DNA of 64,000 nt from an uncultured Paraglaciecola sp. (GTDB lineage Bacteria; Pseudomonadota; Gammaproteobacteria; Enterobacterales; Alteromonadaceae), in the NCBI RefSeq assembly GCF_937123705.1, contig NZ_CAKZKO010000038.1:1-64000 (forward strand), read 5' to 3'. The notes below the pieces were generated by a model. The model searched no databases. It was not told the DNA's origin and worked only from the letters and a program-made list of their open reading frames with translations. The translations under genes were made by a program, and so were the position numbers. Shown here piece by piece: positions 1 to 64,000 of the stretch; positions within the stretch are counted from its first letter, which is position 1, and every line of letters begins with the position of its first letter.

Positions 1-158
1 TAGGCGATAGCTGTTTGTTCGGCAATGTCTAGAGGAACCGTTCCGTTACTATCTATCCCAACTTGTCCTGCCATATAAAGAATATTTTCAACTCGAGTAC
101 CTTGTGCAATGAAATTCTTGAATGGGCCACTTCGATAAGTTTTCTTCTCAATTGTCAT
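1..158 (-). CDS. RidA (YjgF/YER057c/UK114) family protein, N-terminal part
   Basis: The first 52 codons of a gene running off the left edge. The ATG is at 158 on the minus strand and the product begins MTIEKKTYRSGPFKNF, continuing with NILYMAGQVGID and VPLDIAEQT. That pattern (aGQvgid..g.vp.di.eQt) is typical of RidA-family proteins, small trimeric enzymes that hydrolyse reactive enamine/imine intermediates. The catalytic C-terminal part is outside the window, so activity cannot be judged. It starts 28 bp beyond an attC-like site and has the same orientation as the next gene, so it may be an integron gene cassette. Confidence 0.7.
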   Translation of the reverse strand, partial: MTIEKKTYRSGPFKNFIAQGTRVENILYMAGQVGIDSNGTVPLDIAEQTAIA

Positions 159-185
159 GTTAAGTATTCCTCTAAGTTTATGGAC

Positions 186-275
186 ATCTAACGCCTACAA
201 TAACGGGAAAAGCTGAGCGACAGCGAGGCTTTTTCCCAATGAGCGAAGCGAATGTTGTTTATTGTTTTGTTAGGT
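186..275 (-). other. attC recombination site of an integron gene cassette
   Basis: Read on the minus strand, the 90-bp stretch starts with ACCTAAC (fits R'' RYYYAAC, 275-269) and ends with GTTAGAT (fits R' GTTRRRY, 192-186), in the classical context GGCGTTAGATG. Between them the arms pair again: TTATTGT with ACAATAA, and GGGAAAAGC with GCTTTTTCCC, giving the imperfect stem expected of a folded attC. The stop codon of the neighbouring 158-codon gene lies inside the R'' box, as is usual for cassette genes. Confidence 0.75.
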
Positions 276-746
276 TTCATTAGTAGCTTCGCTAATCCCT
301 TTTTGCAATGCTGTTGCCAGCAAAATAACTATATTCACATACTGTTGTTTCGGTGAAAGTTTTTTATGAGCAATGGGCGCTTCCATCTCTAATCCAACTT
401 CCTTTACCAATGAATTCAAGGTTGCTTTTTCAGCGCCTTCCAGTGAATTGTATAAATTATTAACATCTGCCTTTGAAATACTTGGTCGCAGCTCATGCGC
501 AAACTTGTTACGAAGAGTACCCAAGGTTGTGAGAGGTATATCAAACTTTGAATTCAATCCAAGTGAAATAGCCAGTTTTACTGTTTCAGAGTAACCTAAC
601 CTCATCTGCAAAAGATGCTTCTCACTTACTACGAGCTTGCTTAGCAATATATTGAGTTGCTGTTCTATGATGATATGTGAGCGGATTACTACGCCAACAT
701 CATCCTCTCCTTCGAACACCTTTAGAAAAGAATCCTGCAAATCCAT
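270..746 (-). CDS. HEPN/MltR-like protein in an integron cassette
   Basis: 158 residues with no recognisable catalytic domain other than a helical fold with the motif TLRNKFAHE near residues 77-85. R-x4-H (RNKFAH) matches the HEPN-type signature, and the pattern IIIEQQLNILLSKL...LGLN...LRNKFAH resembles MltR/DUF4145-like proteins. HEPN proteins are often RNases or toxin-antitoxin and defence components, but MltR-like members act as regulators, so a precise role cannot be assigned. The start ATG at 746 is a few bases from a GTTAGGT box, and the TAA stop is inside the downstream attC. This is the compact layout of a promoterless gene cassette. No partner antitoxin is visible next to it. Confidence 0.6.
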   Translation of the reverse strand: MDLQDSFLKVFEGEDDVGVVIRSHIIIEQQLNILLSKLVVSEKHLLQMRLGYSETVKLAISLGLNSKFDIPLTTLGTLRNKFAHELRPSISKADVNNLYNSLEGAEKATLNSLVKEVGLEMEAPIAHKKLSPKQQYVNIVILLATALQKGISEATNET

Positions 747-752
747 ATTTGA

Positions 753-832
753 AACCTAACAATATTAATAAGACGCAAAGACCCGCTTTTAAACACGGGG
801 CTTTGCGTTTGATTTATTTATAGGTTTTTAGC
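753..832 (-). other. degenerate attC-like hairpin upstream of the HEPN cassette
   Basis: On the minus strand this region ends in GTTAGGT, which fits the R' consensus, just before the start codon of the HEPN-like gene. It folds on nested arms: AAACCTA with TAGGTTT, and a strong inner stem ACGCAAAGCCCCG against CGGGTCTTTGCGT. The expected R'' box is imperfect (ACCTATA instead of RYYYAAC). It could be a damaged attC or simply a strong transcription terminator. Confidence 0.45.
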
Positions 833-1433
833 ATTGGGCGTAAGTTATTGCAAACGCTAAGATTTTTGACCGTGCTTATTTGAGCCTTGTGAAAATACGG
901 CAATTGTACAAAATCTTGCATATATACGGATGCGACACGAAATTTGTATATAACAGCCATGGTGCTTTTAGGTGGCTCTGCCACCGCTCTTGATTTTATT
1001 CCCTATGTAGTGCGGCCTATAAAAAGACAAAAAAGTGCGGTTAATTTTCATGGATAGAAAATTAAGTTTTGTGTGCTGGGAGCACATGAAGACGACCGTG
1101 CTTTTTTGTCTTTTTATAGGATCTTTTGAGCGGTAGTAAGGGCGCATTTTTTTTGGTTACTTTACTTTGTGCGAGCAAAAAAAAGTAACTGGTGTGGCAA
1201 GGATGCCATTTCAAATACATCATGGATGATGTGTCCGCTAGGACATGCTTTTTGTTTTTACAGGGTTTTTAACTAACTGTAATTAATGAGATCGCAGTCA
1301 AATTAAATTACAACCCAATGATTTAAATGAACATATCATTCCCCTCTGTGATCTTTGTGCGCTCCGTGGCTAAAATTCGGTAGTTACATAGCTTTGCTGT
1401 AGCGTTTAAGCATCAACCAACAATGGCGACCTG
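833..1433. other. non-coding stretch with repeat elements between cassette array and hipA
   Basis: No credible gene is seen on either strand. The stretch holds the three-way-junction repeat at 1016-1120. Just after it (about 1148-1192) is a further imperfect hairpin in which GGTTACTTT faces AAAAGTAACT, a layout common in intergenic repeats of marine gammaproteobacteria. The remainder is AT-rich with no feature I can support. Confidence 0.5.
1016..1120. repeat. 105-bp inverted-repeat element that folds as a three-way junction
   Basis: The two ends (1016-1040 and 1096-1120) are 25-bp inverted repeats differing at two positions; they begin and end CCTATAAAAAGAC...GTCTTTTTATAGG. Inside are two smaller perfect hairpins: TTAATTTTC/GAAAATTAA (1041-1049 with 1057-1065) and GTGCT/AGCAC (1073-1077 with 1081-1085). 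The whole can form a Y-shaped cruciform or RNA. It may be a REP/MITE-type element or a structured RNA. No protein is encoded in it. Confidence 0.6.
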
Positions 1434-2636
1434 CTAATTTTTAAAAGTTGGAATGATTGCTTTTAATCGTTCTATATCGCCAGTGCCGACGTTTTGCTTG
1501 AGAAAGTAGGTTTGCCATTCTTGAGTAAGCTGGCGTACTTCATCTATTATTTTTTTAGTTTTAAATGGTTTTAGGCCAAAACGAATTGATTGGCTGAGTA
1601 GGTTATTGATTGTGCCTTCTCTACCATCATTGCCAATACCTATACCATGTTGTGCAGAGTTGTTGATAGGCAAAACGTCAAAAGCAGGTGATAACCGCCA
1701 GTGTGCTTTTTCGAAAGGGTATATAAGCGCATGGTTACGGGAGTGGTCGTCGGTGTTACCGAGTAAAACGTTGAATACCATTCGGTAATATAGGTCATGG
1801 GCGTCTTTGGGTTCGGCGCCATTTTTCATGATGAATTCGGCTAAGTAGCCGTAGGTATAAATGCTGCTGAGTACCGATGTATTCACCTTGTTTTGATTGA
1901 ATATTGAGTTGGCACTTAAGTAATGGCAATTAGGTTTGCCGTTATGCAAATCAAAACGTTCGACTAGTAACACATCTCCGTTTGGTGATGGCTGCACCTG
2001 AGTTTTAGCCACTCGGCAGGGAAGTTCAGCTAGCATATTCATGGTGGCATGTTCGACTTTAACTACGTTTACCACGTCATCGAGGCGGTTGAATTTGGCT
2101 AGATAGGAAATTTCACCATTTTGAATAATGGTTTTTGGCCTAGCGCCCCCCATGCTTGAGCCATATTCAAATGCTAGTTTGGCTTCTTGGGGAATGTCTT
2201 TATCTGTAAGAATGGCATCTTTAGCCTTGAGTAGCATAGGTAAATCGGCAAGGGAGTTCTTGTTGTATTTGGGTTTTGATTGGCTACTTGAAAGGCTAAA
2301 TACCAGTGAGCCTACACCCATACCAGAGCCTGCCAGTAAAAATTCTAAAGCATTTCTAGGCTTGGTGGTGTGCAGCGACAAAATGACTTTTTTACCCCAT
2401 GAATCTGCACCAGCATCTGATAAAGCGCCAAATAACCCTTTATTGAATTGGGTCGACAGTTCCTTTTCGGATAAGGGTAAGTTTACGGGATCGAGCGCAA
2501 AAGCATTAGAGCGATTAAGGTAACTTTTACCATAACGGAAACGGCCAGTTTTTGCTTCTTCATCTATTTGAATAACGCCACAAACAATAGGGTTATCTTC
2601 TAGGCCGTCAATAAATACATAGGCTTTAGAAGTCAT
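1434..2636 (-). CDS. hipA: HipA-family serine/threonine kinase toxin
   Basis: 400 residues. N-terminal HipA_N-like region (1-100), then the kinase-like HipA_C region: Gly-rich SSMGGARPK near 170-178, nucleotide-binding LLVERFD, catalytic loop GNTDDHSRNH (Asp and Asn of the HipA D-x4-N type) and SPAFDVLP as the Mg-binding DFG equivalent. Known family members phosphorylate glutamyl-tRNA synthetase or related substrates, slow growth and cause persistence; the substrate here is unknown. It overlaps the upstream antitoxin gene by 11 bp, so the two are translationally coupled. All key residues are present and the length is close to family norm, so it appears intact. Confidence 0.9.
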   Translation of the reverse strand: MTSKAYVFIDGLEDNPIVCGVIQIDEEAKTGRFRYGKSYLNRSNAFALDPVNLPLSEKELSTQFNKGLFGALSDAGADSWGKKVILSLHTTKPRNALEFLLAGSGMGVGSLVFSLSSSQSKPKYNKNSLADLPMLLKAKDAILTDKDIPQEAKLAFEYGSSMGGARPKTIIQNGEISYLAKFNRLDDVVNVVKVEHATMNMLAELPCRVAKTQVQPSPNGDVLLVERFDLHNGKPNCHYLSANSIFNQNKVNTSVLSSIYTYGYLAEFIMKNGAEPKDAHDLYYRMVFNVLLGNTDDHSRNHALIYPFEKAHWRLSPAFDVLPINNSAQHGIGIGNDGREGTINNLLSQSIRFGLKPFKTKKIIDEVRQLTQEWQTYFLKQNVGTGDIERLKAIIPTFKN

Positions 2637-2916
2637 TGTCTAATTCTGCTACTGGTTTTCGAGATTTACGACTAAGTTTAGAGGTTGTGTTGTTTTGCTG
2701 TTGCTCGATGGCTGCTTGAAGGTCATCAATAATATCTAGATGTTCAAGCACTAAAAATAGTGATTGTGCGTTAACACTTTTACCATTCTCTATTGAAGAA
2801 ATAGTATTGCGACCAACGCCTACACGAGTACCTAATTCTGCTTGATCCATAATTGTGCTTCTGGTGTTTTTAACCAGTTCACCTATAGATTTGAGTAGAA
2901 TTTGGGTTTTATGCAT
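2626..2916 (-). CDS. hipB: HipB-type helix-turn-helix antitoxin
   Basis: 96 residues with an XRE/Cro-type helix-turn-helix at about 22-60 (MDQAELGTRVGVGRNTISSIENGK). The C-terminal tail (QQNNTTSKLSRKSRKPVAELDNDF) is charged and probably flexible, as in HipB, where the tail helps neutralise the toxin. It is the first gene of a two-gene operon with hipA, overlapping it by 11 bp. Palindromes immediately before its ATG suggest autorepression by HipB/HipAB. Confidence 0.88.
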   Translation of the reverse strand: MHKTQILLKSIGELVKNTRSTIMDQAELGTRVGVGRNTISSIENGKSVNAQSLFLVLEHLDIIDDLQAAIEQQQNNTTSKLSRKSRKPVAELDNDF

Positions 2917-2917
2917 G

Positions 2918-2953
2918 ATATTTCAACTATAAGTTGGCTTATGCTTGAAATAT
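2918..2953. promoter_or_regulatory. candidate HipB operator
   Basis: Two nested symmetries lie right upstream of the hipB start codon (2916): ATATTTCAA (2918-2926) with TTGAAATAT (2945-2953), and CAACT-ATA-AGTTG (2924-2936). Placement next to an autoregulatory antitoxin gene makes operator function likely. Confidence 0.55.
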
Positions 2954-3136
2954 AGGGCATGTTGATTGGAAAGTAAATGTTTATTAAATCATGCGTTATA
3001 TGCCATGTGTTTAATTTATTAAGCATATCGGTGAGGTTATCTAGCCACTCATCATATCATTTTGTAATCTGTGGAATTAGGCTCTTTGAAATGTCTAAAA
3101 TATCTCCAAAGGACTAATTCAGACGAGCTTATTCAC

Positions 3137-3475
3137 TTACAAACACTTAGCCGGCTTAGGCAATCCGGCTATTTTAGTGGCTTGTTTGGCTGGGCCTTTA
3201 GGAAAGAGTTTAAACAAGTATCGGCTATTGCCTTTTTCGGGGCCAAATTCGTTGGCCATGGCTTTGACTAAGGCTCGCATTGCTGGGCTGGTGTTAAATT
3301 CAAGGTAAAACTGGCGTACAAATTTGACGACTTCCCAGTGGTTTTCGGTTAATTCAATGTTTTCTGTTGCGGCTAATATTGGCGCTAATTCGACTTGCCA
3401 ATCCTCTACTTTTAGTAAGTACCCGGCTTTATCTACCGCATAGGTTTGGCCATTAAATTCAAAACTATAATCCAT
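3137..3475 (-). CDS. tusE: TusE/DsrC-family sulfur carrier
   Basis: 112 residues, matching the short TusE/DsrC fold. The C-terminal arm ends PKPAKCL with the conserved penultimate cysteine, which accepts persulfide sulfur from TusBCD and hands it to MnmA for 2-thiolation of the wobble uridine in Lys, Glu and Gln tRNAs. It lacks the second arm cysteine of dissimilatory DsrC, so the tRNA role fits. It lies 3 bp after tusB in the same direction, completing a tusDCBE operon. Confidence 0.92.
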
Positions 3476-3478
3476 GGG

Positions 3479-3763
3479 CTACCAACTTATCACTTGTTTG
3501 CATTCAAGGGTTAAATCAACAAATTCTGCATAGGAAATAGCTTTGAAAAGATTGTTTTTGATGGTTAATCCTCTGGCTTGAGTGTCGTCTTCCAACAGGT
3601 AAATTTGTCCTAAAGATTGTAACGCATCTGTTATATCTGAATTTTGCATGGCATACACCGCATCTTGGGTGAGTAATAACTTGTCAGTAGGCTGAATTCG
3701 CCCTAAACATTGCGATATACCGTTATCAGCAAAGGGGCTAGTTGATACTTTATGCAAAATCAT
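3479..3763 (-). CDS. tusB: TusB/DsrH-family sulfur relay subunit
   Basis: 94 residues, start MILHKVSTSPFADNGISQCLGRI, typical of TusB/DsrH, the smallest subunit of the TusBCD hexamer that relays sulfur from TusA to TusE. ATG at 3763 overlaps the TGA stop of tusC (TGATG), indicating translational coupling; a TTG one codon upstream is an alternative start. Sequence conservation in this subunit is low in general, and the identification leans on its position between tusC and tusE. Confidence 0.85.
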   Translation of the reverse strand: MILHKVSTSPFADNGISQCLGRIQPTDKLLLTQDAVYAMQNSDITDALQSLGQIYLLEDDTQARGLTIKNNLFKAISYAEFVDLTLECKQVISW

Positions 3764-4122
3764 CAAAACACCATCACGTGGTTGCTGCTGGCCAGTAAGC
3801 CCGTTAGTTGGGAGGGTTTAATTAAGGTAACATCAATGCATAAGTCGGCTTCTGATAGGTTGCGCTTTTGCAAACTGTGTTGGCAAACGTAAATATTGTC
3901 GATGTCGTAGAAGTTCAGCGCAGCAAAGGTTTTGTGATACGCCTTGTGATCAATTTTATCGGGGGTTTGCTGCTTTACTAATTGAAACACTGCGTCTTCA
4001 ATAAAAAACAGACTGACCTCTTGGCCGAAATTGCTCATGGCTAGCGCCATATCTAGGCTTTCTTGCCCGTTAATTGATCCATAGGGTGCCGATTTATTTA
4101 CGATGGCGATACTAGCGGCCAT
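3763..4122 (-). CDS. tusC: TusC/DsrF-family sulfur relay subunit
   Basis: 119 residues. IAIVNKSAPYGSINGQESLDMALAMSNFGQEVSLFFIEDAVFQL is the typical DsrE/F-like N-terminal half (Rossmann-like alpha/beta fold). It is a structural subunit of the cytoplasmic TusBCD complex in the thiouridine pathway. The start codon directly abuts the tusD stop (4122 shared) and the stop overlaps tusB, so the three genes form a tightly coupled unit. Confidence 0.92.
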   Translation of the reverse strand: MAASIAIVNKSAPYGSINGQESLDMALAMSNFGQEVSLFFIEDAVFQLVKQQTPDKIDHKAYHKTFAALNFYDIDNIYVCQHSLQKRNLSEADLCIDVTLIKPSQLTGLLASSNHVMVF

Positions 4123-4511
4123 TAAAATTGCACCATTCTATCGCTTTCACTTAGCAATATGGCTAAATCTCCCAAGCCTACTGATTGAAACTCTGTCGAT
4201 AGGCTGTGATGAAGTTGATCTGCTTCTTCTGCATCTTGAGCATTAGTAATACCCCGCTTGGTTGCCGCACTAACACACACCATTAATGGGATGTTGTGCT
4301 CGGCTGAAACCTTTTTCCAAGCTTCATGTAAATCATATTCATCTGACGATAACTGCTGAAGAGCATTGCCATTTAAGGTGCCGTCTTGGTAGAAGAAAAC
4401 CCCATTCACTTGATGTGATGAAGCAACAGCGGCCAAGGCGAACCTATAAGCGCTATACGCACTTTGGCTAGAGTAGGGGGCGGATGTAACTAACAGGGTA
4501 AATGACGACAT
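4122..4511 (-). CDS. tusD: TusD/DsrE-family sulfurtransferase subunit
   Basis: 129 residues with the DsrE fold: TLLVTSAPYSSQSAYSAYRFALAA at the N-terminus, GVFFYQDGTLNGNA, and the catalytic cysteine in PLMVCVSAATKRG (about residue 78). This cysteine carries the persulfide received from TusA and passes it to TusE. It is the first gene of tusDCBE; the upstream gene yccA ends at 4599 and a terminator separates the two. Confidence 0.93.
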   Translation of the reverse strand: MSSFTLLVTSAPYSSQSAYSAYRFALAAVASSHQVNGVFFYQDGTLNGNALQQLSSDEYDLHEAWKKVSAEHNIPLMVCVSAATKRGITNAQDAEEADQLHHSLSTEFQSVGLGDLAILLSESDRMVQF

Positions 4512-4545
4512 AGTTTTATTTTGAACGCTTTTGGCAAATGTAACA

Positions 4546-4575
4546 TAAAAAAACGCCCCAGCAAGCTGAGGCGTT
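4546..4575 (-). terminator. rho-independent terminator after yccA
   Basis: On the minus strand AACGCCTCA-GCTTGC-TGGGGCGTT is followed by a run of T. It lies between the yccA stop and the tusD start. Confidence 0.75.
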
Positions 4576-4598
4576 CTAAAATTTAATTCGTGTGGGAA

Positions 4599-5267
4599 TT
4601 AATCATCGCCACCAAACGCACCTAGAAGATGCAAGATAGAGGTGAACAAGTTATACAAATTCAAATACATAGAAACCGTGGCGCGAATATAGTTGGTTTC
4701 GCCACCGTTAATAATACGGCTCGTATCAAACAAGATAAAACCCGACATAATAAATACAATGGCTGCACTTATCGCAAGGCTAAGGGCTGGTATGGCAAAA
4801 AAGATATTAGCCAGTGATGCCACAACCGCAACAATTAGCCCTACTAATAAAAAACCGCCCATAAAGGAAAAGTCTTTCTTAGTAGTTAATACATAGCCAG
4901 ACAAACCAAAGAATACCAAAGCAGTACAACCTAACGCTTGTAGGATCAAACCCGAACCACCTGGGAAGCCCGCGTAATGATTTAACATCGGCCCTAAAGA
5001 CGCACCTAATAACCCAGTGAACACAAACACAAACACTATGCCCATTGAGCTTTGCGCCGCTTTATTCAAAAAGAAAATCATAACTAAGGCACCAAGACTC
5101 ATCATCATGGCTGCGCCTCGGCCTAAACCTGCTGCCATAGCGAATCCAGCACAGACTGCACTAAAGGTTAATGTCATCGCTAATAACATATAAGTGTTAC
5201 GAAGGACCTTATTTGTTTGCAATACAGATGCTTCACCTGCACTGCTATAAGAAGAGCGTTGTTCCAT
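4599..5267 (-). CDS. yccA: Bax inhibitor-1/YccA family membrane protein
   Basis: 222 residues with about seven hydrophobic helices after a short polar N-terminus, ending in the acidic tail GAFGGDD; the segment FDTSRIINGGETNYIRATVSMYLNLYN is characteristic of the BI-1 (UPF0005) family. E. coli YccA is an inner-membrane protein that modulates FtsH proteolysis. Start chosen at ATG 5267 because GGAG lies about 8 bp upstream; a TTG four codons earlier overlaps that ribosome site. Adjacent to tus genes, as in many gammaproteobacteria. Confidence 0.92.
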   Translation of the reverse strand: MEQRSSYSSAGEASVLQTNKVLRNTYMLLAMTLTFSAVCAGFAMAAGLGRGAAMMMSLGALVMIFFLNKAAQSSMGIVFVFVFTGLLGASLGPMLNHYAGFPGGSGLILQALGCTALVFFGLSGYVLTTKKDFSFMGGFLLVGLIVAVVASLANIFFAIPALSLAISAAIVFIMSGFILFDTSRIINGGETNYIRATVSMYLNLYNLFTSILHLLGAFGGDD

Positions 5268-5538
5268 TGATTTCTCCAAAAACTTAAATTAAAAGGTAAC
5301 TCTATATCTAATAGTGTATTTGTATGGGGTTTGGTTCACTTTTTCAAGTAATACCGTATTTAATTGCATTTATTAAAGGTAACTTGATGTAAATAGCGGC
5401 AAACCGTTCAAACAATAATCAAACAGTATCTTTTGTTAAATTAAGGCTTTACAAGGCCACAAAACGTCACTAATATTCGCATCCTCAATTCGGGGCAGCG
5501 GCAAACTTAGGTTTACCTTACCGAATAGAGAAAAATTA

Positions 5539-5630
5539 GGATAGCTGGCAGAGCTCGGTTTAATGCACCTGACTTGAAATCAGACGTAGGGTCAAACCTA
5601 CCGGGGGTTCGAATCCCTCGCTATCCGCCA
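5539..5630 (+). tRNA. tRNA-Ser (UGA)
   Basis: 92 bases including encoded CCA. Acceptor arms GGATAGC/GCTATCC, anticodon stem CTGA/TCAG around loop CTTGAAA (anticodon TGA), a long variable arm GTAGG/CCTAC typical of serine tRNA, and the TTCGAAT T-loop. No duplicated 3' end was seen nearby. Confidence 0.95.
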
Positions 5631-6039
5631 TATTTAAAGGCCTCGCAACTTGCGGGGCTTTTTGCTTTCTACACTTGGGTAATACGGGGGTAATATACAG
5701 TATGTGTTTTTATCCATTAAATACCATTACGCCACATACCAAGAAACCTGCAAGTACTGCGGGTTTTTTATTGCCCAAAATTTGTCCCTGATTCTACATA
5801 GCGAGGGTGAGACCCTAGGTAGTTCGACAACATATTTGAATAAACTAAGAAACCGTAGGTAACCAGTTCACCCAAGTTCGACGAAAAATCGGATTGCTCT
5901 ATTTTATAACGTTATTTCAAACGGTTACGCTTATTCCAAACTAATGGAATGATTCAATTAGTTTGTATTATCTGTTATTTTTGTTCGAGTGAGTCCTAAC
6001 ACTTTTTTCATCTTAATTAATAATCGAAGGACAATAATT
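5631..6039 (+). other. intergenic region with two terminator hairpins after tRNA-Ser
   Basis: No gene is supported here. Two hairpins with T-runs follow the tRNA: CCTCGCA/TGCGGGG at 5641-5663 with TTTTT, and AAACCTGCA/TGCGGGTTT at 5744-5769 with TTTTTTA. The rest (5770-6030) is plain AT-rich sequence containing the promoter region of the next gene. Confidence 0.6.
5641..5665 (+). terminator. terminator of tRNA-Ser transcript
   Basis: Stem CCTCGCA with TGCGGGG around a short loop, followed by CTTTTTG, starting 10 bases after the tRNA CCA end. Confidence 0.75.
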
Positions 6040-6504
6040 ATGGCTGTCATCATTAACGCAACTCAGTTACCTGATTATATAGGTAAAACTATTGGCACAT
6101 CTTCGTGGTTAACTATTACTCAAGAACAAATAAATAGCTTTGCAGATACCACATTGGACCATCAGTTTATCCATATTGACCCTGAAAAAGCCAAACAAAC
6201 ACCTTTTGGCACGACTATAGCCCATGGTTTTTTGTCGTTGTCGCTATTGTCGGCTATGTCATTTGAAGCAGGACTTCATCTTGAAAATACCACTATGGGT
6301 ATCAATTATGGCTTTGATAAAATTCGTTTTCTGCAACCGGTGAAAGTAAACAGTAAAGTAAGAGGAAACATGACCTTGTCGGAATATACAGAAAAACGAC
6401 CAGGGGAGTTTTTATTGAAATGGTTAGTTGAAGTTGAAATCGAAGGGGAATCTAAACCGGCCCTGACTGCACAATGGTTATCTATGATAATGGTCAGTCA
6501 GTAA
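6040..6504 (+). CDS. MaoC-like (R)-specific enoyl-CoA hydratase
   Basis: 154 residues. Hot-dog fold with the hydratase-2 motif: the catalytic Asp/His are in FADTTLDHQFIHIDPEKA, followed by PFGTTIAHGFLSLSLLSAM, which is the classic MaoC signature. Such enzymes hydrate trans-2-enoyl-CoA to (R)-3-hydroxyacyl-CoA. Start chosen at ATG 6040 because GAAGGA lies 8 bp upstream; the frame is open further upstream but the extension is not family-like. Same direction as the SDR gene 46 bp downstream, which would oxidise its product, so the two likely act in one fatty-acid or side-chain degradation step. Confidence 0.88.
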   Translation: MAVIINATQLPDYIGKTIGTSSWLTITQEQINSFADTTLDHQFIHIDPEKAKQTPFGTTIAHGFLSLSLLSAMSFEAGLHLENTTMGINYGFDKIRFLQPVKVNSKVRGNMTLSEYTEKRPGEFLLKWLVEVEIEGESKPALTAQWLSMIMVSQ

Positions 6505-6550
6505 GTAGCAAACTCAAACATCTAAAAATGTTCATATAAAAGAGGTGATT

Positions 6551-7471
6551 ATGTTAGTAAATTTTAACGATAAAGTAGCCATAGTAACAGGCGCTGGTGC
6601 TGGATTAGGTCGCTCTCATGCATTGGCTCTAGCAGCTCGAGGTGCAAAAGTTGTCGTTAACGATTTAGGTGGAAAAGATGGTTCGTTATCAGCAGGCTCG
6701 TTAGCAGTGGTTGCGGAAATTGAAGCGGCAGGAGGTACAGCCATAGCTAACGGTGCAAATGTGGCTGATATGGCGCAAGTTCAAGATATGGTAGATCATA
6801 CGTTTGAAAAATGGGGCCGTATCGACTTACTGATAAACAATGCGGGGATTTTACGAGATAAATCCTTTGCTAATATGCCAATAGAAGATTTCCAACTCGT
6901 TGTTGATGTGCATTTAATGGGCTCTGCGAATTGTTCAAAAGCCGTATGGGATATAATGAAGGCACAGAACTATGGACGAATAGTGATGACGACTTCTTCC
7001 TCTGGATTATATGGTAATTTTGGTCAAGCCAATTATGGTGCAGCTAAAATGGGGGTAGTGGGCTTAATGAATACTTTGTGTATTGAAGGTATGAAATACA
7101 ACATCAAAGTGAACTGTTTGTCACCAACCGCAAGAACAGCAATGACGGAAGATCTGATTAAAGACAAAAATGTATTGGAATTAATGACAGTAGAATCTGT
7201 CACTACGGGGTTACTCGCTTTGGTTGCTGAACAGGCTCCTAATCGTAGTATTTTAGGTTGTGGAGCCGGAGGCTATGCGCGTGCCGTTATTAAAGAAACC
7301 GATGGTATTTATTTGTCTCCTGAGCAACAAACCCCAGAGAATATTTTGGCGCAGTGGGATAAGTTGGAAAATGAATCTAACAGTGAAGAACTAAAAGCTG
7401 GTTGGATGCAAACCAACAAATACGTGGCTAAAGCGGCTGCGTTTCTTGGGGTTGATTTATCCTCTAAGTAA
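6551..7471 (+). CDS. SDR-family 3-hydroxyacyl-CoA dehydrogenase (MFE-2-like domain)
   Basis: 306 residues. Cofactor motif TGAGAGLG at the N-terminus, VVNDLGGKDGS typical of peroxisomal MFE-2/HSD17B4-type dehydrogenase domains, NNAGILRD, catalytic Ser in TTSSSGLYG and the YGAAK Tyr/Lys pair. These residues indicate an intact classical short-chain dehydrogenase acting on (3R)-hydroxyacyl-CoA. ATG 6551 is used since GAGGTG precedes it. Paired with the MaoC hydratase, it reproduces the hydratase and dehydrogenase halves of MFE-2 as separate proteins. The substrate is not evident. Confidence 0.88.
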   Translation: MLVNFNDKVAIVTGAGAGLGRSHALALAARGAKVVVNDLGGKDGSLSAGSLAVVAEIEAAGGTAIANGANVADMAQVQDMVDHTFEKWGRIDLLINNAGILRDKSFANMPIEDFQLVVDVHLMGSANCSKAVWDIMKAQNYGRIVMTTSSSGLYGNFGQANYGAAKMGVVGLMNTLCIEGMKYNIKVNCLSPTARTAMTEDLIKDKNVLELMTVESVTTGLLALVAEQAPNRSILGCGAGGYARAVIKETDGIYLSPEQQTPENILAQWDKLENESNSEELKAGWMQTNKYVAKAAAFLGVDLSSK

Positions 7472-7514
7472 GGATTTAGCTGGGCGGGATGGCTTATTTA
7501 GTAATGTTAAAATA

Positions 7515-7545
7515 TCAAAATAGACCTGAAATAGGTCTATTTTGA
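7515..7545. terminator. bidirectional terminator between SDR and acyl-CoA dehydrogenase genes
   Basis: Perfect 13-bp arms TCAAAATAGACCT and AGGTCTATTTTGA around GAAAT, between two convergent genes, with A/T-rich flanks on both sides. Confidence 0.8.
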
Positions 7546-7572
7546 TTTAGATGTTGTGACTATTTTCTGGTG

Positions 7573-9378
7573 TTACAACCACTCAGTTTGGGTATCAAAA
7601 GCTGTACTGTCGATATTCTTAACCAAATTACCCCAATGATATGTCAGCGGTAATTCACTGTTAAAGAAATATTTCATGGCTTGTACTTTACCTTGATAAA
7701 AGTGCTGTTCATCAACATGAATATTACCGGCCAAAGCCTGTGATGCGATGGCTGCTTGTTTTAGCCATAACCACGCAATAGTGACGTGACCAAACATGTT
7801 CAAATAGCTCACTGAATTAGAAAAAACTAAATCAGGGTTAGTGCTACTTGCTGCCCCTAATACTTGTTGGGTAACTTCCCGCACATTAGCAACGGCTTTT
7901 TCAAGTGATTTAGAATACTCACTTAATTTATCGCTAGCCGTCGTTTCGGCAATGGTTTTCTCAATTTCAGCCAGAAACGCGTTATAACCAGAGAACTTAT
8001 TCATGGGCACTTTGCGGCATAATAAATCCAATGATTGAATACCCGTAGTCCCCTCGTGAATAGGGTTAAGGCGGTTGTCGCGATAAAACATCTCTACAGG
8101 ATGTTCGTTAGTGTAGCCGTGGCCACCTAACACTTGAATGGCTAAGTCATTGGCTTTTGGTCCCCATTCTGACGGCCAGCTTTTGATAATTGGGGTTAAA
8201 AAGTCGAGCACAGTCTTAGCGTGCAGGCGTTCTTCTGAGGTTAAGGCGGTAGTTTCGTCGTCGGCCAGTTGGTTACCGTATAAGCACAAAGCATAGGCAC
8301 CTTCTGAATAAGCTTTTTGGGTTAATAACATACGTTTTACATCTGGGTGTTCGATGATATTAACAGGTGGAGACTCAGGATCTTTACAAGATAACAATCG
8401 TCCTTGTGGTCTCTCTTTAGCGTAATTTAATGAATATTGAAATCCAGTTAAAGCTGTAACTGCAGCACTTGTTCCAACCATAATACGTGCTTCATTCATC
8501 ATATGAAACATGTACATTAAGCCCTTATTTTCTTCGCCCACTAAATAGGCCTCAGCGCCGTTTTGTTCACCAAAACTCAGTGCTGTTGAGGTTTGACCAC
8601 GGCCACCCATTTTGTGAAACAAACCAGCAAGAGCGACTTCGTTACGCTCACCTAAGCTACCATCATCATTGACTAAAAACTTAGGCACAATAAATAAGGA
8701 AATACCTTTAACGCCTTTTGGTGCGCCTTTCACGCGAGCGAGTACAAGATGCACAATGTTTTCGTTAAGGTCGTGATCACCGCCAGAAATAAAGATTTTA
8801 CTACCTGTTAAGCGATAATTACCTTGGGCGTCTTTTGTTGCTGTTGTGGTTAAGTCGGCAAGACCCGAACCAGCTCCAGGTTCGGTCATAGCCATAGTGC
8901 CTGCAAAACGACCTGCACGCATGGGATGTACCCATTTTTCAATTTGTTGTTGTGTGCCATGGGCTTCAATCAAATTACAATTTGCATTAGTCAGGGATAA
9001 ATAACCCAAACTGGTACTGGCTGTAGCAGAAAGGTACGCATAGGCGGCACTTGATGCAACGAGTGGTAATTGCATCCCGCCCATTTCATAATCAGCGGCA
9101 GGCGCACTTAAGCCTGCTTCTACAACTGCGTCGTTACCTGCTTTAATCTCTGGAATCAAATGCACCTTTTCGCCATCAAATGTGGGTTCGTTTGCATCCA
9201 CTTTCTGACGAATAGGTAAAAAATATTTTTCGGCGATAGCCTGTGCGGTATCTATGGCACCATTAAATGTGGTTTTATCGTGATCTTGGTACTTGTCTCT
9301 GTTGGTAAGGGATTCAACATTAAACATTTCATAGAGATAAAATTCTAAATCACGGCGGTTAACTATGGGTGCAGACAT
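7573..9378 (-). CDS. acyl-CoA dehydrogenase, DmdC-like long form
   Basis: 601 residues, longer than ordinary acyl-CoA dehydrogenases (about 380) and in the size class of DmdC and FadE5-like enzymes with an extra C-terminal domain. Visible motifs: flavin/substrate region AMTEPGAGSGLADL, KIFISGGDHD, MMNEARIMVGTSA and the catalytic base region YRDNRLNPIHEGTTGIQSLDL with Glu. It introduces the alpha-beta double bond in an acyl-CoA using FAD. DmdC members act on 3-methylmercaptopropionyl-CoA in DMSP breakdown, but others are general fatty acyl-CoA enzymes, and no dmdA/B/D neighbour is present. It is convergent with the MaoC-SDR pair. Confidence 0.85.
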   Translation of the reverse strand: MSAPIVNRRDLEFYLYEMFNVESLTNRDKYQDHDKTTFNGAIDTAQAIAEKYFLPIRQKVDANEPTFDGEKVHLIPEIKAGNDAVVEAGLSAPAADYEMGGMQLPLVASSAAYAYLSATASTSLGYLSLTNANCNLIEAHGTQQQIEKWVHPMRAGRFAGTMAMTEPGAGSGLADLTTTATKDAQGNYRLTGSKIFISGGDHDLNENIVHLVLARVKGAPKGVKGISLFIVPKFLVNDDGSLGERNEVALAGLFHKMGGRGQTSTALSFGEQNGAEAYLVGEENKGLMYMFHMMNEARIMVGTSAAVTALTGFQYSLNYAKERPQGRLLSCKDPESPPVNIIEHPDVKRMLLTQKAYSEGAYALCLYGNQLADDETTALTSEERLHAKTVLDFLTPIIKSWPSEWGPKANDLAIQVLGGHGYTNEHPVEMFYRDNRLNPIHEGTTGIQSLDLLCRKVPMNKFSGYNAFLAEIEKTIAETTASDKLSEYSKSLEKAVANVREVTQQVLGAASSTNPDLVFSNSVSYLNMFGHVTIAWLWLKQAAIASQALAGNIHVDEQHFYQGKVQAMKYFFNSELPLTYHWGNLVKNIDSTAFDTQTEWL

Positions 9379-9743
9379 ACTAGGTTTCCAATTTGATAAG
9401 TTTTGCGGGTTATTCTAGAACAATAAATAAAGTCGTAAAAATAAGGTGTTACTAAGAAGACATTATCATTAAGTATTTCAAATAAGAAATAACAAAATAG
9501 GCACAATGGGTATTAGTTTTGTTTATGTTTACACTCTGCCTTGCAGAGTTTGGGTTTATGGTAAAACAATAACCATGTTTAACATGGTATAGCTATTTCA
9601 TCTGGTTGAAAAATATGCTGATAATTGGTTTGGTTGCGAGTTTCTGTATGGTTTTGTGATGTAATCAATTATGCTCAGGTTTATAATTAGAGTGGGGCCC
9701 ACTCAGAACATGTATTTGCCATTAAATTAAAGAGATCCTTATC
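9379..9743. other. divergent intergenic region with two palindromes
   Basis: It lies between the acyl-CoA dehydrogenase (minus) and uvrY (plus). It contains two perfect symmetries, listed separately. No gene is visible. Confidence 0.5.
9533..9588. promoter_or_regulatory. two adjacent palindromes in the acyl-CoA dehydrogenase/uvrY intergenic region
   Basis: ACTCTGC-CTT-GCAGAGT at 9533-9549 and ACCATGTT-T-AACATGGT at 9572-9588, both perfect. Either may be an operator for the acyl-CoA dehydrogenase gene or for uvrY. I do not recognise the binding protein. Confidence 0.35.
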
Positions 9744-10388
9744 TTGATTAAACTGTTGTTAGTAGATGACCATGAACTTGTCAGAACAGGCATTCGTCGT
9801 ATTTTGGAGGATGTGCCTGACTTTGATGTGGTAGGTGAAGCCAGTAAAGGAGAAGAAGCGGTTAGGTTTTGTCGTGATCATGCACCAGACATCGTTTTAA
9901 TGGACATGAGTATGCCAGGAATTGGAGGCCTAGAAGCCACCAAACAAATTCTACGCTTTTCTGAGAACACCCGTGTCATAGTGTTATCGGTTCATAGAGA
10001 AAATCCTATCCCCGCTAAAGTGATGCAATTAGGGGCGTTTGGTTATTTAACCAAAGACTCTGAATCAGAAGAAATGATCAAAGCAATTTATAAAGTGGCA
10101 GCGGGTCAAAAGTATGTGTCGCCCGATATAGCCCAGCAGATTGCACTTGGGCAACTAGACTTAAACGAAAGTAGCCCTTTCGAACCTTTATCTGAGCGAG
10201 AGCTAGAAATTGCCTTAATGTTGACCAAGGGCGTGAAAGTACCCGAAATAGCGGTTTACCTAAACATCAGTGCTAAAACAGTCAATACCTATCGCTACCG
10301 AATGTTTGACAAGTTAAATGTCGGCACAGACGTTGAGCTTACTCATCTTGCATTGCGGCATGGATTGATAACGTCGGATCAACTATAA
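9744..10388 (+). CDS. uvrY: UvrY/GacA/SirA-type response regulator
   Basis: 214 residues. Receiver domain 1-120 (acidic VDDH, phospho-acceptor Asp in IVLMDMSMPG, Lys in YLTKDS) and a LuxR-type helix-turn-helix at about 147-205 (LSERELEIALMLTKGVKVPEIAVYLNISAKTVNTYRYRMFDKL). In relatives it is phosphorylated by BarA and activates Csr small RNAs. The start is TTG, with GAGATCC upstream. The order uvrY-uvrC-pgsA followed by the tRNA-Gly, -Cys and -Leu genes is conserved across gammaproteobacteria, which secures the identity. Confidence 0.95.
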   Translation: MIKLLLVDDHELVRTGIRRILEDVPDFDVVGEASKGEEAVRFCRDHAPDIVLMDMSMPGIGGLEATKQILRFSENTRVIVLSVHRENPIPAKVMQLGAFGYLTKDSESEEMIKAIYKVAAGQKYVSPDIAQQIALGQLDLNESSPFEPLSERELEIALMLTKGVKVPEIAVYLNISAKTVNTYRYRMFDKLNVGTDVELTHLALRHGLITSDQL

Positions 10389-10402
10389 GAATATCGTTTT
10401 AA

Positions 10403-12235
10403 ATGAGTTTTAAACCTGTTGAACATTTTGATCATCAAGCTTTTCTGAAAAACCTGACTAACCAACCAGGTGTATACCGAATGTACAATCACAAACAAGA
10501 AGTGATTTATGTAGGTAAAGCCAAAAACCTAAAAAAACGTGTGGCGAGTTATTTTAGAAGTCAGCTAGATAGCGTAAAAACACAATCTTTGGTTAAACAA
10601 ATTTGTTCTATGGATGTCACTGTAGTGCACAGTGAAACAGAAGCTTTTATTCTCGAAAACAACTTTATAAAAAAGTACAAGCCTAGATACAACGTTTTAT
10701 TAAGAGACGACAAAGGGTATCCCTTTATCTTTTTGTCTGCCCATACACACCCAAGATTAAGCTCGCACCGAGGTCCCAAAAAAGCGAAAGGCGAATATTT
10801 TGGGCCTTATCCCAGTGCTTGGGCGGTGCGCGAGAGCTTACGTACCATGCAACGATTATTTCCAATTAGGCAATGCGAAGACAGTTATTATCGGGCCCGA
10901 ACGCGACCTTGTTTACAATATCAATTACAACGCTGTGCAGGCCCATGTGTAGAAGGCTTAGTAAGCGAACAAGAGTATGCACAACAAGTGGAATACGCGC
11001 GGTTATTTTTAAAAGGTAAAAATAAACAGGTCATTGATTCATTAGTCGCTAAAATGGAGCAAGCCAGCGGCGCATTAAAATTTGAAGCTGCGGCGAACTA
11101 TCGTGATCAAATTGGTGCCTTAAATAAGGTTCAAGAGCAGCAATGGGTCAGTGGCAATCAACAAGAAATGGATGTGTTTGGTTTTGCCTACCGCAATGGT
11201 ATTGCGAGTATTCAAGGATTATTTATTCGTGATAATAAACTACTTGGCAGCAAGAGTTTTTATCCTAAAGTTCCCGCACAATCTAATGCAGCAGAAGTAT
11301 TTCAATCCTTTGTTTTGCAGTTTTACTTAGCAGGAAACAAAATTATTCCTCAGCAAATCGTGATCCCTTGCGAATTAACGGAACAAGCTGCCATTGAAGC
11401 CTTGCTAAGTAAAGAGGCTGGACGAAAAGTTCAGTTTTATAAAGGCGTCAGAGAGGAAAAACGCCGTTACCTTGACTTAGCCAATACTAATGCCGAAACG
11501 GCCTTAGAGTCTCGCCAAAGTCATCAAAAATCGGTATTTGCTCGCTATATTGAATTAGAACAAATATTAGAATTTGAACAACCCATACAACGTATGGAAT
11601 GTTTTGATATCAGTCATACATCGGGGCAACAAACCGTTGCTTCATGCGTAGTGTTCAATAGGGAAGGGCCCTATAAAACCGATTATCGTCGCTACAATAT
11701 TGAAGGTATCACCCCAGGCGATGACTATGCTGCAATGGCACAAGCGCTAGCGCGTCGTTATCGCGACGTTAAAGATGAAACCAAAATTCCCGATATTCTC
11801 TTTATCGATGGTGGTAAAGGGCAACTCGCTCAGGCTGAAGCCTACTTTGAAGGCTGGAAGCAAGTCAAAAAGCCGATACTAATAGGCGTGGCCAAAGGTA
11901 GTTCTCGTAAAGCAGGACTAGAAACCTTGATACTGGCCGGTAACCACGCAACGATTCCAATGGCGGGCGACAGTGCGGCATTACACCTAATTCAACATAT
12001 CCGCGATGAAGCCCATCGCTTCGCAATAACCGGGCATAGGCAAAGACGTCAAAAAGAAAAAAGCACCTCTAAGCTACAATCAATACCTGGAGTAGGGGCC
12101 AAAAGACGACAAAGCTTACTGAAATATATGGGAGGGCTACATGGCGTATTGCAAGCCAGTAAAGCAGAAATTGCAAAAGTTCCCGGTGTAAGTAGTGAGC
12201 TTGCCGAAATTATTTATGATCATATTCATAATTGA
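10403..12235 (+). CDS. uvrC: excinuclease ABC subunit C
   Basis: 610 residues, the usual length. GIY-YIG nuclease at 15-95 (GVYRMYN...[18 protein letters not shown]) for the 3' cut, Cys-containing linker ([13 protein letters not shown]), UVR motif near 200-235, RNase H-like 5' nuclease ([23 protein letters not shown]) and tandem helix-hairpin-helix at the C-terminus ([26 protein letters not shown]). It makes both incisions in nucleotide excision repair with UvrB. It starts 14 bp after uvrY in the same operon. Confidence 0.97.
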
Positions 12236-12327
12236 GCTTTGAAAAATTCGCAGCTTGTGTGTTAATAGCCAGGTTTTATCACGCAATATACTTATTTTAA
12301 AATTACAGGAAATACAGAGAAAATTAG

Positions 12328-12891
12328 ATGTGGACTATTCCTAATATTATTACCATTATCAGAGTACTCCTGATACCCGTGTTTGTTTGTGTCTATTATT
12401 TAGATTGGAAATGGGCTCATCAGGCGGGTGCATTTATATTTTGGTTTGCAGCCATCACAGACTGGTTTGATGGCTATTTAGCCCGAAAACTTAATCAAAC
12501 TACAGCATTTGGCGCGTTTTTAGACCCAGTGGCAGATAAACTCATTGTATCTACAGCCTTATTGTTGATCACTCAAAGTTACAACAGTATATGGATAACC
12601 CTGCCTGCGATTTTGTTAATTTCTAGAGAGTTCTATATATCAGCCTTAAGAGAATGGATGGGACAACAAGGTAAACAAGACTTAGTTAAAGTATCTTTTA
12701 CTGGAAAAGCCAAAACCATGGCACAAATGCTAGCGTTAATTGGTTTACTCTCTGACATGGAATATTTTATGGGCATTCAAATATATTGGGTGTCATTAGG
12801 GCACATCTTATTATATGTCGCCGCGATGTTATCTTTATGGTCAATGGCTATATACACAAAAGCAGCTTGGGATGATCAAAAAAATGTTTAA
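12328..12891 (+). CDS. pgsA: CDP-diacylglycerol-glycerol-3-phosphate 3-phosphatidyltransferase
   Basis: 187 residues, four to five membrane helices, with the CDP-alcohol phosphotransferase motif D-G-x2-A-R-x8-G-x3-D-x3-D seen as DWFDGYLARKLNQTTAFGAFLDPVADK. It makes phosphatidylglycerophosphate in the inner membrane, the committed step to phosphatidylglycerol and cardiolipin. It follows uvrC as in E. coli. Confidence 0.96.
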   Translation: MWTIPNIITIIRVLLIPVFVCVYYLDWKWAHQAGAFIFWFAAITDWFDGYLARKLNQTTAFGAFLDPVADKLIVSTALLLITQSYNSIWITLPAILLISREFYISALREWMGQQGKQDLVKVSFTGKAKTMAQMLALIGLLSDMEYFMGIQIYWVSLGHILLYVAAMLSLWSMAIYTKAAWDDQKNV

Positions 12892-13082
12892 TTCGCCCTT
12901 CAATAATAGTGATTTGTGCAAATTTAGCGCGTTTAAGTCAAAATTTATCCAGTCAGTTCAAAAACATACTTTTTGTAGTTGACACTTAATACTTTGGATG
13001 TAGAATGCAGCCTCAGTTTTAGGGAGCCAAGCGAAACAATAGCAAGGCCCACAAAGACTGAAACAAAGTGTAGAGTAAATAA

Positions 13083-13157
13083 GCGGGAATAGCTCAGTGG
13101 TAGAGCACAACCTTGCCAAGGTTGGGGTCGCGAGTTCGAATCTCGTTTCCCGCTCCA
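13083..13157 (+). tRNA. tRNA-Gly (GCC)
   Basis: 75 bases with encoded CCA. Acceptor GCGGGAA/TTCCCGC, anticodon stem CAACC/GGTTG with loop TTGCCAA (anticodon GCC), T-loop TTCGAAT. First of the tRNA trio after pgsA. Confidence 0.96.
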
Positions 13158-13201
13158 AATTCTTCAGGTGAAGAAATGGTAAAATGTTTATTCAGCGGAA
13201 T

Positions 13202-13275
13202 GGCGGAATGGCAGAATGGCTATGCAGCGGATTGCAAATCCGTGTATCTCGGTTCGACTCCGGGTTCCGCCTCCA
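13202..13275 (+). tRNA. tRNA-Cys (GCA)
   Basis: 74 bases with encoded CCA. Acceptor GGCGGAA/TTCCGCC, anticodon arm CGGATTGCAAATCCG (anticodon GCA), T-arm CGGTTCGACTCCG. The preceding bases partly repeat the 5' end (GCGGAATGGCGGAATGG), so the 5' boundary is set by pairing to TTCCGCC. Confidence 0.94.
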
Positions 13276-13322
13276 AATACGCTTAATTATACCAGCTTAC
13301 TTTTCTAGTAAGTACCCCCGAT

Positions 13323-13409
13323 GCCCGGGTGGTGAAATTGGTAGACACAAGGGATTTAAAATCCCTCGTTCGTAAGGACGTGCCGGTTCAAGTCCGGCCC
13401 CGGGCACCA
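13323..13409 (+). tRNA. tRNA-Leu (UAA)
   Basis: 87 bases with encoded CCA. Acceptor GCCCGGG/CCCGGGC, anticodon stem GGGAT/ATCCC around TTTAAAA (anticodon TAA), class II variable arm, T-loop TTCAAGT. Completes the Gly-Cys-Leu group conserved next to pgsA. Confidence 0.95.
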
Positions 13410-13791
13410 TTTTAACTTCTACCGAAGTCTATAAATATTCATAAAACGCTATAAAATCAGTGCTTTAATCTGAGTTTTAACTCTGTCCGCTTTCTATTAC
13501 AGATATCTTTTTCCTACACATTAGTAACATTGACAGTAACACTGGATAGTGTCTGCTGTTTATCTGAGTGGTCCCTTATTTATGTGGTTTTATGGTATTA
13601 GGTATTTCTGATTTGTTTTGAGGTGAAAATTAACAATTAGAGAGCTATGAAAATTTAAAAGTGACCGGTAAATCAGGCTTTTTCACTATTTGGACGGATT
13701 TGAGCGAAAATAACTAGGTTTTGTGGTGAGTTAAGTCTATCTTTAGTTTGTTGATAGAGAATTATAATTATCAGAAAACCAAGGAGTTACA
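13410..13791 (+). other. intergenic region, no gene seen
   Basis: AT-rich, with stop codons in all frames and no T-tailed hairpin that I would call. It presumably carries the promoter of the CBS-domain gene. Confidence 0.4.
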
Positions 13792-14211
13792 GTGGAATCT
13801 CTCAAAGTATGTGATTATATGAATGCCCGTCCAGTAACCTTTACTAGCAATATGCCGGTAGCGGAAGCAGTTGAACGATTACTAGAGGCCAAACAAATTG
13901 GTGGTCCAGTAGTCAATACCGATAATAAGGTCATTGGTTTCTTATCTGAGCAAGATTGTCTTGTGCAAATGATTGAGTCGAGTTACTACCAAGAGCAAGT
14001 GGCACTGGTTAACGATATTATGAGAACTGGGGTGCTGGCGATTAAACCCTATTTATCAATTATTGAATTGGCGCAACAAATGACGTTAGATAAGCCAAAA
14101 GTTTACCCTGTAGTAGATGACGATGGATATTTACTAGGTACCATTAATCGCTCGGCGTTGTTGCATGCCTTAGACGTGCAACTTCATGACGGTTACAAAA
14201 GCGCGAGTTAG
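13792..14211 (+). CDS. CBS-domain pair protein
   Basis: 139 residues consisting of two CBS motifs: VCDYMNARPVTFTSNMPVAEAVERLLEAKQIGGPVVNTDNKVIGFLSEQDCL and VNDIMRTGVLAIKPYLSIIELAQQMTLDKPKVYPVVDDDGYLLGTINRSALLHAL. Such stand-alone Bateman modules bind adenine nucleotides or related ligands and modulate partner proteins; no partner is evident here. The start is GTG with AAGGAG seven bases upstream, a strong ribosome site. Not in an obvious operon. Confidence 0.85.
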   Translation: MESLKVCDYMNARPVTFTSNMPVAEAVERLLEAKQIGGPVVNTDNKVIGFLSEQDCLVQMIESSYYQEQVALVNDIMRTGVLAIKPYLSIIELAQQMTLDKPKVYPVVDDDGYLLGTINRSALLHALDVQLHDGYKSAS

Positions 14212-14331
14212 TCTAATCACTCTTTTTGAGTGTTATAAACTGCTAATTGTTGCGTAAAATTACTGGTATTTGCTCGATTCATCTTCTAGGATCATCGGTT
14301 CGTTTTATTGATCTAATCGAGCAGCCCTTTT

Positions 14332-17300
14332 TTGTCTTCAGTACAGTCTAATCCAGTCAAAACCCTAAAAGAATTATTCACCGATATTGCCTGTTGTTTG
14401 TCGAAAGACAAATTTAGGTTGAAATCTCGACTGCGTAAATTTTCGAACATTTCCGAGCAGAAAAAAGCGGATTATTTAGCTAAGTTACAGCGAGATATTG
14501 AACAATCAGCCAGCCTATATGCTATTCGGCAAGCGCAAGTTCCAGACCTTGATTTTCCTGCTCTTCCGATATCTGAACGTAAAGAAGAAATAGCCGAAGC
14601 AATTGCTAATCATCAAGTGGTGATCATTGCGGGTGAGACTGGGTCGGGTAAAACTACGCAAATCCCTAAAATCTGTTTGCAATTAGGCAGGGGCATTGGT
14701 GGACTAATTGGGCATACTCAACCCAGGCGTTTAGCGGCTCGCACTGTGGCAAATCGTATAGCCGAGGAGTTAAAAAGTCCGTTGGGACATCAGGTTGGCT
14801 TTAAAATACGCTTTTCAGATCAAGTATCTGATAATACCTATATCAAATTGATGACGGACGGTATTTTATTGGCCGAAATTCAACAAGATAAGTTTTTGAG
14901 TCAATACGATACCATCATCATAGATGAGGCTCATGAACGCAGTCTAAATATTGACTTTATTTTGGGTTACCTTAAACAGCTATTACCAAGGCGTCCCGAA
15001 CTCAAGCTTATCATTACCTCAGCAACCATTGATCCACAACGTTTTTCCAAGCACTTTAATGATGCGCCTGTGATTGAAGTGAGTGGTCGTACTTACCCTG
15101 TAGAGATGCGCTACCGAGAAATACAAAGCAGTGATTACGATCAAACTCAAGGCATAATCGAAGCGGTCAACGAGCTAATGTCTGAAGCACCAGGGGACAT
15201 ATTAGTGTTTTTAAGCGGAGAGCGAGAAATACGCGATACCGCTGATGCTCTAAATAAGCAGCATTATCGCCACACAGAGGTGTTGCCTTTATATTCGCGA
15301 TTGAGTAACAGTGAACAGAATAAGGTGTTTGCATCGCATTCTGGTCGGCGCATTGTGCTGGCTACTAATGTGGCCGAAACCTCGTTAACAGTGCCTGGCA
15401 TTAAATACGTGATTGACCCAGGCACGGCGCGTATTTCTCGTTACAGTGTGCGTAGTAAAGTGCAGCGTTTGCCTATTGAAGCCATATCCCAAGCGTCTGC
15501 CAATCAAAGGGCAGGGCGCTGTGGTCGTGTTTCCAACGGTATTTGTATTCGTTTGTATTCAGAAGAGGATTATTTAGCCAGAGATGTATTTACCGATCCT
15601 GAAATACTGCGTACTAACTTGGCCTCGGTCATTTTACAGATGATGTCGTTGGGACTGGGTAAGGTTGATGACTTTCCTTTTGTGCAACCACCAGACTCAC
15701 GCAGTATTAACGATGGTTTTAAGTTACTCGAAGAGTTAGGCGCGATTGATAGTCAACTTGGTCGTCAAGGGTTAACCCAGCAAGGGCGGCAACTCTCAAG
15801 ATTACCTATTGATCCCCGTTATGCACGTATGGTGATTGAAGCCGCTAAACAAAATTGTTTAAGCGAAGTGCTGATCATTGCTGCGGGTTTAAGTATTCAA
15901 GATCCCAAAGAGCGGCCTCAAGACAAGAAACAACAAGCCGATTTAAAACATGAAGATTTTATCAATAAAGAGTCTGATTTTTTAGGCTATTTTCAATTAT
16001 GGCAAATTTTTAAAGCCCAGCAACAAGCCTTATCTTCGAGTCAATTACGCAATTGGTGTAAGAAACATTTTATTAATTTTATGCGGATGCGAGAGTGGCA
16101 AGATATTGTTAGCCAACTTAAAAAGTCGGTAGCGGAATTGGGTTTTGGGATCTCTTCGCAGCAGGCCGAGTATCAACCTATTCACCAAGCCATTGCCTCA
16201 GGGTTGCTATCACATATAGGCAATAAAGATAGCGATCGCGAATACTTAGGGGCGCGCAATAGCCGCTTTAAAATTTTTCCGGGGTCAGGTCTAGCGAAAT
16301 CCCAACCTAAGTGGACTATGGTGGCTGAACTGGTGGAAACAGCCCACTTATTTGGGCGAGTGGCGGCAAAAATTGAACCTCAGTGGATTGAGCCATTAGC
16401 CCAGCACTTAACCAAAACAGAGTATTCCGAACCACACTGGTCTAAAAAGCAAGGTGTGGTGCAAGCGTTCGAAAAAGTGACTTTGTACGGGCTGGTTTTA
16501 GTCAGCCAAAGGCGTAAAAACTACAGCCAGATTGACTCAGTTGTAAGCAGAGATATTTTTATCCGCGAAGCACTGGTAAACATGCAAACAAAATTAAACT
16601 ATGAATTTTTGTCAGTTAATCAAGCACTGATTGAAAACATTGAAAATTTAGAAGATAAAAGCCGTCGACGCGATCTGTTAGTAGATGAAGGTACCTTAGT
16701 CGACTTTTATGCTAGTAAAATGCCTGATTATGTTTGCTCAGAAGCCAGCTTTAAAAAGTGGTGGAAAAAACAGTCAGCCGACGACTCGAGCATTCTCAAT
16801 TTCGATCCCAAGGCGTTACTTAAGAAAGATACCCAGCATATAGACGGCCACTCATTTCCTGAAACCTTTAGCCAAAACAATTTGACTTTAGGATTGGATT
16901 ATCACTTTGATCCAAAAGAGCCAGACGACGGCGTAAGCTTGATGGTGCCTTTACCTTTACTAAACCAGGTGACGACTCTTGGGTTAGATTGGCTTATTCC
17001 AGGTTTACGCCACGAGCTTATTGTGTCTTTAATCAAAGCCTTACCCAAATCCCAAAGACGAAATTTTGTGCCTGCACCTAATTATGCCGATGCGTGTTTG
17101 TCAGATATGCCGCAAACGGATAAACAAGGTAATGCTATAAGGTTTTTAAGTGCCTTGTCGTTAAAGTTAAAGCGTATGACGGGTATATTACTTGAAGAGT
17201 CAGATTGGCAACTCGATAAACTGCCGCAACATTTAGTTTTTAATATCAAAGTGTTAGATCAAGATACCAAGGTAATTGCGCAGGGGCGAGACTTGCTAGC

Positions 17301-18237
17301 ATTACAGCAACAGCTAAGTGGTAAAGTTAAACAAAACCTTGCCTCAGTTGCCACACCTGAAGTAGAAAAAACCGAGTTATTAACTTGGGATATGGACACC
17401 TTGCCTACCGAGTTCATCAATAAAACCGGAGGCTATGAAATCAAGGCCTATCCGGCGTTAGTGGATCAAGGAAAAACCGTAGCGGTTAAGTTGTTTGAAC
17501 AGGTACATATCGCCGAAAATGCCCATAAAACTGGATTGCGGCGCTTGGTTATTTTGGGGATCCCTTCACCTGTTAAATATTTGCAGGATAAACTCCCAAA
17601 TAAAGCCAAACTTGGGCTGTATTTTAATCCCTTTGGACAAATCAAGGCGCTCATAGATGATTGTATTGATGCAGGCGTCGATCAGCTTATATCGCAATAT
17701 TGTCAAAATAATAACGGAGACATTCGTGATAAAGCCCATTTTGAAGCGTGTTGTGACTGGGTTAGGCAAGAAATTAACCCCAGCGTATTGAGTATTGCCC
17801 AGCAAGTAGAAGCGGGGCTAACCGTGGCTCATGAGATCAAAAAGAAAATGAAAGGTAATGTGCCATTGAACCTTATTTATGCTCATGGACATATCAAAGC
17901 ACAGCTGGACTCATTGGTGTACAAAGGATTTGTAGCCGATCTAGGCGCACATAAGTTGGCGGATTGGCAGCGTTATATTACGGCTATTGCGAAACGGCTT
18001 GAAAAAGTTGCCATCGATCCTACAAAAGATAAGCTACATCAACTGAGTTTAGAAAAAGTCGAAAAAGCTTATCAAGCAAAGCGCAATAAAATTCAGGCAA
18101 ATCAACCTATACCAGCAGAACTACAAGAAGTACCTTGGTTGTTGCATGAACTTCATGTGTCATTATTTGCTCAACAATTAGGCACTGCCACACCAATTTC
18201 GGTTAAACGCATAATGAATCATTTGGATTCTATTTAA
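14332..18237 (+). CDS. hrpA: ATP-dependent RNA helicase HrpA
   Basis: 1301 residues, the full family length. DEAH-box helicase core with GETGSGKT (Walker A), TQPRRLAARTVA, IIDEAHERS (DEAH), TSATID, SGEREI and NQRAGRCGR; then HA2/OB-fold regions and the long HrpA-specific C-terminal half (DUF3418). The N-terminal stretch before the core aligns by eye with E. coli HrpA. In E. coli it handles mRNA processing and rescue of stalled ribosomes. The start must be TTG 14332: the frame is closed by TAA 18 bases upstream and no ATG precedes the core motifs. Confidence 0.94.
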   Translation: MSSVQSNPVKTLKELFTDIACCLSKDKFRLKSRLRKFSNISEQKKADYLAKLQRDIEQSASLYAIRQAQVPDLDFPALPISERKEEIAEAIANHQVVIIAGETGSGKTTQIPKICLQLGRGIGGLIGHTQPRRLAARTVANRIAEELKSPLGHQVGFKIRFSDQVSDNTYIKLMTDGILLAEIQQDKFLSQYDTIIIDEAHERSLNIDFILGYLKQLLPRRPELKLIITSATIDPQRFSKHFNDAPVIEVSGRTYPVEMRYREIQSSDYDQTQGIIEAVNELMSEAPGDILVFLSGEREIRDTADALNKQHYRHTEVLPLYSRLSNSEQNKVFASHSGRRIVLATNVAETSLTVPGIKYVIDPGTARISRYSVRSKVQRLPIEAISQASANQRAGRCGRVSNGICIRLYSEEDYLARDVFTDPEILRTNLASVILQMMSLGLGKVDDFPFVQPPDSRSINDGFKLLEELGAIDSQLGRQGLTQQGRQLSRLPIDPRYARMVIEAAKQNCLSEVLIIAAGLSIQDPKERPQDKKQQADLKHEDFINKESDFLGYFQLWQIFKAQQQALSSSQLRNWCKKHFINFMRMREWQDIVSQLKKSVAELGFGISSQQAEYQPIHQAIASGLLSHIGNKDSDREYLGARNSRFKIFPGSGLAKSQPKWTMVAELVETAHLFGRVAAKIEPQWIEPLAQHLTKTEYSEPHWSKKQGVVQAFEKVTLYGLVLVSQRRKNYSQIDSVVSRDIFIREALVNMQTKLNYEFLSVNQALIENIENLEDKSRRRDLLVDEGTLVDFYASKMPDYVCSEASFKKWWKKQSADDSSILNFDPKALLKKDTQHIDGHSFPETFSQNNLTLGLDYHFDPKEPDDGVSLMVPLPLLNQVTTLGLDWLIPGLRHELIVSLIKALPKSQRRNFVPAPNYADACLSDMPQTDKQGNAIRFLSALSLKLKRMTGILLEESDWQLDKLPQHLVFNIKVLDQDTKVIAQGRDLLALQQQLSGKVKQNLASVATPEVEKTELLTWDMDTLPTEFINKTGGYEIKAYPALVDQGKTVAVKLFEQVHIAENAHKTGLRRLVILGIPSPVKYLQDKLPNKAKLGLYFNPFGQIKALIDDCIDAGVDQLISQYCQNNNGDIRDKAHFEACCDWVRQEINPSVLSIAQQVEAGLTVAHEIKKKMKGNVPLNLIYAHGHIKAQLDSLVYKGFVADLGAHKLADWQRYITAIAKRLEKVAIDPTKDKLHQLSLEKVEKAYQAKRNKIQANQPIPAELQEVPWLLHELHVSLFAQQLGTATPISVKRIMNHLDSI

Positions 18238-18306
18238 GGCTTGATTAATTTTCGTTGACTTTGTTTTCCCACCACCATATAAACTACAAGGTAGATTTTA
18301 AACAGC

Positions 18307-18621
18307 ATGGAGTTTCGAATGATAGGTTATGATGACAAACGCAATTTTTTTCGAATGATGGTTAATTCTGTATGTGAACTAAAAATGGTAGACGACGAGT
18401 CGACGCGTAGCCTGCAAGCAGTATGTAAAGACATAAGCGCCACAGGAATGTCATTGGAACTAGAAGAAAGTTCAGTGGAAATGGGCACTATGATCAACGT
18501 TTATATCGAATCAACCAATTCGCAAATCCCATCATTAACCGCCGATACTAGAGTAGTACGCTGTGATGCTATAGACGATAACTCCTGTATTGTGGGTGTT
18601 GAAATACTCGAAATGAAATAA
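18307..18621 (+). CDS. PilZ-domain protein
   Basis: 104 residues forming one PilZ domain. The c-di-GMP binding signature is visible as R-x3-R (RNFFR, residues 13-17) and D-x-S-x2-G (DISATG). c-di-GMP binding is therefore likely; the output is unknown because there is no other domain. It starts 70 bp after hrpA and is followed by a terminator, so it could be transcribed alone or with hrpA. An internal ATG (residue 5) is an alternative start. Confidence 0.87.
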   Translation: MEFRMIGYDDKRNFFRMMVNSVCELKMVDDESTRSLQAVCKDISATGMSLELEESSVEMGTMINVYIESTNSQIPSLTADTRVVRCDAIDDNSCIVGVEILEMK

Positions 18622-18925
18622 CCACGCGTGGTCATTATTAGATAATGTTTTAAACTCTCATTTTTATAATAGTGCCTCCAAAGTTTAAGGAGGCATCTTT
18701 GAATTTTATGTGCCATTTTCTAAGCAAGAGTTCATCCCCAAATTGCTTTTATCGGGGATCTATTGGTTTGTTTGGTAAATCAAATTTTGTCACCTTCTAA
18801 AGTCACTGGTTCCCAGCTAAAAACTTGCGGGGAAGACGGGAGTGATAACGTTAGGTGCACCGCACTGACAATTGGGAATGAAGACAGGTAACGCGGCGAG
18901 GTTATTCATGTCCGAAACAAAAAAT
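18622..18925. other. intergenic region with terminator and a probable interspersed repeat
   Basis: After the PilZ terminator there is no gene with support. The part at about 18790-18850 (CTGGTTCCCAGC, CTTGCGGGGAAGACGGG) is more GC-rich than its surroundings and resembles interspersed intergenic repeats of marine gammaproteobacteria. A 30-codon frame on the minus strand (about 18817-18909) overlaps it but has no other support. Confidence 0.35.
18672..18700 (+). terminator. terminator after the PilZ gene
   Basis: TGCCTCC (18673-18679) pairs with GGAGGCA (18689-18695), followed by TCTTT. Confidence 0.6.
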
Positions 18926-20113
18926 CTATAACACGCGGCATACTAAACCTTTTAGGTAAAACCCTTCGGGATAGTTACTAGCAACGGGATGATCGGCGGC
19001 TTGGCCAAGTCTTTCAATAAATTGTACGTTTCTTCCAGCATCAAGGGCGGCATCTGCCACTACTTTTTGAAATAATTCAGCTGACAGTAGGCCCGAACAA
19101 CTAAAGGTACACAAAATACCCCCAGGCTCCATAATTTGCATGGCTAACATATTGATGTCTTTATAGCCGCGACAAGCCCTAACTAACGACGATTTTGATT
19201 CCACAAATTTAGGTGGGTCAAGAATGATTTCATCAAAACTTTTACCTTGTTGTTTATAATCTCGCAATGCTTGGAATACATCGCCGTTGATAAACTCACA
19301 CTTGCTGGTATCCAATTGGTTGATCTCAACGTTTCTTTTGGCTGTTGCCAGTGCCAAGTCTGAGACATCTAAACTGGTGACCGATTTAGCGCCACTGGCT
19401 AAGGCGTAACTACCAAAGGTGCCGGTATAACAAAAACAGTTTAGTAAGTTTTTGTCTTTCGCATATTTTGCGGCTATGGCACGATTATCTCTTTGATCCA
19501 GATAAAAGCCGGTTTTGTGGCCGGCCTTGACGTTGACTATAATTTTAATACCATTTTCTTCAATCACTACTTCATCAGGCACCTCACCGTGTAATACTTG
19601 GGTGATGGGCTCTAATCCTTCCTTCTTACGGATAGCGACATCGCTGCGCTCATATATTGAACACTCAGGAAATTGCTTTTTTAAGGCCCAGACTATTTTG
19701 TCACGGTGTCTTTCTGCGCCTGCTGACAGCAACTGGCAAACCAACACATCTGCGTATTTGTCTATGGTGACACCGGGTAACCCGTCGGACTCTGCGGCAA
19801 TAAGGCGATATCCGGTGAGGCCGTGCCGCGCAATTAAATCTTCCCTTGATGCTTGGGCTGTAGCGATGCGTCTTTGAAAAAAGCCGTTGTCGATACTTTC
19901 GTTTTCTTCAAATGTCCAGATCCGCACTTGAATTTGCGACTCGGGAGACCAAGCTCCTCGGCCTAAAAACACCCCATCATGGGAGAGCACATCAACTGTG
20001 TCTCCTAGTTTGGTTCTGCCGATGGTTTTTTCAATTCCTCGGGAAAATATCCAAGGATGTTTACGTAATAGAGACTTTTCGCGGCCGGGCTGTAAAATGA
20101 CGCTGGATGACAT
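18926..20113 (-). CDS. rlmI: 23S rRNA m5C1962 methyltransferase RlmI
   Basis: 395 residues. N-terminal PUA domain ([28 protein letters not shown]...[30 protein letters not shown]), then the SAM-dependent methyltransferase core: [37 protein letters not shown] (SAM motif I), [16 protein letters not shown] (motif IV, PP) and TFSCSGLLS with the catalytic Cys. All match RlmI, which methylates C1962 of 23S rRNA. It is convergent with the PilZ gene and divergent from the quinone reductase. Confidence 0.95.
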
Positions 20114-20218
20114 AGGATAACTTTGCTAAAAATTTGCAGCAATTGTACACGAGGGTAACGTTTTGCTAAACAGAATTTCAGCCTTCATAAGTGGTTTTGG
20201 GTTACGAAAGGGGCAAAT

Positions 20219-21226
20219 ATGAGTCAAATGCAGTTTGTAAAACATGTGGAAGGATGCGCACCTAGCGCATTAAAGGTAAATTATGCTGACATCCCTGAAC
20301 TTGCACCAGGTCAAGTATTGCTAAAGGTTGCGGGCTTTGGTGTTAATCGTGCGGATACTTTGCAAAGACAAGGGAAATATCCAGCGCCTAAGGGCGAAAG
20401 CGATATTCTAGGCTTAGAAGCAAGCGGTGAAATTGTACAAATTCATTCACAGCAAACAAGTCATTCAAACTTTATCCTTAATGATAAGGTGTTTGGGTTA
20501 GTCGCCGGTGGCGGTTACGCCGAGTATGTGGCCGTGAATATTGAACATTTAATGGCGGTGCCGAAAAATATGAGCATCACCAAGGCGGCGGGCATAGCTG
20601 AGTGTTTTCTTACCGCTTACCAAGCACTATTTATTGAAAATAAGTTACAGCCCGCACAACAAGTACTGATCCACGCTGGCGCGAGTGGGGTAGGTTTGGC
20701 CGCTATTCAATTGGCCAAGCGACATGGCTGTAAAGTCGCCGTTACCGCGTCCAATCAGTCAAAGCTCGACTTATGTAAACAGTTAGGGGCCGATTTGGCC
20801 GTTAATTATCAGGAGCAGGACTTTGCCATCGAGATTTCTAAGCATTGGCAAGGTTGTGATTTGATTGTTGATTTTGTTGCCGGAGATTATCTTAATCGCA
20901 ACTTACAACTGTTAAATATGGATGGCAATTTATTGTATTTGGCGATGTTAGCCGGAAGGTATGCAGATAAACTTGATATGGCGATGATTTTAAGTAAACG
21001 GGCCACAGTAAAAGGCTCAACATTAAGAAACCGCAGTGATCAATATAAAGCCCAATTAATAAAAGAATTTAGGCAAACATGTTTAGCTGATTTTGATAGT
21101 GGTAAACTATTCCCCAATATTGATACCGAATATACAGCAAATGATATGGGACAAGCCCATCAACGTATTGAAAATAACAACACTATGGGCAAGTTAATTG
21201 GTGCTTGGCCATCTAGGAAACCTTAA
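20219..21226 (+). CDS. NAD(P)H quinone oxidoreductase, zinc-independent MDR family (PIG3-like)
   Basis: 335 residues. GroES-like N-terminal half (VLLKVAGFGVNRADTLQRQGKYPAP, LGLEASGEI) and Rossmann half with VLIHAGASGVGLAAIQLAKRHG. Zinc ligands of alcohol dehydrogenases are absent, and the pattern matches the TP53I3/PIG3 branch of quinone reductases. The stop codon immediately abuts the ATG of the allantoicase gene (TAAATG), so it is probably co-transcribed with ureide genes, although no metabolic link is obvious. Confidence 0.88.
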   Translation: MSQMQFVKHVEGCAPSALKVNYADIPELAPGQVLLKVAGFGVNRADTLQRQGKYPAPKGESDILGLEASGEIVQIHSQQTSHSNFILNDKVFGLVAGGGYAEYVAVNIEHLMAVPKNMSITKAAGIAECFLTAYQALFIENKLQPAQQVLIHAGASGVGLAAIQLAKRHGCKVAVTASNQSKLDLCKQLGADLAVNYQEQDFAIEISKHWQGCDLIVDFVAGDYLNRNLQLLNMDGNLLYLAMLAGRYADKLDMAMILSKRATVKGSTLRNRSDQYKAQLIKEFRQTCLADFDSGKLFPNIDTEYTANDMGQAHQRIENNNTMGKLIGAWPSRKP

Positions 21227-22276
21227 ATGATTGAAAATACCCAAGTGCAAAATAAACTGACTGGAAAGCAAGCCGAGTTAGAATTGAAACTAAAAACTTA
21301 TTTTGTGGATCTGTGCAGCGAACGAGTAGGCGGTGAAACCCTATCTTGCAGCGATGATTTTTTTGCAGAGATGGAAAACTTATTGAAGCCTGGCCGGGGT
21401 ATATTTATCGATGATAAATATACCGAGCGTGGCAAGTGGATGGATGGCTGGGAATCACGCCGTAGCTATGGTCGTGATAATGGCCGCGAATTTGATTGGT
21501 GTATTATTCGTCTTGGGATCAGTGGTGTTATCCATGGCTTTGATATAGATACTAACTATTTTAGGGGCAATGCGCCGCAGACAGTTTCTGTTGAAGCATG
21601 TGTTAGTGCAGAGCAGCCAAATGAGAATACAATTTGGCATACGGTGCTTAGCGAGCAAGAAGTACAAGCTCATAGTCAGAATATATTCGAAATTTCTAAT
21701 TCACATTCTTGGACCCATGTGCGCCTTAATATGTTTCCTGATGGTGGTATAGCGCGGTTTAGGGTATATGGCGAAGCAGATGTCAATTGGAATAACTTTG
21801 TAGCGGGCGAGTTGATTGACTTGGCCTCGATTAAAAATGGTGCGAAGGCCTTGTTAGTCAGTGATATGTTCTTCAGTGATAAAAACAACCTTATTATGCC
21901 AGGACGGGGCAAGGATATGGGTGATGGCTGGGAAACAAAACGTCGTCGTGATCCTGGGCCAGATTGGTCTATCGTTAAACTCGCTGCGCTTGGCAGTATC
22001 GAAAAAGTTATTATCGATACTTGTCACTTTAAAGGTAACTTTCCCGATACTTTTACCCTTGAAGGTATCCATAGCAGCCATGATGATTTTACCGATGTTA
22101 ATGAGTCTCTCGATTGGCAAACTATCATTCCAAAAACTAAGTTATATGCCCATCGCGAACACCTTTTTATCAACGAAATTATGGCCGATAAATTATCAGC
22201 CTTTACCCACGTTAAGCTAAGTATTTTCCCTGATGGGGGAATTTCCAGAATGCGAGTTTTTGGTAAAACCAAATAA
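21227..22276 (+). CDS. alc: allantoicase
   Basis: 349 residues made of two similar allantoicase repeats: GRGIFIDDKYTERGKWMDGWESRR with DWCIIRLG and FDIDTNYFRGNAPQTVSVEAC in the first, and GRGKDMGDGWETKRRRDPGPDWSIVKL with IDTCHFKGNFPDTFTLEG in the second. It hydrolyses allantoate to ureidoglycolate and urea. It is placed directly before ureidoglycolate lyase, so these two steps of purine breakdown are encoded together; allantoinase and uricase are not in the window. The start directly follows the preceding stop codon. Confidence 0.95.
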   Translation: MIENTQVQNKLTGKQAELELKLKTYFVDLCSERVGGETLSCSDDFFAEMENLLKPGRGIFIDDKYTERGKWMDGWESRRSYGRDNGREFDWCIIRLGISGVIHGFDIDTNYFRGNAPQTVSVEACVSAEQPNENTIWHTVLSEQEVQAHSQNIFEISNSHSWTHVRLNMFPDGGIARFRVYGEADVNWNNFVAGELIDLASIKNGAKALLVSDMFFSDKNNLIMPGRGKDMGDGWETKRRRDPGPDWSIVKLAALGSIEKVIIDTCHFKGNFPDTFTLEGIHSSHDDFTDVNESLDWQTIIPKTKLYAHREHLFINEIMADKLSAFTHVKLSIFPDGGISRMRVFGKTK

Positions 22277-22290
22277 CAAGGATAGGTTCA

Positions 22291-22794
22291 ATGACGAGTA
22301 ACACTCAAATTAGAGCAAAACCTCTTACAAAGAAGAGTTTTGCCGCCTTTGGTGATGTAATAGAAGTGAGTGACAAAGCGAACAATTTTAGTATTAACGA
22401 TGGCTATACCCAGCGTTATCATGATCTTGCCACTGTGGACGTTACAGAAAAAAGTGGCCGAGCCCTTATCAGTATTTTTCGTTCAACCCCGCTGGCGCAG
22501 CCTATTGCTATCAAAATGATGGAGCGCCACCCTTTATCTAGCCAAGCGTTTATTCCTATGGGGCAGCAACCATATCTGGTGGTGGTTGCACCAAAAGGAG
22601 AGCTACACACTGCTCAGATTGAAGTGTTTTTAGCTTCACCTAATCAAGGAGTTAATTATCATAAAGGCACTTGGCATCATTACTGTTTGGCCTTGCATCA
22701 AGTGAGTGATTTTATTGTCGTAGACAGAGGCGGGGCAGGGGAAAACTGCGATGTGGTTAAACTAGACGGTGCACAAGTAATAGCGCAGGTTTAA
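22291..22794 (+). CDS. allA: ureidoglycolate lyase
   Basis: 167 residues, matching AllA: FAAFGDVIEVS near the N-terminus, MERHPLSSQAFIPMGQQPYLVVVAP and GVNYHKGTWHHYCLAL, which holds the cupin-fold active-site region. It splits ureidoglycolate to glyoxylate and urea. It lies 14 bp after allantoicase in the same operon with an AAGGATAGG ribosome site. Confidence 0.95.
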   Translation: MTSNTQIRAKPLTKKSFAAFGDVIEVSDKANNFSINDGYTQRYHDLATVDVTEKSGRALISIFRSTPLAQPIAIKMMERHPLSSQAFIPMGQQPYLVVVAPKGELHTAQIEVFLASPNQGVNYHKGTWHHYCLALHQVSDFIVVDRGGAGENCDVVKLDGAQVIAQV

Positions 22795-22970
22795 TAACGG
22801 GTTATTGCTCTAGAAAAGCAGGTTTTTGCTTTGCAATTTACGAAAAATATTCTCATGATTAATGGCTAATTTTGGTAGCATATTGATACTATTATTAACC
22901 ACAAAATGTTACAGATTACGGAGTGTTATGCGCCTATTTAATTACCTTTTAATAGCTAGTTTGTCATCTA

Positions 22971-23615
22971 ATGTTTGATAACTTATCTCAATATTGGTTG
23001 GAATTTATCACCATTGCCAGCGTACACTTATTAGCAGTAGCAAGCCCAGGACCAGATTTTGCTATTGTCTTAAAGCACAGTATTAGTTTTGGCCGCAGGG
23101 CAGCTATTGTCACCAGTATTGGGGTTGGAATGGCAATTTTAATCCATGTGGCCTATTCGCTGTTAGGTATTGGCATACTTATAAAAACAACCCCTCTACT
23201 ATTTCAAATATTTAGTTATGTGGCAGCGGCTTATCTTTTGTACATTGGTTGGGGGGCTCTTAAAAGCCCTGCGCCTAGCAAGGCTGGTGAATTACAACCT
23301 GAGCAAGCAGTACAAGTCATTTCTGACGGTAAAGCTTTTGCCGTTGGATTTTTAACTAATGGACTAAACCCAAAAGCCACACTGTTTTTTTTATCTATAT
23401 TTGCTGTTGCTGTTGCCCCCGATACCCCTGATTTAATTAAACTTGGCTATGGACTGTATTTAGCCGTGGCTACGGGCATTTGGTTTTGTGTGTTGTCTTT
23501 GTTTTTAAGCTCTAAGAAAGTGGCAGGTTTTATAGGGGAAAATGGCTATTGGTTTGACAGAATAATGGGTGTGGTATTGATTTTATTGGCAATAAAATTG
23601 GTGATGCCTGTATAG
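22971..23615 (+). CDS. LysE/RhtB family exporter
   Basis: 214 residues, six predicted membrane helices. The family signature is clear: HLLAVASPGPDFAIVLKHSISFGRRAAIVTSIGVG at the N-terminus and GFLTNGLNPKATLFFLSIFA in the middle. These proteins export amino acids or small polar metabolites from the inner membrane; the substrate cannot be told from sequence. It stands alone between allA and a membrane-protein gene. The start is ATG 22971. Confidence 0.9.
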   Translation: MFDNLSQYWLEFITIASVHLLAVASPGPDFAIVLKHSISFGRRAAIVTSIGVGMAILIHVAYSLLGIGILIKTTPLLFQIFSYVAAAYLLYIGWGALKSPAPSKAGELQPEQAVQVISDGKAFAVGFLTNGLNPKATLFFLSIFAVAVAPDTPDLIKLGYGLYLAVATGIWFCVLSLFLSSKKVAGFIGENGYWFDRIMGVVLILLAIKLVMPV

Positions 23616-23659
23616 TGCGCGGTAATTGAATATATTGTGCCTTTTTATTAGGAAAAAAA

Positions 23660-24421
23660 GTGGATCAACAACAGTTTAAAATTCAAGGTGGAAGCCTTGA
23701 AAAATCCTTAAAGGGTGAAACTCAATTAGATTTAAAAACCATAGCAACAGAAGCGTGGTCGTTATCGAGAAACACTAAGACAGCCGTTTTACATGGTGTA
23801 CTTCTGTTGTTTTTTATAGCAATAGTGTTTGCTTGGGGGCTATCTAAACTTGGGTTCAGTGATGTGAATACTATTCCACCCAATATGATGCTTACTCTTA
23901 AACTAGCGGGGATTATTTTAAGTACACCTATCATTGCTACTATGTTTTTATTAGGTATCTCCCACAGTGTGGGCATAAAACCAAAATTCTCTACTATTTT
24001 AAAAAATCTAATTGGCTCTGTTTTATTGATTTTGCTGGCATTATTACTCGCAGCTCTAGCAGATGTGAGTTCCTTGCTTGGATCTCAGATTAGTGTGGTG
24101 CTTGGGGTAGCGGTGTTGTTTTATGTGAATCTGGCAACAGGGTTTGCAATTATGTTACTGGTTGAGAAAAAGCTCGCTCCAAGCCAATGTGTGCTTCAGT
24201 CGATGCAAGTGTTTCACAAGTATTGGCTACCCATTTCTATCTACTATATTTTGTACTATTTGTGTTTGTTTCTAGGCATGTTTAGCTTAGGATTTGCGTA
24301 TATTTGGATCATCCCTTTTTTCATTAATATGAAGGGGATCTTATATCGTGAACTATTTGGTGTAAAAGTACGTATCGTAAAAGTTCAATCTAACCCAGAC
24401 GAGACTGTTTTTCATGCCTAG
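23660..24421 (+). CDS. polytopic membrane protein of unknown function
   Basis: 253 residues, GTG start with AGGAAAAAAAG just upstream. A polar N-terminal 40 residues is followed by about five to six hydrophobic segments. No catalytic or transport motif is recognised; the general layout resembles uncharacterised BPSS1780-like or YciC-like membrane proteins. Its last 8 bases overlap the start of the Bax-like glucosaminidase gene, suggesting translational coupling and perhaps a shared envelope role. Confidence 0.7.
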   Translation: MDQQQFKIQGGSLEKSLKGETQLDLKTIATEAWSLSRNTKTAVLHGVLLLFFIAIVFAWGLSKLGFSDVNTIPPNMMLTLKLAGIILSTPIIATMFLLGISHSVGIKPKFSTILKNLIGSVLLILLALLLAALADVSSLLGSQISVVLGVAVLFYVNLATGFAIMLLVEKKLAPSQCVLQSMQVFHKYWLPISIYYILYYLCLFLGMFSLGFAYIWIIPFFINMKGILYRELFGVKVRIVKVQSNPDETVFHA

Positions 24422-25247
24422 ATTTATTACGCGTTTAATTATGATTACTGTAGTGACTGTTGCCACAACTTGGTTCATTGTCGCTATACAAGAGCATCCT
24501 ACAGAACAAAAAGGGGTTATTAGTCTAGAGGGGTTATACCTCGAACCACTTGAGGGTAGCAAGGATGAGGTGCCTAAGTTTAGTGACTACAACAACATTG
24601 AAGCAAAGAAACGCGCATTTTTTAGTTATCTATTACCGGAAATTAGACGTCAAAATCGAATTGTCGAGAAAGAGCGAGCAATGGTGTACCTATTGCAACA
24701 AGAACTTTTAGACGCGCCATCATCTCCCCAACCTTTTACTAAAAAACAACAAAAGGTTTATGAGCAACTAAAGAAGAAGTATCAACTTAATAAAGTGGAT
24801 GGTGATTCTATAGAAGACATATTGAATCAAATGCTTGTTAGAATCGATACAATCCCAGAGCAGCTAATTTTGGTTCAGGCAGCGAATGAATCAGGCTGGG
24901 GAACCTCCAGATTTGCTGTTGACGGTTATAATTTTTTTGGCCTTTGGTGTTTTAAAACTGGCTGCGGGTTTGTTCCCAAACAGCGTGATGATGAAGCTAT
25001 ACACGAAGTGGCCAAATTTAGAGACCTTTCTCATTCGGTAATGACTTATATTCGTAACATCAACCGTTTAGATGCCTACAAAGAGTTAAGACAAATCAGA
25101 AAGCAGTTAAGAGAAAACCATAAAACCGTTACCGCTAAGGCTTTGTCAGAAGGATTAATGCGATATTCTGAACGTGGTCAGGAATATATTGATGAATTAC
25201 AGAGTATGTTAAGGGTAAATAAAAAGTATATGGAATTACCTTTATGA
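24414..25247 (+). CDS. Bax-like glucosaminidase (GH73-type) envelope protein
   Basis: 277 residues. One N-terminal membrane anchor (FITRLIMITVVTVATTWFIVAI), then a periplasmic part with a mannosyl-glycoprotein endo-beta-N-acetylglucosaminidase domain at about 140-270. The key motif is LVQAANESGWGTSRFAVDGYNFFGLWCF, with the probable catalytic Glu in NESGWGTS. This matches E. coli Bax and the muramidase part of FlgJ, so a role in peptidoglycan cleavage is likely. It overlaps both neighbours by a few bases (an operon of three). Confidence 0.88.
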   Translation: MPRFITRLIMITVVTVATTWFIVAIQEHPTEQKGVISLEGLYLEPLEGSKDEVPKFSDYNNIEAKKRAFFSYLLPEIRRQNRIVEKERAMVYLLQQELLDAPSSPQPFTKKQQKVYEQLKKKYQLNKVDGDSIEDILNQMLVRIDTIPEQLILVQAANESGWGTSRFAVDGYNFFGLWCFKTGCGFVPKQRDDEAIHEVAKFRDLSHSVMTYIRNINRLDAYKELRQIRKQLRENHKTVTAKALSEGLMRYSERGQEYIDELQSMLRVNKKYMELPL

Positions 25248-25888
25248 AGATAATAAATATCATGATGCCAGTAGCTTTTTGTCTTGGCTGCCATGGCCAT
25301 CTTAAGGCAGAGACATTAGAGGTAGAGTATGCCAGTTTTTATAGTCATGTGAAGAAACTGAACGATCCAGAAACCAATGCTTTAAGATTCGCTTTTGGGT
25401 TTCAACACATCTCTGAAAATCGCCTTTGTGACATCAATAGGGCCGATATTGTCACCCAAAAACAAACACAAAAATTAACGGTCGAGACAAATAATCGCTT
25501 TACTGTGCCCACAGACAAAATCCTTAAAATGGCTAAAGCAAAGGTGGTGATTGAGTTAGATGATCAGGCTAATAAGTGCGATATGTCTGTGCAATTAGAA
25601 ACCTTACCTAAATTTTTGAAAACACAATATGGCCGTGCTGAATTGATAATGTTGTTTAATCAGTATGACGCGTTTTTTGATGAGATGGGAAGCTTTTTAT
25701 CTTTTCTGATGCCATCAGCACAAGGACTGATATTTCATTTTCATCATGATGTTGAGTTACCCAACAGCTTGCAACCATTTATCGATAAGTCGAACAGCTT
25801 AGTATTAAGTAAGGCGTGGTTAATGGAAAACAGCCAACTTATGTTACCAATCAAACCGTTACGCATAACCGCCATTATTGAGAAATAG
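25244..25888 (+). CDS. DUF2987-family periplasmic protein
   Basis: 214 residues with an N-terminal signal peptide (IINIMMPVAFCLGCHGHLKA). The mature part (YASFYSHVKKLNDPETNALRFAFGFQHI, LCDINRADIVTQKQ) matches DUF2987, a family of unknown function in Alteromonas, Shewanella and Vibrio relatives. It begins within the last codons of the bax-like gene and ends at a bidirectional terminator, so it is the last gene of that operon. Confidence 0.75.
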   Translation: MKIINIMMPVAFCLGCHGHLKAETLEVEYASFYSHVKKLNDPETNALRFAFGFQHISENRLCDINRADIVTQKQTQKLTVETNNRFTVPTDKILKMAKAKVVIELDDQANKCDMSVQLETLPKFLKTQYGRAELIMLFNQYDAFFDEMGSFLSFLMPSAQGLIFHFHHDVELPNSLQPFIDKSNSLVLSKAWLMENSQLMLPIKPLRITAIIEK

Positions 25889-25919
25889 TGTTGTAATTCA
25901 ACTATGTATATGAAAAGAA

Positions 25920-25946
25920 GATGCAGGGTGAAGCGTACCCTGCATC
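25920..25946. terminator. bidirectional terminator
   Basis: Perfect 10-bp arms GATGCAGGGT and ACCCTGCATC around GAAGCGT, between the convergent DUF2987 and YkvA genes. Confidence 0.75.
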
Positions 25947-25956
25947 AAAGTAAAAT

Positions 25957-26508
25957 TTACATTATTCTTGAAAACAAACGTCTGCTGCCACCGGTACTGC
26001 GACTACGACGCATGCTAGAGCGAAGCTCGGTACGTTTACTTGCCAACCAACTATCACGATCGACACTTGCCTCGGCACCGCGGCGTTTTTCTTCAGTGGC
26101 GCGATAACTACAGAACTGTCTGTATGCGGTTAAATCTTGTGAAAGTTCTTGAATAACCAATTCAATCATAATGGCATCATCTATATATCCTAGTCCTGGA
26201 ATATTATCTGGCACTAGATCATTGGGTTCAGAAAAATATGCTAGGGAGGTCAAAATTTCATTTTTTTCATCTTCTGGCATCAGCCACTCAGGATCTTCAA
26301 GGGCTGATATTAGGGTCTCAAGGGACTCCATTCTAACTTTAACAAAGTCGGGTAAATTCGCCTGTTCCATTTGACTGCACACTGCGCGGGCTTTGGTTAA
26401 TACTTCAGCGGGTGGAAATTGGCTTGCTTTTTCCATGGCAACTTTCATCATGGTGCGAAAATGATCTAAATCACTGTCAGATAGTTCAAAACTGATTTGA
26501 ATGGGCAT
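25957..26508 (-). CDS. YkvA (DUF1232) family protein
   Basis: 183 residues. The DUF1232 core is visible as LTSLAYFSEPNDLVPDNIPGLGYIDDAIMIELVIQEL. The C-terminal tail is rich in Arg and Ser (TELRSSMRRSRSTGGSRRLFSRIM) and probably disordered or nucleic-acid/membrane contacting. The function of the family is unknown. It is transcribed away from rssA's terminator region; start ATG 26508. Confidence 0.8.
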   Translation of the reverse strand: MPIQISFELSDSDLDHFRTMMKVAMEKASQFPPAEVLTKARAVCSQMEQANLPDFVKVRMESLETLISALEDPEWLMPEDEKNEILTSLAYFSEPNDLVPDNIPGLGYIDDAIMIELVIQELSQDLTAYRQFCSYRATEEKRRGAEASVDRDSWLASKRTELRSSMRRSRSTGGSRRLFSRIM

Positions 26509-26578
26509 TGCTCGAAATCCTAATTGAATGTGAAGTAACTACATTAGAGAGCCGTTGAGATCCTGTCAATTATAATTG

Positions 26579-27586
26579 TTACTCTTTACCTAACTGAAAT
26601 TTAATTTGTTCCGCAATTCTTTGTACACTGCCTCGTCCATGCTCTATTAGTTCCTTTGCCCGATAAAATTCCATCATGCCGAAATCACCTAGTTGCGGTT
26701 CGATTAAAATGTCGGGAGGATCGCCTGCCAAACGAGACCGGGTGACTCTAGCCGACAAAATGTCTAACGAACCTGTCATAGCGTTAATAATTGAAGGGGC
26801 AGGAGGTACGCTAATGTCCTCTTGAGTTTGTTGCTCAACGTTGGCAGGCTCAAGGATCTCTAAACATTCATCGGTTAGCTCGCCTTCACTTGCCGTTAAC
26901 GGCTGTGCATCGGGTTTAGAAGTAGAATCTTCACCTTTTCCAAACCATTGCTGAATTTGTTGTTGACTACGTTTAAAAAAGTCCGAGGTCTTTTTTTGAT
27001 TGTTGCCCTGATCAACTTGAGTACTCACTAATGATTCAGGCCTAAAGTCAGCACTTAAATTGACGGCTATCACAATATCAGCCCCTAACATCCTACACAT
27101 GTTTACTGGCACAGGATTAACCACGCCGCCGTCAACTAACCATCTATTTTCAAATAATTGCGGAGGAAATAAACCCGGGATAGCGCATGACGCTTTAACT
27201 GCCTCAATGACTGAACCATTCATAAAATTTACTTCACGGCCGCTGTATAAGTCGGTGGCTACCGCCGCAAATGGCTTATTTAGCTGTTCAAAAGTATCAA
27301 AACTAAATTCATCTTCTAATGCTTTAAATACTTTTAGACCGCTCATTAAGCCGCCTTTATGAAATCCAACGCCCATTAGCGTATACACTTGCCACTCGGT
27401 TAGGCTTTCTACCCATTTTGCAAGTTCTGCCAACTTTCCAGAAGCATAGGCTGCTCCCACGTAAGAGCCAATTGAGCAACCAGATACAATGTCAATTTCT
27501 ATGCCCATTTCCTCTAGCGCTTTAATCACTCCAATATGAGCCCATCCTCTAGCTGCGCCGCTGCCAAGTGCCAAACCAATTTTCAT
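26579..27586 (-). CDS. rssA: patatin-like phospholipase RssA
   Basis: 335 residues. Patatin motifs in order: oxyanion GSGAARGWAHIGV (7-19), nucleophile elbow GCSIGS (Ser of the catalytic dyad) and WLVDGGVVNPVP with the catalytic Asp. The C-terminal third contains a variable Gln/Ser-rich insert before LAGDPPDILIEPQLGDFGMMEFYRA. It is a serine hydrolase of the NTE/RssA group, likely acting on lysophospholipids. It follows ttcA in the same direction after 16 bp. Confidence 0.9.
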   Translation of the reverse strand: MKIGLALGSGAARGWAHIGVIKALEEMGIEIDIVSGCSIGSYVGAAYASGKLAELAKWVESLTEWQVYTLMGVGFHKGGLMSGLKVFKALEDEFSFDTFEQLNKPFAAVATDLYSGREVNFMNGSVIEAVKASCAIPGLFPPQLFENRWLVDGGVVNPVPVNMCRMLGADIVIAVNLSADFRPESLVSTQVDQGNNQKKTSDFFKRSQQQIQQWFGKGEDSTSKPDAQPLTASEGELTDECLEILEPANVEQQTQEDISVPPAPSIINAMTGSLDILSARVTRSRLAGDPPDILIEPQLGDFGMMEFYRAKELIEHGRGSVQRIAEQIKFQLGKE

Positions 27587-27602
27587 AAGATTAACTGTGC
27601 TC

Positions 27603-28520
27603 CTAAATGTTTGTGATAGCCAGCGAAGCGTCTTGGCTTAACTGAGTGTTTTCTTGTGAGGTTAATTCTGGAGGATCAAAGCCTATATCGCCATTTGCAA
27701 AGGGAGTTGTTTGGGTGGCTAGCCCAACAAAATCAAACCGTTTGTTATCAGCTAAGTGTGAAGGTACAACATTCTGTAAGGCTTTTGACATAGACTCAAT
27801 TCTGCCTGGAAAGCGTTGCTGCCAGTCCTGTAGCATGCCCTTAATAACTTTTCTTTGTAGATTCTCTTGAGAGCCACATAGATTGCAAGGAATGATAGGA
27901 AAATTAACTTGCTGTGAATAAGACGTAATATCCTGTTCGGTGCAATAGGCTAGGGGGCGAATGACCATTTGCTTACCATCATCACTCACCAGTTTTGGTG
28001 GCATAGACTTTAACTGACCACCGTGAAACATATTTAAAAATAGTGTTTCCAACATATCATCTCTGTGGTGACCTAAGGCTATTTTAGTGGCTTGTACACG
28101 GCTCGCTGTCTTGTATAAAATTCCGCGGCGTAATCTGGAACACAAGGCGCAAGTGGTTTTGCCTTCGGGTACTTTATCCATCACTATGGAATAGGTATCT
28201 TCTTCGACAATCTCAAAGTCGACACCTAAATCCCTAAGGTATTGTGGCAGCACATGTTCTGGAAATCCTGGTTGTTTTTGATCAAGGTTCACCACAACAA
28301 TACTAAAGGAGATAGGGGCCACTTTTTGCATATGCAGCAGCATATCCAACATGGTATAGCTATCTTTGCCTCCTGATAGACACACCATCACTTTGTCGCC
28401 TTCTTCAATCATATTAAAATCAGCGATGGCTTTGCCGGTATTATGTCTAAGGCGCTTTTGTAATTTATTGAAGTTAATGGGGTTTTTCTGATGATTACTG
28501 GATAATTGATTCATGGACAC
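27603..28520 (-). CDS. ttcA: tRNA 2-thiocytidine synthetase TtcA
   Basis: 305 residues. PP-loop [13 protein letters not shown] for ATP, and the two CxxC motifs (CALC, CNLC) that hold the Fe-S cluster. TtcA installs 2-thiocytidine at position 32 of certain tRNAs. In Vibrio and Shewanella the gene lies near uspE and fnr; here it is separated from uspE by an ABC transporter pair. Confidence 0.95.
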
Positions 28521-28626
28521 GGTTTATATTTTATCGACTAAAAGGTTGCTTCAGGTTCATAGGTAATTATACTGAAAAACTCTTTGTTTCTAAACAAAAC
28601 CTTTGTGTAATGGATACCTCATTTTT

Positions 28627-29307
28627 ATGCCCCATAGCTTATCAATTCAAGATCTGTCTTTTACCTGGTCTAAGCAGAGTGATTTTAGGTTGGATATTGC
28701 AACATGGCAGGTAAAAAGAGGAGAAAAAGTCTTTTTACATGGGCGCTCGGGTGAAGGTAAGTCTACCTTACTTAACTTGATTTCTGGGATTGAAGCTCGC
28801 TACACAGGGGAAATACAGGTTTTAGGTCAAAACCTAGCAAAGCTGAGTACAAGGCAAAAAGATTCCTTTAGAGCCAATAATATGGGGATTATATTTCAGC
28901 AGTTTAATTTGTTGCCCTATTTAACGGCGCACCAAAATATTGTGTTAGCACAGCGCTTTAATAGTGAAAGTGGTGTGGTAAATTCAGAGGCCCTTTGTTC
29001 TATTTGTGATCGTCTGGAGTTAAACCATCTATTACTTGGACAAAAAGCCAGTCAGTTGAGTGTTGGGCAACAACAAAGGGTGGCTGTTGCAAGGGCTTTA
29101 TATGGTTCGCCACCTTTGATTATTGCTGATGAGCCTACTTCTGCATTAGATACCCAATCCAGAGAACAATTTATTCAATTACTACTCGATTGCGCTCAAG
29201 CATCAACTGTTATATTTGTCAGTCACGATATGTCTCTTGCGCCCAATTTTGATAACCAAATTGGATTGGCACAATTGCAACAAGGAAGTCTCTCAGATGT
29301 TGTTTAG
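28627..29307 (+). CDS. ABC transporter ATP-binding protein, LolD/MacB type
   Basis: 226 residues. Walker A GRSGEGKST, Q-loop, signature LSVGQQQRVAVARAL, Walker B LIIADEPTSALD, H-loop FVSHD. These put it in the LolD/MacB/DevA group of type VII ABC systems. ATG 28627 is preferred over an upstream TTG because the extension is not family-like. The end overlaps the permease start by 11 bases. Confidence 0.88.
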   Translation: MPHSLSIQDLSFTWSKQSDFRLDIATWQVKRGEKVFLHGRSGEGKSTLLNLISGIEARYTGEIQVLGQNLAKLSTRQKDSFRANNMGIIFQQFNLLPYLTAHQNIVLAQRFNSESGVVNSEALCSICDRLELNHLLLGQKASQLSVGQQQRVAVARALYGSPPLIIADEPTSALDTQSREQFIQLLLDCAQASTVIFVSHDMSLAPNFDNQIGLAQLQQGSLSDVV

Positions 29308-30529
29308 ATTAGTACGAGCGAGTCTATGGTCCCGTCGTGTTTTAGCCAGTTTAACCTGTATCTCTATTGCTATTAGCATGCTGGTGTTAATTGGAGTTGA
29401 GCACTTACGAAGTGAGGTGAAATACAATTTTGAACGTACCGTTTCTGGTGTAGATTTGATAGTTGGCAGCCGTACTAGTGGTATTAACCTATTACTTTTT
29501 TCGGTATTTAAAATAGGGGCTCCAAGTAACAATTTGCAGTGGCAGAGCTACCAAAACATTGTGAACAATAGCCTTGTAGCTTGGTCTGTACCGCTTTCAA
29601 TGGGAGATTCCCATCATGGTTATTCTGTTATAGGCACTACCACAGACTATTTTGAGTATTATAAATATTCAGATAAACAAGATTTGTCTTTTTCACAAGG
29701 TCGTCAATTTAGCCGATTGTATGAGGTGGTAATAGGGGCCGATGTCGCCAAGAGTTTAGGATACCAAACAGGGCAATCTTTGGTTATGTCCCATGGTACA
29801 GGAAAAGTGAGTTTTACCCATCACCAAGACCATCCTTTTAAGGTGGTTGGCGTTTTATCGGCAACGGGTACGCCAGCTGACCAGTCTTTATACATTCCCT
29901 TGCAAAGTGTTGATATTTTGCATCATTCTCAAGATATTCATAATGAAATATTAAGTGATCTTCCCCTAGGGACAGGTTATCAGCCTCAACTCAGTGCGTT
30001 TTTAGTTGGCGCTAAAAGCAAAATTGCGGTTCTAGGTTTACAACGTTATATCAACCAATTTACCGATGAGCCGCTTAGTGCCATTTTACCTGTATTGGCG
30101 CTGAGAGAATTGTGGCAGATAGTGGGGGTTGTAGAAGTAAGTTTAAGGGTTATTTCGTGGTTGATATTAGCCACGGCCCTTATTTGTATGACGACTATGC
30201 TACTGGCGTCAATGAAAGAGCGAGAAAGAGAGCTCGCGGTGTTGCGAGCACTAGGAGCCAAAGCACACATAATTATTTTGTTAGTGGTAGCAGAGGCCTT
30301 GTTATTGACCTTGTTGGGTGCGTTGGCAGGCTATATTATGTTGACAATAGCATTGTTTTTGGGCCAACCGTTACTAGAACAATACTTTGCTTTGTACATC
30401 AGTCCTTATGTAAATTTAACTTCAGCAGCTGGATTTTTGGGGTTAACTGCGATTTCTGCAGTTTTATTGTCTTTTATTCCAGCCTTTGTCGCGTATAGAA
30501 AGTCGTTGATATCAGGACTAAAGCAATAG
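29297..30529 (+). CDS. FtsX-like ABC permease (DevC/MacB-type)
   Basis: 410 residues. One N-terminal helix (RVLASLTCISIAISMLVLIGVEHL), a large periplasmic domain (about 40-280) beginning with GVDLIVGSRTSGINLLLFSVFKIGAPSNN, then three helices of the FtsX domain with MKERERELAVLRALGAK. This topology is that of mechanotransmission-type exporters that move lipids, lipoproteins or peptides rather than importers. ATG 29297 is used because GGAAG lies upstream and it follows the ATPase gene by overlap. No adaptor protein follows it; the substrate is unknown. Confidence 0.86.
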   Translation: MLFRLVRASLWSRRVLASLTCISIAISMLVLIGVEHLRSEVKYNFERTVSGVDLIVGSRTSGINLLLFSVFKIGAPSNNLQWQSYQNIVNNSLVAWSVPLSMGDSHHGYSVIGTTTDYFEYYKYSDKQDLSFSQGRQFSRLYEVVIGADVAKSLGYQTGQSLVMSHGTGKVSFTHHQDHPFKVVGVLSATGTPADQSLYIPLQSVDILHHSQDIHNEILSDLPLGTGYQPQLSAFLVGAKSKIAVLGLQRYINQFTDEPLSAILPVLALRELWQIVGVVEVSLRVISWLILATALICMTTMLLASMKERERELAVLRALGAKAHIIILLVVAEALLLTLLGALAGYIMLTIALFLGQPLLEQYFALYISPYVNLTSAAGFLGLTAISAVLLSFIPAFVAYRKSLISGLKQ

Positions 30530-30531
30530 TT

Positions 30532-31461
30532 TTAATATTTCACTGGAGAAACAAAACCTTCTGGCTTAATAGTTAAAACATCACAATTTAGTTTGTCAAT
30601 TACATGCTCGGCTGTGTTTCCAATCAGAGCCGCAGAAATACCTTGCCTGCCCACGGTGCCTAGCACCACCAACTCAGCATCTAATTGTTGCGCATACTTA
30701 GGAATGACATCTTCTGGCAATCCAACGTCAACATGGCAATATTGCGTGCCAATATGGTGTCGAGCACTATGTTGTTGCATACTTTGTTCATGATGCTTCT
30801 TAGCGGATTCATCATAAGCAGTTGGATCAAATTCAGGGATCTCAATAACAATGTTAGCGGGGGTACCTGGGTAGGAGTTAACTAAGTGCACATTGGATGA
30901 TAATAATTTAGCAAAATGCAATGCTTGTTTAGTGATCTCTTCATTTAATGATATGTGTTCCTCTAGATCGCCTCCTAGGTTGACTGCTGCTACTATTTGA
31001 CCGTGTTTCGGCCAATCGTGTTCTTTTACTAACAACACTGGGACAGGTGCTTTACGCATAATATGCCAGTCGGTAGGGGTAAAAATAACAGACTTTAAGG
31101 TATCGTGTTGCTGAGTACCTTTAACAATCAAGTCGTATCCTTTGTCTATCACTTCATAAATAATGCTTTCGTAAGGCCTATTGTGCCATACAATTTTGAC
31201 GTCAATGCTTATGCCTTGGGTACGAAATTTATCTGAGACCAAATTCACTAGCCATTCAGTTCTTTCATCAATCACTGCTTGGCGCATGTTTTCACGTTCG
31301 TCCATCGACAACATAGTGGTCATTTCGTAGGAAAAATCATAAATAGTTAAAAAAGCAGTAATGCTTGCACCGTTAATGTTGGCCATTTCAATGGCACGAG
31401 CAAGAGATTTTTGGGTAGACTGTTCTGGCTCAATAACGGCTAATATTTTTTGATAATTCAT
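30532..31461 (-). CDS. uspE: tandem universal stress protein UspE
   Basis: 309 residues with two Usp domains in tandem: ILAVIEPEQSTQKSLARAIEMA...PVPVLLVKEHD (1-150) and VAAVNLGG...VVLGTVGRQGISAALIGNTAEHVIDKLNCDVLTIKPEG (about 160-300). UspE is linked to motility, adhesion and survival under stress and is normally next to fnr. Here the gene immediately upstream is the SafE-like gene; no fnr is present between them. Confidence 0.93.
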   Translation of the reverse strand: MNYQKILAVIEPEQSTQKSLARAIEMANINGASITAFLTIYDFSYEMTTMLSMDERENMRQAVIDERTEWLVNLVSDKFRTQGISIDVKIVWHNRPYESIIYEVIDKGYDLIVKGTQQHDTLKSVIFTPTDWHIMRKAPVPVLLVKEHDWPKHGQIVAAVNLGGDLEEHISLNEEITKQALHFAKLLSSNVHLVNSYPGTPANIVIEIPEFDPTAYDESAKKHHEQSMQQHSARHHIGTQYCHVDVGLPEDVIPKYAQQLDAELVVLGTVGRQGISAALIGNTAEHVIDKLNCDVLTIKPEGFVSPVKY

Positions 31462-31569
31462 AGTACAGCCCTAAATAGCTAAGCGAAGAGTTTTAGTAAG
31501 TTTATGAAATTAATTAAAAATTTACCAGTTATTAGGCTCGTTTAAGGATTAAGGGTAAGATAACTTCGA

Positions 31570-32241
31570 TTAGTTTATCGACGCTGATATGGCTTGAATT
31601 AATTGTATTGTGGCAAATATTATAAGCAGTAGTCCCATCAGCACTTTTGTTTTTGGGTGTTGCAATAATTGTTGCGATTTTTTGAAGCCCGTAGCCATTA
31701 ATATCATTATGGGTAAGGTCCCCAAACCAAAGCCAGCCATAATTATTCCGCCCTGTAGTGCTGAGCCACTCGCTAACGACCAAGTTAATACCGAGTATAC
31801 TAATCCGCATGGCAACCAGCCCCAAATCATGCCGTAGGGCAGGGCATACAATGGGTGTTTAAAAGGTAGTAGCCTTTTTGACCATGGGCGGATCAGTTGC
31901 CAGAATCCACTACCAATTCTTTCTATCTTAGTCAGCCCCTGCCACCAACTTGCTAAATACAAGCCAAGTGAAAATAAAAATATACCACTAACAAATTGTA
32001 AAACGACTATGCCTTGATTTATTTGTTGAGCGAATAAGTAACCCGCCCAACCCGTGATTGCCCCCGCTATCATATAGCTGCAAATGCGCCCCAGGTTATA
32101 GGTTAAGGTATAAGGCAAAACCGCTGCATTTTTAGGGATTGCATAAGCAAAAGCGCCCACAATACCACCGCACATACCAACGCAGTGTACGCCACCTGCA
32201 AGGCCAATGAGTATTGCAGAAAAAAAACTTAACTCATTCAT
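31570..32241 (-). CDS. SafE/TauE-like (COG2836) membrane protein of the cbb3 oxidase locus
   Basis: 223 residues, about six membrane helices, with the metal-binding-like motif GGVHCVGMCGG near the N-terminus and WGWLPCGLVYS in the middle. This is the CcoS-associated COG2836 protein often labelled sulfite exporter TauE/SafE. Its Cys/Met/His motifs suggest copper handling during cbb3 oxidase assembly, but this is inference. The start ATG 32241 overlaps the stop of ccoS (ATGAATGA). Confidence 0.85.
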   Translation of the reverse strand: MNELSFFSAILIGLAGGVHCVGMCGGIVGAFAYAIPKNAAVLPYTLTYNLGRICSYMIAGAITGWAGYLFAQQINQGIVVLQFVSGIFLFSLGLYLASWWQGLTKIERIGSGFWQLIRPWSKRLLPFKHPLYALPYGMIWGWLPCGLVYSVLTWSLASGSALQGGIIMAGFGLGTLPIMILMATGFKKSQQLLQHPKTKVLMGLLLIIFATIQLIQAISASIN

Positions 32242-32425
32242 TGTCGGAGGGGCTATTTTCTTTGGCAGCGGTGTTTTTTTGGGGAAGATCGTCGTCAAAT
32301 AAAATGCTGCTGCCGTGACGCTCGAGATCTTCAAATTGATTGGATCTCACAGCCCAAAAAAATGCGCCTATTGCGATACATACCAGTAAAATGGCCAAAG
32401 GTATTAGTACATAAATGATACTCAA
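32234..32425 (-). CDS. ccoS: cbb3 oxidase assembly protein CcoS
   Basis: 63 residues, one membrane helix (VLIPLAILLVCIAIGAFFWAV) followed by the CcoS signature RSNQFEDLERHGSSILFDDD. It is required for cofactor insertion into cbb3 oxidase in other bacteria. It follows ccoI by 12 bp in the same operon. Confidence 0.94.
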   Translation of the reverse strand: MSIIYVLIPLAILLVCIAIGAFFWAVRSNQFEDLERHGSSILFDDDLPQKNTAAKENSPSDNE

Positions 32426-32437
32426 AACGTCAAGTTC

Positions 32438-34807
32438 CTACTTTAAAAGCCTAATGGAATTCATAACCACAATAAACGAGCTTAGTGACATACCAACTAC
32501 TGCCATCCAAGGGCTCAGCAAACCTGTTACTGCTAAAGGTAACACTAATAGATTGTATCCCACCGCCCAAGCTATATTTTGAATGATTTTTTGTTTGCAA
32601 CGTTTAGCTATGGAAAACACTAAAGTAATTTTATCCAATGAATTGTCTAATAGGATCACGTCGGCGGATGATTTGGCTAAATCGGATCCTGCGCCTAAGG
32701 TCACAGATACATCGGCTTGTGCCAATACCGGACCATCATTAATGCCGTCTCCTACCATTAGCACTACATGTTGATTGGCTTGCGCTTGATGGATCACATC
32801 TAGTTTATCTTGGGGAGTTTGCTGCGCTAACCAATGTGGTAACTGTAGTGAGTTGGCTACTTTACTCACCATCTCTGGAATATCACCGCTGAGCAAAGTG
32901 ATATGTTTGGTTTTAAGTTTAGCTACTAAATTAACACTGCTAGTCCGTAGTTTGTCGACTAATAAAAATCCACAAACCACCTGTTGTCCCTTTGCTAGAA
33001 ACACATTGCAATTATGCATCTGACTAGGAGTATCAAGTCCGATAAAGTGCATTGAGCCCAATTTATAGTTATCACCATTAATATTTCCTGTTATGCCTTG
33101 CCCTATGTGGGCAGAAAAATTCGTTACGGCATAACTACATGGGGTATCGGCAAAAGCATTGGCGATGGGATGAGATGAGTACTGCTCAAGGCTGGCGGCA
33201 ATTTCTAAGCATTGTTGTTTATCTTGTTCTGGCTGACAAAGACAAGCAGCTAAGCTAAATTTTCCCTCTGTAAGGGTGCCCGTTTTGTCAAGTGCTATCC
33301 AGTCCACTTGAGATATTTGCTCTAGGGCGTCAGCACGTTTTAGTAATACACCTTGGCTGTTTAAATTTGCTACTGCACATGACAAAGCCGATGGTGTAGC
33401 CAAACCTAAGGCACAAGGGCAGGTGGCAATAAGGATTGAGATAGTGATCCACAAAGCTTGGGCTTCATCTATTTGTAACCAGACAATATAACTACTAAGG
33501 GAAATCACTAATACGGCCATTACAAAGTATTGTGAAAATTGATCGGCTAAGCTGGCGATTTTGGGTTTACTTAATAGTGCTTGGTTTTGTAACATACTGA
33601 TTTGGTTCAGCATTGAGCTTTTTAAAGGCTGTGTTACTTTGATATTTAAGGTGCCTAATTGATTAACTGTACCAGCAAAAACGGTTTGCCCCATAGATTT
33701 ACTGACTAAGTGAAACTCGCCAGTTAACATCGCTTCATCAAACTGACCTTCACCAGTTACTATCACCCCATCTACAGGTACCATTTCCCCCGTTTTAACC
33801 AGTACGTTTTGTCCAATGACTAAGGACTTTGCCAATACAGGCGAGATATGGTCGCCCTCAATTAAATTAGCTGTGGTGGGCATATATTCTAACATGTTAG
33901 CTGAGAGCTGAGACGCTTTATAACGGGCGTTGTGCTCTAAGTAGCGGCTAATTAACAATAAAAATACAAACATACATAAGGATTCAAAGTAGGTTTGTCC
34001 ACTGTGTTGAATGGTGGCGAATACGCCCGAGACATAAGTGATCGTTAAAGCTAACACTATGGGCACATCCATATTCACAACTTTGGCGCGAAGTGCGCGA
34101 AATGCGCTGGCATAAAACTCAGAAGCGGAATACAGCATCACAGGAGTGGTTAACAGTAAGCTTGTCCAATTAAAATATTGCTTAGTTTGAGCGTCGATAT
34201 GCCCGAATAAATCAAAAAACACCCCAATATTTAGCATCATAACTTGCATGGTCATTAAGCCCGCCAAGCCTAATCGCTTTAGAAATGCTTTGTTTTCTTG
34301 CCTGTAGCTGGCTTCGTGTTGTTCTGCTTGAAAAGGTTTGCCATGGTAACCAATGTTTTCAATATGGCTTAAAATTTCGCTGAGTTTTAGCTGTTGGCTG
34401 TCCCATACTACTGTGGCACGTCTGGCCGAAACATTTACGCCCACTTTTAATATGCCATGCAACTTAGCCAGTTGTTTTTCGATTAACCAGCCACATGCAG
34501 CACAATTGATACCGCTTATAGTAAGTTGAATTTCGCACCTATTGTCTTGGCTCTCAACAAATTCTTGCAGGATACTGTCGTCATCGAACACCTTGAGAGT
34601 GTGTAATAACTCTGCTTCGTTTTCTGAAGCTTTATCTGCAAATTCACTACGATAGTGATAGTAATCTTCGAGGCCGTTATTGACGATGGCCTCGGCTACG
34701 GCACAACACCCTGGGCAACAAAAAGCTTGCCGTTTTCCTGATACAGTTGTGTGATAGTTAAGTTGTGGCGCCACATCTAAACCACAGTGAAAACACTTTG
34801 TAAGCAT
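32438..34807 (-). CDS. ccoI: copper-transporting P1B ATPase of the cbb3 locus
   Basis: 789 residues. Cys-rich N-terminus (CFHCG, CCPGCC), heavy-metal domain ISGINCAACGWLIEKQL, phosphatase/actuator TGE motif (MLTGE), membrane metal site TCPCALGLATPSA, phosphorylation motif DKTGTLTEG and hinge MVGDGINDGPVLAQADVS. This is FixI/CcoI, which exports Cu(I) across the inner membrane for the CcoN copper site. It is transcribed with ccoH upstream and ccoS downstream. Confidence 0.95.
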   Translation of the reverse strand: MLTKCFHCGLDVAPQLNYHTTVSGKRQAFCCPGCCAVAEAIVNNGLEDYYHYRSEFADKASENEAELLHTLKVFDDDSILQEFVESQDNRCEIQLTISGINCAACGWLIEKQLAKLHGILKVGVNVSARRATVVWDSQQLKLSEILSHIENIGYHGKPFQAEQHEASYRQENKAFLKRLGLAGLMTMQVMMLNIGVFFDLFGHIDAQTKQYFNWTSLLLTTPVMLYSASEFYASAFRALRAKVVNMDVPIVLALTITYVSGVFATIQHSGQTYFESLCMFVFLLLISRYLEHNARYKASQLSANMLEYMPTTANLIEGDHISPVLAKSLVIGQNVLVKTGEMVPVDGVIVTGEGQFDEAMLTGEFHLVSKSMGQTVFAGTVNQLGTLNIKVTQPLKSSMLNQISMLQNQALLSKPKIASLADQFSQYFVMAVLVISLSSYIVWLQIDEAQALWITISILIATCPCALGLATPSALSCAVANLNSQGVLLKRADALEQISQVDWIALDKTGTLTEGKFSLAACLCQPEQDKQQCLEIAASLEQYSSHPIANAFADTPCSYAVTNFSAHIGQGITGNINGDNYKLGSMHFIGLDTPSQMHNCNVFLAKGQQVVCGFLLVDKLRTSSVNLVAKLKTKHITLLSGDIPEMVSKVANSLQLPHWLAQQTPQDKLDVIHQAQANQHVVLMVGDGINDGPVLAQADVSVTLGAGSDLAKSSADVILLDNSLDKITLVFSIAKRCKQKIIQNIAWAVGYNLLVLPLAVTGLLSPWMAVVGMSLSSFIVVMNSIRLLK

Positions 34808-34812
34808 GGTGC

Positions 34813-35319
34813 TTAGGGGTTAAGGTCAAATGGGCGAGTTTGGGGCAGGGCCACTATTTTTTGAATTTTCCAACTAGCATCATAAGGATGCAAGCTTAGT
34901 TTCCACTTACCCGCTATATCATTGGAAAGAGGCCCGCGGTATACACCTTTAGCATCACGTAATAATGTCACTGAAAAATCTTTAAACTCTTGAGTAGAAT
35001 GAAAAAACTCTAAGAGTAAGGCTTCACCACTTGTTGGCGCACCACTAGTAAAGGTAACGGTGACAGAGTCTGCCGACACATGGGTTTTTGTTGCAATATT
35101 GAGCACTTTTGCTTGTTGTAACTTCTGTATCTGTAGATTAATGCCTTTGCCTTCTTTGTAATAGTCGTCGATAACCATACTATCTTCGCTGTTAAAGGCA
35201 AAATTCAGCATGGTAAAACTCAGCACCATAGAAGTAAGTGGCACAATAATCAAAAACCAAGGCCAGAACTGTTTATACCAAACTTTTGGACTGTCAGACT
35301 GCATACAAAAACGACTCAT
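34813..35319 (-). CDS. ccoH: CcoH/FixH-family cbb3 assembly protein
   Basis: About 168 residues. An N-terminal membrane helix (FWPWFLIIVPLTSMVLSFTMLNFAF) is followed by the FixH signature DYYKEGKGINLQIQK and a beta-rich periplasmic domain ending in SLHPYDASWKIQKIVALP. CcoH stabilises assembled cbb3 oxidase. The start is not certain: ATG 35319 or ATG 35304, neither with a clear ribosome site. It is separated from ccoP by a terminator hairpin, so read-through or a separate promoter must supply ccoHIS. Confidence 0.88.
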   Translation of the reverse strand: MSRFCMQSDSPKVWYKQFWPWFLIIVPLTSMVLSFTMLNFAFNSEDSMVIDDYYKEGKGINLQIQKLQQAKVLNIATKTHVSADSVTVTFTSGAPTSGEALLLEFFHSTQEFKDFSVTLLRDAKGVYRGPLSNDIAGKWKLSLHPYDASWKIQKIVALPQTRPFDLNP

Positions 35320-35342
35320 ATTTAAAAGGAACAAAACATAAA

Positions 35343-35365
35343 AAAGCCCCGAAATCGGGGCTTTC
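35343..35365 (-). terminator. terminator or attenuator between ccoP and ccoH
   Basis: On the minus strand AAAGCCCCG-ATTT-CGGGGCTTT is followed by a T-run. It divides the oxidase structural genes from the assembly genes. Confidence 0.8.
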
Positions 35366-35382
35366 AGTATACCACTTATCTA

Positions 35383-36339
35383 CTATTTGTCTTGGGATAG
35401 GCTGTAAACATAAGCCGCCACAAGATGTACTTTTTTCTCACCTAAAGTGTGCTTAAATGACGGCATAACGCCATTACGGCCATAGGTAAGGGTTTGAGTA
35501 ATTGCCTTATTAGTGCCACCGTATAACCATGTTTGGTCTGTTAAGTTAGGGGCGCCAAGCATTTGATTGCCTTTACCGTCTTGGCCATGACAAGCTGCGC
35601 AAATAGCGAACTTAGCTTGGCCGGCATCAACCATAGTCTTATCGAGATCTGGACGATTGCTTAAACTTAGAACGTAAGCCACTAGTTCGTCTATACCTTT
35701 TTCACCCATAGCATCTAATTGCGCAGGCATCATACCTTGACGACCATTAATGATAGTTTCGGTAATTTTTTCAGGAGTGCCGCCGTATAACCAATCATTA
35801 TCAGTTAAATTTGGAAAGCCTCGTTGCCCACGAGCATCCGAACCATGACATTGTGAACAATTTTGGCTAAACAAGCGTTGTCCTACCTTTAATGCCTCGG
35901 GATCTTTAGCTAATTCAGGAATAGGTTGTTGATAATAGCCATCAAAGATAGGCGCATAGGTGGCGTTAGCAAATTCAATTTCTCTATCATATTGATTGAT
36001 TACACCGTTAGTTTTATTCGCCTCAACTGCGGCTCTCGATTCGGCCAAAGACTTAATGCTTTGGTTAGAGCTCTGCCATTTCCACAGGCCAGTATAGTTA
36101 CCCAATCCAGGATATAAAACTAAGTACACTAGACCCCAAACGATACAAATATAAAATAAGAAAGTCCACCACTTAGGTAGTTGGTTATTGAGCTCGACAA
36201 TGCCATCAAATTCATGATGCATATCGTCGCCTTCTTTAACACCGGTTTTGTTTTGTAAACACCAGCGTAGTAAAAGATAACAACCTAAAATTGAACCCAG
36301 CGTAATAACCGAGATCCATACACTCCAAAAACTACTCAT
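35383..36339 (-). CDS. ccoP: cbb3 oxidase dihaem subunit CcoP
   Basis: 318 residues. Two N-terminal membrane helices, then two class I cytochrome c domains with CSQCHGSD and CAACHGQD and distal Met segments (GMMPAQLDAMG, GVMPSFKHTLG). It carries electrons from cytochrome c to CcoO in the periplasm. Its start overlaps the end of ccoQ by 8 bp. Confidence 0.96.
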   Translation of the reverse strand: MSSFWSVWISVITLGSILGCYLLLRWCLQNKTGVKEGDDMHHEFDGIVELNNQLPKWWTFLFYICIVWGLVYLVLYPGLGNYTGLWKWQSSNQSIKSLAESRAAVEANKTNGVINQYDREIEFANATYAPIFDGYYQQPIPELAKDPEALKVGQRLFSQNCSQCHGSDARGQRGFPNLTDNDWLYGGTPEKITETIINGRQGMMPAQLDAMGEKGIDELVAYVLSLSNRPDLDKTMVDAGQAKFAICAACHGQDGKGNQMLGAPNLTDQTWLYGGTNKAITQTLTYGRNGVMPSFKHTLGEKKVHLVAAYVYSLSQDK

Positions 36340-36526
36340 TTACTTTAGACTCCTGCTTATCAACTTTAGTCTTTTGCTTATGTTGCTGGGGCTCATCATC
36401 GAAGATGAGCTTTTCGGCCTCGTCAAAATTTGATTTTGATTTCTTGCTAAAGGCCCAGATTACAATTCCAATAAAGCTTACAAACACTATTACTGTGTAG
36501 ATACTGCCACTCGTTGCATAATCCAT
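36332..36526 (-). CDS. ccoQ: cbb3 oxidase subunit CcoQ
   Basis: 64 residues: MDYATSGSIYTVIVFVSFIG begins with a single membrane helix and is followed by a charged tail (KKSKSNFDEAEKLIFDDEP), the usual CcoQ pattern. The correct ATG is 36526; the longer open frame upstream overlaps ccoO and is not used. It stabilises the interaction of CcoP with the complex. Confidence 0.92.
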   Translation of the reverse strand: MDYATSGSIYTVIVFVSFIGIVIWAFSKKSKSNFDEAEKLIFDDEPQQHKQKTKVDKQESKVNE

Positions 36527-36527
36527 A

Positions 36528-37133
36528 TTATTGCAACGCCGTGCCAAGTGACTGTAAATAGGCGATAAGCGCAACCATTTCGGTCTTACCTTTAACTGCT
36601 TGTTTCGAGCCGGCAATATCTTCGTCTGTATAAGGCACACCAAAATCTCTAAATACTGAGAGTTTCTTTGCTGTTAACTCACCGTCTAAAGTGTTTTCCA
36701 TTAACCAAGGAAATCCAGGCATATTTGACTCAGGCACCAGGTCTCTTGGATTGATCAAATGAATTCGGTGCCAATCATCACTGTATCGTCCGCCAACTCG
36801 GGCTAAATCAGGTCCGGTACGCTTAGAGCCCCATAAAAATGGGTGTTCCCATACTGATTCGCCGGCGACTGAATAGTGACCATAGCGTTCGGTTTCAGCA
36901 CGAAAAGGACGGATCATCTGGCTATGACACCCAACGCAACCTTCTCGAATATATATATCTCGGCCTTCCATCTGCAGGGCTGTGTAGGGTTTTAAACCAT
37001 CAACAGGCTCCATGGTTTGTTGTTGAAACATCAATGGTGTAATTTGTGCCATGCCGCCCAAACTAATTGCCACTAAAATTAAAACACTCAACAGACCCAC
37101 ATTTTTTTCAATTAACTCATGTGCATTTTTCAT
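36528..37133 (-). CDS. ccoO: cbb3 oxidase monohaem subunit CcoO
   Basis: 201 residues. One N-terminal membrane anchor and one cytochrome c domain with CVGCHSQM (about 62-69), followed by [19 protein letters not shown] and [29 protein letters not shown], all conserved in CcoO/FixO. It passes electrons to the CcoN haem b. Confidence 0.97.
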
Positions 37134-37145
37134 TGTCTGTCTTCC

Positions 37146-38579
37146 TTAAGCCGTTTGTGCTGTTGGTTCAATTGCGGGTTCTTGCTCTTCGTTCCTGATG
37201 GTTTTGTAAACGTTATAAGCCATAAGTAACATGCCGACCAAAAATATTGCACCACCGATAAATCGCACTAAATAGAAGGGCTTGGACGCCTCTAGAGACT
37301 CTACAAAACTGTAGGTTAGCGTGCCGTCGGCGTTAATTGCTCGCCACATCAAGCCTTGTAGCACACCGGACATCCACATCGCTACTATATATAACACAGT
37401 GCCAATAGTGGCTAGCCAAAAATGAACATTAATCAGCTCAATACTATGCATTTTGGTTCGATTGAACAAAACAGGGATAAGGTGATAAATAGAACCAATA
37501 GACACCATAGCTACCCATCCTAAGGCACCAGAATGTACATGACCAATAGTCCAATCCGTATAATGAGACAAGGCATTTACGGTTTTTATCGCCATCATTG
37601 GCCCTTCGAAAGTAGACATGCCGTAGAAAGACAGCGAAACCACTAAGAAACGTAAGATGGGATCGGTACGTAACTTATGCCATGCGCCAGATAGGGTCAT
37701 TATGCCGTTGATCATGCCGCCCCAAGAAGGTACGAATAAAATAATAGACATCACCATACCCAAAGATTGTGTCCAATCGGGTAGGGCAGTGTAATGAAGA
37801 TGGTGAGGACCAGCCCAAATATACAAGGAAATAAGCGCCCAAAAATGCACGACCGATAAACGATATGAATACACGGGGCGTCCTGCCTGCTTAGGTACAA
37901 AATAATACATCATGCCTAAGAAACCTGCGGTTAAGAAAAATCCAACGGCATTATGCCCGTACCACCACTGGATCATGGCGTCCACGGCGCCTGCATAGAT
38001 AGAATATGATTTAGTCAGAGAAACCGGAATAGCCATACTGTTTGCGATATGCAGTACAGCAACCGTTAGCATAAATGCCCCAAAGAACCAGTTGGCTACA
38101 TATATGTGAGAAACTTTTCTGATGACCATTGTTCCGAAGAAATTAATGATATAAGCCAACCAAACTAAGGTGATTAAAATATCAATAGGCCACTCAAGTT
38201 CACCATATTCCTTGGTGCTCGTTAATCCCATGGGTAAAGTAATAGCGGCTAATACAATAACAAGTTGCCAGCCCCAAAACGTAAATGAAGCCAGTTTGTC
38301 GCTGAACAACCTAACATTTGAAGTACGTTGCACCACATATAATGACGTTGCAAACAAAGCACATCCACCAAAGGCAAAAATCACTGCATTGGTATGCAAA
38401 GGTCTTAACCTAGAAAATGTTAGCCATGGCGTATCAAAATTTAATGCTGGCCAATATAACTGTGCGGCAATTAATACCCCTACAGCCATACCAATTATTC
38501 CCCAAACTACGGTCATTACCGCAAATTGCCGAACTACTTTATAATTGTATTCGGGATGTACTTGAATAGCTTCACTCAT
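37146..38579 (-). CDS. ccoN: cbb3 cytochrome oxidase catalytic subunit CcoN
   Basis: 477 residues, about 12 membrane helices. Haem and copper ligand histidines are visible in [42 protein letters not shown] (Cu-B His with the cbb3-type Tyr), [13 protein letters not shown] and [14 protein letters not shown]. It reduces oxygen at very low concentrations and pumps protons. First gene of ccoNOQP. No perfect FNR box is seen in the 170 bp upstream, which is unusual for this operon. Confidence 0.97.
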
Positions 38580-38752
38580 TTAATGAATCTTCCGCTCTTG
38601 TTAACGATAAATTTACAGACAAATTACAATGGACAAACAAATCATGTTAATTTCTTTCTTTATTTGTTAAGTAATTGTTTTTTAAAAAAATATACAATAT
38701 ATCTAGTTATATTTTAAGGTGATACATTTCAAAAAGAAAGATAAAAACTATC

Positions 38753-39286
38753 TTGTCAGTTATCTTTTTTTTAATCACACTAACATTAGTTTATTTTAAC
38801 GACAGTGCTATTTTGAATTCGACTCACTTTTCTAGGTTGTTCCTTTTATTTATTATTTTAACTGCCGCAGTAGGGCTGATTTTAAATTATACATATCTGC
38901 AACCTTTAAAAACGACAAAACAATGCAACCTTGATCTAGCGCAACAATGTGATGTGTTTGATAACGGTCAACAGGTATCTGTGCAATTTTTACAAAGAAT
39001 AGAGGTTGAGGAAGAGTTACATCTGGTCATCAAGGTGCCAGAGAATACACAAATAAAGCAGATGTGGGTACAAGGCATCAATATGTATATGGGTAAAAAT
39101 GTGGTGCTTGCTGATTCTGTTCATGTTAATCAGGGAGCAAAAGTTTACAACGCGCGTGTATTCTTAGGTGCCTGTAGTGAGCCAGCAATGAAATGGCAAC
39201 TCATTATTCAAACCAGTGATGAGTCAAGCAATGAGCAATCTTGGTTTTTCAACTTCTCTACCGATAGAAACAAAAAAGCTGATTAA
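38753..39286 (+). CDS. small membrane-anchored protein of unknown function
   Basis: 177 residues from a TTG start with a purine-rich AAAGAAAGA upstream. Two hydrophobic segments (VIFFLITLTLVYF and LFLLFIILTAAVGLILNYTYL) precede a probably periplasmic domain with three cysteines (KQCNLDLAQQCDVF and GACSEP). I do not recognise a family. It is divergent from ccoN, and its 3' end shares a terminator with the bacterioferritin genes. Its location may hint at a respiratory or copper role, but this is only context. Confidence 0.6.
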   Translation: MSVIFFLITLTLVYFNDSAILNSTHFSRLFLLFIILTAAVGLILNYTYLQPLKTTKQCNLDLAQQCDVFDNGQQVSVQFLQRIEVEEELHLVIKVPENTQIKQMWVQGINMYMGKNVVLADSVHVNQGAKVYNARVFLGACSEPAMKWQLIIQTSDESSNEQSWFFNFSTDRNKKAD

Positions 39287-39309
39287 GCACAGGCCTAGTC
39301 AGCTTTTAT
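39273..39309. terminator. bidirectional terminator
   Basis: AAAAGCTGA and TCAGCTTTT arms with flanking A and T runs, between the convergent membrane-protein gene and bacterioferritin gene; it overlaps the stop codon region of the plus-strand gene. Confidence 0.65.
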
Positions 39310-39325
39310 TAGGAAAGTAGCGTCA

Positions 39326-39793
39326 CTACATTTGTGATTGTAAATAGTTCGACAAACCTAAACGTTTTATAAGGCCGATTTGTTGTTCGAGCCAATAGGC
39401 ATGGTCCATTTCGGTATCGTCTAATAGTACCAGCAACATGTCTCGGGTCACATAGTCTTGTTCTTCTTCACAAAGTGCAATAGCCTCTTTTAACGCTTGT
39501 GTTACTGCGTATTCAACCCTTAAGTCACTTTCTAACATGGAAGGCACGTCTGTACCAATTAGTAATCCATCACGGTCAACCATATTCGGCGTACCTTCCA
39601 AAAACAAGATCCGCTCAATTAATTTTGTAGCATGACCCTTTTCATCATCAAATTCGTGGGCAATCCGTTCATACAGCTTGTTTAAGCCCCAATCTTGATA
39701 CATTTGTGAGTGAATAAAATACTGATCCATAGCCGCCAATTCAAAAGCGAGTAGGGCATTAAGTTGATTGATAATAACACTTTTACCTTGCAT
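39326..39793 (-). CDS. bfr: bacterioferritin subunit with ferroxidase site but no haem-ligand Met
   Basis: 155 residues, four-helix ferritin fold. Ferroxidase ligands are present: Glu18, Glu51, His54, Glu94 and the E-x2-H pair in DTEMDH. The residue at position 52, which is the haem-ligating Met in E. coli Bfr, is Lys. It therefore should oxidise iron but not bind haem in the usual way. It is second in a two-gene operon, 1 bp after the partner subunit that has the opposite pattern. Confidence 0.93.
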
Positions 39794-39794
39794 G

Positions 39795-40268
39795 CTAATC
39801 TCCTGCTACTTGGCTTTGTAGGTAGTTTTCTAAACCTAAATGCTTAATTTGATATTGTTGAGTTTCAATCCAGTCAATATGATCTTCTTCGAAGGTCAAA
39901 ATTGATTCAAGTAAGTCACGAGACACAAAGTCTTGTTGCGCTTCACATAAAGCAATGGCTTTTTTGAGTAAGGGAAGTTGCAACTTCTGAAAATCCATGT
40001 CACAACCAAGCATCTCGATGGTTTCTTCGCCTATCATTAGTTTTCCCAACATCTGTAGGTTAGGTAAACCTTCAAGAAACAAAATCCGCTCTATAAGTTG
40101 GTCGGCTTGTTTCATATCTTTAATTGATTTCTTATAGGCTGCGCTATTGAGTTTCTCTAGCCCCCAATTTTTAAACATACGTGCATGTAAAAAATACTGA
40201 TTGATTGATGTGAGCTCGTAGGTAAGGACTTCATTTAGAGCAGCTATTACTTGTTTGTCGCCTTGCAT
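39795..40268 (-). CDS. bfr: bacterioferritin subunit with haem-ligand Met but incomplete ferroxidase site
   Basis: 157 residues, ferritin fold. Met52 (DMKQAD) is kept, so it can bind the inter-subunit haem. Two ferroxidase ligands are replaced: Glu51 by Asp and His54 by Gln. This suits a heteropolymeric bacterioferritin in which one subunit handles electrons and the other oxidises iron, as in other two-subunit systems. A Fur-like box lies about 100 bp upstream of the ATG. Confidence 0.93.
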
Positions 40269-40368
40269 TACAAATTATCCATGGATAGAAAATATACTAA
40301 TAATTATAGTCAAATAGGCCTTAAAAAACCATAAGTTTATAAAAAACATTATGCAAAACAATATGATA

Positions 40369-40387
40369 CATAATGATAACGATTCTT
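40369..40387. promoter_or_regulatory. Fur-like box upstream of the bacterioferritin operon
   Basis: The 19-mer CATAATGATAACGATTCTT matches 14 of 19 positions of the GATAATGATAATCATTATC Fur consensus, including the uninterrupted ATAATGATAA. It lies about 100 bp before the bfr ATG on the minus strand. Confidence 0.55.
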
Positions 40388-40400
40388 GTTTTAATCATTA

Positions 40401-41975
40401 TTAAGACTTTTGTTGTGGCAGCAATTGCAGACTTTCTTCAGCAAAACCAGTACCAGCTTCTGTAAAAAAGTTGAATACTTTGTCTGATCCGGCATCAATG
40501 AGAGGCTGAATTTCATCCTCATATCGTGCTATCGAAGCTATCTTTCCCCTATAATTTGCGTGTTGTAGTTGCTCAGTGATATTGCAGATGTCTTCAATCG
40601 AAGGTAAGGCTAACAAAATTAACTGAATCTGACTTAAATCCATGTTTTCCCATAAATCTGCGTCTTCGCCATCTCCTACCATAGCCTGAAAGCCAACCTT
40701 CTGAAGTTGCTTTACCCGGCTAGGATCGGCATCCATTCCCCAAACTCTTTTATCGACTATGTTAGTTAGAGAGACATAGGCGCCTTTACCCACTCGTCCT
40801 AGCCCAATCACTATGATTTCAGCGCCAACAGGCTGACTATACACATCTTCTGCTAGACGGCTTGAACTTTCAAAGGACTTAAGCCGCTCTTTAAATTGCG
40901 TATACTGATTGTGAGAGCTTTTATATATAAAACCTGTTAGTACAAATGAAAAAGACACGGCTAACGCTAATACGACTAACCACTCGGCACTCAACCATCC
41001 TAAACTAACTAACAAAGCTACAACAATTAGGCCGAATTCGCTGTAGTTTGATAAGACTAAGCTCGCTAAATAGCTGGTGCGAGCCCTTAATTTTAATAAA
41101 GTAAACAGCCCAAAAAACAAACCAAACTTTAGTGGGATAAACAAGCAAAGTAATAAGGCTGAAAGTAACAAATCTAGGGTAGGGAGCGCACTGAACCCAA
41201 TAGTCAGGAAAAAACCCACCAAAAATATATCCTTAAAGCTCATTAATGCCTTAGACATTTCTGATGACTTGATATGAGTAGCGATAAACATACCCACAAT
41301 TAACGCACCTAAATCACCTTTTATACCGACAGATTCAAATAGTTCATAACCGCCTAAAGCAAACAAAAATCCTGACAATATGAGTAATTCACCATGGCCC
41401 ACACGCTCTAAAATTATGGTCCACAGAGGTTTTGAGAAAAATAATAATAACAACAATAAGGCCCATATTGACGGCACTTTTCCCGTTGCAATAACTAAAA
41501 ACAGGACAGCGACTATATCCTGCATAATCAAAATTCCTATGGCCAATTTACCATGACGTGTTTTTATTTCTCCGCTTTCTTCTAGAATTTTAACGATGCA
41601 AACAGTACTACTAAAACTTAATGAAAATGCCAGCAACGCTTGTGTAGCCCAATCTATGTCCGCAAAGATATTGAGACCCAACCAAGATATCCCAAATAAC
41701 ATTACATTTACGATTGTTACCCATAATAGCGAATGGCAAATACTGCCCAACCAGACTTCTTTTTTGTATAAGTCACTGACTTTAAGTTTTAGGCCAATGG
41801 TAAAAAGCATCAGGGTTATACCTAAGCTGGCAATAGACTGCAGCGCATCTGTAGACTGAAAACCTAGATAATTAAGGGCGAAACCCGCAATTAAATAACC
41901 GATCAAAGGCGGCAGTCCAACCAACTTCAGGCATAACCCACAAATAAATGCCAAAAGAATAAATGCAAATTCCAT
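40401..41975 (-). CDS. Kef/CPA2-type cation:proton antiporter with NAD-binding domain
   Basis: 524 residues. About 12 membrane helices (1-380) typical of the Na+/H+ exchanger CPA2 family, followed by a TrkA-N/RCK domain (IIVIGLGRVGKGAYVSLTNI...VWGMDADPSRVKQLQKVGFQAMVGDGEDADLW). It resembles YbaL/KefB-type potassium or proton antiporters. The glutathione-binding residues of KefC were not checked and cannot be claimed. It is transcribed alone; start ATG 41975. Confidence 0.88.
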   Translation of the reverse strand: MEFAFILLAFICGLCLKLVGLPPLIGYLIAGFALNYLGFQSTDALQSIASLGITLMLFTIGLKLKVSDLYKKEVWLGSICHSLLWVTIVNVMLFGISWLGLNIFADIDWATQALLAFSLSFSSTVCIVKILEESGEIKTRHGKLAIGILIMQDIVAVLFLVIATGKVPSIWALLLLLLFFSKPLWTIILERVGHGELLILSGFLFALGGYELFESVGIKGDLGALIVGMFIATHIKSSEMSKALMSFKDIFLVGFFLTIGFSALPTLDLLLSALLLCLFIPLKFGLFFGLFTLLKLRARTSYLASLVLSNYSEFGLIVVALLVSLGWLSAEWLVVLALAVSFSFVLTGFIYKSSHNQYTQFKERLKSFESSSRLAEDVYSQPVGAEIIVIGLGRVGKGAYVSLTNIVDKRVWGMDADPSRVKQLQKVGFQAMVGDGEDADLWENMDLSQIQLILLALPSIEDICNITEQLQHANYRGKIASIARYEDEIQPLIDAGSDKVFNFFTEAGTGFAEESLQLLPQQKS

Positions 41976-42242
41976 AATCGCTCTAAAAGTTTGATGATAA
42001 AGAAGTAAATAGGGTAACGAATTTTATTAAGAATGCTAGCTGAACTGCCAATATCCTATTGAAATAACCACACACCACTTAATTTAACATAATATACATT
42101 ATAGGAACTTAAAGCTTGGGTGGTTTTAGTCGCATACAGCCTCAACTGTGTTGTCGCTTTTATAGGTACTATTACTGATACCTAGGTTATTTTTTACCTT
42201 ATACAATTGCGGCAAGTTTAATAACCACAGTATGAGAAACTT

Positions 42243-43571
42243 TTGACTAAGTCACTAACGCCTTTGGGCACGAATAGATTATTTGAGCGCCTTGATTATT
42301 TGATCCGAACTAAGTTGTGGGCTCAGATTTTAATTGCCATGGTCTTAGGTGTTGCTGTTGGATTATCTCTTTCACCCAGCGGTGGCCAGTTGGTCGAAGT
42401 AGCATTGGCGAGTACTATTGCAAGTTGGCTAGCTCTTCCTGGGCGCTTATTTCTAGCGTTAATTCAAATGGTTGTGATTCCGCTGGTACTAACATCTATA
42501 GTGCTGGGTATTGCGTCGGGCGAAAATTCTGACTTTTTACGTCGTATTGGTATGCGCATTGCGCCTTATTTTGTATTGACTACTATTGTTGCGGTTTTAA
42601 TTGGTAGCTCCTTGGCTTTGTGGCTCCAGCCTGGCCAATATATTGAGCCTAATGTTTCAAATGCTTACTTAACTGTGACTGCTCCTAAGGCTGTAGAAAT
42701 CGATACAACAAAGCTTGAAGATAAGATTGTGAACATTATCCCAGCCAATCCAACTAGCGCCATTATGCAAAGATCGATGTTTCAGGTTGTTGTTCTAGCT
42801 ATTCTTATGGCGGTAGCTTTAGTGTCTATTAAACCCGAGCGTGCCAAACCAGTAATAGATTTGTGTGTTTCAATGCAAGACATCTCAATGAAAGTGGTTA
42901 GTTGGGCAATGGCGTTGGCACCTATAGCTGTATTTGGACTATTGGCTCAAGTTTGTGTTGAATCAGGGGTAGATGCACTGTTAGGTATGTCGGCTTATAT
43001 TGGAACAGTGTTATTGGGATTGTTCTTGCTGTTAGTGTTTTATTTACTTGTTGTGGCTATTTTTGGGGCTAAAAACCCCCTTCAATTCTTAAATAGCATT
43101 CGCGAAGCACAATTATTAGCTTTTTCAACGTCCAGTTCCGCGGCGGTAATGCCTTTGTCTATGAAAAGTGCTGAGGAAAACTTACATGTGTCCAAACCTG
43201 TGGCGCAATTTGTGATCCCCTTAGGGGCAACGGTAAATATGGACGGCACTGCTTTATATCAAGTGATTGCTGCTGTGTTTCTGACTCAAGTATATGGCAT
43301 AGATTTATCTCTAGGTCAGTTGTCGTTATTGGCCGCTACCACAGTTGGCGCTTCCATTGGTTCGCCTAGTACACCAGGTGTAGGCATTGTAATACTTGCG
43401 ACTATTGTACAAGGCATAGGCGTGCCAGCCGAAGGCATTGCGCTAATCCTAGGTGTTGACAGGATTTTAGATATGGCACGAACAGCGGTCAATGTAAGCG
43501 GCGATTTAACCGCTAGTGTGGTGATGGAAAAATGGCTGCATAAAGATTTACATAAGCCAAGTGCAAGCTAG
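42243..43571 (+). CDS. dicarboxylate/amino acid:cation symporter (DAACS)
   Basis: 442 residues. Eight membrane helices plus re-entrant loops; family motifs include IQMVVIPLVLTSIVLGIASGEN, the serine-rich AFSTSSSAAVMPLSMKSAEE and the ion-binding ATVNMDGTALYQVIAAVFLTQVYG. It is a GltP/DctA-type importer of C4-dicarboxylates or acidic amino acids; the exact substrate is not resolved. The start is TTG at 42243, as no ATG is available upstream of the first helix. Confidence 0.9.
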   Translation: MTKSLTPLGTNRLFERLDYLIRTKLWAQILIAMVLGVAVGLSLSPSGGQLVEVALASTIASWLALPGRLFLALIQMVVIPLVLTSIVLGIASGENSDFLRRIGMRIAPYFVLTTIVAVLIGSSLALWLQPGQYIEPNVSNAYLTVTAPKAVEIDTTKLEDKIVNIIPANPTSAIMQRSMFQVVVLAILMAVALVSIKPERAKPVIDLCVSMQDISMKVVSWAMALAPIAVFGLLAQVCVESGVDALLGMSAYIGTVLLGLFLLLVFYLLVVAIFGAKNPLQFLNSIREAQLLAFSTSSSAAVMPLSMKSAEENLHVSKPVAQFVIPLGATVNMDGTALYQVIAAVFLTQVYGIDLSLGQLSLLAATTVGASIGSPSTPGVGIVILATIVQGIGVPAEGIALILGVDRILDMARTAVNVSGDLTASVVMEKWLHKDLHKPSAS

Positions 43572-43598
43572 CTAATACCATTATCCATAAATAAAACT

Positions 43599-43618
43599 GG
43601 CCACTTTTTAAGGTGGCC
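43599..43618. terminator. bidirectional terminator after the symporter gene
   Basis: GGCCAC and GTGGCC arms around TTTTTAAG between convergent genes. Confidence 0.55.
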
Positions 43619-43634
43619 TCGATTTAAGTAGAAA

Positions 43635-43913
43635 TTAAAGTGTTTTACGAATTCGTTTAAAACTCTTTATTAGTTCTTCACCTAATAACTTGGCCGCTGC
43701 AGACACGTCTTCCGAGGCCACTTTAGCTTCTTTACCCACCTGCCCCGCTTTAGATTTGAAATGCTCCCATTGCTTATCTACTTTTTGCCATTCGTCTTTT
43801 GCATCAGCTTCGAATAAATGAGCTTTTAACAAAATTTCATCTCTTTCTTGTTTTATTTGTGCAAGCATTTTTTCAAACTCTTCTTTGGCATTTTCCTTCA
43901 TATCAATACTCAT
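43635..43913 (-). CDS. small coiled-coil protein of unknown function
   Basis: 92 residues, highly charged and helical (KENAKEEFEKMLAQIKQERDEILLKAHLFEADAKDEWQKVDKQWEHFKSKAGQ), with a heptad-like pattern but no signal peptide. It ends with a basic amphipathic stretch (LIKSFKRIRKTL). No family is recognised, although similar short proteins sit near universal stress and low-oxygen genes in related marine bacteria. Start ATG 43913 follows GAGGAAATAAA. Confidence 0.7.
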   Translation of the reverse strand: MSIDMKENAKEEFEKMLAQIKQERDEILLKAHLFEADAKDEWQKVDKQWEHFKSKAGQVGKEAKVASEDVSAAAKLLGEELIKSFKRIRKTL

Positions 43914-44025
43914 TTTATTTCCTCGTTTTGAATGTTAATTCTTAAACTGTCAATCACTTGATGACCTTGGTGCTTTGACCTGTATCAAACTATATATTGA
44001 TTTAGTATAACCCTCTGGACATCGC

Positions 44026-44280
44026 CTAAAAGGCAATACAGTGCCCAACTTGTGGAATATCAGTGGCGATGTTTTTTTCTTTCCATAACCTTTGTGATAA
44101 GGCTTCGAGTGCTTGTGGATCACCATGGACTAGGGCCACTCTTGCCGACTCGTCAAAATTCGAGACCCACTCGACTAACTCGTTTTGCCCTGCATGGGCC
44201 GAAAAACCACCTAAGGTTTCGACTTGAGCTTTCACATTGTAGGTATCATTAAAAATCTTAATATGCTCTTTACCATCCAC
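44026..44280 (-). pseudogene. 3' part of beta-CASP MBL nuclease gene split by transposon
   Basis: 84 codons that complete the gene beginning at 52438. It encodes VDGKEHIKIFNDTYNVKAQVETLGGFSAHAGQNELVEW... which is the C-terminal part of the beta-CASP/MBL family (conserved GGFSAHA and final HG...L motifs) and ends at TAG 44026. It begins immediately after the left TAACA copy. It has no start of its own in frame except within the transposon end. Confidence 0.9.
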
Positions 44281-44285
44281 TAACA
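44281..44285. repeat. left target-site duplication TAACA
   Basis: TAACA directly before the GGGG tip of the left terminal repeat; the same five bases follow the right end at 51290. Confidence 0.9.
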
Positions 44286-44322
44286 GGGGTTTTGTGCCCA
44301 TCCCCTCGAAATGAACCTTAAG
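44286..44322 (+). repeat. left 37-bp terminal inverted repeat
   Basis: Starts GGGGTTTTGTGCCCATCCCC and ends AACCTTAAG; exact inverted match to 51253-51289. Confidence 0.95.
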
Positions 44323-44458
44323 CTTGTTTTTTAACCAAATTTGAATTTATAGTTACTTATGATTAATCAAAATAAAGCATATGAAGGGGTTTGTGCTAAT
44401 GCTCTCGACAATCATAAAATAACAGTTTAAGTGAAAAGGTTTTCTGCTTTAATAAAAC

Positions 44459-44510
44459 TTGAGATATTGACCTCATATCTCAAAATACTTTCCCTTAAAT
44501 ATTTAAGGGA
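44459..44510 (+). promoter_or_regulatory. upstream symmetry elements of cassette 1
   Basis: TTGAGATA...TATCTCAA (44459-44483) and the perfect 20-bp palindrome TCCCTTAAATATTTAAGGGA (44491-44510) lie right before the secreted-protein gene. Both recur before cassette 2 with little change, in a conserved block reaching back to about 44411. Confidence 0.5.
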
Positions 44511-44520
44511 GTAATTTAAC

Positions 44521-45102
44521 ATGGATAAAAGGATGTTTGTTATGAAAATGAAAAGAACGTTTTTAGCTTTAGCTTTGGTTTCTAGTGCTTTTTCAGTAAA
44601 TGTACTAGCTGCTGATATTGAAGCAGGTGTGGTTAATAAGATAGCAGAGAGTTCTACTTCTTTAGCAATCAATAGCCCGTCTAGTATGTCTGATGAATAT
44701 GTAGAGGCGTCTTCTGATGCTAAAATTTCATCTAGAGCTGCTGCGTCGGGCATTACATATTTTGAAATAGGGAACATTTATTCTTCAAATTATGGTTGGG
44801 AAAATATTACTCCGTCTCAGTCCTCCAGTGGAAATCACGGTGGGGCTACGTTGAATATATATATTTGGCAATTTGGATATGGAAACGTGACTAACGCTAC
44901 TATGAATGGTATTTCAAAGTCAGCAGGTTTATCTGAATATCGATGTGGTAATGATTTACATGTCTGTGCTGTGGGTGAAACTGTAACTGGTTGGCTATAT
45001 GGCTTTGACTTTAGTGGTCAGCAGTCAGGCTCGTTTAGTGTTGGTTCGAACTCAACAGCTTCACCCTTTGGTTATTGGAGTGATTCAATTTATATTAATT
45101 AA
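44521..45102 (+). CDS. secreted FlhE-like Cys-x6-Cys protein, cassette 1
   Basis: 193 residues. A Sec signal peptide (KRTFLALALVSSAFSVNVLA, cut before AD), a Ser/Ala-rich linker (30-70), then a beta-rich domain with NIYIWQF, EYRCGNDLHVC (Cys-x6-Cys) and an end SDSIYIN. The pattern of W-x-W/F segment, paired cysteines and final I-x-x-N resembles FlhE, a periplasmic flagellar accessory protein, but similarity is weak and no flagellar genes are near. A second ATG at 44542 with AAAGGATG before it is a credible alternative start. Its promoter and leader are nearly identical to the cassette 2 gene, while the mature parts have diverged. Confidence 0.65.
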   Translation: MDKRMFVMKMKRTFLALALVSSAFSVNVLAADIEAGVVNKIAESSTSLAINSPSSMSDEYVEASSDAKISSRAAASGITYFEIGNIYSSNYGWENITPSQSSSGNHGGATLNIYIWQFGYGNVTNATMNGISKSAGLSEYRCGNDLHVCAVGETVTGWLYGFDFSGQQSGSFSVGSNSTASPFGYWSDSIYIN

Positions 45103-45122
45103 TTAGATTGAATTCAGGATTT

Positions 45123-45162
45123 AAAACGTACGTGACAAGTTATTAATATCCGTGCGTTTTTT
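45123..45162 (+). terminator. terminator of the cassette 1 secreted-protein gene
   Basis: AAAACGTACG (45123-45132) pairs with CGTGCGTTTT (45151-45160), followed by TT. Confidence 0.6.
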
Positions 45163-45168
45163 ACACGT

Positions 45169-45615
45169 TTAAATTCTATTAGATAAATTTCGTAGTGTTT
45201 CTAGTATGTCTATAGCTCTTTCTTTATTCTTTATTTCTTCCATTGAAGCTCCACTTTCTTTAGCGAAAACTAATGATTTACGGGTTGTAGCTAAAAGATC
45301 GAACTTAACATCAGGATCTAGGTTCATGCTACGAGGTGCCATTAGGTGCAAACTATCTGTCGAAGATATTAATTTATTATCAATTAAATTTGAAACCATG
45401 TTAGCCATTTCTCTTTGCGATATATTAGTAACATCATAGTTCTCGCTAATTTCCTGCCAATTATTTTTAGCATTTAAACCTTCTTTACTTATGCTCACAG
45501 TATCGGTTGTATTTTGTCTCTGAATCGTTGTACCTGAAGTCTTTTCCGAATTATATGAAACGCTATTTTGCATTTCATATATAATATTTGATTGGGCATT
45601 GTTATTAATATACAT
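45169..45615 (-). CDS. small cytoplasmic-type protein, cassette 1
   Basis: 148 residues, no signal peptide or membrane segment. N-terminal half is Asn/Ser/Thr-rich with TTDTVSISKEGLNAKNN, a motif type seen in flagellar axial and export-related proteins; the C-terminal half is helical (MANMVSNLIDNKLI, KSLVFAKESGASMEEIKNKERAIDILETLRNL). No family recognised. Start ATG 45615 is preferred because AAAAGGATC precedes it; an upstream ATG (45645) lacks such a site. It is convergent with the secreted gene and distantly similar to its cassette 2 counterpart in layout. Confidence 0.6.
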   Translation of the reverse strand: MYINNNAQSNIIYEMQNSVSYNSEKTSGTTIQRQNTTDTVSISKEGLNAKNNWQEISENYDVTNISQREMANMVSNLIDNKLISSTDSLHLMAPRSMNLDPDVKFDLLATTRKSLVFAKESGASMEEIKNKERAIDILETLRNLSNRI

Positions 45616-45744
45616 ATCAGATCCTTTTAAATATTTATACAGCAATGTTATAATTATTTACTTTGCAGTATTTATGCCAACGAAATGTATCTTGATATTT
45701 TAAAAAGCATTAACCATAAGGTGCCCTCAAAAATATAACTACTA

Positions 45745-46018
45745 GGGGTTTTGTACCCATCCCCTCGACATTAACCTTACTTACTCTAAGCTACTGAAAA
45801 ATATTGCGATCTTGCAAGTTTAAATTTATCTCATAAAACGACCGTTTATTAAGACTTAAATATTCTTGTAAAAAATTGCGTGATAATACGCTGTGCGCGT
45901 CTTATCAACCCATCTCAAAAATCAAAAATCAAAATATTAAAAAGTCATTGTTATTACATTTTTTGAGAATGGAATTTATCCCTTAATGCCTATTTCGAGG
46001 GGATGGCCGCAAAAGGGT
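45745..46018. mobile_element. 274-bp mini-element with degenerate Tn3-type terminal repeats
   Basis: Left end 45745-45781 matches the transposon's terminal repeat at 32 of 37 positions; right end 45982-46018 is inverted and matches about 27 of 37, with the CCATCCCCTCGAAAT core and TTAAG tip kept but the outer GGGG lost. The interior is non-coding. The size and structure fit TIME-type non-autonomous elements known from Tn3-family relatives. The flanking pentamers TACTA and TATGA are not an exact duplication. Confidence 0.6.
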
Positions 46019-46157
46019 TATGAAATTCAAGGCTGCCTTGTGCGCTAGTAATACAGTTGTCTACAGAGTGTTAAACGAATTATTGTTAACTTATGCACAA
46101 TACCCCATCATAAAATAATAATTTAAATGAAAAGGTTTTTCTGCTTTAATAAAACTT

Positions 46158-46209
46158 GAGATATTGACCTCATATCTCAAGATACTTTCCCTTAAATATC
46201 TAAGGGATG
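46158..46209 (+). promoter_or_regulatory. upstream symmetry elements of cassette 2
   Basis: The same TTGAGATA...TATCTCAA element, followed by CCCTTAAATATCTAAGGG, which has one mismatch to the palindrome of cassette 1. Position relative to the ATG is conserved. Confidence 0.5.
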
Positions 46210-46218
46210 TAATTTAAC

Positions 46219-46719
46219 ATGGATAAAAGGATGTTTGTTATGAAAATGAATAAAACGTTATTAGCTTTAGCTGTTATCACTAGTGCTTTCACTATGAACG
46301 CACTTGCTGTAGAACAAAAAGATGTAGAGTTGCAATTTGATCCTAGTACAGTAGAAATTATATCTGTAGATCAACTTGAATCTCCACGCGCTTTAAAATC
46401 AGAAGGAGGCATTGAGGCTTTTGCTGCTGCTGGTGCATGGACAAAAGTGGTATATAATCCAAGCCTTTATACAGCAGGTCAGTGGTATCTCGGCCCGTTG
46501 ATGAGTGCCCCTGCTGGAACATCTCCATCAGCTACAGTTCAAAACATTACTTGGCAATGGAATATATGGAATTATAATAGTAACTTAACAACTTACTTAT
46601 GTGAAAGCACGCTTAGTCAGTGTGTTAATATAAGTGGAAATTTTGGTGCGGGAGCTAATTTAAGTACGGTTATACCTGCTATTCAGAAAATCATTAAGCA
46701 TAATAATTTACATAGCTAG
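46219..46719 (+). CDS. secreted FlhE-like Cys-x6-Cys protein, cassette 2
   Basis: 166 residues. Leader MDKRMFVMKMNKTLLALAVI is almost the same as in cassette 1 and ends in a signal-peptidase site (NALAVEQ). After an acidic linker the mature domain has AAAGAWTKVVYNPSLYTAG, NITWQWNIW and YLCESTLSQCVNISG (Cys-x6-Cys), closer to FlhE than the cassette 1 protein is. The C-terminus is about 25 residues shorter and ends in an unrelated basic tail (AIQKIIKHNNLHS), so the domain may be truncated. Its end overlaps the convergent partner gene by 26 bp. Alternative start 46240 has AAAAGGATG upstream. Confidence 0.65.
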   Translation: MDKRMFVMKMNKTLLALAVITSAFTMNALAVEQKDVELQFDPSTVEIISVDQLESPRALKSEGGIEAFAAAGAWTKVVYNPSLYTAGQWYLGPLMSAPAGTSPSATVQNITWQWNIWNYNSNLTTYLCESTLSQCVNISGNFGAGANLSTVIPAIQKIIKHNNLHS

Positions 46720-47218
46720 GCGTTAATTCAACCAGCTTGGCATAAGTTTTAGGTGAACCAAGCCCTTCATTTCCCCAGTGCATTGCTAATTTATATACAT
46801 CTGATTGTTCATCTTGTAATTTTACAATACTCATTAAAATATCTTTGTTGCTTTTCCCCTCAGCTCGCCCCTGACTGATTAAGTCTTGTTCTTGATTCAG
46901 TACACTACGACTTTCTTGTTCTATTTGAGCACTCAAACGATTTATTCTTCCTACTACTTCATCCCCATTATCAGAATTCATAATTTCTCTCAAATTAATC
47001 ATGCCTGCTGATGGCATTCGGCCTATTAATGAATTAACTCTAGCCTCTAACTCTTCTGGTGTAGCTGATTCAATAAAAGAAATAGCCCCCTTTCGAGCGT
47101 CACTGCTATTAACATTCTCAGGCACTTTAGGAGAGTTTTCGGCGGTCTGTTCAACTTTACCAACATTAGAACGGGCTTGTTGTACAGCATAGTTCTGTGA
47201 ACCAATAGAATTTATCAT
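46694..47218 (-). CDS. small cytoplasmic-type protein, cassette 2
   Basis: 174 residues, no signal peptide. N-terminus INSIGSQNYAVQQARSNVGKVEQTAENS is polar; the remainder is helical (ATPEELEARVNSLIGRM, DEVVGRINRLSAQIEQESRSVLNQEQDLISQ) and ends LVELTPSYVNYYA. It shares placement, polar N-terminus and a short motif around VSNLI/VNSLI with the 148-residue protein of cassette 1, so the two are probably remote homologues. AAGGAT precedes the ATG at 47218, as in cassette 1. Function unknown: it could be an immunity, chaperone or regulatory partner of the secreted protein. Confidence 0.6.
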   Translation of the reverse strand: MINSIGSQNYAVQQARSNVGKVEQTAENSPKVPENVNSSDARKGAISFIESATPEELEARVNSLIGRMPSAGMINLREIMNSDNGDEVVGRINRLSAQIEQESRSVLNQEQDLISQGRAEGKSNKDILMSIVKLQDEQSDVYKLAMHWGNEGLGSPKTYAKLVELTPSYVNYYA

Positions 47219-47484
47219 GTTATTATCCTTAATTTTTTAATAAAAGCTGCATTTTTGTATGAGATATGAACATCAATACTTACTCATACTTTAAAAGCAA
47301 ATAACATACCAAAAATATTCTCTACTATTTTTAAAGAATTAAGTATGAAAGTACACCCTAAAGTAGAAATATCAGTAGTTTTGGTCAATAAAACGGCAAA
47401 TAAGGGGCACTGTATAATTTCAAGTAGGCAAGTTATTGCCGACTTAATAAGAAGGTAAACAGGTATTCAATTATAAGACGTACT

Positions 47485-48075
47485 CTAATCAAGCAAAGTT
47501 GTTATTTCAGTTGATAGTTTTTCAGATACATCATTCAATATTCTATAAATGGTCGCTGACCCCAAGTCATAATTTTTTGCCAATTGACCAATTGATACAC
47601 CTTCTTTTCGTTTAGTATAAATTTCAAAATCTATTACATCGGTTCTCTTGGTTGGCCGACCAAATTTAACACCGTGCTCTTTCGCTTTAGCAATACCTTC
47701 TAATTGTCGCTCAGAGCGTAAATCAGTTTCAAATTCGGCAATGGCTGCTAACATGTTAAACATTAACCTTCCAGTGGGAGTAGATGTATCAATTGCTTGG
47801 TCAATGACTACTAGATCAATATTTTCAGCCTGAAAGCGTTCAGCTACTTGTGATAAATGAATAACGGAACGCGCGAGGCGATCTAATCGAGTGATCACAA
47901 AAACATCGCCTTCTCTAAGATAATTCATGCATTTTTGAAATTCAGGCCGTGAAGCTGTTTTGCCACTTTGTTTTTCATGATAAATTTTATCGCAGCCAAC
48001 TTGATTTAATTTATCAAGTTGAACCTCTAAACTTTGACCTGTCGAACTGACTCTTGCGTATCCAATTTTAGACAT
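47485..48075 (-). CDS. tnpR: serine resolvase of the Tn3-family transposon
   Basis: 196 residues. Resolvase catalytic domain with the nucleophile Ser in KIGYARVSSTGQ, RLDRLARS and the E-helix MFNMLAAIAEFETDLRSERQ, then a C-terminal helix-turn-helix (GVSIGQLAKNYDLGSATIYRIL). It resolves cointegrates at a res site. ATG 48075 is chosen since the family starts M-x-KIGYARVS; an open extension upstream would run into the likely res region. It is transcribed after tnpA in the same direction. Confidence 0.93.
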   Translation of the reverse strand: MSKIGYARVSSTGQSLEVQLDKLNQVGCDKIYHEKQSGKTASRPEFQKCMNYLREGDVFVITRLDRLARSVIHLSQVAERFQAENIDLVVIDQAIDTSTPTGRLMFNMLAAIAEFETDLRSERQLEGIAKAKEHGVKFGRPTKRTDVIDFEIYTKRKEGVSIGQLAKNYDLGSATIYRILNDVSEKLSTEITTLLD

Positions 48076-48183
48076 TTTTTTATCGTATATCTTAAGATGT
48101 TTTGAGAAAAACATTATGAGAGTAGTTTTGATAATAGTCAAATGTAGTCATCATAAAGTATACTTTTTGATAAGATTATTTTT
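48076..48183. promoter_or_regulatory. probable res site between tnpA and tnpR
   Basis: A 108-bp AT-rich gap holding several dyads, such as TTTGACTATTATCAAA (minus strand) and TTATCA...TGATGA around a central TATA. Tn3-family res sites of about 120 bp with three subsites normally lie next to tnpR. The subsites could not be assigned with certainty. Confidence 0.45.
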
Positions 48184-51100
48184 TTAATCGGCACTACCAA
48201 GTGCTTCAATGCCATTTAGTAAACCGAGTAAATCAATTTCTTTACGATCTTTATTAAAAGCATATTCCCCATTCAAATTAATATGCTGCCAAGCGACAGG
48301 TGATAACCTTGAAATAATATCAACTACGTCTTGCCTACCATTTTTTTCTTGAATTTGTAAAAATGCCGATAATAGTGCTGAATTATAATAAATAATGCAG
48401 TTTGAAATGAGCCGAGCACAATCATTCCATTGTGACACTTGGTAATCATTGCCACCTCGAAACTTATTGCCATTAACTGAAGTAATAGCGCGTTTTAATT
48501 GGTGATATGCTTCACCCCTGTTTAGTGCTTGCTGTACATAATGGCGCAGAGTGGAATTATCGACATACTCCAAAACATAAATAGATTTAATTAAACGGTC
48601 GTACTCATGAAGTGCTGCCAATGTACGGCTCTTGCCGTTACTTAACTTTCTAATGATAGTGCTTTGTGTGGTAGTTTTTCGGCTTAATGAGCACACGATA
48701 TGTTGGATTTCGTCCCACTCTTCTGTAATAAGTTTATGGTTAATTTCTTTTATCAATTGAATACGGCCACCGTTCTCTTCAGACACTTCAAATAAATTAA
48801 AAAATACTTTTTTCATTTTTGCGTATCGAGGAGCGAACGTATAACCAAAAAAATCTAGAATGGCGAAATTTACATTGTTGGTACCATGCGTATCGGTCGA
48901 TAAAGTATTTGGCTGTATGTCTGATGAATTATTGTAAAGCAAATCGAAAGCAAAGTGACCTTCGTACTCATTAGCACCAATCACTTGCGTACTTACTGGC
49001 ACATGGTTTGAAACCAATGTGAGTGCAGAAACCCCTTTGCCTTTTGAAAAGTATTTAGATGAATAACGCGCTTTAAACGTATTAATGCGGCACTCAAACT
49101 TTTGACCATCAATACTTGAAAAAAATTGGTTATCATCAACATGGTAATAAGCAAATATTGGCAATGTGGCTATAGCATTAGAAATATTATCATTCGATTG
49201 AGTCAGCGTTTCATATCGAATATAACTATCGTCTACACTGCGTAATTTCCCCATTGAACGGTCAGAAATATTCGCCATTTTATATAAGCCGTAATTCGTG
49301 CCGTTTGCCAAAATACAAGCAATGAGATCTTCTTTATCTACCGGTGATTTTTCTTTTGTTGCTGATATATGGGTAAACGAATTTAAGTAACCTGTTTTTT
49401 GATCGACAAATAGCATTAGTTCAACAATACCCATATGTTGAATCTGATTATAAAGCGGATTTTCAATGGTTTGTTGCCAACGGCTGTTAGGAATTGACCA
49501 CTTAAGTTCGGCCTTACCAGGAATAAACTCAACGTACTTATTATCGCCACTAAAAATATGTTCACTTGCTTTCTTCAGCTTAATTTCTAATTGTTGGCTC
49601 TTATCGGCTAGCGTTTGATTAATGGGCGTAATTAACTTATCAAGGCCAGTATTTTCAATGATTTCAGCCTTGTGCTTCCATTCTTTAGGTTGAATTAAAT
49701 CTGACGTTAAACTACGATTATTAACGCTTTCTCTAACTGTTAAGTTATTGCTATGAAATAGCTGCTCGGCTTTACGGTAAAGGAAATACTCAAAGCGATT
49801 AGCAATTAACTTGGTATTATCACCTTCAATATATTCACGTTCACTTTTAGATACCACATCGAGATTAATTGTTTTTATTGTTTTGAATGCGGTTAATTCT
49901 TCGTGAGCCTTGATGTATTGTTCACGCAATTCGTCTTTAAGATGAATGAATTCAATATCAATAGACATAAAAAGTGATCGGATAAGCTTTTTAATTTTAC
50001 TGGATTGTTTATCGATGAATTGCCATTCGTATTGACGGCCATCAAAGTCGTTATTATCTAAATGATCACTTAACAGTTTAATGCTATTGGCTGGAATAAG
50101 CTCAAAAGCTTTTTTACGGACATCTCCAAAGCTTAAATTATCATCCATATCGGTATCGATGAAATACTTTAATAAACTACCCGCAGATTTTAGTTTGGTT
50201 CTAACAATGTTTACATCTTCTACAATACGTTGTTTTGCATAGCCCTTGGTTGATTCTGTTAACTTTCTGATCATATAGATAAAAGCAGAAACTAAATTGT
50301 CATTGGTTTCTCGGTACCTAAAAAATAAGTAACAAACAAGATATAAAATAGTTTGGCTGTCATCGTGTCTTCTGAGTTTATAAACTGTCTTGTGTTTAAC
50401 TAATGACGCATAGTATTCAAGGTTTTTAGGGGATAATTTGAGTTCAGCAATAAGCACTTTAATTTCAGGGTAAAGTAAACGTATAGTTTTATGTGTCTTC
50501 AACTCTTGTGCTATTTGACTAGCCGAAAAATCTTTAGCCATTCTTTTCAATTTGGCTAGGTCAGTAAAGGTACTATTTGATTCAAGTAATTTAAGTAATA
50601 TGGCTTTTGTGGAATGAGTTAAATTTTCAGTGAGAATATGCTCAATACGGCTTCGTTCATTTGATAAAACGGTTGAGATAGTGTCTTGTAGTGTTGTATA
50701 ACCAGCAAGCGCTATTCTGTTTTGACTAAAATAAGCAATACACTCATCGAAAACATACCTAGGCTCTAAGTTTATTTTTACGACATCATTGAGTCTTTTA
50801 AGAAGTAGTTCTTTATCTACTTTACTATGATAATTTGAAAAGCCAGTATAGTTAAGTAACTTTTTGAACAGCTTTGTTTTTGTTGTTCGAGGTAAGTCAG
50901 TCAACATTATATCTTTACCATTGAAATATTTAGTTCTGACATAATCAAGATCAACAATAACATCTTCAAATGAAAAATTAAAAATGATAGGCCGCGCTCT
51001 AAAGTAGCCTAATAACAGGATAAAATATACTCTGGTTTCTAATCGTCTTAGCTCATTAACCAGTTTTTGGGTTTCACTATCCAATGAAAAATAGTCTTCT

Positions 51101-51198
51101 CTGTCTGTATGATTAAAGTTAGGAAGAGCGTAAAGTTCGTTTATTTCAGACGATGTAAGTATTTGAATACGTTTAGTGGTTGGGTTAGTGATGATAAT
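48184..51198 (-). CDS. tnpA: Tn3-family transposase with possible non-standard start codon
   Basis: About 1000 residues. The Tn3 DDE core is present: STDTHGTNNVNFAILDFFGYTFAPRYAKMKK and the downstream catalytic Glu region. The first ordinary start (TTG 51084) would remove a stretch that looks family-typical, KRIQILTSSEINELYALPNFNHTDREDYFS, which is open in frame back to a TAA at 51207. No ATG, GTG, TTG or CTG exists there; ATT 51198 or ATC 51195/51192, with AAAGGT just upstream, are the only candidates. It cuts the 37-bp ends and makes 5-bp duplications. Confidence 0.9.
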   Translation of the reverse strand: MIITNPTTKRIQILTSSEINELYALPNFNHTDREDYFSLDSETQKLVNELRRLETRVYFILLLGYFRARPIIFNFSFEDVIVDLDYVRTKYFNGKDIMLTDLPRTTKTKLFKKLLNYTGFSNYHSKVDKELLLKRLNDVVKINLEPRYVFDECIAYFSQNRIALAGYTTLQDTISTVLSNERSRIEHILTENLTHSTKAILLKLLESNSTFTDLAKLKRMAKDFSASQIAQELKTHKTIRLLYPEIKVLIAELKLSPKNLEYYASLVKHKTVYKLRRHDDSQTILYLVCYLFFRYRETNDNLVSAFIYMIRKLTESTKGYAKQRIVEDVNIVRTKLKSAGSLLKYFIDTDMDDNLSFGDVRKKAFELIPANSIKLLSDHLDNNDFDGRQYEWQFIDKQSSKIKKLIRSLFMSIDIEFIHLKDELREQYIKAHEELTAFKTIKTINLDVVSKSEREYIEGDNTKLIANRFEYFLYRKAEQLFHSNNLTVRESVNNRSLTSDLIQPKEWKHKAEIIENTGLDKLITPINQTLADKSQQLEIKLKKASEHIFSGDNKYVEFIPGKAELKWSIPNSRWQQTIENPLYNQIQHMGIVELMLFVDQKTGYLNSFTHISATKEKSPVDKEDLIACILANGTNYGLYKMANISDRSMGKLRSVDDSYIRYETLTQSNDNISNAIATLPIFAYYHVDDNQFFSSIDGQKFECRINTFKARYSSKYFSKGKGVSALTLVSNHVPVSTQVIGANEYEGHFAFDLLYNNSSDIQPNTLSTDTHGTNNVNFAILDFFGYTFAPRYAKMKKVFFNLFEVSEENGGRIQLIKEINHKLITEEWDEIQHIVCSLSRKTTTQSTIIRKLSNGKSRTLAALHEYDRLIKSIYVLEYVDNSTLRHYVQQALNRGEAYHQLKRAITSVNGNKFRGGNDYQVSQWNDCARLISNCIIYYNSALLSAFLQIQEKNGRQDVVDIISRLSPVAWQHINLNGEYAFNKDRKEIDLLGLLNGIEALGSAD

Positions 51199-51252
51199 TG
51201 ACCTTTATAGTTATTTTACACCATCATAACTTATGAGTGGTCAATAAATAAC

Positions 51253-51289
51253 CTTAAGGTTCATTTCGAGGGGATGGGCACAAAACCCC
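51253..51289 (-). repeat. right 37-bp terminal inverted repeat
   Basis: Inverted exact copy of 44286-44322, with the CCCC tip at 51286-51289. Confidence 0.95.
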
Positions 51290-52438
51290 TAACAAGCGCC
51301 CCAAAGTACCTTGAGCTTGATATCCACAAAATATAATGGTGTTGCGAGCGTCCCAAATACGCTGTTTAAAGTGGTGACGAATACGTCCTCCAGTACACAT
51401 TCCACTACCCGCGATAATCAACGCCCCTTTCTTGATATTGTTGATTGCCATAGAGTTTTCTGTGGTAACCGATAAAAAAAGACGTGGAATAAAGTCTTTA
51501 ATTATCGAATGTGCTTTGGGTGTGGCTTCTTCAATCTCTTGACTATCTAGAGATTCAAACCAGCGGTCATACACTTTAGTGACTTCAATCGCCATGGGGC
51601 TATCGACTATGACTTGCCAGTTGTCTAACACCCCTTCCCTATGCAATTGACCTAAATAAAACAGTAATTCTTGGGTACGTCCTACTGCAAATGCGGGGAT
51701 CATAATATTTCCACCGCGTTTTTGGGTGTCAGCTAGTATCTCTTTTAATTGGCTAACAGTATCTTCGATTGGGCGGTGGTTACGATCTCCATATGTGCCC
51801 TCCATCATGACTAAGTCGGCTTTTTTTAATACCGCAGGATCGTTCATTAGTACCGCACTTTTATTTCCCAAGTCTCCTGAGAAAACCACTGTTTTTGTTT
51901 TTCCCTTGTCTGTAAAGTTCAGTTCAACTATAGCTGACCCTAATATATGCCCTGCATCGTGAAAAGTTAGGCTTGTATCAGCGCAAAGTAGCACTTTTGT
52001 CTCATAAAGGTGAGATTGGCATAAAGATAAAGCCTGTTGTACGTCCTCTTCGGTATATTCTGGTTCTAAAGGTGGCTTTCCTTTGCGTGCTAACTGACGA
52101 TTTTCTCGTTTTAGATCACCTAAATAGATCCCCACTGAGTCCATTAACATGACCTTTAAGAGGTCGGCTGTTGCGTCTGCACAATAAATGGGGCCCTTAT
52201 AACCGTTATGTACCAATTTAGGTAACAAACCACTATGGTCTAGGTGGGCATGTGATAGAACAACAGCGTCGATACTTTGGGGATCAAATAAGAATGTTTC
52301 TGTTTGCTCCCTATCCACCCTGTTGCCACCTTGATGCATACCACAATCAAATAGAATACGACCAAAAGCCGGAGCCTCCAGCATATGACAAGAACCCGTT
52401 ACTTCCTGTGCCGCCCCTAAAAACTTCACTGTTGCCAT
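51254..52438 (-). pseudogene. 5' part of beta-CASP MBL nuclease gene, interrupted by transposon
   Basis: Start ATG 52438 (TAGGAT upstream). Metallo-beta-lactamase motifs: HAHLDHSG (zinc site), FHDAGHILGSA, VVFSGDLG, then the beta-CASP part (MMEGTYGDRNH, IPAFAVGRTQELLFYLG, ISGSGMCTGGR-like IAGSGMCTGGRIRHH, GYQAQGTLGR). It reads into the transposon end and stops after GVLCPSPRNEP. Genuine sequence stops at codon 383 (51290); joined to 44280-44026 it would give 467 residues without a frameshift. Family members are RNA exonucleases/endonucleases. As it stands the product lacks the final conserved motifs and is probably inactive. Confidence 0.92.
51290..51294. repeat. right target-site duplication TAACA
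   Basis: Same pentamer as at 44281-44285. Confidence 0.9.
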
Positions 52439-52681
52439 TATAAATATCCTATATGAAATTAAATGAGGGCACATTTGAACACAAGGATCAGTGAGACATC
52501 TTGATCTGAGTCAACTAGAGGATGTCACTTTATAGAGGGGGCAGTCGAACTTAAGAATGCGATCTTTTAAGTGGATTAGGGCGCACTTTGATGAATCCGG
52601 GGATTTGCTGAGGTATGCAGAAATAACAAAACACAACTGATTAAGTATGAGATAATTTTTTGATATTCTGCATAGGCTTAA

Positions 52682-53038
52682 TTATGGTGCGCTTTGGTGC
52701 ATTTTTTGTATTTGATCTAGCTTACAGCTGATTACTTTAACATTTGTATAACCCATTCTGGCGAGTTGCTCTGCACCTAACGCGGCGCGTAATGAAGATG
52801 CACAATGTAAATAAATAGGACGCAGCGGATCTTTTTCTATTTCTAGCATTTTCATTTCTAAGACCCCTCTAGGAATATTAATTGCACCAATAGCTGGACT
52901 GGCGAAGTGTTCCGCAGTCTCTCTCACATCAATCAGTAACCCCTTGTTTTGATTAAGTTGTTGTGACGCTTCTTGGGCCGTTACTTTTTGAACATTTTCC
53001 ATGGTTTGTTGTAATAGTTGAGGCAAAGTTTTTAGCAT
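52682..53038 (-). CDS. rhodanese-like sulfurtransferase
   Basis: 118 residues, one rhodanese domain: GLLIDVRETAEHFASPAIGAINIPRG, and the active loop YLHCASSLRAALGAEQL with the catalytic Cys in C-x4-R. Single-domain rhodaneses move sulfane sulfur between thiols, cyanide or thiosulfate. It is the last gene of an operon headed by an ArsR regulator with a persulfide-sensor cysteine pattern, which supports a role in sulfide/polysulfide handling. Confidence 0.88.
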   Translation of the reverse strand: MLKTLPQLLQQTMENVQKVTAQEASQQLNQNKGLLIDVRETAEHFASPAIGAINIPRGVLEMKMLEIEKDPLRPIYLHCASSLRAALGAEQLARMGYTNVKVISCKLDQIQKMHQSAP

Positions 53039-53059
53039 AATTTTCTCCTTTAGATTGAT

Positions 53060-54127
53060 TTAGTTTTGTTTTAAGCCAATAGGTTCGCCTAAAACAAGGG
53101 TATCACCTGGTATCAGGCCTGAAATTACTTCGATTTGATCACCCTTGGATTTACCTAGTCTTATAAAACGACGACTAAGTTGCTCGTTTTTTAGCAGCCA
53201 TACTATATCTAACTGCCCAAAACTTTTGACATAGGTCAAGGGGATAGTTAGCACCTGTGTGCTGCCATTTTCTACCATCATTTTGGCAAACATACCTGGG
53301 CGTAAATTAGGATCAAACTCTAACCCTGCTTTAATTAGAAAGGCCCGAGCAAAAGGATCGGCAGCAGGTACAATTTCGACTATTGTAGCAGTGAAATTTT
53401 TACCCAAAGAATCTACTTTGATACTGACTTTACGGCCAAGGGCAAGTTGAGTCGCCAAGGACTCTCGAACATTGGCTTCAATTTGTAGAGTTAAGGGATC
53501 GTATAAAGACAACAGTAATTGGCCGGGCGAAGCCATATTCCCAGGCTCAGTAGCTCGCTCTACTACCACTCCAGAAAAAGGTGAGGTGATTTTGCTGTAA
53601 TCTAGCGCTGTTTGTGCTGCTTGTTTGGCTTGTGTTGCCGCCATATGTTCTGAACGAAGGCGGTAAAAGTAGGCTGCTGTATTGTCTAATTCACTTTGTG
53701 ATAGAAGTCCATCACTTTGCAATGTTTGGGCTCGTTCAAAGCTAGTTTTAGCTTCTGTTAGTAACGCCTGTGAAGCTTCAACCATAGCACTCGCTTGAGC
53801 CAATTGTGCCTTTAAACTATTACTCTCTAGGCTAACCAGTAGTTGCCCTTGGGTGACTTTGTCCCCTGCCCTTACATGGATATTTTCAATGCGCGCTAAG
53901 ATTTGACTCGACACCAAGGTTGCCTCTCTGGCTTTAATGCTGGCGGGTATAGACTCGAATACTGGCTCAGTCGTATAAGATACGGTAAAACTGTTAAGGT
54001 TCGAGGAGGCTGAATGCTGCAGTGTTGCTGGCGCTACTTTATGAGTAAATAGTCCTGCCATCCATGCTACTACAAGTAATAAACCCGTCATTGCAATTAT
54101 CGGTATCCCCCATTTTTTAAACGTCAT
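53060..54127 (-). CDS. RND efflux periplasmic adaptor
   Basis: 355 residues. An N-terminal membrane anchor (WGIPIIAMTGLLLVVAWMAGLF), then the HlyD/MFP pattern: lipoyl half-motif IENIHVRAGDKVTQGQLLVSLES, coiled-coil hairpin (LKAQLAQASAMVEASQALLTEAKTSFERAQTL), second lipoyl half KITSPFSGVVVERATEPGNMASPGQ and a beta-barrel domain. It links the inner-membrane RND pump to an outer-membrane channel (not encoded here). The start ATG overlaps the pump's stop codon (ATGA). Confidence 0.92.
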   Translation of the reverse strand: MTFKKWGIPIIAMTGLLLVVAWMAGLFTHKVAPATLQHSASSNLNSFTVSYTTEPVFESIPASIKAREATLVSSQILARIENIHVRAGDKVTQGQLLVSLESNSLKAQLAQASAMVEASQALLTEAKTSFERAQTLQSDGLLSQSELDNTAAYFYRLRSEHMAATQAKQAAQTALDYSKITSPFSGVVVERATEPGNMASPGQLLLSLYDPLTLQIEANVRESLATQLALGRKVSIKVDSLGKNFTATIVEIVPAADPFARAFLIKAGLEFDPNLRPGMFAKMMVENGSTQVLTIPLTYVKSFGQLDIVWLLKNEQLSRRFIRLGKSKGDQIEVISGLIPGDTLVLGEPIGLKQN

Positions 54128-57100
54128 TGGCTTTGCTCCTGTCGTTGTGGTGGCGCATGGTCATCAAAAACCAGAAAATACACCATAGGCACCACAAATA
54201 GTGAAAAAAGAGTTGATGCAATAATCCCAAAAATTATCGCTATGGCTAACCCACTAAAAACGGGATCCAAAGTAATGACCAAGTTTCCTAACATAGTCGT
54301 TCCGGCTGTGAGCAGTACCGGACGCATTCGCACCTCACCTGCGGTTAATAGTGCTTGTTTAATATCCATACCTTTGGCCCTAGCTAAGGTGATGAACTCC
54401 ACTAAAATGAGTGAATTTCTTACTACTATGCCTGCCAGTGCTATCATGCCTATCATGGCAGTTGCGGTGAATAATATGGGATCGGGTGCATTGGCAATTT
54501 CACGCTCTCCAAATTGATTTAATAACCAAAACCCAGGCATGATACCGATTATGGTTAGTGGTATGGCCGACATAATAATCAATGCTAAAGCAGAGCTGGA
54601 TGTTTGTAATTTTAATAAGATAAATATAGCGAACAAGGCAAAGGCAAAAGCAATACCCATGTCTCTGAAAACATCTAAAGTAATTTTCCATTCACCTTCT
54701 CCAGAAAATACGAAAAACGTACCTTTGGGCATGGTCCAAGGGATCCCACTACCCGACTGTAAATAGGTTCTGTTATCCCAGTTATTTGAATTCGTTGGGT
54801 GAGCCAAGTGTTGAGTTGTATAGTCTGCGTTGATATCGGTAATTACTTCTGCTGGGGTGCGACCTGATAACTCAGTAGTTACATAAATAACAGGTAAAAG
54901 GTCTTTATGTAAAATCGGTTGTGATACTTGTGTTTGTTGCCAATGTCCGAGCTCCGCAAGGCTTACCAGAGATTGCGGTGAAGGTTCTAACCCTAGTTGA
55001 CTATCTTGCTGGGCAATGCCTTGCCTCCCTAATACTTGTAACGACAAAAGATCCTGCAATGATTGTCTGGTTTTATAAGGTAATTTAACCTCAATTGGCA
55101 CAGGAGAGGCATCGTCTTGTACCTGATATGTTCCTGCCTTTGTTGAGGACACAGCAAGGGCTAAAGCGTGATTAATATCCTCTGTTGCAATACCTGAAAG
55201 CGCTGCTTTTTGTTTATCGGTTATAAAACGCCAAATAGCTTGTTTGCCGGCGATACTCGAATCAACTTCTACTACATGGGCTTCGGTTTTGAGGCGGGTC
55301 ATTAAGCTTAGAGCCGCAGCTTGATGGGCCTCAAAACTGACAAATGGTTGTCGGTAAACCTCTGCTACCAAGGTACTCATTACAGGTGGTCCTGGAGGTA
55401 CTTCAACAACCTTTATCGACAAATTCTGTTGCTGCTGGGGAGCAAGCAATTGTCTAAGGCGCAATACAATACTGTGAGACTGATGTTGGCGTTTAGATTT
55501 ATTAATAAGCGTTACGCGTAACTCAGCGAGGTTTGGCCCTAGCCTTTGGTAATGCTGGCGCACCATACCGTTAAAGTCTATAGGTGATGGTTGCCCAACA
55601 TAACTGGCAATCTCTTTAACTTCAGGCAGTTGTTTAATTGCTCCAAGGATGTCATCTACTGTTGCAGCCGTTTGCTCAAGGGTTGTTCCTTCTGGCATAT
55701 CGACTAGTACTTGGAGCTCATTTTTATTATCAAATGGTAGTAGTTTAAGGGGAACACTTCGCATGATAGGCAAAGCACAAGAAACCACAAATAATCCCAA
55801 TACTAACCACAGCCCAAGCTTGGCTGTTTGCTTTTGGGCTATAAGTGGCGCTAATAGCCGAGTATATAAGCCACCTGCGCTGGTTACAGGCTCTGTTGAT
55901 GGTTTTAAAAGCTTGGAAGCAAGCCAAGGCGTTATAGCAAAGGCAACAAAAGTTGAAATTATTACACTAATAGGCACATTAAATGCCATAGGGGCCATAT
56001 AAGGGCCCATCATGCCTGTAATAAAGGCTAAGGGTACAAAAGCCAGTATAATAGTGAAGGTTGACATAATAAGCGCCGGTCTAATCTCCGACATTGCGGT
56101 AATAATATTGGCCTTTTTTGTAGCGTTTTTGTTTCCTATAAACCGGCTAATGTTATCTATGCCCGTAATAGGATCATCTACTAGTAACCCAAGGGACAAA
56201 ATTAGCGCAAATAATGTCACCCTATTAATGGTATAACCGAATGCCAAGTCAAGTATCAAGGTGAGGCCGTAACAAATTGGCACCGCTAATGCCACTACTA
56301 TGGCCTGACGCCAGCCTAAAAACACTCCAATAAACACCACCACTGTAAACACGGCAAAAGCCAAACTTGTGGTTAGGTTATTGACTTTTTCATTGGCAGT
56401 TTGCCCGTAATTCCTGAGATATTTGTAGTCTACTTCTTCAGGTAACAATTGCGTTTTTAGTTCGGTCATTTTAGCCAGCACAGCGTTTGCGACAGTAACA
56501 GCATTGCTACCTTTTTGCTTTGCGACGCTAATAGTGACCAGCGGATACTTGTCATTTAGTGACGTATTCGCCCCGTTTCCAAACGCTAACCACTGATAGC
56601 TTTTCGGCTCACTAGGGCCATCGAGTATTTGGGCTACATCTTTAAGCAACACCATTTTGCCGTTGATGACCTTAACCACAAGATTATTTAAGCCTTGTAG
56701 GTCGCGGATCACATCACCTGACTCAATAACCAGCGAGTTTTGGCCTAGGGTTATTTCACCATGCCTTGTAAGTTGATTGGACAAAGGCAAGGCATTTACC
56801 ACATCTAAAACACTGGTCTGCCTTGCTGCAAGAGCAGGTAAATCTAGTAACACTTGTATAGATCTAGGACGCCCTCCAACTATATTTACCTCACTAGTGT
56901 CGGGCAGACTTTGTAATACAGTGGATATTTCTTGTGCCATTCTTCGAAGTTCGTAATCTGAATAAAGTTCAGATGAAGTGCTAAACAGTCCAAGGGTAAC
57001 AATAGCCACGTCATCAACCTCTATGGGTTTAACCATCCAATTGGTGACTATGCTGGGAATATGATCTTGATTTGAATATAGTTTGTTGTAGGTGTTAACT

Positions 57101-57429
57101 AGCGCTTTTTCTCTGTCTTCGCCTACCTTAAATCGTAAGGTGACACTAAGTGCCCCGTCTTTTGACGCTGAGTAAATATGCTCAATACCGGGTATTTGTT
57201 TTAGTAGTTTTTCAAGGGACACAGTAACTTGCCGTTCCACTTGGCGGGCCGATAGATTTGGCACTTCTACCCAAACATCTATCATAGGCACCACAATTTG
57301 CGGCTCTTCTTCACGTGGCGTATAAGTAAGGGCTATCGCTCCTAATAATAGGGCCATAACAAATACAAATTTTGGAAAGCCACCTTCTAGTGCCTTACTA
57401 ACTAAGTTGTCGATAGGATGTAGATTCAT
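54124..57429 (-). CDS. RND efflux transporter permease (AcrB/HAE family)
   Basis: 1101 residues, the usual HAE-RND size. Twelve membrane helices and two large periplasmic loops; typical stretches are VPNLSARQVERQVTVSLEKLLKQIPGIEHIYS, LGLLVDDPITGIDNISRF (helix 4 acidic residues for proton relay) and LTAGTTMLGNLVITLDPVFSGLAIAIIFGIIASTLFSLFVVP at the C-terminus. The helix 4 pair is DD as in AcrB. The substrate is unknown; its operon suggests reactive sulfur species or toxic thiol compounds rather than classical drugs. Confidence 0.93.
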   Translation of the reverse strand: MNLHPIDNLVSKALEGGFPKFVFVMALLLGAIALTYTPREEEPQIVVPMIDVWVEVPNLSARQVERQVTVSLEKLLKQIPGIEHIYSASKDGALSVTLRFKVGEDREKALVNTYNKLYSNQDHIPSIVTNWMVKPIEVDDVAIVTLGLFSTSSELYSDYELRRMAQEISTVLQSLPDTSEVNIVGGRPRSIQVLLDLPALAARQTSVLDVVNALPLSNQLTRHGEITLGQNSLVIESGDVIRDLQGLNNLVVKVINGKMVLLKDVAQILDGPSEPKSYQWLAFGNGANTSLNDKYPLVTISVAKQKGSNAVTVANAVLAKMTELKTQLLPEEVDYKYLRNYGQTANEKVNNLTTSLAFAVFTVVVFIGVFLGWRQAIVVALAVPICYGLTLILDLAFGYTINRVTLFALILSLGLLVDDPITGIDNISRFIGNKNATKKANIITAMSEIRPALIMSTFTIILAFVPLAFITGMMGPYMAPMAFNVPISVIISTFVAFAITPWLASKLLKPSTEPVTSAGGLYTRLLAPLIAQKQTAKLGLWLVLGLFVVSCALPIMRSVPLKLLPFDNKNELQVLVDMPEGTTLEQTAATVDDILGAIKQLPEVKEIASYVGQPSPIDFNGMVRQHYQRLGPNLAELRVTLINKSKRQHQSHSIVLRLRQLLAPQQQQNLSIKVVEVPPGPPVMSTLVAEVYRQPFVSFEAHQAAALSLMTRLKTEAHVVEVDSSIAGKQAIWRFITDKQKAALSGIATEDINHALALAVSSTKAGTYQVQDDASPVPIEVKLPYKTRQSLQDLLSLQVLGRQGIAQQDSQLGLEPSPQSLVSLAELGHWQQTQVSQPILHKDLLPVIYVTTELSGRTPAEVITDINADYTTQHLAHPTNSNNWDNRTYLQSGSGIPWTMPKGTFFVFSGEGEWKITLDVFRDMGIAFAFALFAIFILLKLQTSSSALALIIMSAIPLTIIGIMPGFWLLNQFGEREIANAPDPILFTATAMIGMIALAGIVVRNSLILVEFITLARAKGMDIKQALLTAGEVRMRPVLLTAGTTMLGNLVITLDPVFSGLAIAIIFGIIASTLFSLFVVPMVYFLVFDDHAPPQRQEQSQ

Positions 57430-57438
57430 CTTATACCG

Positions 57439-57750
57439 CTACTCCTCACAGAAAAATTCATACATTTTCTCGACAATTTGTTTCACTTTGTCATCACTAA
57501 CTGTGTAATAGATAGTTTGTGCTTGTCGCTGCGTCGATACCAATTCAGCCTTTCTCAGTGCGGCTAAATGCTGTGAAAGTGCCGATTGGCTAAGGGGCAC
57601 CAATTGATTTAATTCAGTTACAGAACATTTTTTGTCAATCAAACTGCATAGAATCATTAGCCTATTTTTATTGGCTAACATCTTCAAGAATGCCTCTGCT
57701 TCTGTGGCATTGGTTTTTATTTGATTTAGATCCAAGCTATATAGCCTCAC
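57439..57750 (-). CDS. ArsR-family regulator with persulfide-sensor cysteine pattern (BigR/SqrR/YgaV type)
   Basis: 103 residues. Winged helix-turn-helix (VTELNQLVPLSQSALSQHLAALRKAELVSTQRQAQTIYYTV). Cysteines at positions 35 (MILCSL) and 101 (EFFCEE) correspond to the pair in SqrR/BigR/YgaV that forms a tetrasulfide link and releases DNA; a third Cys is at 42. Metal-site residues of ArsR/SmtB (CVC box) are absent. It is first in the operon with the RND pump, adaptor and rhodanese. A perfect palindrome lies 47 bp upstream of its ATG. Confidence 0.88.
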   Translation of the reverse strand: MRLYSLDLNQIKTNATEAEAFLKMLANKNRLMILCSLIDKKCSVTELNQLVPLSQSALSQHLAALRKAELVSTQRQAQTIYYTVSDDKVKQIVEKMYEFFCEE

Positions 57751-57796
57751 TTTAATTAACAGTTAAATATGTTACCTCTTTATATTAGCTGCGTCT

Positions 57797-57818
57797 AATA
57801 TTAGATGATTCTAATATT
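57797..57818. promoter_or_regulatory. candidate operator of the ArsR/BigR-like regulator
   Basis: Perfect 9-bp arms AATATTAGA and TCTAATATT around TGAT, 47-68 bp upstream of the regulator start. A further partial copy (TATTAG, 57782-57787) precedes it. The AT-rich symmetry is of the type bound by BigR/SqrR proteins. Confidence 0.65.
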
Positions 57819-57995
57819 GAAAAGCCCTCATAACAATGCTTTGACGTAAAGATGAGAATTCTTTTCAGGTTGGGACTAATTTACTTTAAGGAAGAGCAGA
57901 ACCAATCATGGTAGCTGCGCAGTAGAGCAATATCATTTTTGTATATAGGCTGCATATGCAGCCATTTACGGCATTCAGTGACAACAATAAAGCGA

Positions 57996-58421
57996 CTAAT
58001 TAATCCGTACAGCTAAGACATCTTGCTTGGCACCATGCAACACCGAGTTGGCCGTTGATCCCAACAATAGCTTAAGTCCACTGCGCCCATGGGTACCAAT
58101 AACAATTAAGTCTGCCTCAATTTCATCTGCTAATGTATGAATTTCATCTGCCGCATTGCCTATTGGTAGGTACCGTTGAGTTGAGGGGATCCCATGGGTT
58201 TGCCCAATGTCATCAAGTAATTTTTTGGCTTGTTGATGAATATCAGCCACATAATCACTTCCTGCACCGCTGATATATGGTTGAAAATATGTGGTGGGTA
58301 GAGTGACAAAAACCAAACTCAATTGACTGGTATTTTCGGCGACAGATAATGCCCTTTTTAGTACTTGGTCGTATTCAGAATAAACATCAATAGCCACTAT
58401 TATTCGTTTATATTCTTTCAT
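57996..58421 (-). CDS. universal stress protein, single Usp domain
   Basis: 141 residues. IIVAIDVYSEYDQVLKRALSVAENT at the N-terminus and the ATP-binding-type motif VIGTHGRSGLKLLLGSTANSVLHGAKQDVLAVRI (G-x2-G-x9-G-S/T) at the C-terminus place it in the UspA/UspF-like nucleotide-binding group. Such genes are often controlled by FNR or redox regulators. It is transcribed away from the FixL-like kinase gene. A perfect 16-bp palindrome lies about 40 bp upstream of its ATG. Confidence 0.9.
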   Translation of the reverse strand: MKEYKRIIVAIDVYSEYDQVLKRALSVAENTSQLSLVFVTLPTTYFQPYISGAGSDYVADIHQQAKKLLDDIGQTHGIPSTQRYLPIGNAADEIHTLADEIEADLIVIGTHGRSGLKLLLGSTANSVLHGAKQDVLAVRIN

Positions 58422-58458
58422 CTGTTGTCTCCAATATTTGTTTACCTAAGCCTTCAAA

Positions 58459-58474
58459 AATAACTTAAGTTATT
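58459..58474. promoter_or_regulatory. 16-bp palindrome between stress protein and kinase genes
   Basis: AATAACTTAAGTTATT is a perfect palindrome in the divergent promoter region. The binding protein is unknown; no FNR box was found there. Confidence 0.4.
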
Positions 58475-58626
58475 AGTATAGGTGGTATTATCACTGCTTA
58501 AATAAATCATATACCCTAAATAAGATGTTTCTCAATCCGAATAGTCGCGTAAAATACTTCGGAAACTACCTATATGTAACTAGCTAAATATGACCTGCTT
58601 AGGATATTTAAAAAGGGATGTTGTGA

Positions 58627-59808
58627 ATGTTGCCAGCTGAAAAATATAACCCTGTAACCAAAGAAACCAATCAACCCGAGATGCGATCAAATTCAAAAAG
58701 AACGATCCAAGATGCCAATGAAACATTAAATGCACTACTTGATGCTGCCGTAGATGGACTTGTTGTAATAGATGAAAAAGGCCGTGTTGAGCTATTTAAC
58801 AGCGCTGCCCAGAAAATGTTTATGTATAGCAGTAAAGAAGTGCTAGGTAATAATATTAAGATGCTAATGCCTGCGTCTTTTAGTCGTGAACATGATGGAT
58901 ATCTAGCGGCCTATTTGTCTTCTGGCCAAGCAAAAATAATTGGCAGAGGAAGAAAAGTAAGAGGTAAGAAATCCGATGGTGAGGAATTTCCTATTTTTCT
59001 CAGTGTCGGAGAAGTAAAAGGCGCTAGTCATAAACAGTTTGTTGGCATCATTCGCGATATATCGGAGCAAGAGCGAGATAGAATCGAGGCGCAAGAAAGT
59101 AGGGAGCGTTTATCTCATGCGTCTCGATTAAGTTCTATGGGTGAATTGGCCGCCGGTATCGCCCATGAAATGAATCAACCTTTATCAGCAATTTCAAGTT
59201 ATGCCCAAGCATCGAAACGGTTACTGTTGGCTGGAAACAACGAAGCAAGAGTGATTGACGCTTTAGATAAAATTTGTGATCAAGCCATTCGAGCCAGTGA
59301 AGTAATTAAACGACTCAGGACCTTTGTTAAGGAAAGAGTGGCGCAACGAGACGTTGTTGATCTCAATGCACTTATCATCGAAACCGTAAACTTGGCAAAA
59401 GTCGACACTCGGCTTCTTGATCATCAGGTAAATGTCGAATTGAGCCAGCCTTCTCAACCACAGTTGTTGGCAGACCCTGTGCAAATTCAACAAGTATTAC
59501 TGAATTTAATCCGCAACGGTATAGACGCCATGGAGCATATTAAAGGCGCGCCCTTACGGATCCAATGTAAATGGTTATCAAATGAAACAATTGAAGTATC
59601 TGTGATCGATTGTGGTCACGGTATGGATGAAGAAGTGAGTCAAAGCGTTTTCACACCGTTCAAAACAACGAAGGAGTCAGGGATGGGAATGGGCTTGCCC
59701 GTGAGTCAAAGCATAATCCACGCTCATGGGGGAAGAATATACTTTGGTCCTAATCAGCCTTCAGGTTGTATCTTTTCATTTAGTTTGCCTGCCACCATCA
59801 TTAGTTAA
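58627..59808 (+). CDS. FixL-like PAS histidine kinase
   Basis: 393 residues, no membrane segment. One PAS domain (about 32-147): EHDGYLAAYL holds His89 and IIGRGRKV holds Arg109, exactly the 20-residue spacing of the haem-ligand His200 and O2-interacting Arg220 of Bradyrhizobium FixL. The kinase core follows: H-box AHEMNQPLSAIS (His180), N-box NLIRNGIDAM, G-boxes DCGHGMDEE and GMGMGLPVS. It is likely a soluble O2/NO haem sensor, though many FixL-like PAS domains with this pattern have not been shown to bind haem. It is in an operon with a FixJ-type regulator and near the NO reductase gene. Confidence 0.88.
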   Translation: MLPAEKYNPVTKETNQPEMRSNSKRTIQDANETLNALLDAAVDGLVVIDEKGRVELFNSAAQKMFMYSSKEVLGNNIKMLMPASFSREHDGYLAAYLSSGQAKIIGRGRKVRGKKSDGEEFPIFLSVGEVKGASHKQFVGIIRDISEQERDRIEAQESRERLSHASRLSSMGELAAGIAHEMNQPLSAISSYAQASKRLLLAGNNEARVIDALDKICDQAIRASEVIKRLRTFVKERVAQRDVVDLNALIIETVNLAKVDTRLLDHQVNVELSQPSQPQLLADPVQIQQVLLNLIRNGIDAMEHIKGAPLRIQCKWLSNETIEVSVIDCGHGMDEEVSQSVFTPFKTTKESGMGMGLPVSQSIIHAHGGRIYFGPNQPSGCIFSFSLPATIIS

Positions 59809-59826
59809 TAAGGAATAAACAAGAAT

Positions 59827-60480
59827 ATGCAAAATAATCAAGTTACAGCAGGGATGGCCTCACCTATGGTGCATGTGGTTGACGACGATAACGCTGTTTT
59901 AGACTCTGTTGGTATGTTGTTAGACAGCATTGGCATAAATAACAGCTGTTACAAAGATGCCCAAGTATTTTTAGAGGCCTACGAGAAATCTGAATTTAAT
60001 AAGCAGAATGGATGTATTTTATTGGATATTAGAATGCCCATTATCAGCGGCATCGAATGTCAACATAGATTAGTGCAAATGGGCTGTAGTTTGCCTATTA
60101 TTTTTGTCTCTGGTCATGGTGATGTTCCCACAGCTGTTGAAGCGATGAAACACGGCGCAGTGGAGTTTATTCAAAAACCTTTCAGAGATCAGGTTTTGAT
60201 AGACGCTATCCAAAAGGCTTTACAAGTGAACGCCTCTGAGCAACAAAAGCTCGAAAAAATTAAGCAGACCCGTGCAAAAATTGCCTTACTTACCGCACGC
60301 GAGACCCAAATACTCAAAGCCGTAGTATTAGGTAAAGCTAATAAAGTGATTGCCATTGACTTGCATTTAAGTCAAAGAACCATAGAAATTCATCGAGCCA
60401 ATGTGATGGAGAAAATGCAAGTTAAGTCTTTGGCTGAATTGGTTAAAGTGGTGATTGATGCTGGCCCAATTGATGTATAG
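59827..60480 (+). CDS. FixJ-type response regulator
   Basis: 217 residues. Receiver domain 14-130 with VDDD, phospho-acceptor Asp67 (GCILLDIRMP), Ser in FVSGHGDVP and Lys in FIQKPF; C-terminal LuxR-type helix-turn-helix with LTARETQILKAVVLGKANKVIAIDLHLSQRTIEIHRANVMEKM. Typical of FixJ/TtrR/NodW regulators. It is 18 bp after the FixL-like kinase, its presumed partner, and lies close to the NO reductase gene it might control. Confidence 0.93.
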   Translation: MQNNQVTAGMASPMVHVVDDDNAVLDSVGMLLDSIGINNSCYKDAQVFLEAYEKSEFNKQNGCILLDIRMPIISGIECQHRLVQMGCSLPIIFVSGHGDVPTAVEAMKHGAVEFIQKPFRDQVLIDAIQKALQVNASEQQKLEKIKQTRAKIALLTARETQILKAVVLGKANKVIAIDLHLSQRTIEIHRANVMEKMQVKSLAELVKVVIDAGPIDV

Positions 60481-60621
60481 CGAATACCGCTTTAGATAAA
60501 TACTTGTATTTACGTATAAATGCTTATTGCTGAGTTCATAGGCGTACACCCATAATAATCTTATTGAAAATTTAATTTCTGAAAATATCAAAGCACTGCA
60601 ACAGTGTAAACTAGGTTATAG

Positions 60622-61014
60622 ATGGTGTGCCAAATCAAAGTAGTTGATAAACCTATAGTGTATATAGTCGACAGTGATCCAAAGTTACGACGTTCACTGT
60701 CAGAGCAGTTAAGTGTACATAATGTGTTAGTGGAAGTATTTGACTCAGCAGAAACTTTTTTAACGAGTAAATTGAAAAATAGAGCCGCCTGCCTAATTGT
60801 TGAAGAAAACTTACCCTGCATGAACGGCATCGCATTACTCGAACATATCAATAGTTTAGGGTTTAGACTACCTACTTTTGTTCTATCTTCTGATTGTGAT
60901 CTATCAAAAGCCGTTCGTGCCATGCAAGCCCAAGCGATAGATTTCATTGAAAAACCTTTTATAGAAAAGACTTTGATATCTGAAGTGATGAATGTACTAC
61001 CAAAGCAGTCTTAA
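60622..61014 (+). CDS. stand-alone FixJ-like receiver with Glu at the phospho-acceptor position
   Basis: 130 residues, receiver domain only. It keeps the acidic IVDSDP, the Ser of FVLSSD and Lys111 of FIEKPF, but the expected Asp in the beta-3 strand is Glu61 (ACLIVEENLP against CILLDIRMP of the adjacent FixJ-type protein). Glu at this site often mimics phosphorylation, so it may be constantly active or phosphorylation-independent. There is no DNA-binding domain; it could compete with the neighbour for the kinase. It lies 141 bp downstream of the FixJ-type gene in the same direction. Confidence 0.85.
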   Translation: MVCQIKVVDKPIVYIVDSDPKLRRSLSEQLSVHNVLVEVFDSAETFLTSKLKNRAACLIVEENLPCMNGIALLEHINSLGFRLPTFVLSSDCDLSKAVRAMQAQAIDFIEKPFIEKTLISEVMNVLPKQS

Positions 61015-61039
61015 TGGCCTTGAGTATTTTAATTGAAAT

Positions 61040-61059
61040 TAGCCTCCTGTTGGAGGCTA
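61040..61059. terminator. hairpin between receiver gene and norB
   Basis: TAGCCTCC and GGAGGCTA arms around TGTT between two convergent genes; no strong T-run, so terminator strength is uncertain. Confidence 0.5.
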
Positions 61060-61102
61060 GATATATTGAATCAATTCCCAATGAAATATTTCAAACTTAT
61101 CT

Positions 61103-63373
61103 TTAATTAATCTTTTCTGCTGGCTTAAATGCCCGAAACACAAACCACACAAAAGCACACACCCCCACACTAAACACTATATCACCAGGCACACGTGCCC
61201 ATACTAACGCTTCCATAATGGGGCTATGCATTAACTCCGCCGAACGAGCATAGAAATACCCTTGATCGATACTTACATAGGTTTGAATAACTCCTTGGGG
61301 TAGCAGTGATAAAAATGTCATCATAGCAAGGCCAATATTAAGAGACCAAAACGAGACTTTTAGCAGTTTTTCATTCCAAAAAGCGGTATTGGTTAGGCCC
61401 CGTAAACAATACAGAGTGAGTCCCAACCCGAGCATACCGTACACACCAAACAGCGCTGCATGGCCATGATTGGCTGTGGTATTCAGACCTTGCATATAAT
61501 AAAGCGCAATAGGTGGATTAATCATAAAGCCAAACAGCCCTGCCCCAACAAGGTTCCAAAACAGCACTGCGGCGAAGAACATAAAAGGCCAATGGTAGTT
61601 TTGCTCCCATTGCGCTACATGCTCAACTTTGTAGCGGGTATAGGCTTCAAAACCAACCACCAGCAAAGGCACTACTTCTAGGGCTGAAAACATCGCACCT
61701 ACTGCAATAACAGATGTGGGTGTGCCACTAAAATACAAATGGTGGAAGGTGCCAAGAACGCCACCGAATAAAAAGATAATTGTGGCAAATAGCACCATCA
61801 CTGTGGCGGTGGATTTACGTAAAATGCCCATGCGCACAAAGAGTAAAGAAATAATAGCCGTGGCAAATACTTCAAAAATGCCTTCTACCCAAAGGTGGAC
61901 TACCCACCAACGCCAATACTCCATAATGGCAATATGGGTATGTTGCCCCCACATTAACCCCGCTGCATACAATAATCCTATGGCAATAGCCGACACCAAA
62001 ACTAAGTAAATCAGTGACTTTCCGCCTTTTTGCTGCATCACAGGCCATAATCCTCTTAGCACTAACGCTACCCAAAGGAATAACCCGATGGTAAGGTAAA
62101 TCTGCCAAAAACGACCAAGATCGACATACTCATAGCCTTGATGACCAAACCAGAAATTCATCGTTAGATCGCTAAAGAATCTATGCACTGCCGCCCACTG
62201 TCCGGCAAATGAACCTATTACAATGATCAGCAAACTAAAAAACAGAAAGTTTACCCCAAATCGTTGTAACTTAGGCTCGCGGCCTCCCATCATAGGCGCA
62301 ACATAAAGCCCCGTGGCCAACCATGCAGTAGCAATCCACAGCACTGACAACTGAGTATGCCAGGTACGGGTAACTGTGTAAGGTAAATACTCAGCAAACG
62401 GCAGACCATAGAGTCCTTGGCCTTCTACAGCGTAATGAGCTGTGATAATGCCAAGCAATACTTGGGTCAAAAATAAGGCACTCACCACCCAGAAATACTT
62501 AGCCGTAGCGCGCATTGAAGGAGTAATAGTGGCGCTATCGAGCATGTCTGATTTTGCGATACCTGATTCAGGCAAGGCGTTTTCTCGCCACACATCAAAT
62601 TGCTTGGCGTAATAAGCCACCAAAGCCCCCGCTCCTGCTAGCAATAAGATAACTGAAGCGATACTCCACATTAGGTTGTCGGTAGTAGGCTTATTGCCTA
62701 CTAACGGTTCGTGGGGCCAGTTACTGGTATATGTAATATCCTTGTTAGGGCGATTGGTTGTGGCACCCCATGCGGTCCAAAAATAGAATGCAGATATGTG
62801 TTTGGCTTCCTCTGCTGAAAGTAAACCATGTACCGGAAACGCATAATCACGGCGCAGCGCAAGCGACGCTGGATCGCTGCCCTGATATAATCTAGAAAAA
62901 TGAGCTTGTACTTGTTTGATAGCCTTAGCGCGGAGATCGCTTACCGTTATTGTGCCACTTGCCTTATCATAACGATTAGTACGCATCTCTTCTATTAATG
63001 CGGCTTTTTGCATTGCCATATTTTGCGTTTCAGAAAGCCCTAGCATGGGAGATTGGAGCTGCAGGTTTAACAGGTTTTCAGCTTCACGATGTAGCCATTC
63101 AGCACTCCAATCGGGTGCCAAGTAGCTTCCATGTCCCCAAATTGACCCTTGCTCCATGCCACCGATTGACTGCCAGACGTTTTGCCCCGTTTCTATATCA
63201 TTACGGGTATAAAGTACTTCCCCAGAAGAAGACACAACTTGCTCGGGTATAGGGGGGGCTTTTTGATAAATCTCAGCGCCTAGAAACAGCAATATACTGA
63301 ACATGGCAATCATACCTAAGCTCAGAATGATCCATAACCGTTTGATGCTAAAGGTTTCTTGGTAGGTTTTCAT
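61103..63373 (-). CDS. norB: quinol-dependent nitric oxide reductase (qNOR)
   Basis: 756 residues, the length of single-subunit NorB/NorZ with the N-terminal extension. The extension carries SSSGEVLYTRNDIETGQNVWQSIGGMEQGSIWGHGSYLAPDWSAEWLHRE; the core has about 12 further helices with the haem and Fe-B ligands (TRTWHTQLSVLW, WVVHLWVEGIFEVFATA, GTFHHLYFSGTP, ANHGHAALFGVYGML). There is no separate NorC, so it takes electrons from quinol. It reduces NO to N2O, probably for detoxification as no other denitrification genes are seen. An FNR/DNR-type box lies 117-130 bp upstream. Confidence 0.96.
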   Translation of the reverse strand: MKTYQETFSIKRLWIILSLGMIAMFSILLFLGAEIYQKAPPIPEQVVSSSGEVLYTRNDIETGQNVWQSIGGMEQGSIWGHGSYLAPDWSAEWLHREAENLLNLQLQSPMLGLSETQNMAMQKAALIEEMRTNRYDKASGTITVSDLRAKAIKQVQAHFSRLYQGSDPASLALRRDYAFPVHGLLSAEEAKHISAFYFWTAWGATTNRPNKDITYTSNWPHEPLVGNKPTTDNLMWSIASVILLLAGAGALVAYYAKQFDVWRENALPESGIAKSDMLDSATITPSMRATAKYFWVVSALFLTQVLLGIITAHYAVEGQGLYGLPFAEYLPYTVTRTWHTQLSVLWIATAWLATGLYVAPMMGGREPKLQRFGVNFLFFSLLIIVIGSFAGQWAAVHRFFSDLTMNFWFGHQGYEYVDLGRFWQIYLTIGLFLWVALVLRGLWPVMQQKGGKSLIYLVLVSAIAIGLLYAAGLMWGQHTHIAIMEYWRWWVVHLWVEGIFEVFATAIISLLFVRMGILRKSTATVMVLFATIIFLFGGVLGTFHHLYFSGTPTSVIAVGAMFSALEVVPLLVVGFEAYTRYKVEHVAQWEQNYHWPFMFFAAVLFWNLVGAGLFGFMINPPIALYYMQGLNTTANHGHAALFGVYGMLGLGLTLYCLRGLTNTAFWNEKLLKVSFWSLNIGLAMMTFLSLLPQGVIQTYVSIDQGYFYARSAELMHSPIMEALVWARVPGDIVFSVGVCAFVWFVFRAFKPAEKIN

Positions 63374-63489
63374 AACTCAGTTCCTTGGTGAGAATATTCT
63401 GTTATTGAACGAGTACAACAACCGAGTCATTAGCTACTGTGATGCTTCGATCGAATTAACCAAGCTTACGTTTCTTTGAGGAGGGCTTG

Positions 63490-63503
63490 TTGATCTACAT
63501 CAA
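63490..63503. promoter_or_regulatory. perfect FNR/DNR-type box upstream of norB
   Basis: TTGATCTACATCAA, the exact TTGAT-N4-ATCAA consensus. It lies 117-130 bp before the norB ATG and is the only perfect match noticed in the window. Confidence 0.75.
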
Positions 63504-63592
63504 AGATCAGGTCTAGCTAATACCAGAGGATAACAAAACATGAACAGGTGGCAGCTGATTTACACATCACAAAGTACTCGGGTTTACTTTGT

Positions 63593-64000
63593 TTAACGCC
63601 CAAGGACAAGATCGGTCAAACCAAATAGCCCAAACAAAATTGGTTGATGTAACAAATAAATCAGCAAAGAATGCTGACCTAAAAATACTAATTTGTTTCT
63701 AAGATTATTTTTCTCAAACCTAAGGTTAAAAATATTTTTGTGCATTAAAAATACACCTATCAAAACTACGCCAATCCATGGGAAAAAACTCACTAAATCG
63801 ACCGTTTCTAACGGTATACCAAGATGTTCTACGCTCCACCGCCATAATGAGGACATATCTACTATCCCCCACCAATACCCAACAATGCATATTGTGCCGA
63901 GCACCAAAGCTACATATGGGAAACGCACAAATAATACTGAAAATGGCAAGGCAACAGTAATAAAATGAATAATACCAAAGTACACCCAAGTACTAGGATG
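63593..64000 (-). CDS. DUF1624-type (HGSNAT-like) membrane acyltransferase, C-terminal part
   Basis: The last 135 or so codons of a gene extending past the right edge; the frame is open to position 64000. Four membrane helices are visible, with VYFGIIHFITVALPFSVLFVRFP, VDLVSFFPWIGVVLIGVFLMHK and LVFLGQHSLLIYLLHQPILFGLFGLTDLV, which is typical of the DUF1624/heparan-alpha-glucosaminide acetyltransferase-like family. The catalytic N-terminal part is missing, so activity cannot be judged. Confidence 0.75.
   Translation of the reverse strand, partial: HPSTWVYFGIIHFITVALPFSVLFVRFPYVALVLGTICIVGYWWGIVDMSSLWRWSVEHLGIPLETVDLVSFFPWIGVVLIGVFLMHKNIFNLRFEKNNLRNKLVFLGQHSLLIYLLHQPILFGLFGLTDLVLGR

Follow-up and report, generated by a model that had tools for sequence, protein, structure and literature searches.

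The fixL-fixJ-psREC locus of Paraglaciecola sp.

The stretch of DNA analysed here, called the window (64,000 nt, Paraglaciecola sp.), carries a gene for a stand-alone receiver protein, here named psREC for pseudo-receiver, located 141 bp downstream of a fixJ-like gene that itself follows a fixL-like gene, all three on the same strand (Table 1). The psREC product consists of the Response_reg domain alone (PF00072, E 2.8e-16, residues 13-122), and the Pfam search found no output domain. The product of the fixL-like gene is 39% identical to Sinorhizobium meliloti FixL over 360 aa, and its His89 and Arg109 align with two residues of the S. meliloti haem pocket, which we take to be the haem ligand and the haem-pocket Arg. 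The top NCBIfam match is FixL for the kinase (357.5 bits, below the curated cut-off of 850) and FixJ for the response regulator (225.2 bits, below the curated cut-off of 255). The recognition helices of the psREC-linked FixJs are similar to those of S. meliloti FixJ. The neighbours form a putative haem-type FixL/FixJ oxygen-sensing pair, with oxygen as the presumed signal of the kinase. At one related locus (L182 5567-6686, genome G001) the fixL match is split over three frames, with fixJ and psREC intact; the kinase gene may be broken there, or the sequence may contain errors.

The gene downstream of psREC encodes a NorB-type nitric oxide reductase, and a perfect FNR-type box lies about 117 bp upstream of its start. 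FNR-type sites with at most one mismatch number 15 in the window, against 4.8 expected. A cbb3-oxidase cluster, with genes for a COX1-type subunit, FixP/CcoP, a metal ATPase, a DsbD_2-type protein and Usp proteins, is found about 20 kb from fixLJ, and an ANR-like sequence lies near it.

Table 1. Positions of the genes, codons and predicted sites in the window
Feature	Positions	Strand	Basis
FixL-like PAS-HisKA-HATPase kinase, 393 aa	58627..59808	+	profile matches, alignment to S. meliloti FixL
FixJ-like response regulator with LuxR-type HTH, 217 aa, active site intact, Asp67	59827..60480	+	profile matches, alignment, tree
Predicted FixJ-like operator TACGTATAAATGCTTA, 31 nt past the fixJ stop	60511..60526	+	comparison with the S. 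meliloti site
Predicted -10-like hexamer CATAAT, 24 bp past the operator	60551..60556	+	23-24 bp spacing in 8/8 loci examined
psREC, aspartate-less pseudo-receiver, stand-alone, 130 aa	60622..61014	+	ORF (exactly these positions, ATG to TAA), Pfam, orthologue alignment, structure model
Asp17-Ser18 codons at the site of the Mg-binding acid pair, the second of which is lost	60670..60675	+	alignment
Glu61 codon (GAA), phospho-Asp position	60802..60804	+	alignment
Lys111 codon, conserved pocket Lys	60952..60954	+	alignment
NorB-type nitric oxide reductase	61103..63373	-	
Perfect FNR-type box TTGATCTACATCAA	63490..63503		
cbb3-oxidase cluster	30532..38579		
ANR-like sequence TTGATAACGGTCAA	38958		

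The phosphorylation pocket of psREC

In the alignment, Glu61 of psREC falls opposite Asp67 of the adjacent FixJ and opposite the phospho-Asp of S. meliloti FixJ, confirming the substitution reported in a preliminary description of this DNA, which had been made from the letters of the window. That description had asked whether orthologues carry Asp at this site. None of the 14 other orthologues does, and Glu is found in 15 of 15 with the window included, ruling out a sequencing error or a quirk of the strain. The orthologues are those of the window, of 12 other Paraglaciecola genomes, of G544 (an uncultured gammaproteobacterium) and of L043 (an uncultured proteobacterium); the orthologue of genome G012 is incomplete and was omitted from the tree alignment, in which the Glu count is 14/14. 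Asp occupies the same site in the 20 FixJ receivers with which psREC was aligned (20/20), in all of another 23 FixJ-type receivers, in all four other stand-alone receivers and in S. meliloti FixT1.

The other active-site residues, which the preliminary description took to be kept, are so in part: Asp17, Lys111 and Phe108 are retained in the window psREC, but the second acid is Ser18, the switch Thr is Ser89, and the FixJ loop G-H-G-D reads S-D-C-D. The same pattern runs through the family. The first acid is present in 14 of 14 readable rows, whereas only one of the 14 has an acid (Asp) at the second position, the others having His (6), Ser (3), Gly (3) or Pro (1). Among the 15 orthologues, the switch residue is Ser in nine and Ala in the remaining six, and the pocket Lys is Lys in 14 and Arg in one. 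The replacement of the phospho-Asp in 15/15 places psREC among the aspartate-less receivers, and the absence of Asp in 15/15 together with the loss of the second acid in 13/14 readable rows places it outside the phosphorylatable response regulators. Judged by its alignment, psREC is an aspartate-less pseudo-receiver and not merely a receiver locked on, with a pocket damaged beyond the Asp-to-Glu change. Phosphorylation of the usual kind is not expected, because the Asp is a Glu and the Mg-binding pair is broken.

According to PMC4395418, the residue that most often replaces the Asp of aspartate-less receivers is Glu (26%), and just 29% of these receivers have an acidic residue at the second acid position. 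As in psREC, aspartate-less receivers and pseudo-receivers mostly retain the first acid and the Lys and have often lost the second acid, as described in parts of PMC4395418 and PMC12632262. Since Glu is the commonest replacement, and since changes also affect both the Mg pair and the switch residue, Glu61 may be structural; the suggestion that it mimics the phosphorylated state and makes psREC constitutively active is conjectural.

Distribution, linkage and selection

A scan of 395 genomes of the family identified psREC in 13 of the 22 Paraglaciecola genomes listed and in none of the 373 others; the 13 genus members scored E 1.7e-49 or better, and the next matches listed started from 5e-31, in ORFs of at least 203 aa. 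In the class, one of 368 others, G544, carries the gene (E 2.4e-51, next match 3.9e-35), and scans of the order and the phylum at E 1e-36 gave no further psREC (0/393 and 0/397 others). These scans are overlapping samples in which the best candidates of each genome were scored. The L043 orthologue was taken from a named sequence collection. The family is narrow, comprising Paraglaciecola plus two uncultured proteobacteria. The whole frame is present in 14 of the 15 orthologues. In the exception, the metagenome-assembled genome G012 (L014 / L041 / L188), the 5' part is lacking, by rearrangement or an assembly fault, and a search of its contig gave no complete fixJ match.

All 13 related loci retrieved with a complete psREC (L177-L187, L192, L043) share with the window the order fixL-fixJ-psREC, and psREC lies 3' of fixJ in all 14 loci containing both, window included. 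The two are separated by 99-143 bp in Paraglaciecola, by 216 bp in G544 and by 106 bp in L043. Two genomes, G009 and G010, have fixLJ without psREC.

In a FastTree phylogeny of 62 receivers, the psRECs are monophyletic (support 0.99, n=14) and divide into clade A, which includes the window, and clade B (0.98 and 1.00); the same two clades are recovered among the adjacent FixJs (1.00 and 0.92). L043 and L192 fall outside both clades in the psREC and in the FixJ rows, pairing only in the latter, and the branching order within clade A is not the same in the two sets. The FixJ of G010, a genome devoid of psREC, groups with clade B, suggesting loss of psREC there. The proposed partnership of psREC with the FixL/FixJ-like pair is well supported by the conserved adjacency, by the matching major groups of the two gene trees and by a predicted FixJ-like site in part of the family. 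dN/dS values of 0.06-0.24 (NG86, 13 pairs, several with saturated dS) indicate that psREC is under purifying selection. A simple recent duplication of the adjacent FixJ was considered and rejected: identity is 28%, and on the tree psREC clusters with FixJ receivers other than that of its own locus.

Promoter elements upstream of psREC

The FixJ site of S. meliloti is TAAGTAATTTCCCTTA (Kurashima-Ito 2005, as quoted in a passage of PMC4999443). A FixJ-like site is present at seven of the 14 psREC loci, namely six of clade A and L192, and a weaker one at an eighth, L043. The six clade A loci share the block TA[CG]GTA[TC]AA[AT]T[CG]CTTATT, 2-31 nt past the fixJ stop. In the seven loci the arms TANGTA-N6-CTTA match at 9/9 positions, a score reached by 0-2 of 500 mononucleotide shuffles at each. 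The L192 site, TAGGTATATTCCCTTA, is identical to the S. meliloti site at 13/16 positions (1 of 1000 mononucleotide shuffles). At L043, 11/16 positions agree (3 of 1000 shuffles), with only 6/9 in the arms (132 of 500).

Over the full 16 bp, identity of the six clade A gaps to the S. meliloti site is no better than in shuffles (200 to 768 of 1000). The window operator agrees at 9/16 positions, every match lying in the arms, and the best full-length match of the window gap, on the opposite strand, reaches 10/16 (768 of 1000 shuffles). As this identity does not exceed that of shuffles, support for the predicted operator of the window comes from its arms, from the footprint and from the spacing to the -10 element. 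A -10-like hexamer, with 4 or 5 of 6 positions of TATAAT, follows the operator by 23-24 bp in 8/8 loci, a regularity seen in 0 of 20000 shuffles, and in 0 of 3000 when any spacing was allowed. Because the core and the spacing were picked after inspection of the alignments, and because the loci of clade A are related to one another, L192 and L043 provide the more independent evidence. Of five related fixLJ loci devoid of psREC, four were examined, and all four have neither a FixJ-like site nor an FNR-like palindrome within 400 nt past fixJ. The promoter suggests that psREC is under the control of FixJ, whose binding to it is predicted.

The six clade B loci (L180, L183-L187) do not have this site, their best cores matching at 6 or 7 of 9 positions, which is chance level. 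In 6/6 of them TTTGATCYAGCGCAA is found exactly 19 bp before TATAT[CT]. In the three clade B genomes searched whole (G006, G007, G016) it occurs exactly once each, at psREC, and the genome search did not find it in G000. The sequence looks like an FNR/FixK-type palindrome, but the position that it implies departs by about 3 bp from the spacing usual for FNR. FixK reportedly acts upstream of fixT in S. meliloti. The tally of loci is then 8/14 with a FixJ-like operator and -10 spacing (one of them weak) and 6/14 with the FNR-like palindrome.

A putative feedback regulator of FixLJ

According to PMC7078487, FixT blocks FixL autophosphorylation, no phosphorylation of FixT itself was observed, and FixLJ induces its expression, in Caulobacter. 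Like psREC, FixT of S. meliloti and of Caulobacter crescentus is a single receiver domain alongside a FixLJ system; its induction by FixLJ is reported in that paper, whereas for psREC it is presumed. S. meliloti FixT1 also lies directly 3' of fixJ and has lost the acid pair. A second precedent, from passages of PMC9430884, is Osp of Rhodobacter sphaeroides, which inhibits CckA as FixT does FixL. Osp is likewise an unphosphorylated receiver-like protein, with the acid pair lost and expression driven by the pathway's own regulator, but it keeps the Asp, lacks the Lys and targets CckA rather than FixL, as far as that text goes.

By analogy with these proteins, the best-supported reading is that psREC may act in the manner of FixT, as a feedback regulator driven by FixJ that damps the FixLJ oxygen pathway, a proposal to which we give an about even chance of being right and which does not imply FixT identity. 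psREC would be a dedicated third component of the haem-type FixL/FixJ oxygen-sensing system. FixL would phosphorylate FixJ, FixJ would activate the promoter in the gap past fixJ, as the operator and -10 architecture suggest, and psREC would accumulate. Presumably devoid of the usual phosphorylation, it would damp the pathway by protein contact, most likely by acting on FixL autophosphorylation; the kinase is favoured over the FixJ dimer as target by precedent only (FixT, Osp). The outcome would be negative feedback on oxygen signalling, a sign of regulation that we infer. The reading is weakened by the 6/14 loci that have TTTGATCYAGCGCAA and no FixJ-like site, by the poor arm match of L043 and by the clade A gaps, which do no better than shuffles over the full 16 bp. 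Should psREC be such a brake, FixL inhibitors of the receiver type may have evolved more than once.

Conserved surfaces and alternative readings

An AlphaFold2 model of psREC (mean pLDDT 82.6) has five strands and five helices, in the arrangement of a receiver fold, and its best PDB match is 3kto_C (TM 0.83/0.89). The model cannot separate the active from the inactive shape, phosphorylated (1d5w) and unphosphorylated (1dbw) FixJ scoring alike. 3KTO, a receiver of Pseudoalteromonas atlantica, is a psREC orthologue that shows no difference from the G006 protein over the matched segment. It falls in clade B: its second acid is replaced by His, its switch residue is Ala, and its beta3-alpha3 loop has two additional residues. 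Passages of PMC4395418 list it as an unpublished, uncharacterised aspartate-less receiver and give for it no function and no FixLJ connection.

Helix alpha1 is the usual kinase-docking helix of receivers, and the alpha4-beta5 face is used for FixJ dimers. Pairwise identity among the 14 psRECs is high in beta4 (0.75), alpha4 (0.70), beta5 (0.80) and the beta5-alpha5 loop (0.74) and low in alpha1 (0.35) and alpha5 (0.39), and residues 97-112 hold 10 of the 21 invariant columns. Compared with alpha1 of the partner FixJ, that of psREC gives 0.28, which is no resemblance. On these alignments, the kinase-docking helix of psREC has drifted and most of the FixJ dimer face is retained; FixT1 of S. meliloti (L118 17332-17724, minus strand) shows the reverse, with a FixJ-like alpha1 and a missing alpha4 region. 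The poor conservation of alpha1, in contrast to that helix in the adjacent FixJs (0.75), and its lack of resemblance to the partner's speak against FixJ-like docking on FixL. The drifted helix and the kept dimer face thus temper the reading of psREC as a FixL inhibitor and leave room for a decoy that binds FixJ.

The preliminary description had already offered a decoy role, and we retain it as an unlikely rival, since the alpha4-beta5 face is the conserved one. Glu61 would hold psREC in an active-like shape, and psREC would pair with FixJ~P through alpha4-beta5-alpha5 and, having no DNA-binding domain, strip it off the DNA. The best conserved parts of psREC and the cluster of invariant columns, next to a relaxed alpha1, fit this role. 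However, the same regions are conserved in the adjacent FixJ receivers (alpha4 0.80, beta5 0.86, beta5-alpha5 loop 0.96), so that the signal is partly inherited, and alpha5 itself is poorly conserved in psREC (0.67 in the FixJs).

A further proposal, which we hold to be unlikely, is that in this lineage FixL (as a haem kinase), FixJ and psREC form a self-contained oxygen module, in which psREC would be the sole conserved target of FixJ and would set the dynamics of the sensor through the FixJ dimer face and not by kinase docking, independently of FixT and through another surface. If this were true, the main product of the regulator would be a non-phosphorylatable copy of its own receiver.

Genome searches for the operator bear on another alternative, to us quite unlikely, that FixLJ chiefly makes psREC and that psREC governs another partner independently of phosphorylation. 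An exact TASGTAYANNNNCTTATT is found at psREC in 7/7 genomes searched, with one extra exact site, in G017. A genome search for the operator that allowed one mismatch added one site, with 3 in the reversed control. The exact pattern TANGTA-N6-CTTATT has 27 sites in six genomes, and the psREC promoter alone recurs in 6/6; two other recurring pairs of sites fall inside ORFs of 403 and 193 aa. TANGTANNTTCCCTTA is exact in two of 10 genomes, once in G544, at psREC, and once among the nine others, elsewhere in G013. These recurrences favour an output role, but the total matches lie below those of reversed-pattern controls (27 vs 40 and 2 vs 5), and the pattern was derived from the psREC promoter itself, so FixJ targets with divergent sites would escape it.

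That psREC is a true FixT orthologue in a gammaproteobacterium is very unlikely, even with its place directly 3' of fixJ, the same size class, the missing output domain and the degenerate pocket. On the tree psREC sits among the FixJ receivers and is separated from S. meliloti FixT1, which is represented by one very long branch, so that its placement is weak. FixT1 retains the Asp, has Ala-Ala for the acid pair and is without the alpha4 region that psREC has, and the psREC profile missed it at E 1e-3; the comparison covers S. meliloti FixT1 only. In two Caulobacter loci (L056, L088), none of the genes next to FixJ was recognised as a FixT. Identity with the Fe-S type of FixT was rejected in the absence of a 4-Cys motif such as that of Caulobacter FixT: psREC orthologues conserve Cys57 alone (13/15), and Cys3, Cys66 and Cys92 of the window each occur in 1/15. 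Least credible of all is that psREC is what is left, decaying or neutral, of a duplicated fixJ, or that its sequence is in error; the truncated G012 orthologue might suggest this, but the low dN/dS, the invariant Glu, the whole frame in 14/15 and the conserved promoter architecture already contradict it.

psREC differs from other aspartate-less receivers and pseudo-receivers in that it stands alone and is linked to a single two-component locus whose promoter elements are conserved. In searches of one literature library, we found nothing linking Paraglaciecola with FixL, Pseudoalteromonas atlantica with FixJ or aspartate-less receivers with FixL, and nothing on a pseudo-receiver with an Asp/Glu change as a single-domain response regulator; among papers on FixL, FixJ and FixT plus Gammaproteobacteria, none is apparently about such a protein. 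The switching of bacterial pseudo-receivers is said in part of PMC12632262 to remain a mystery. Here it is directly testable, because a likely kinase, regulator and promoter lie in one short locus and an orthologue has a crystal structure.

Seven other loci (L060, L086, L092, L097, L103, L105, L111) carry a different stand-alone receiver directly 3' of FixJ, with Asp in all seven, and the four of these receivers placed on the tree form a separate group.
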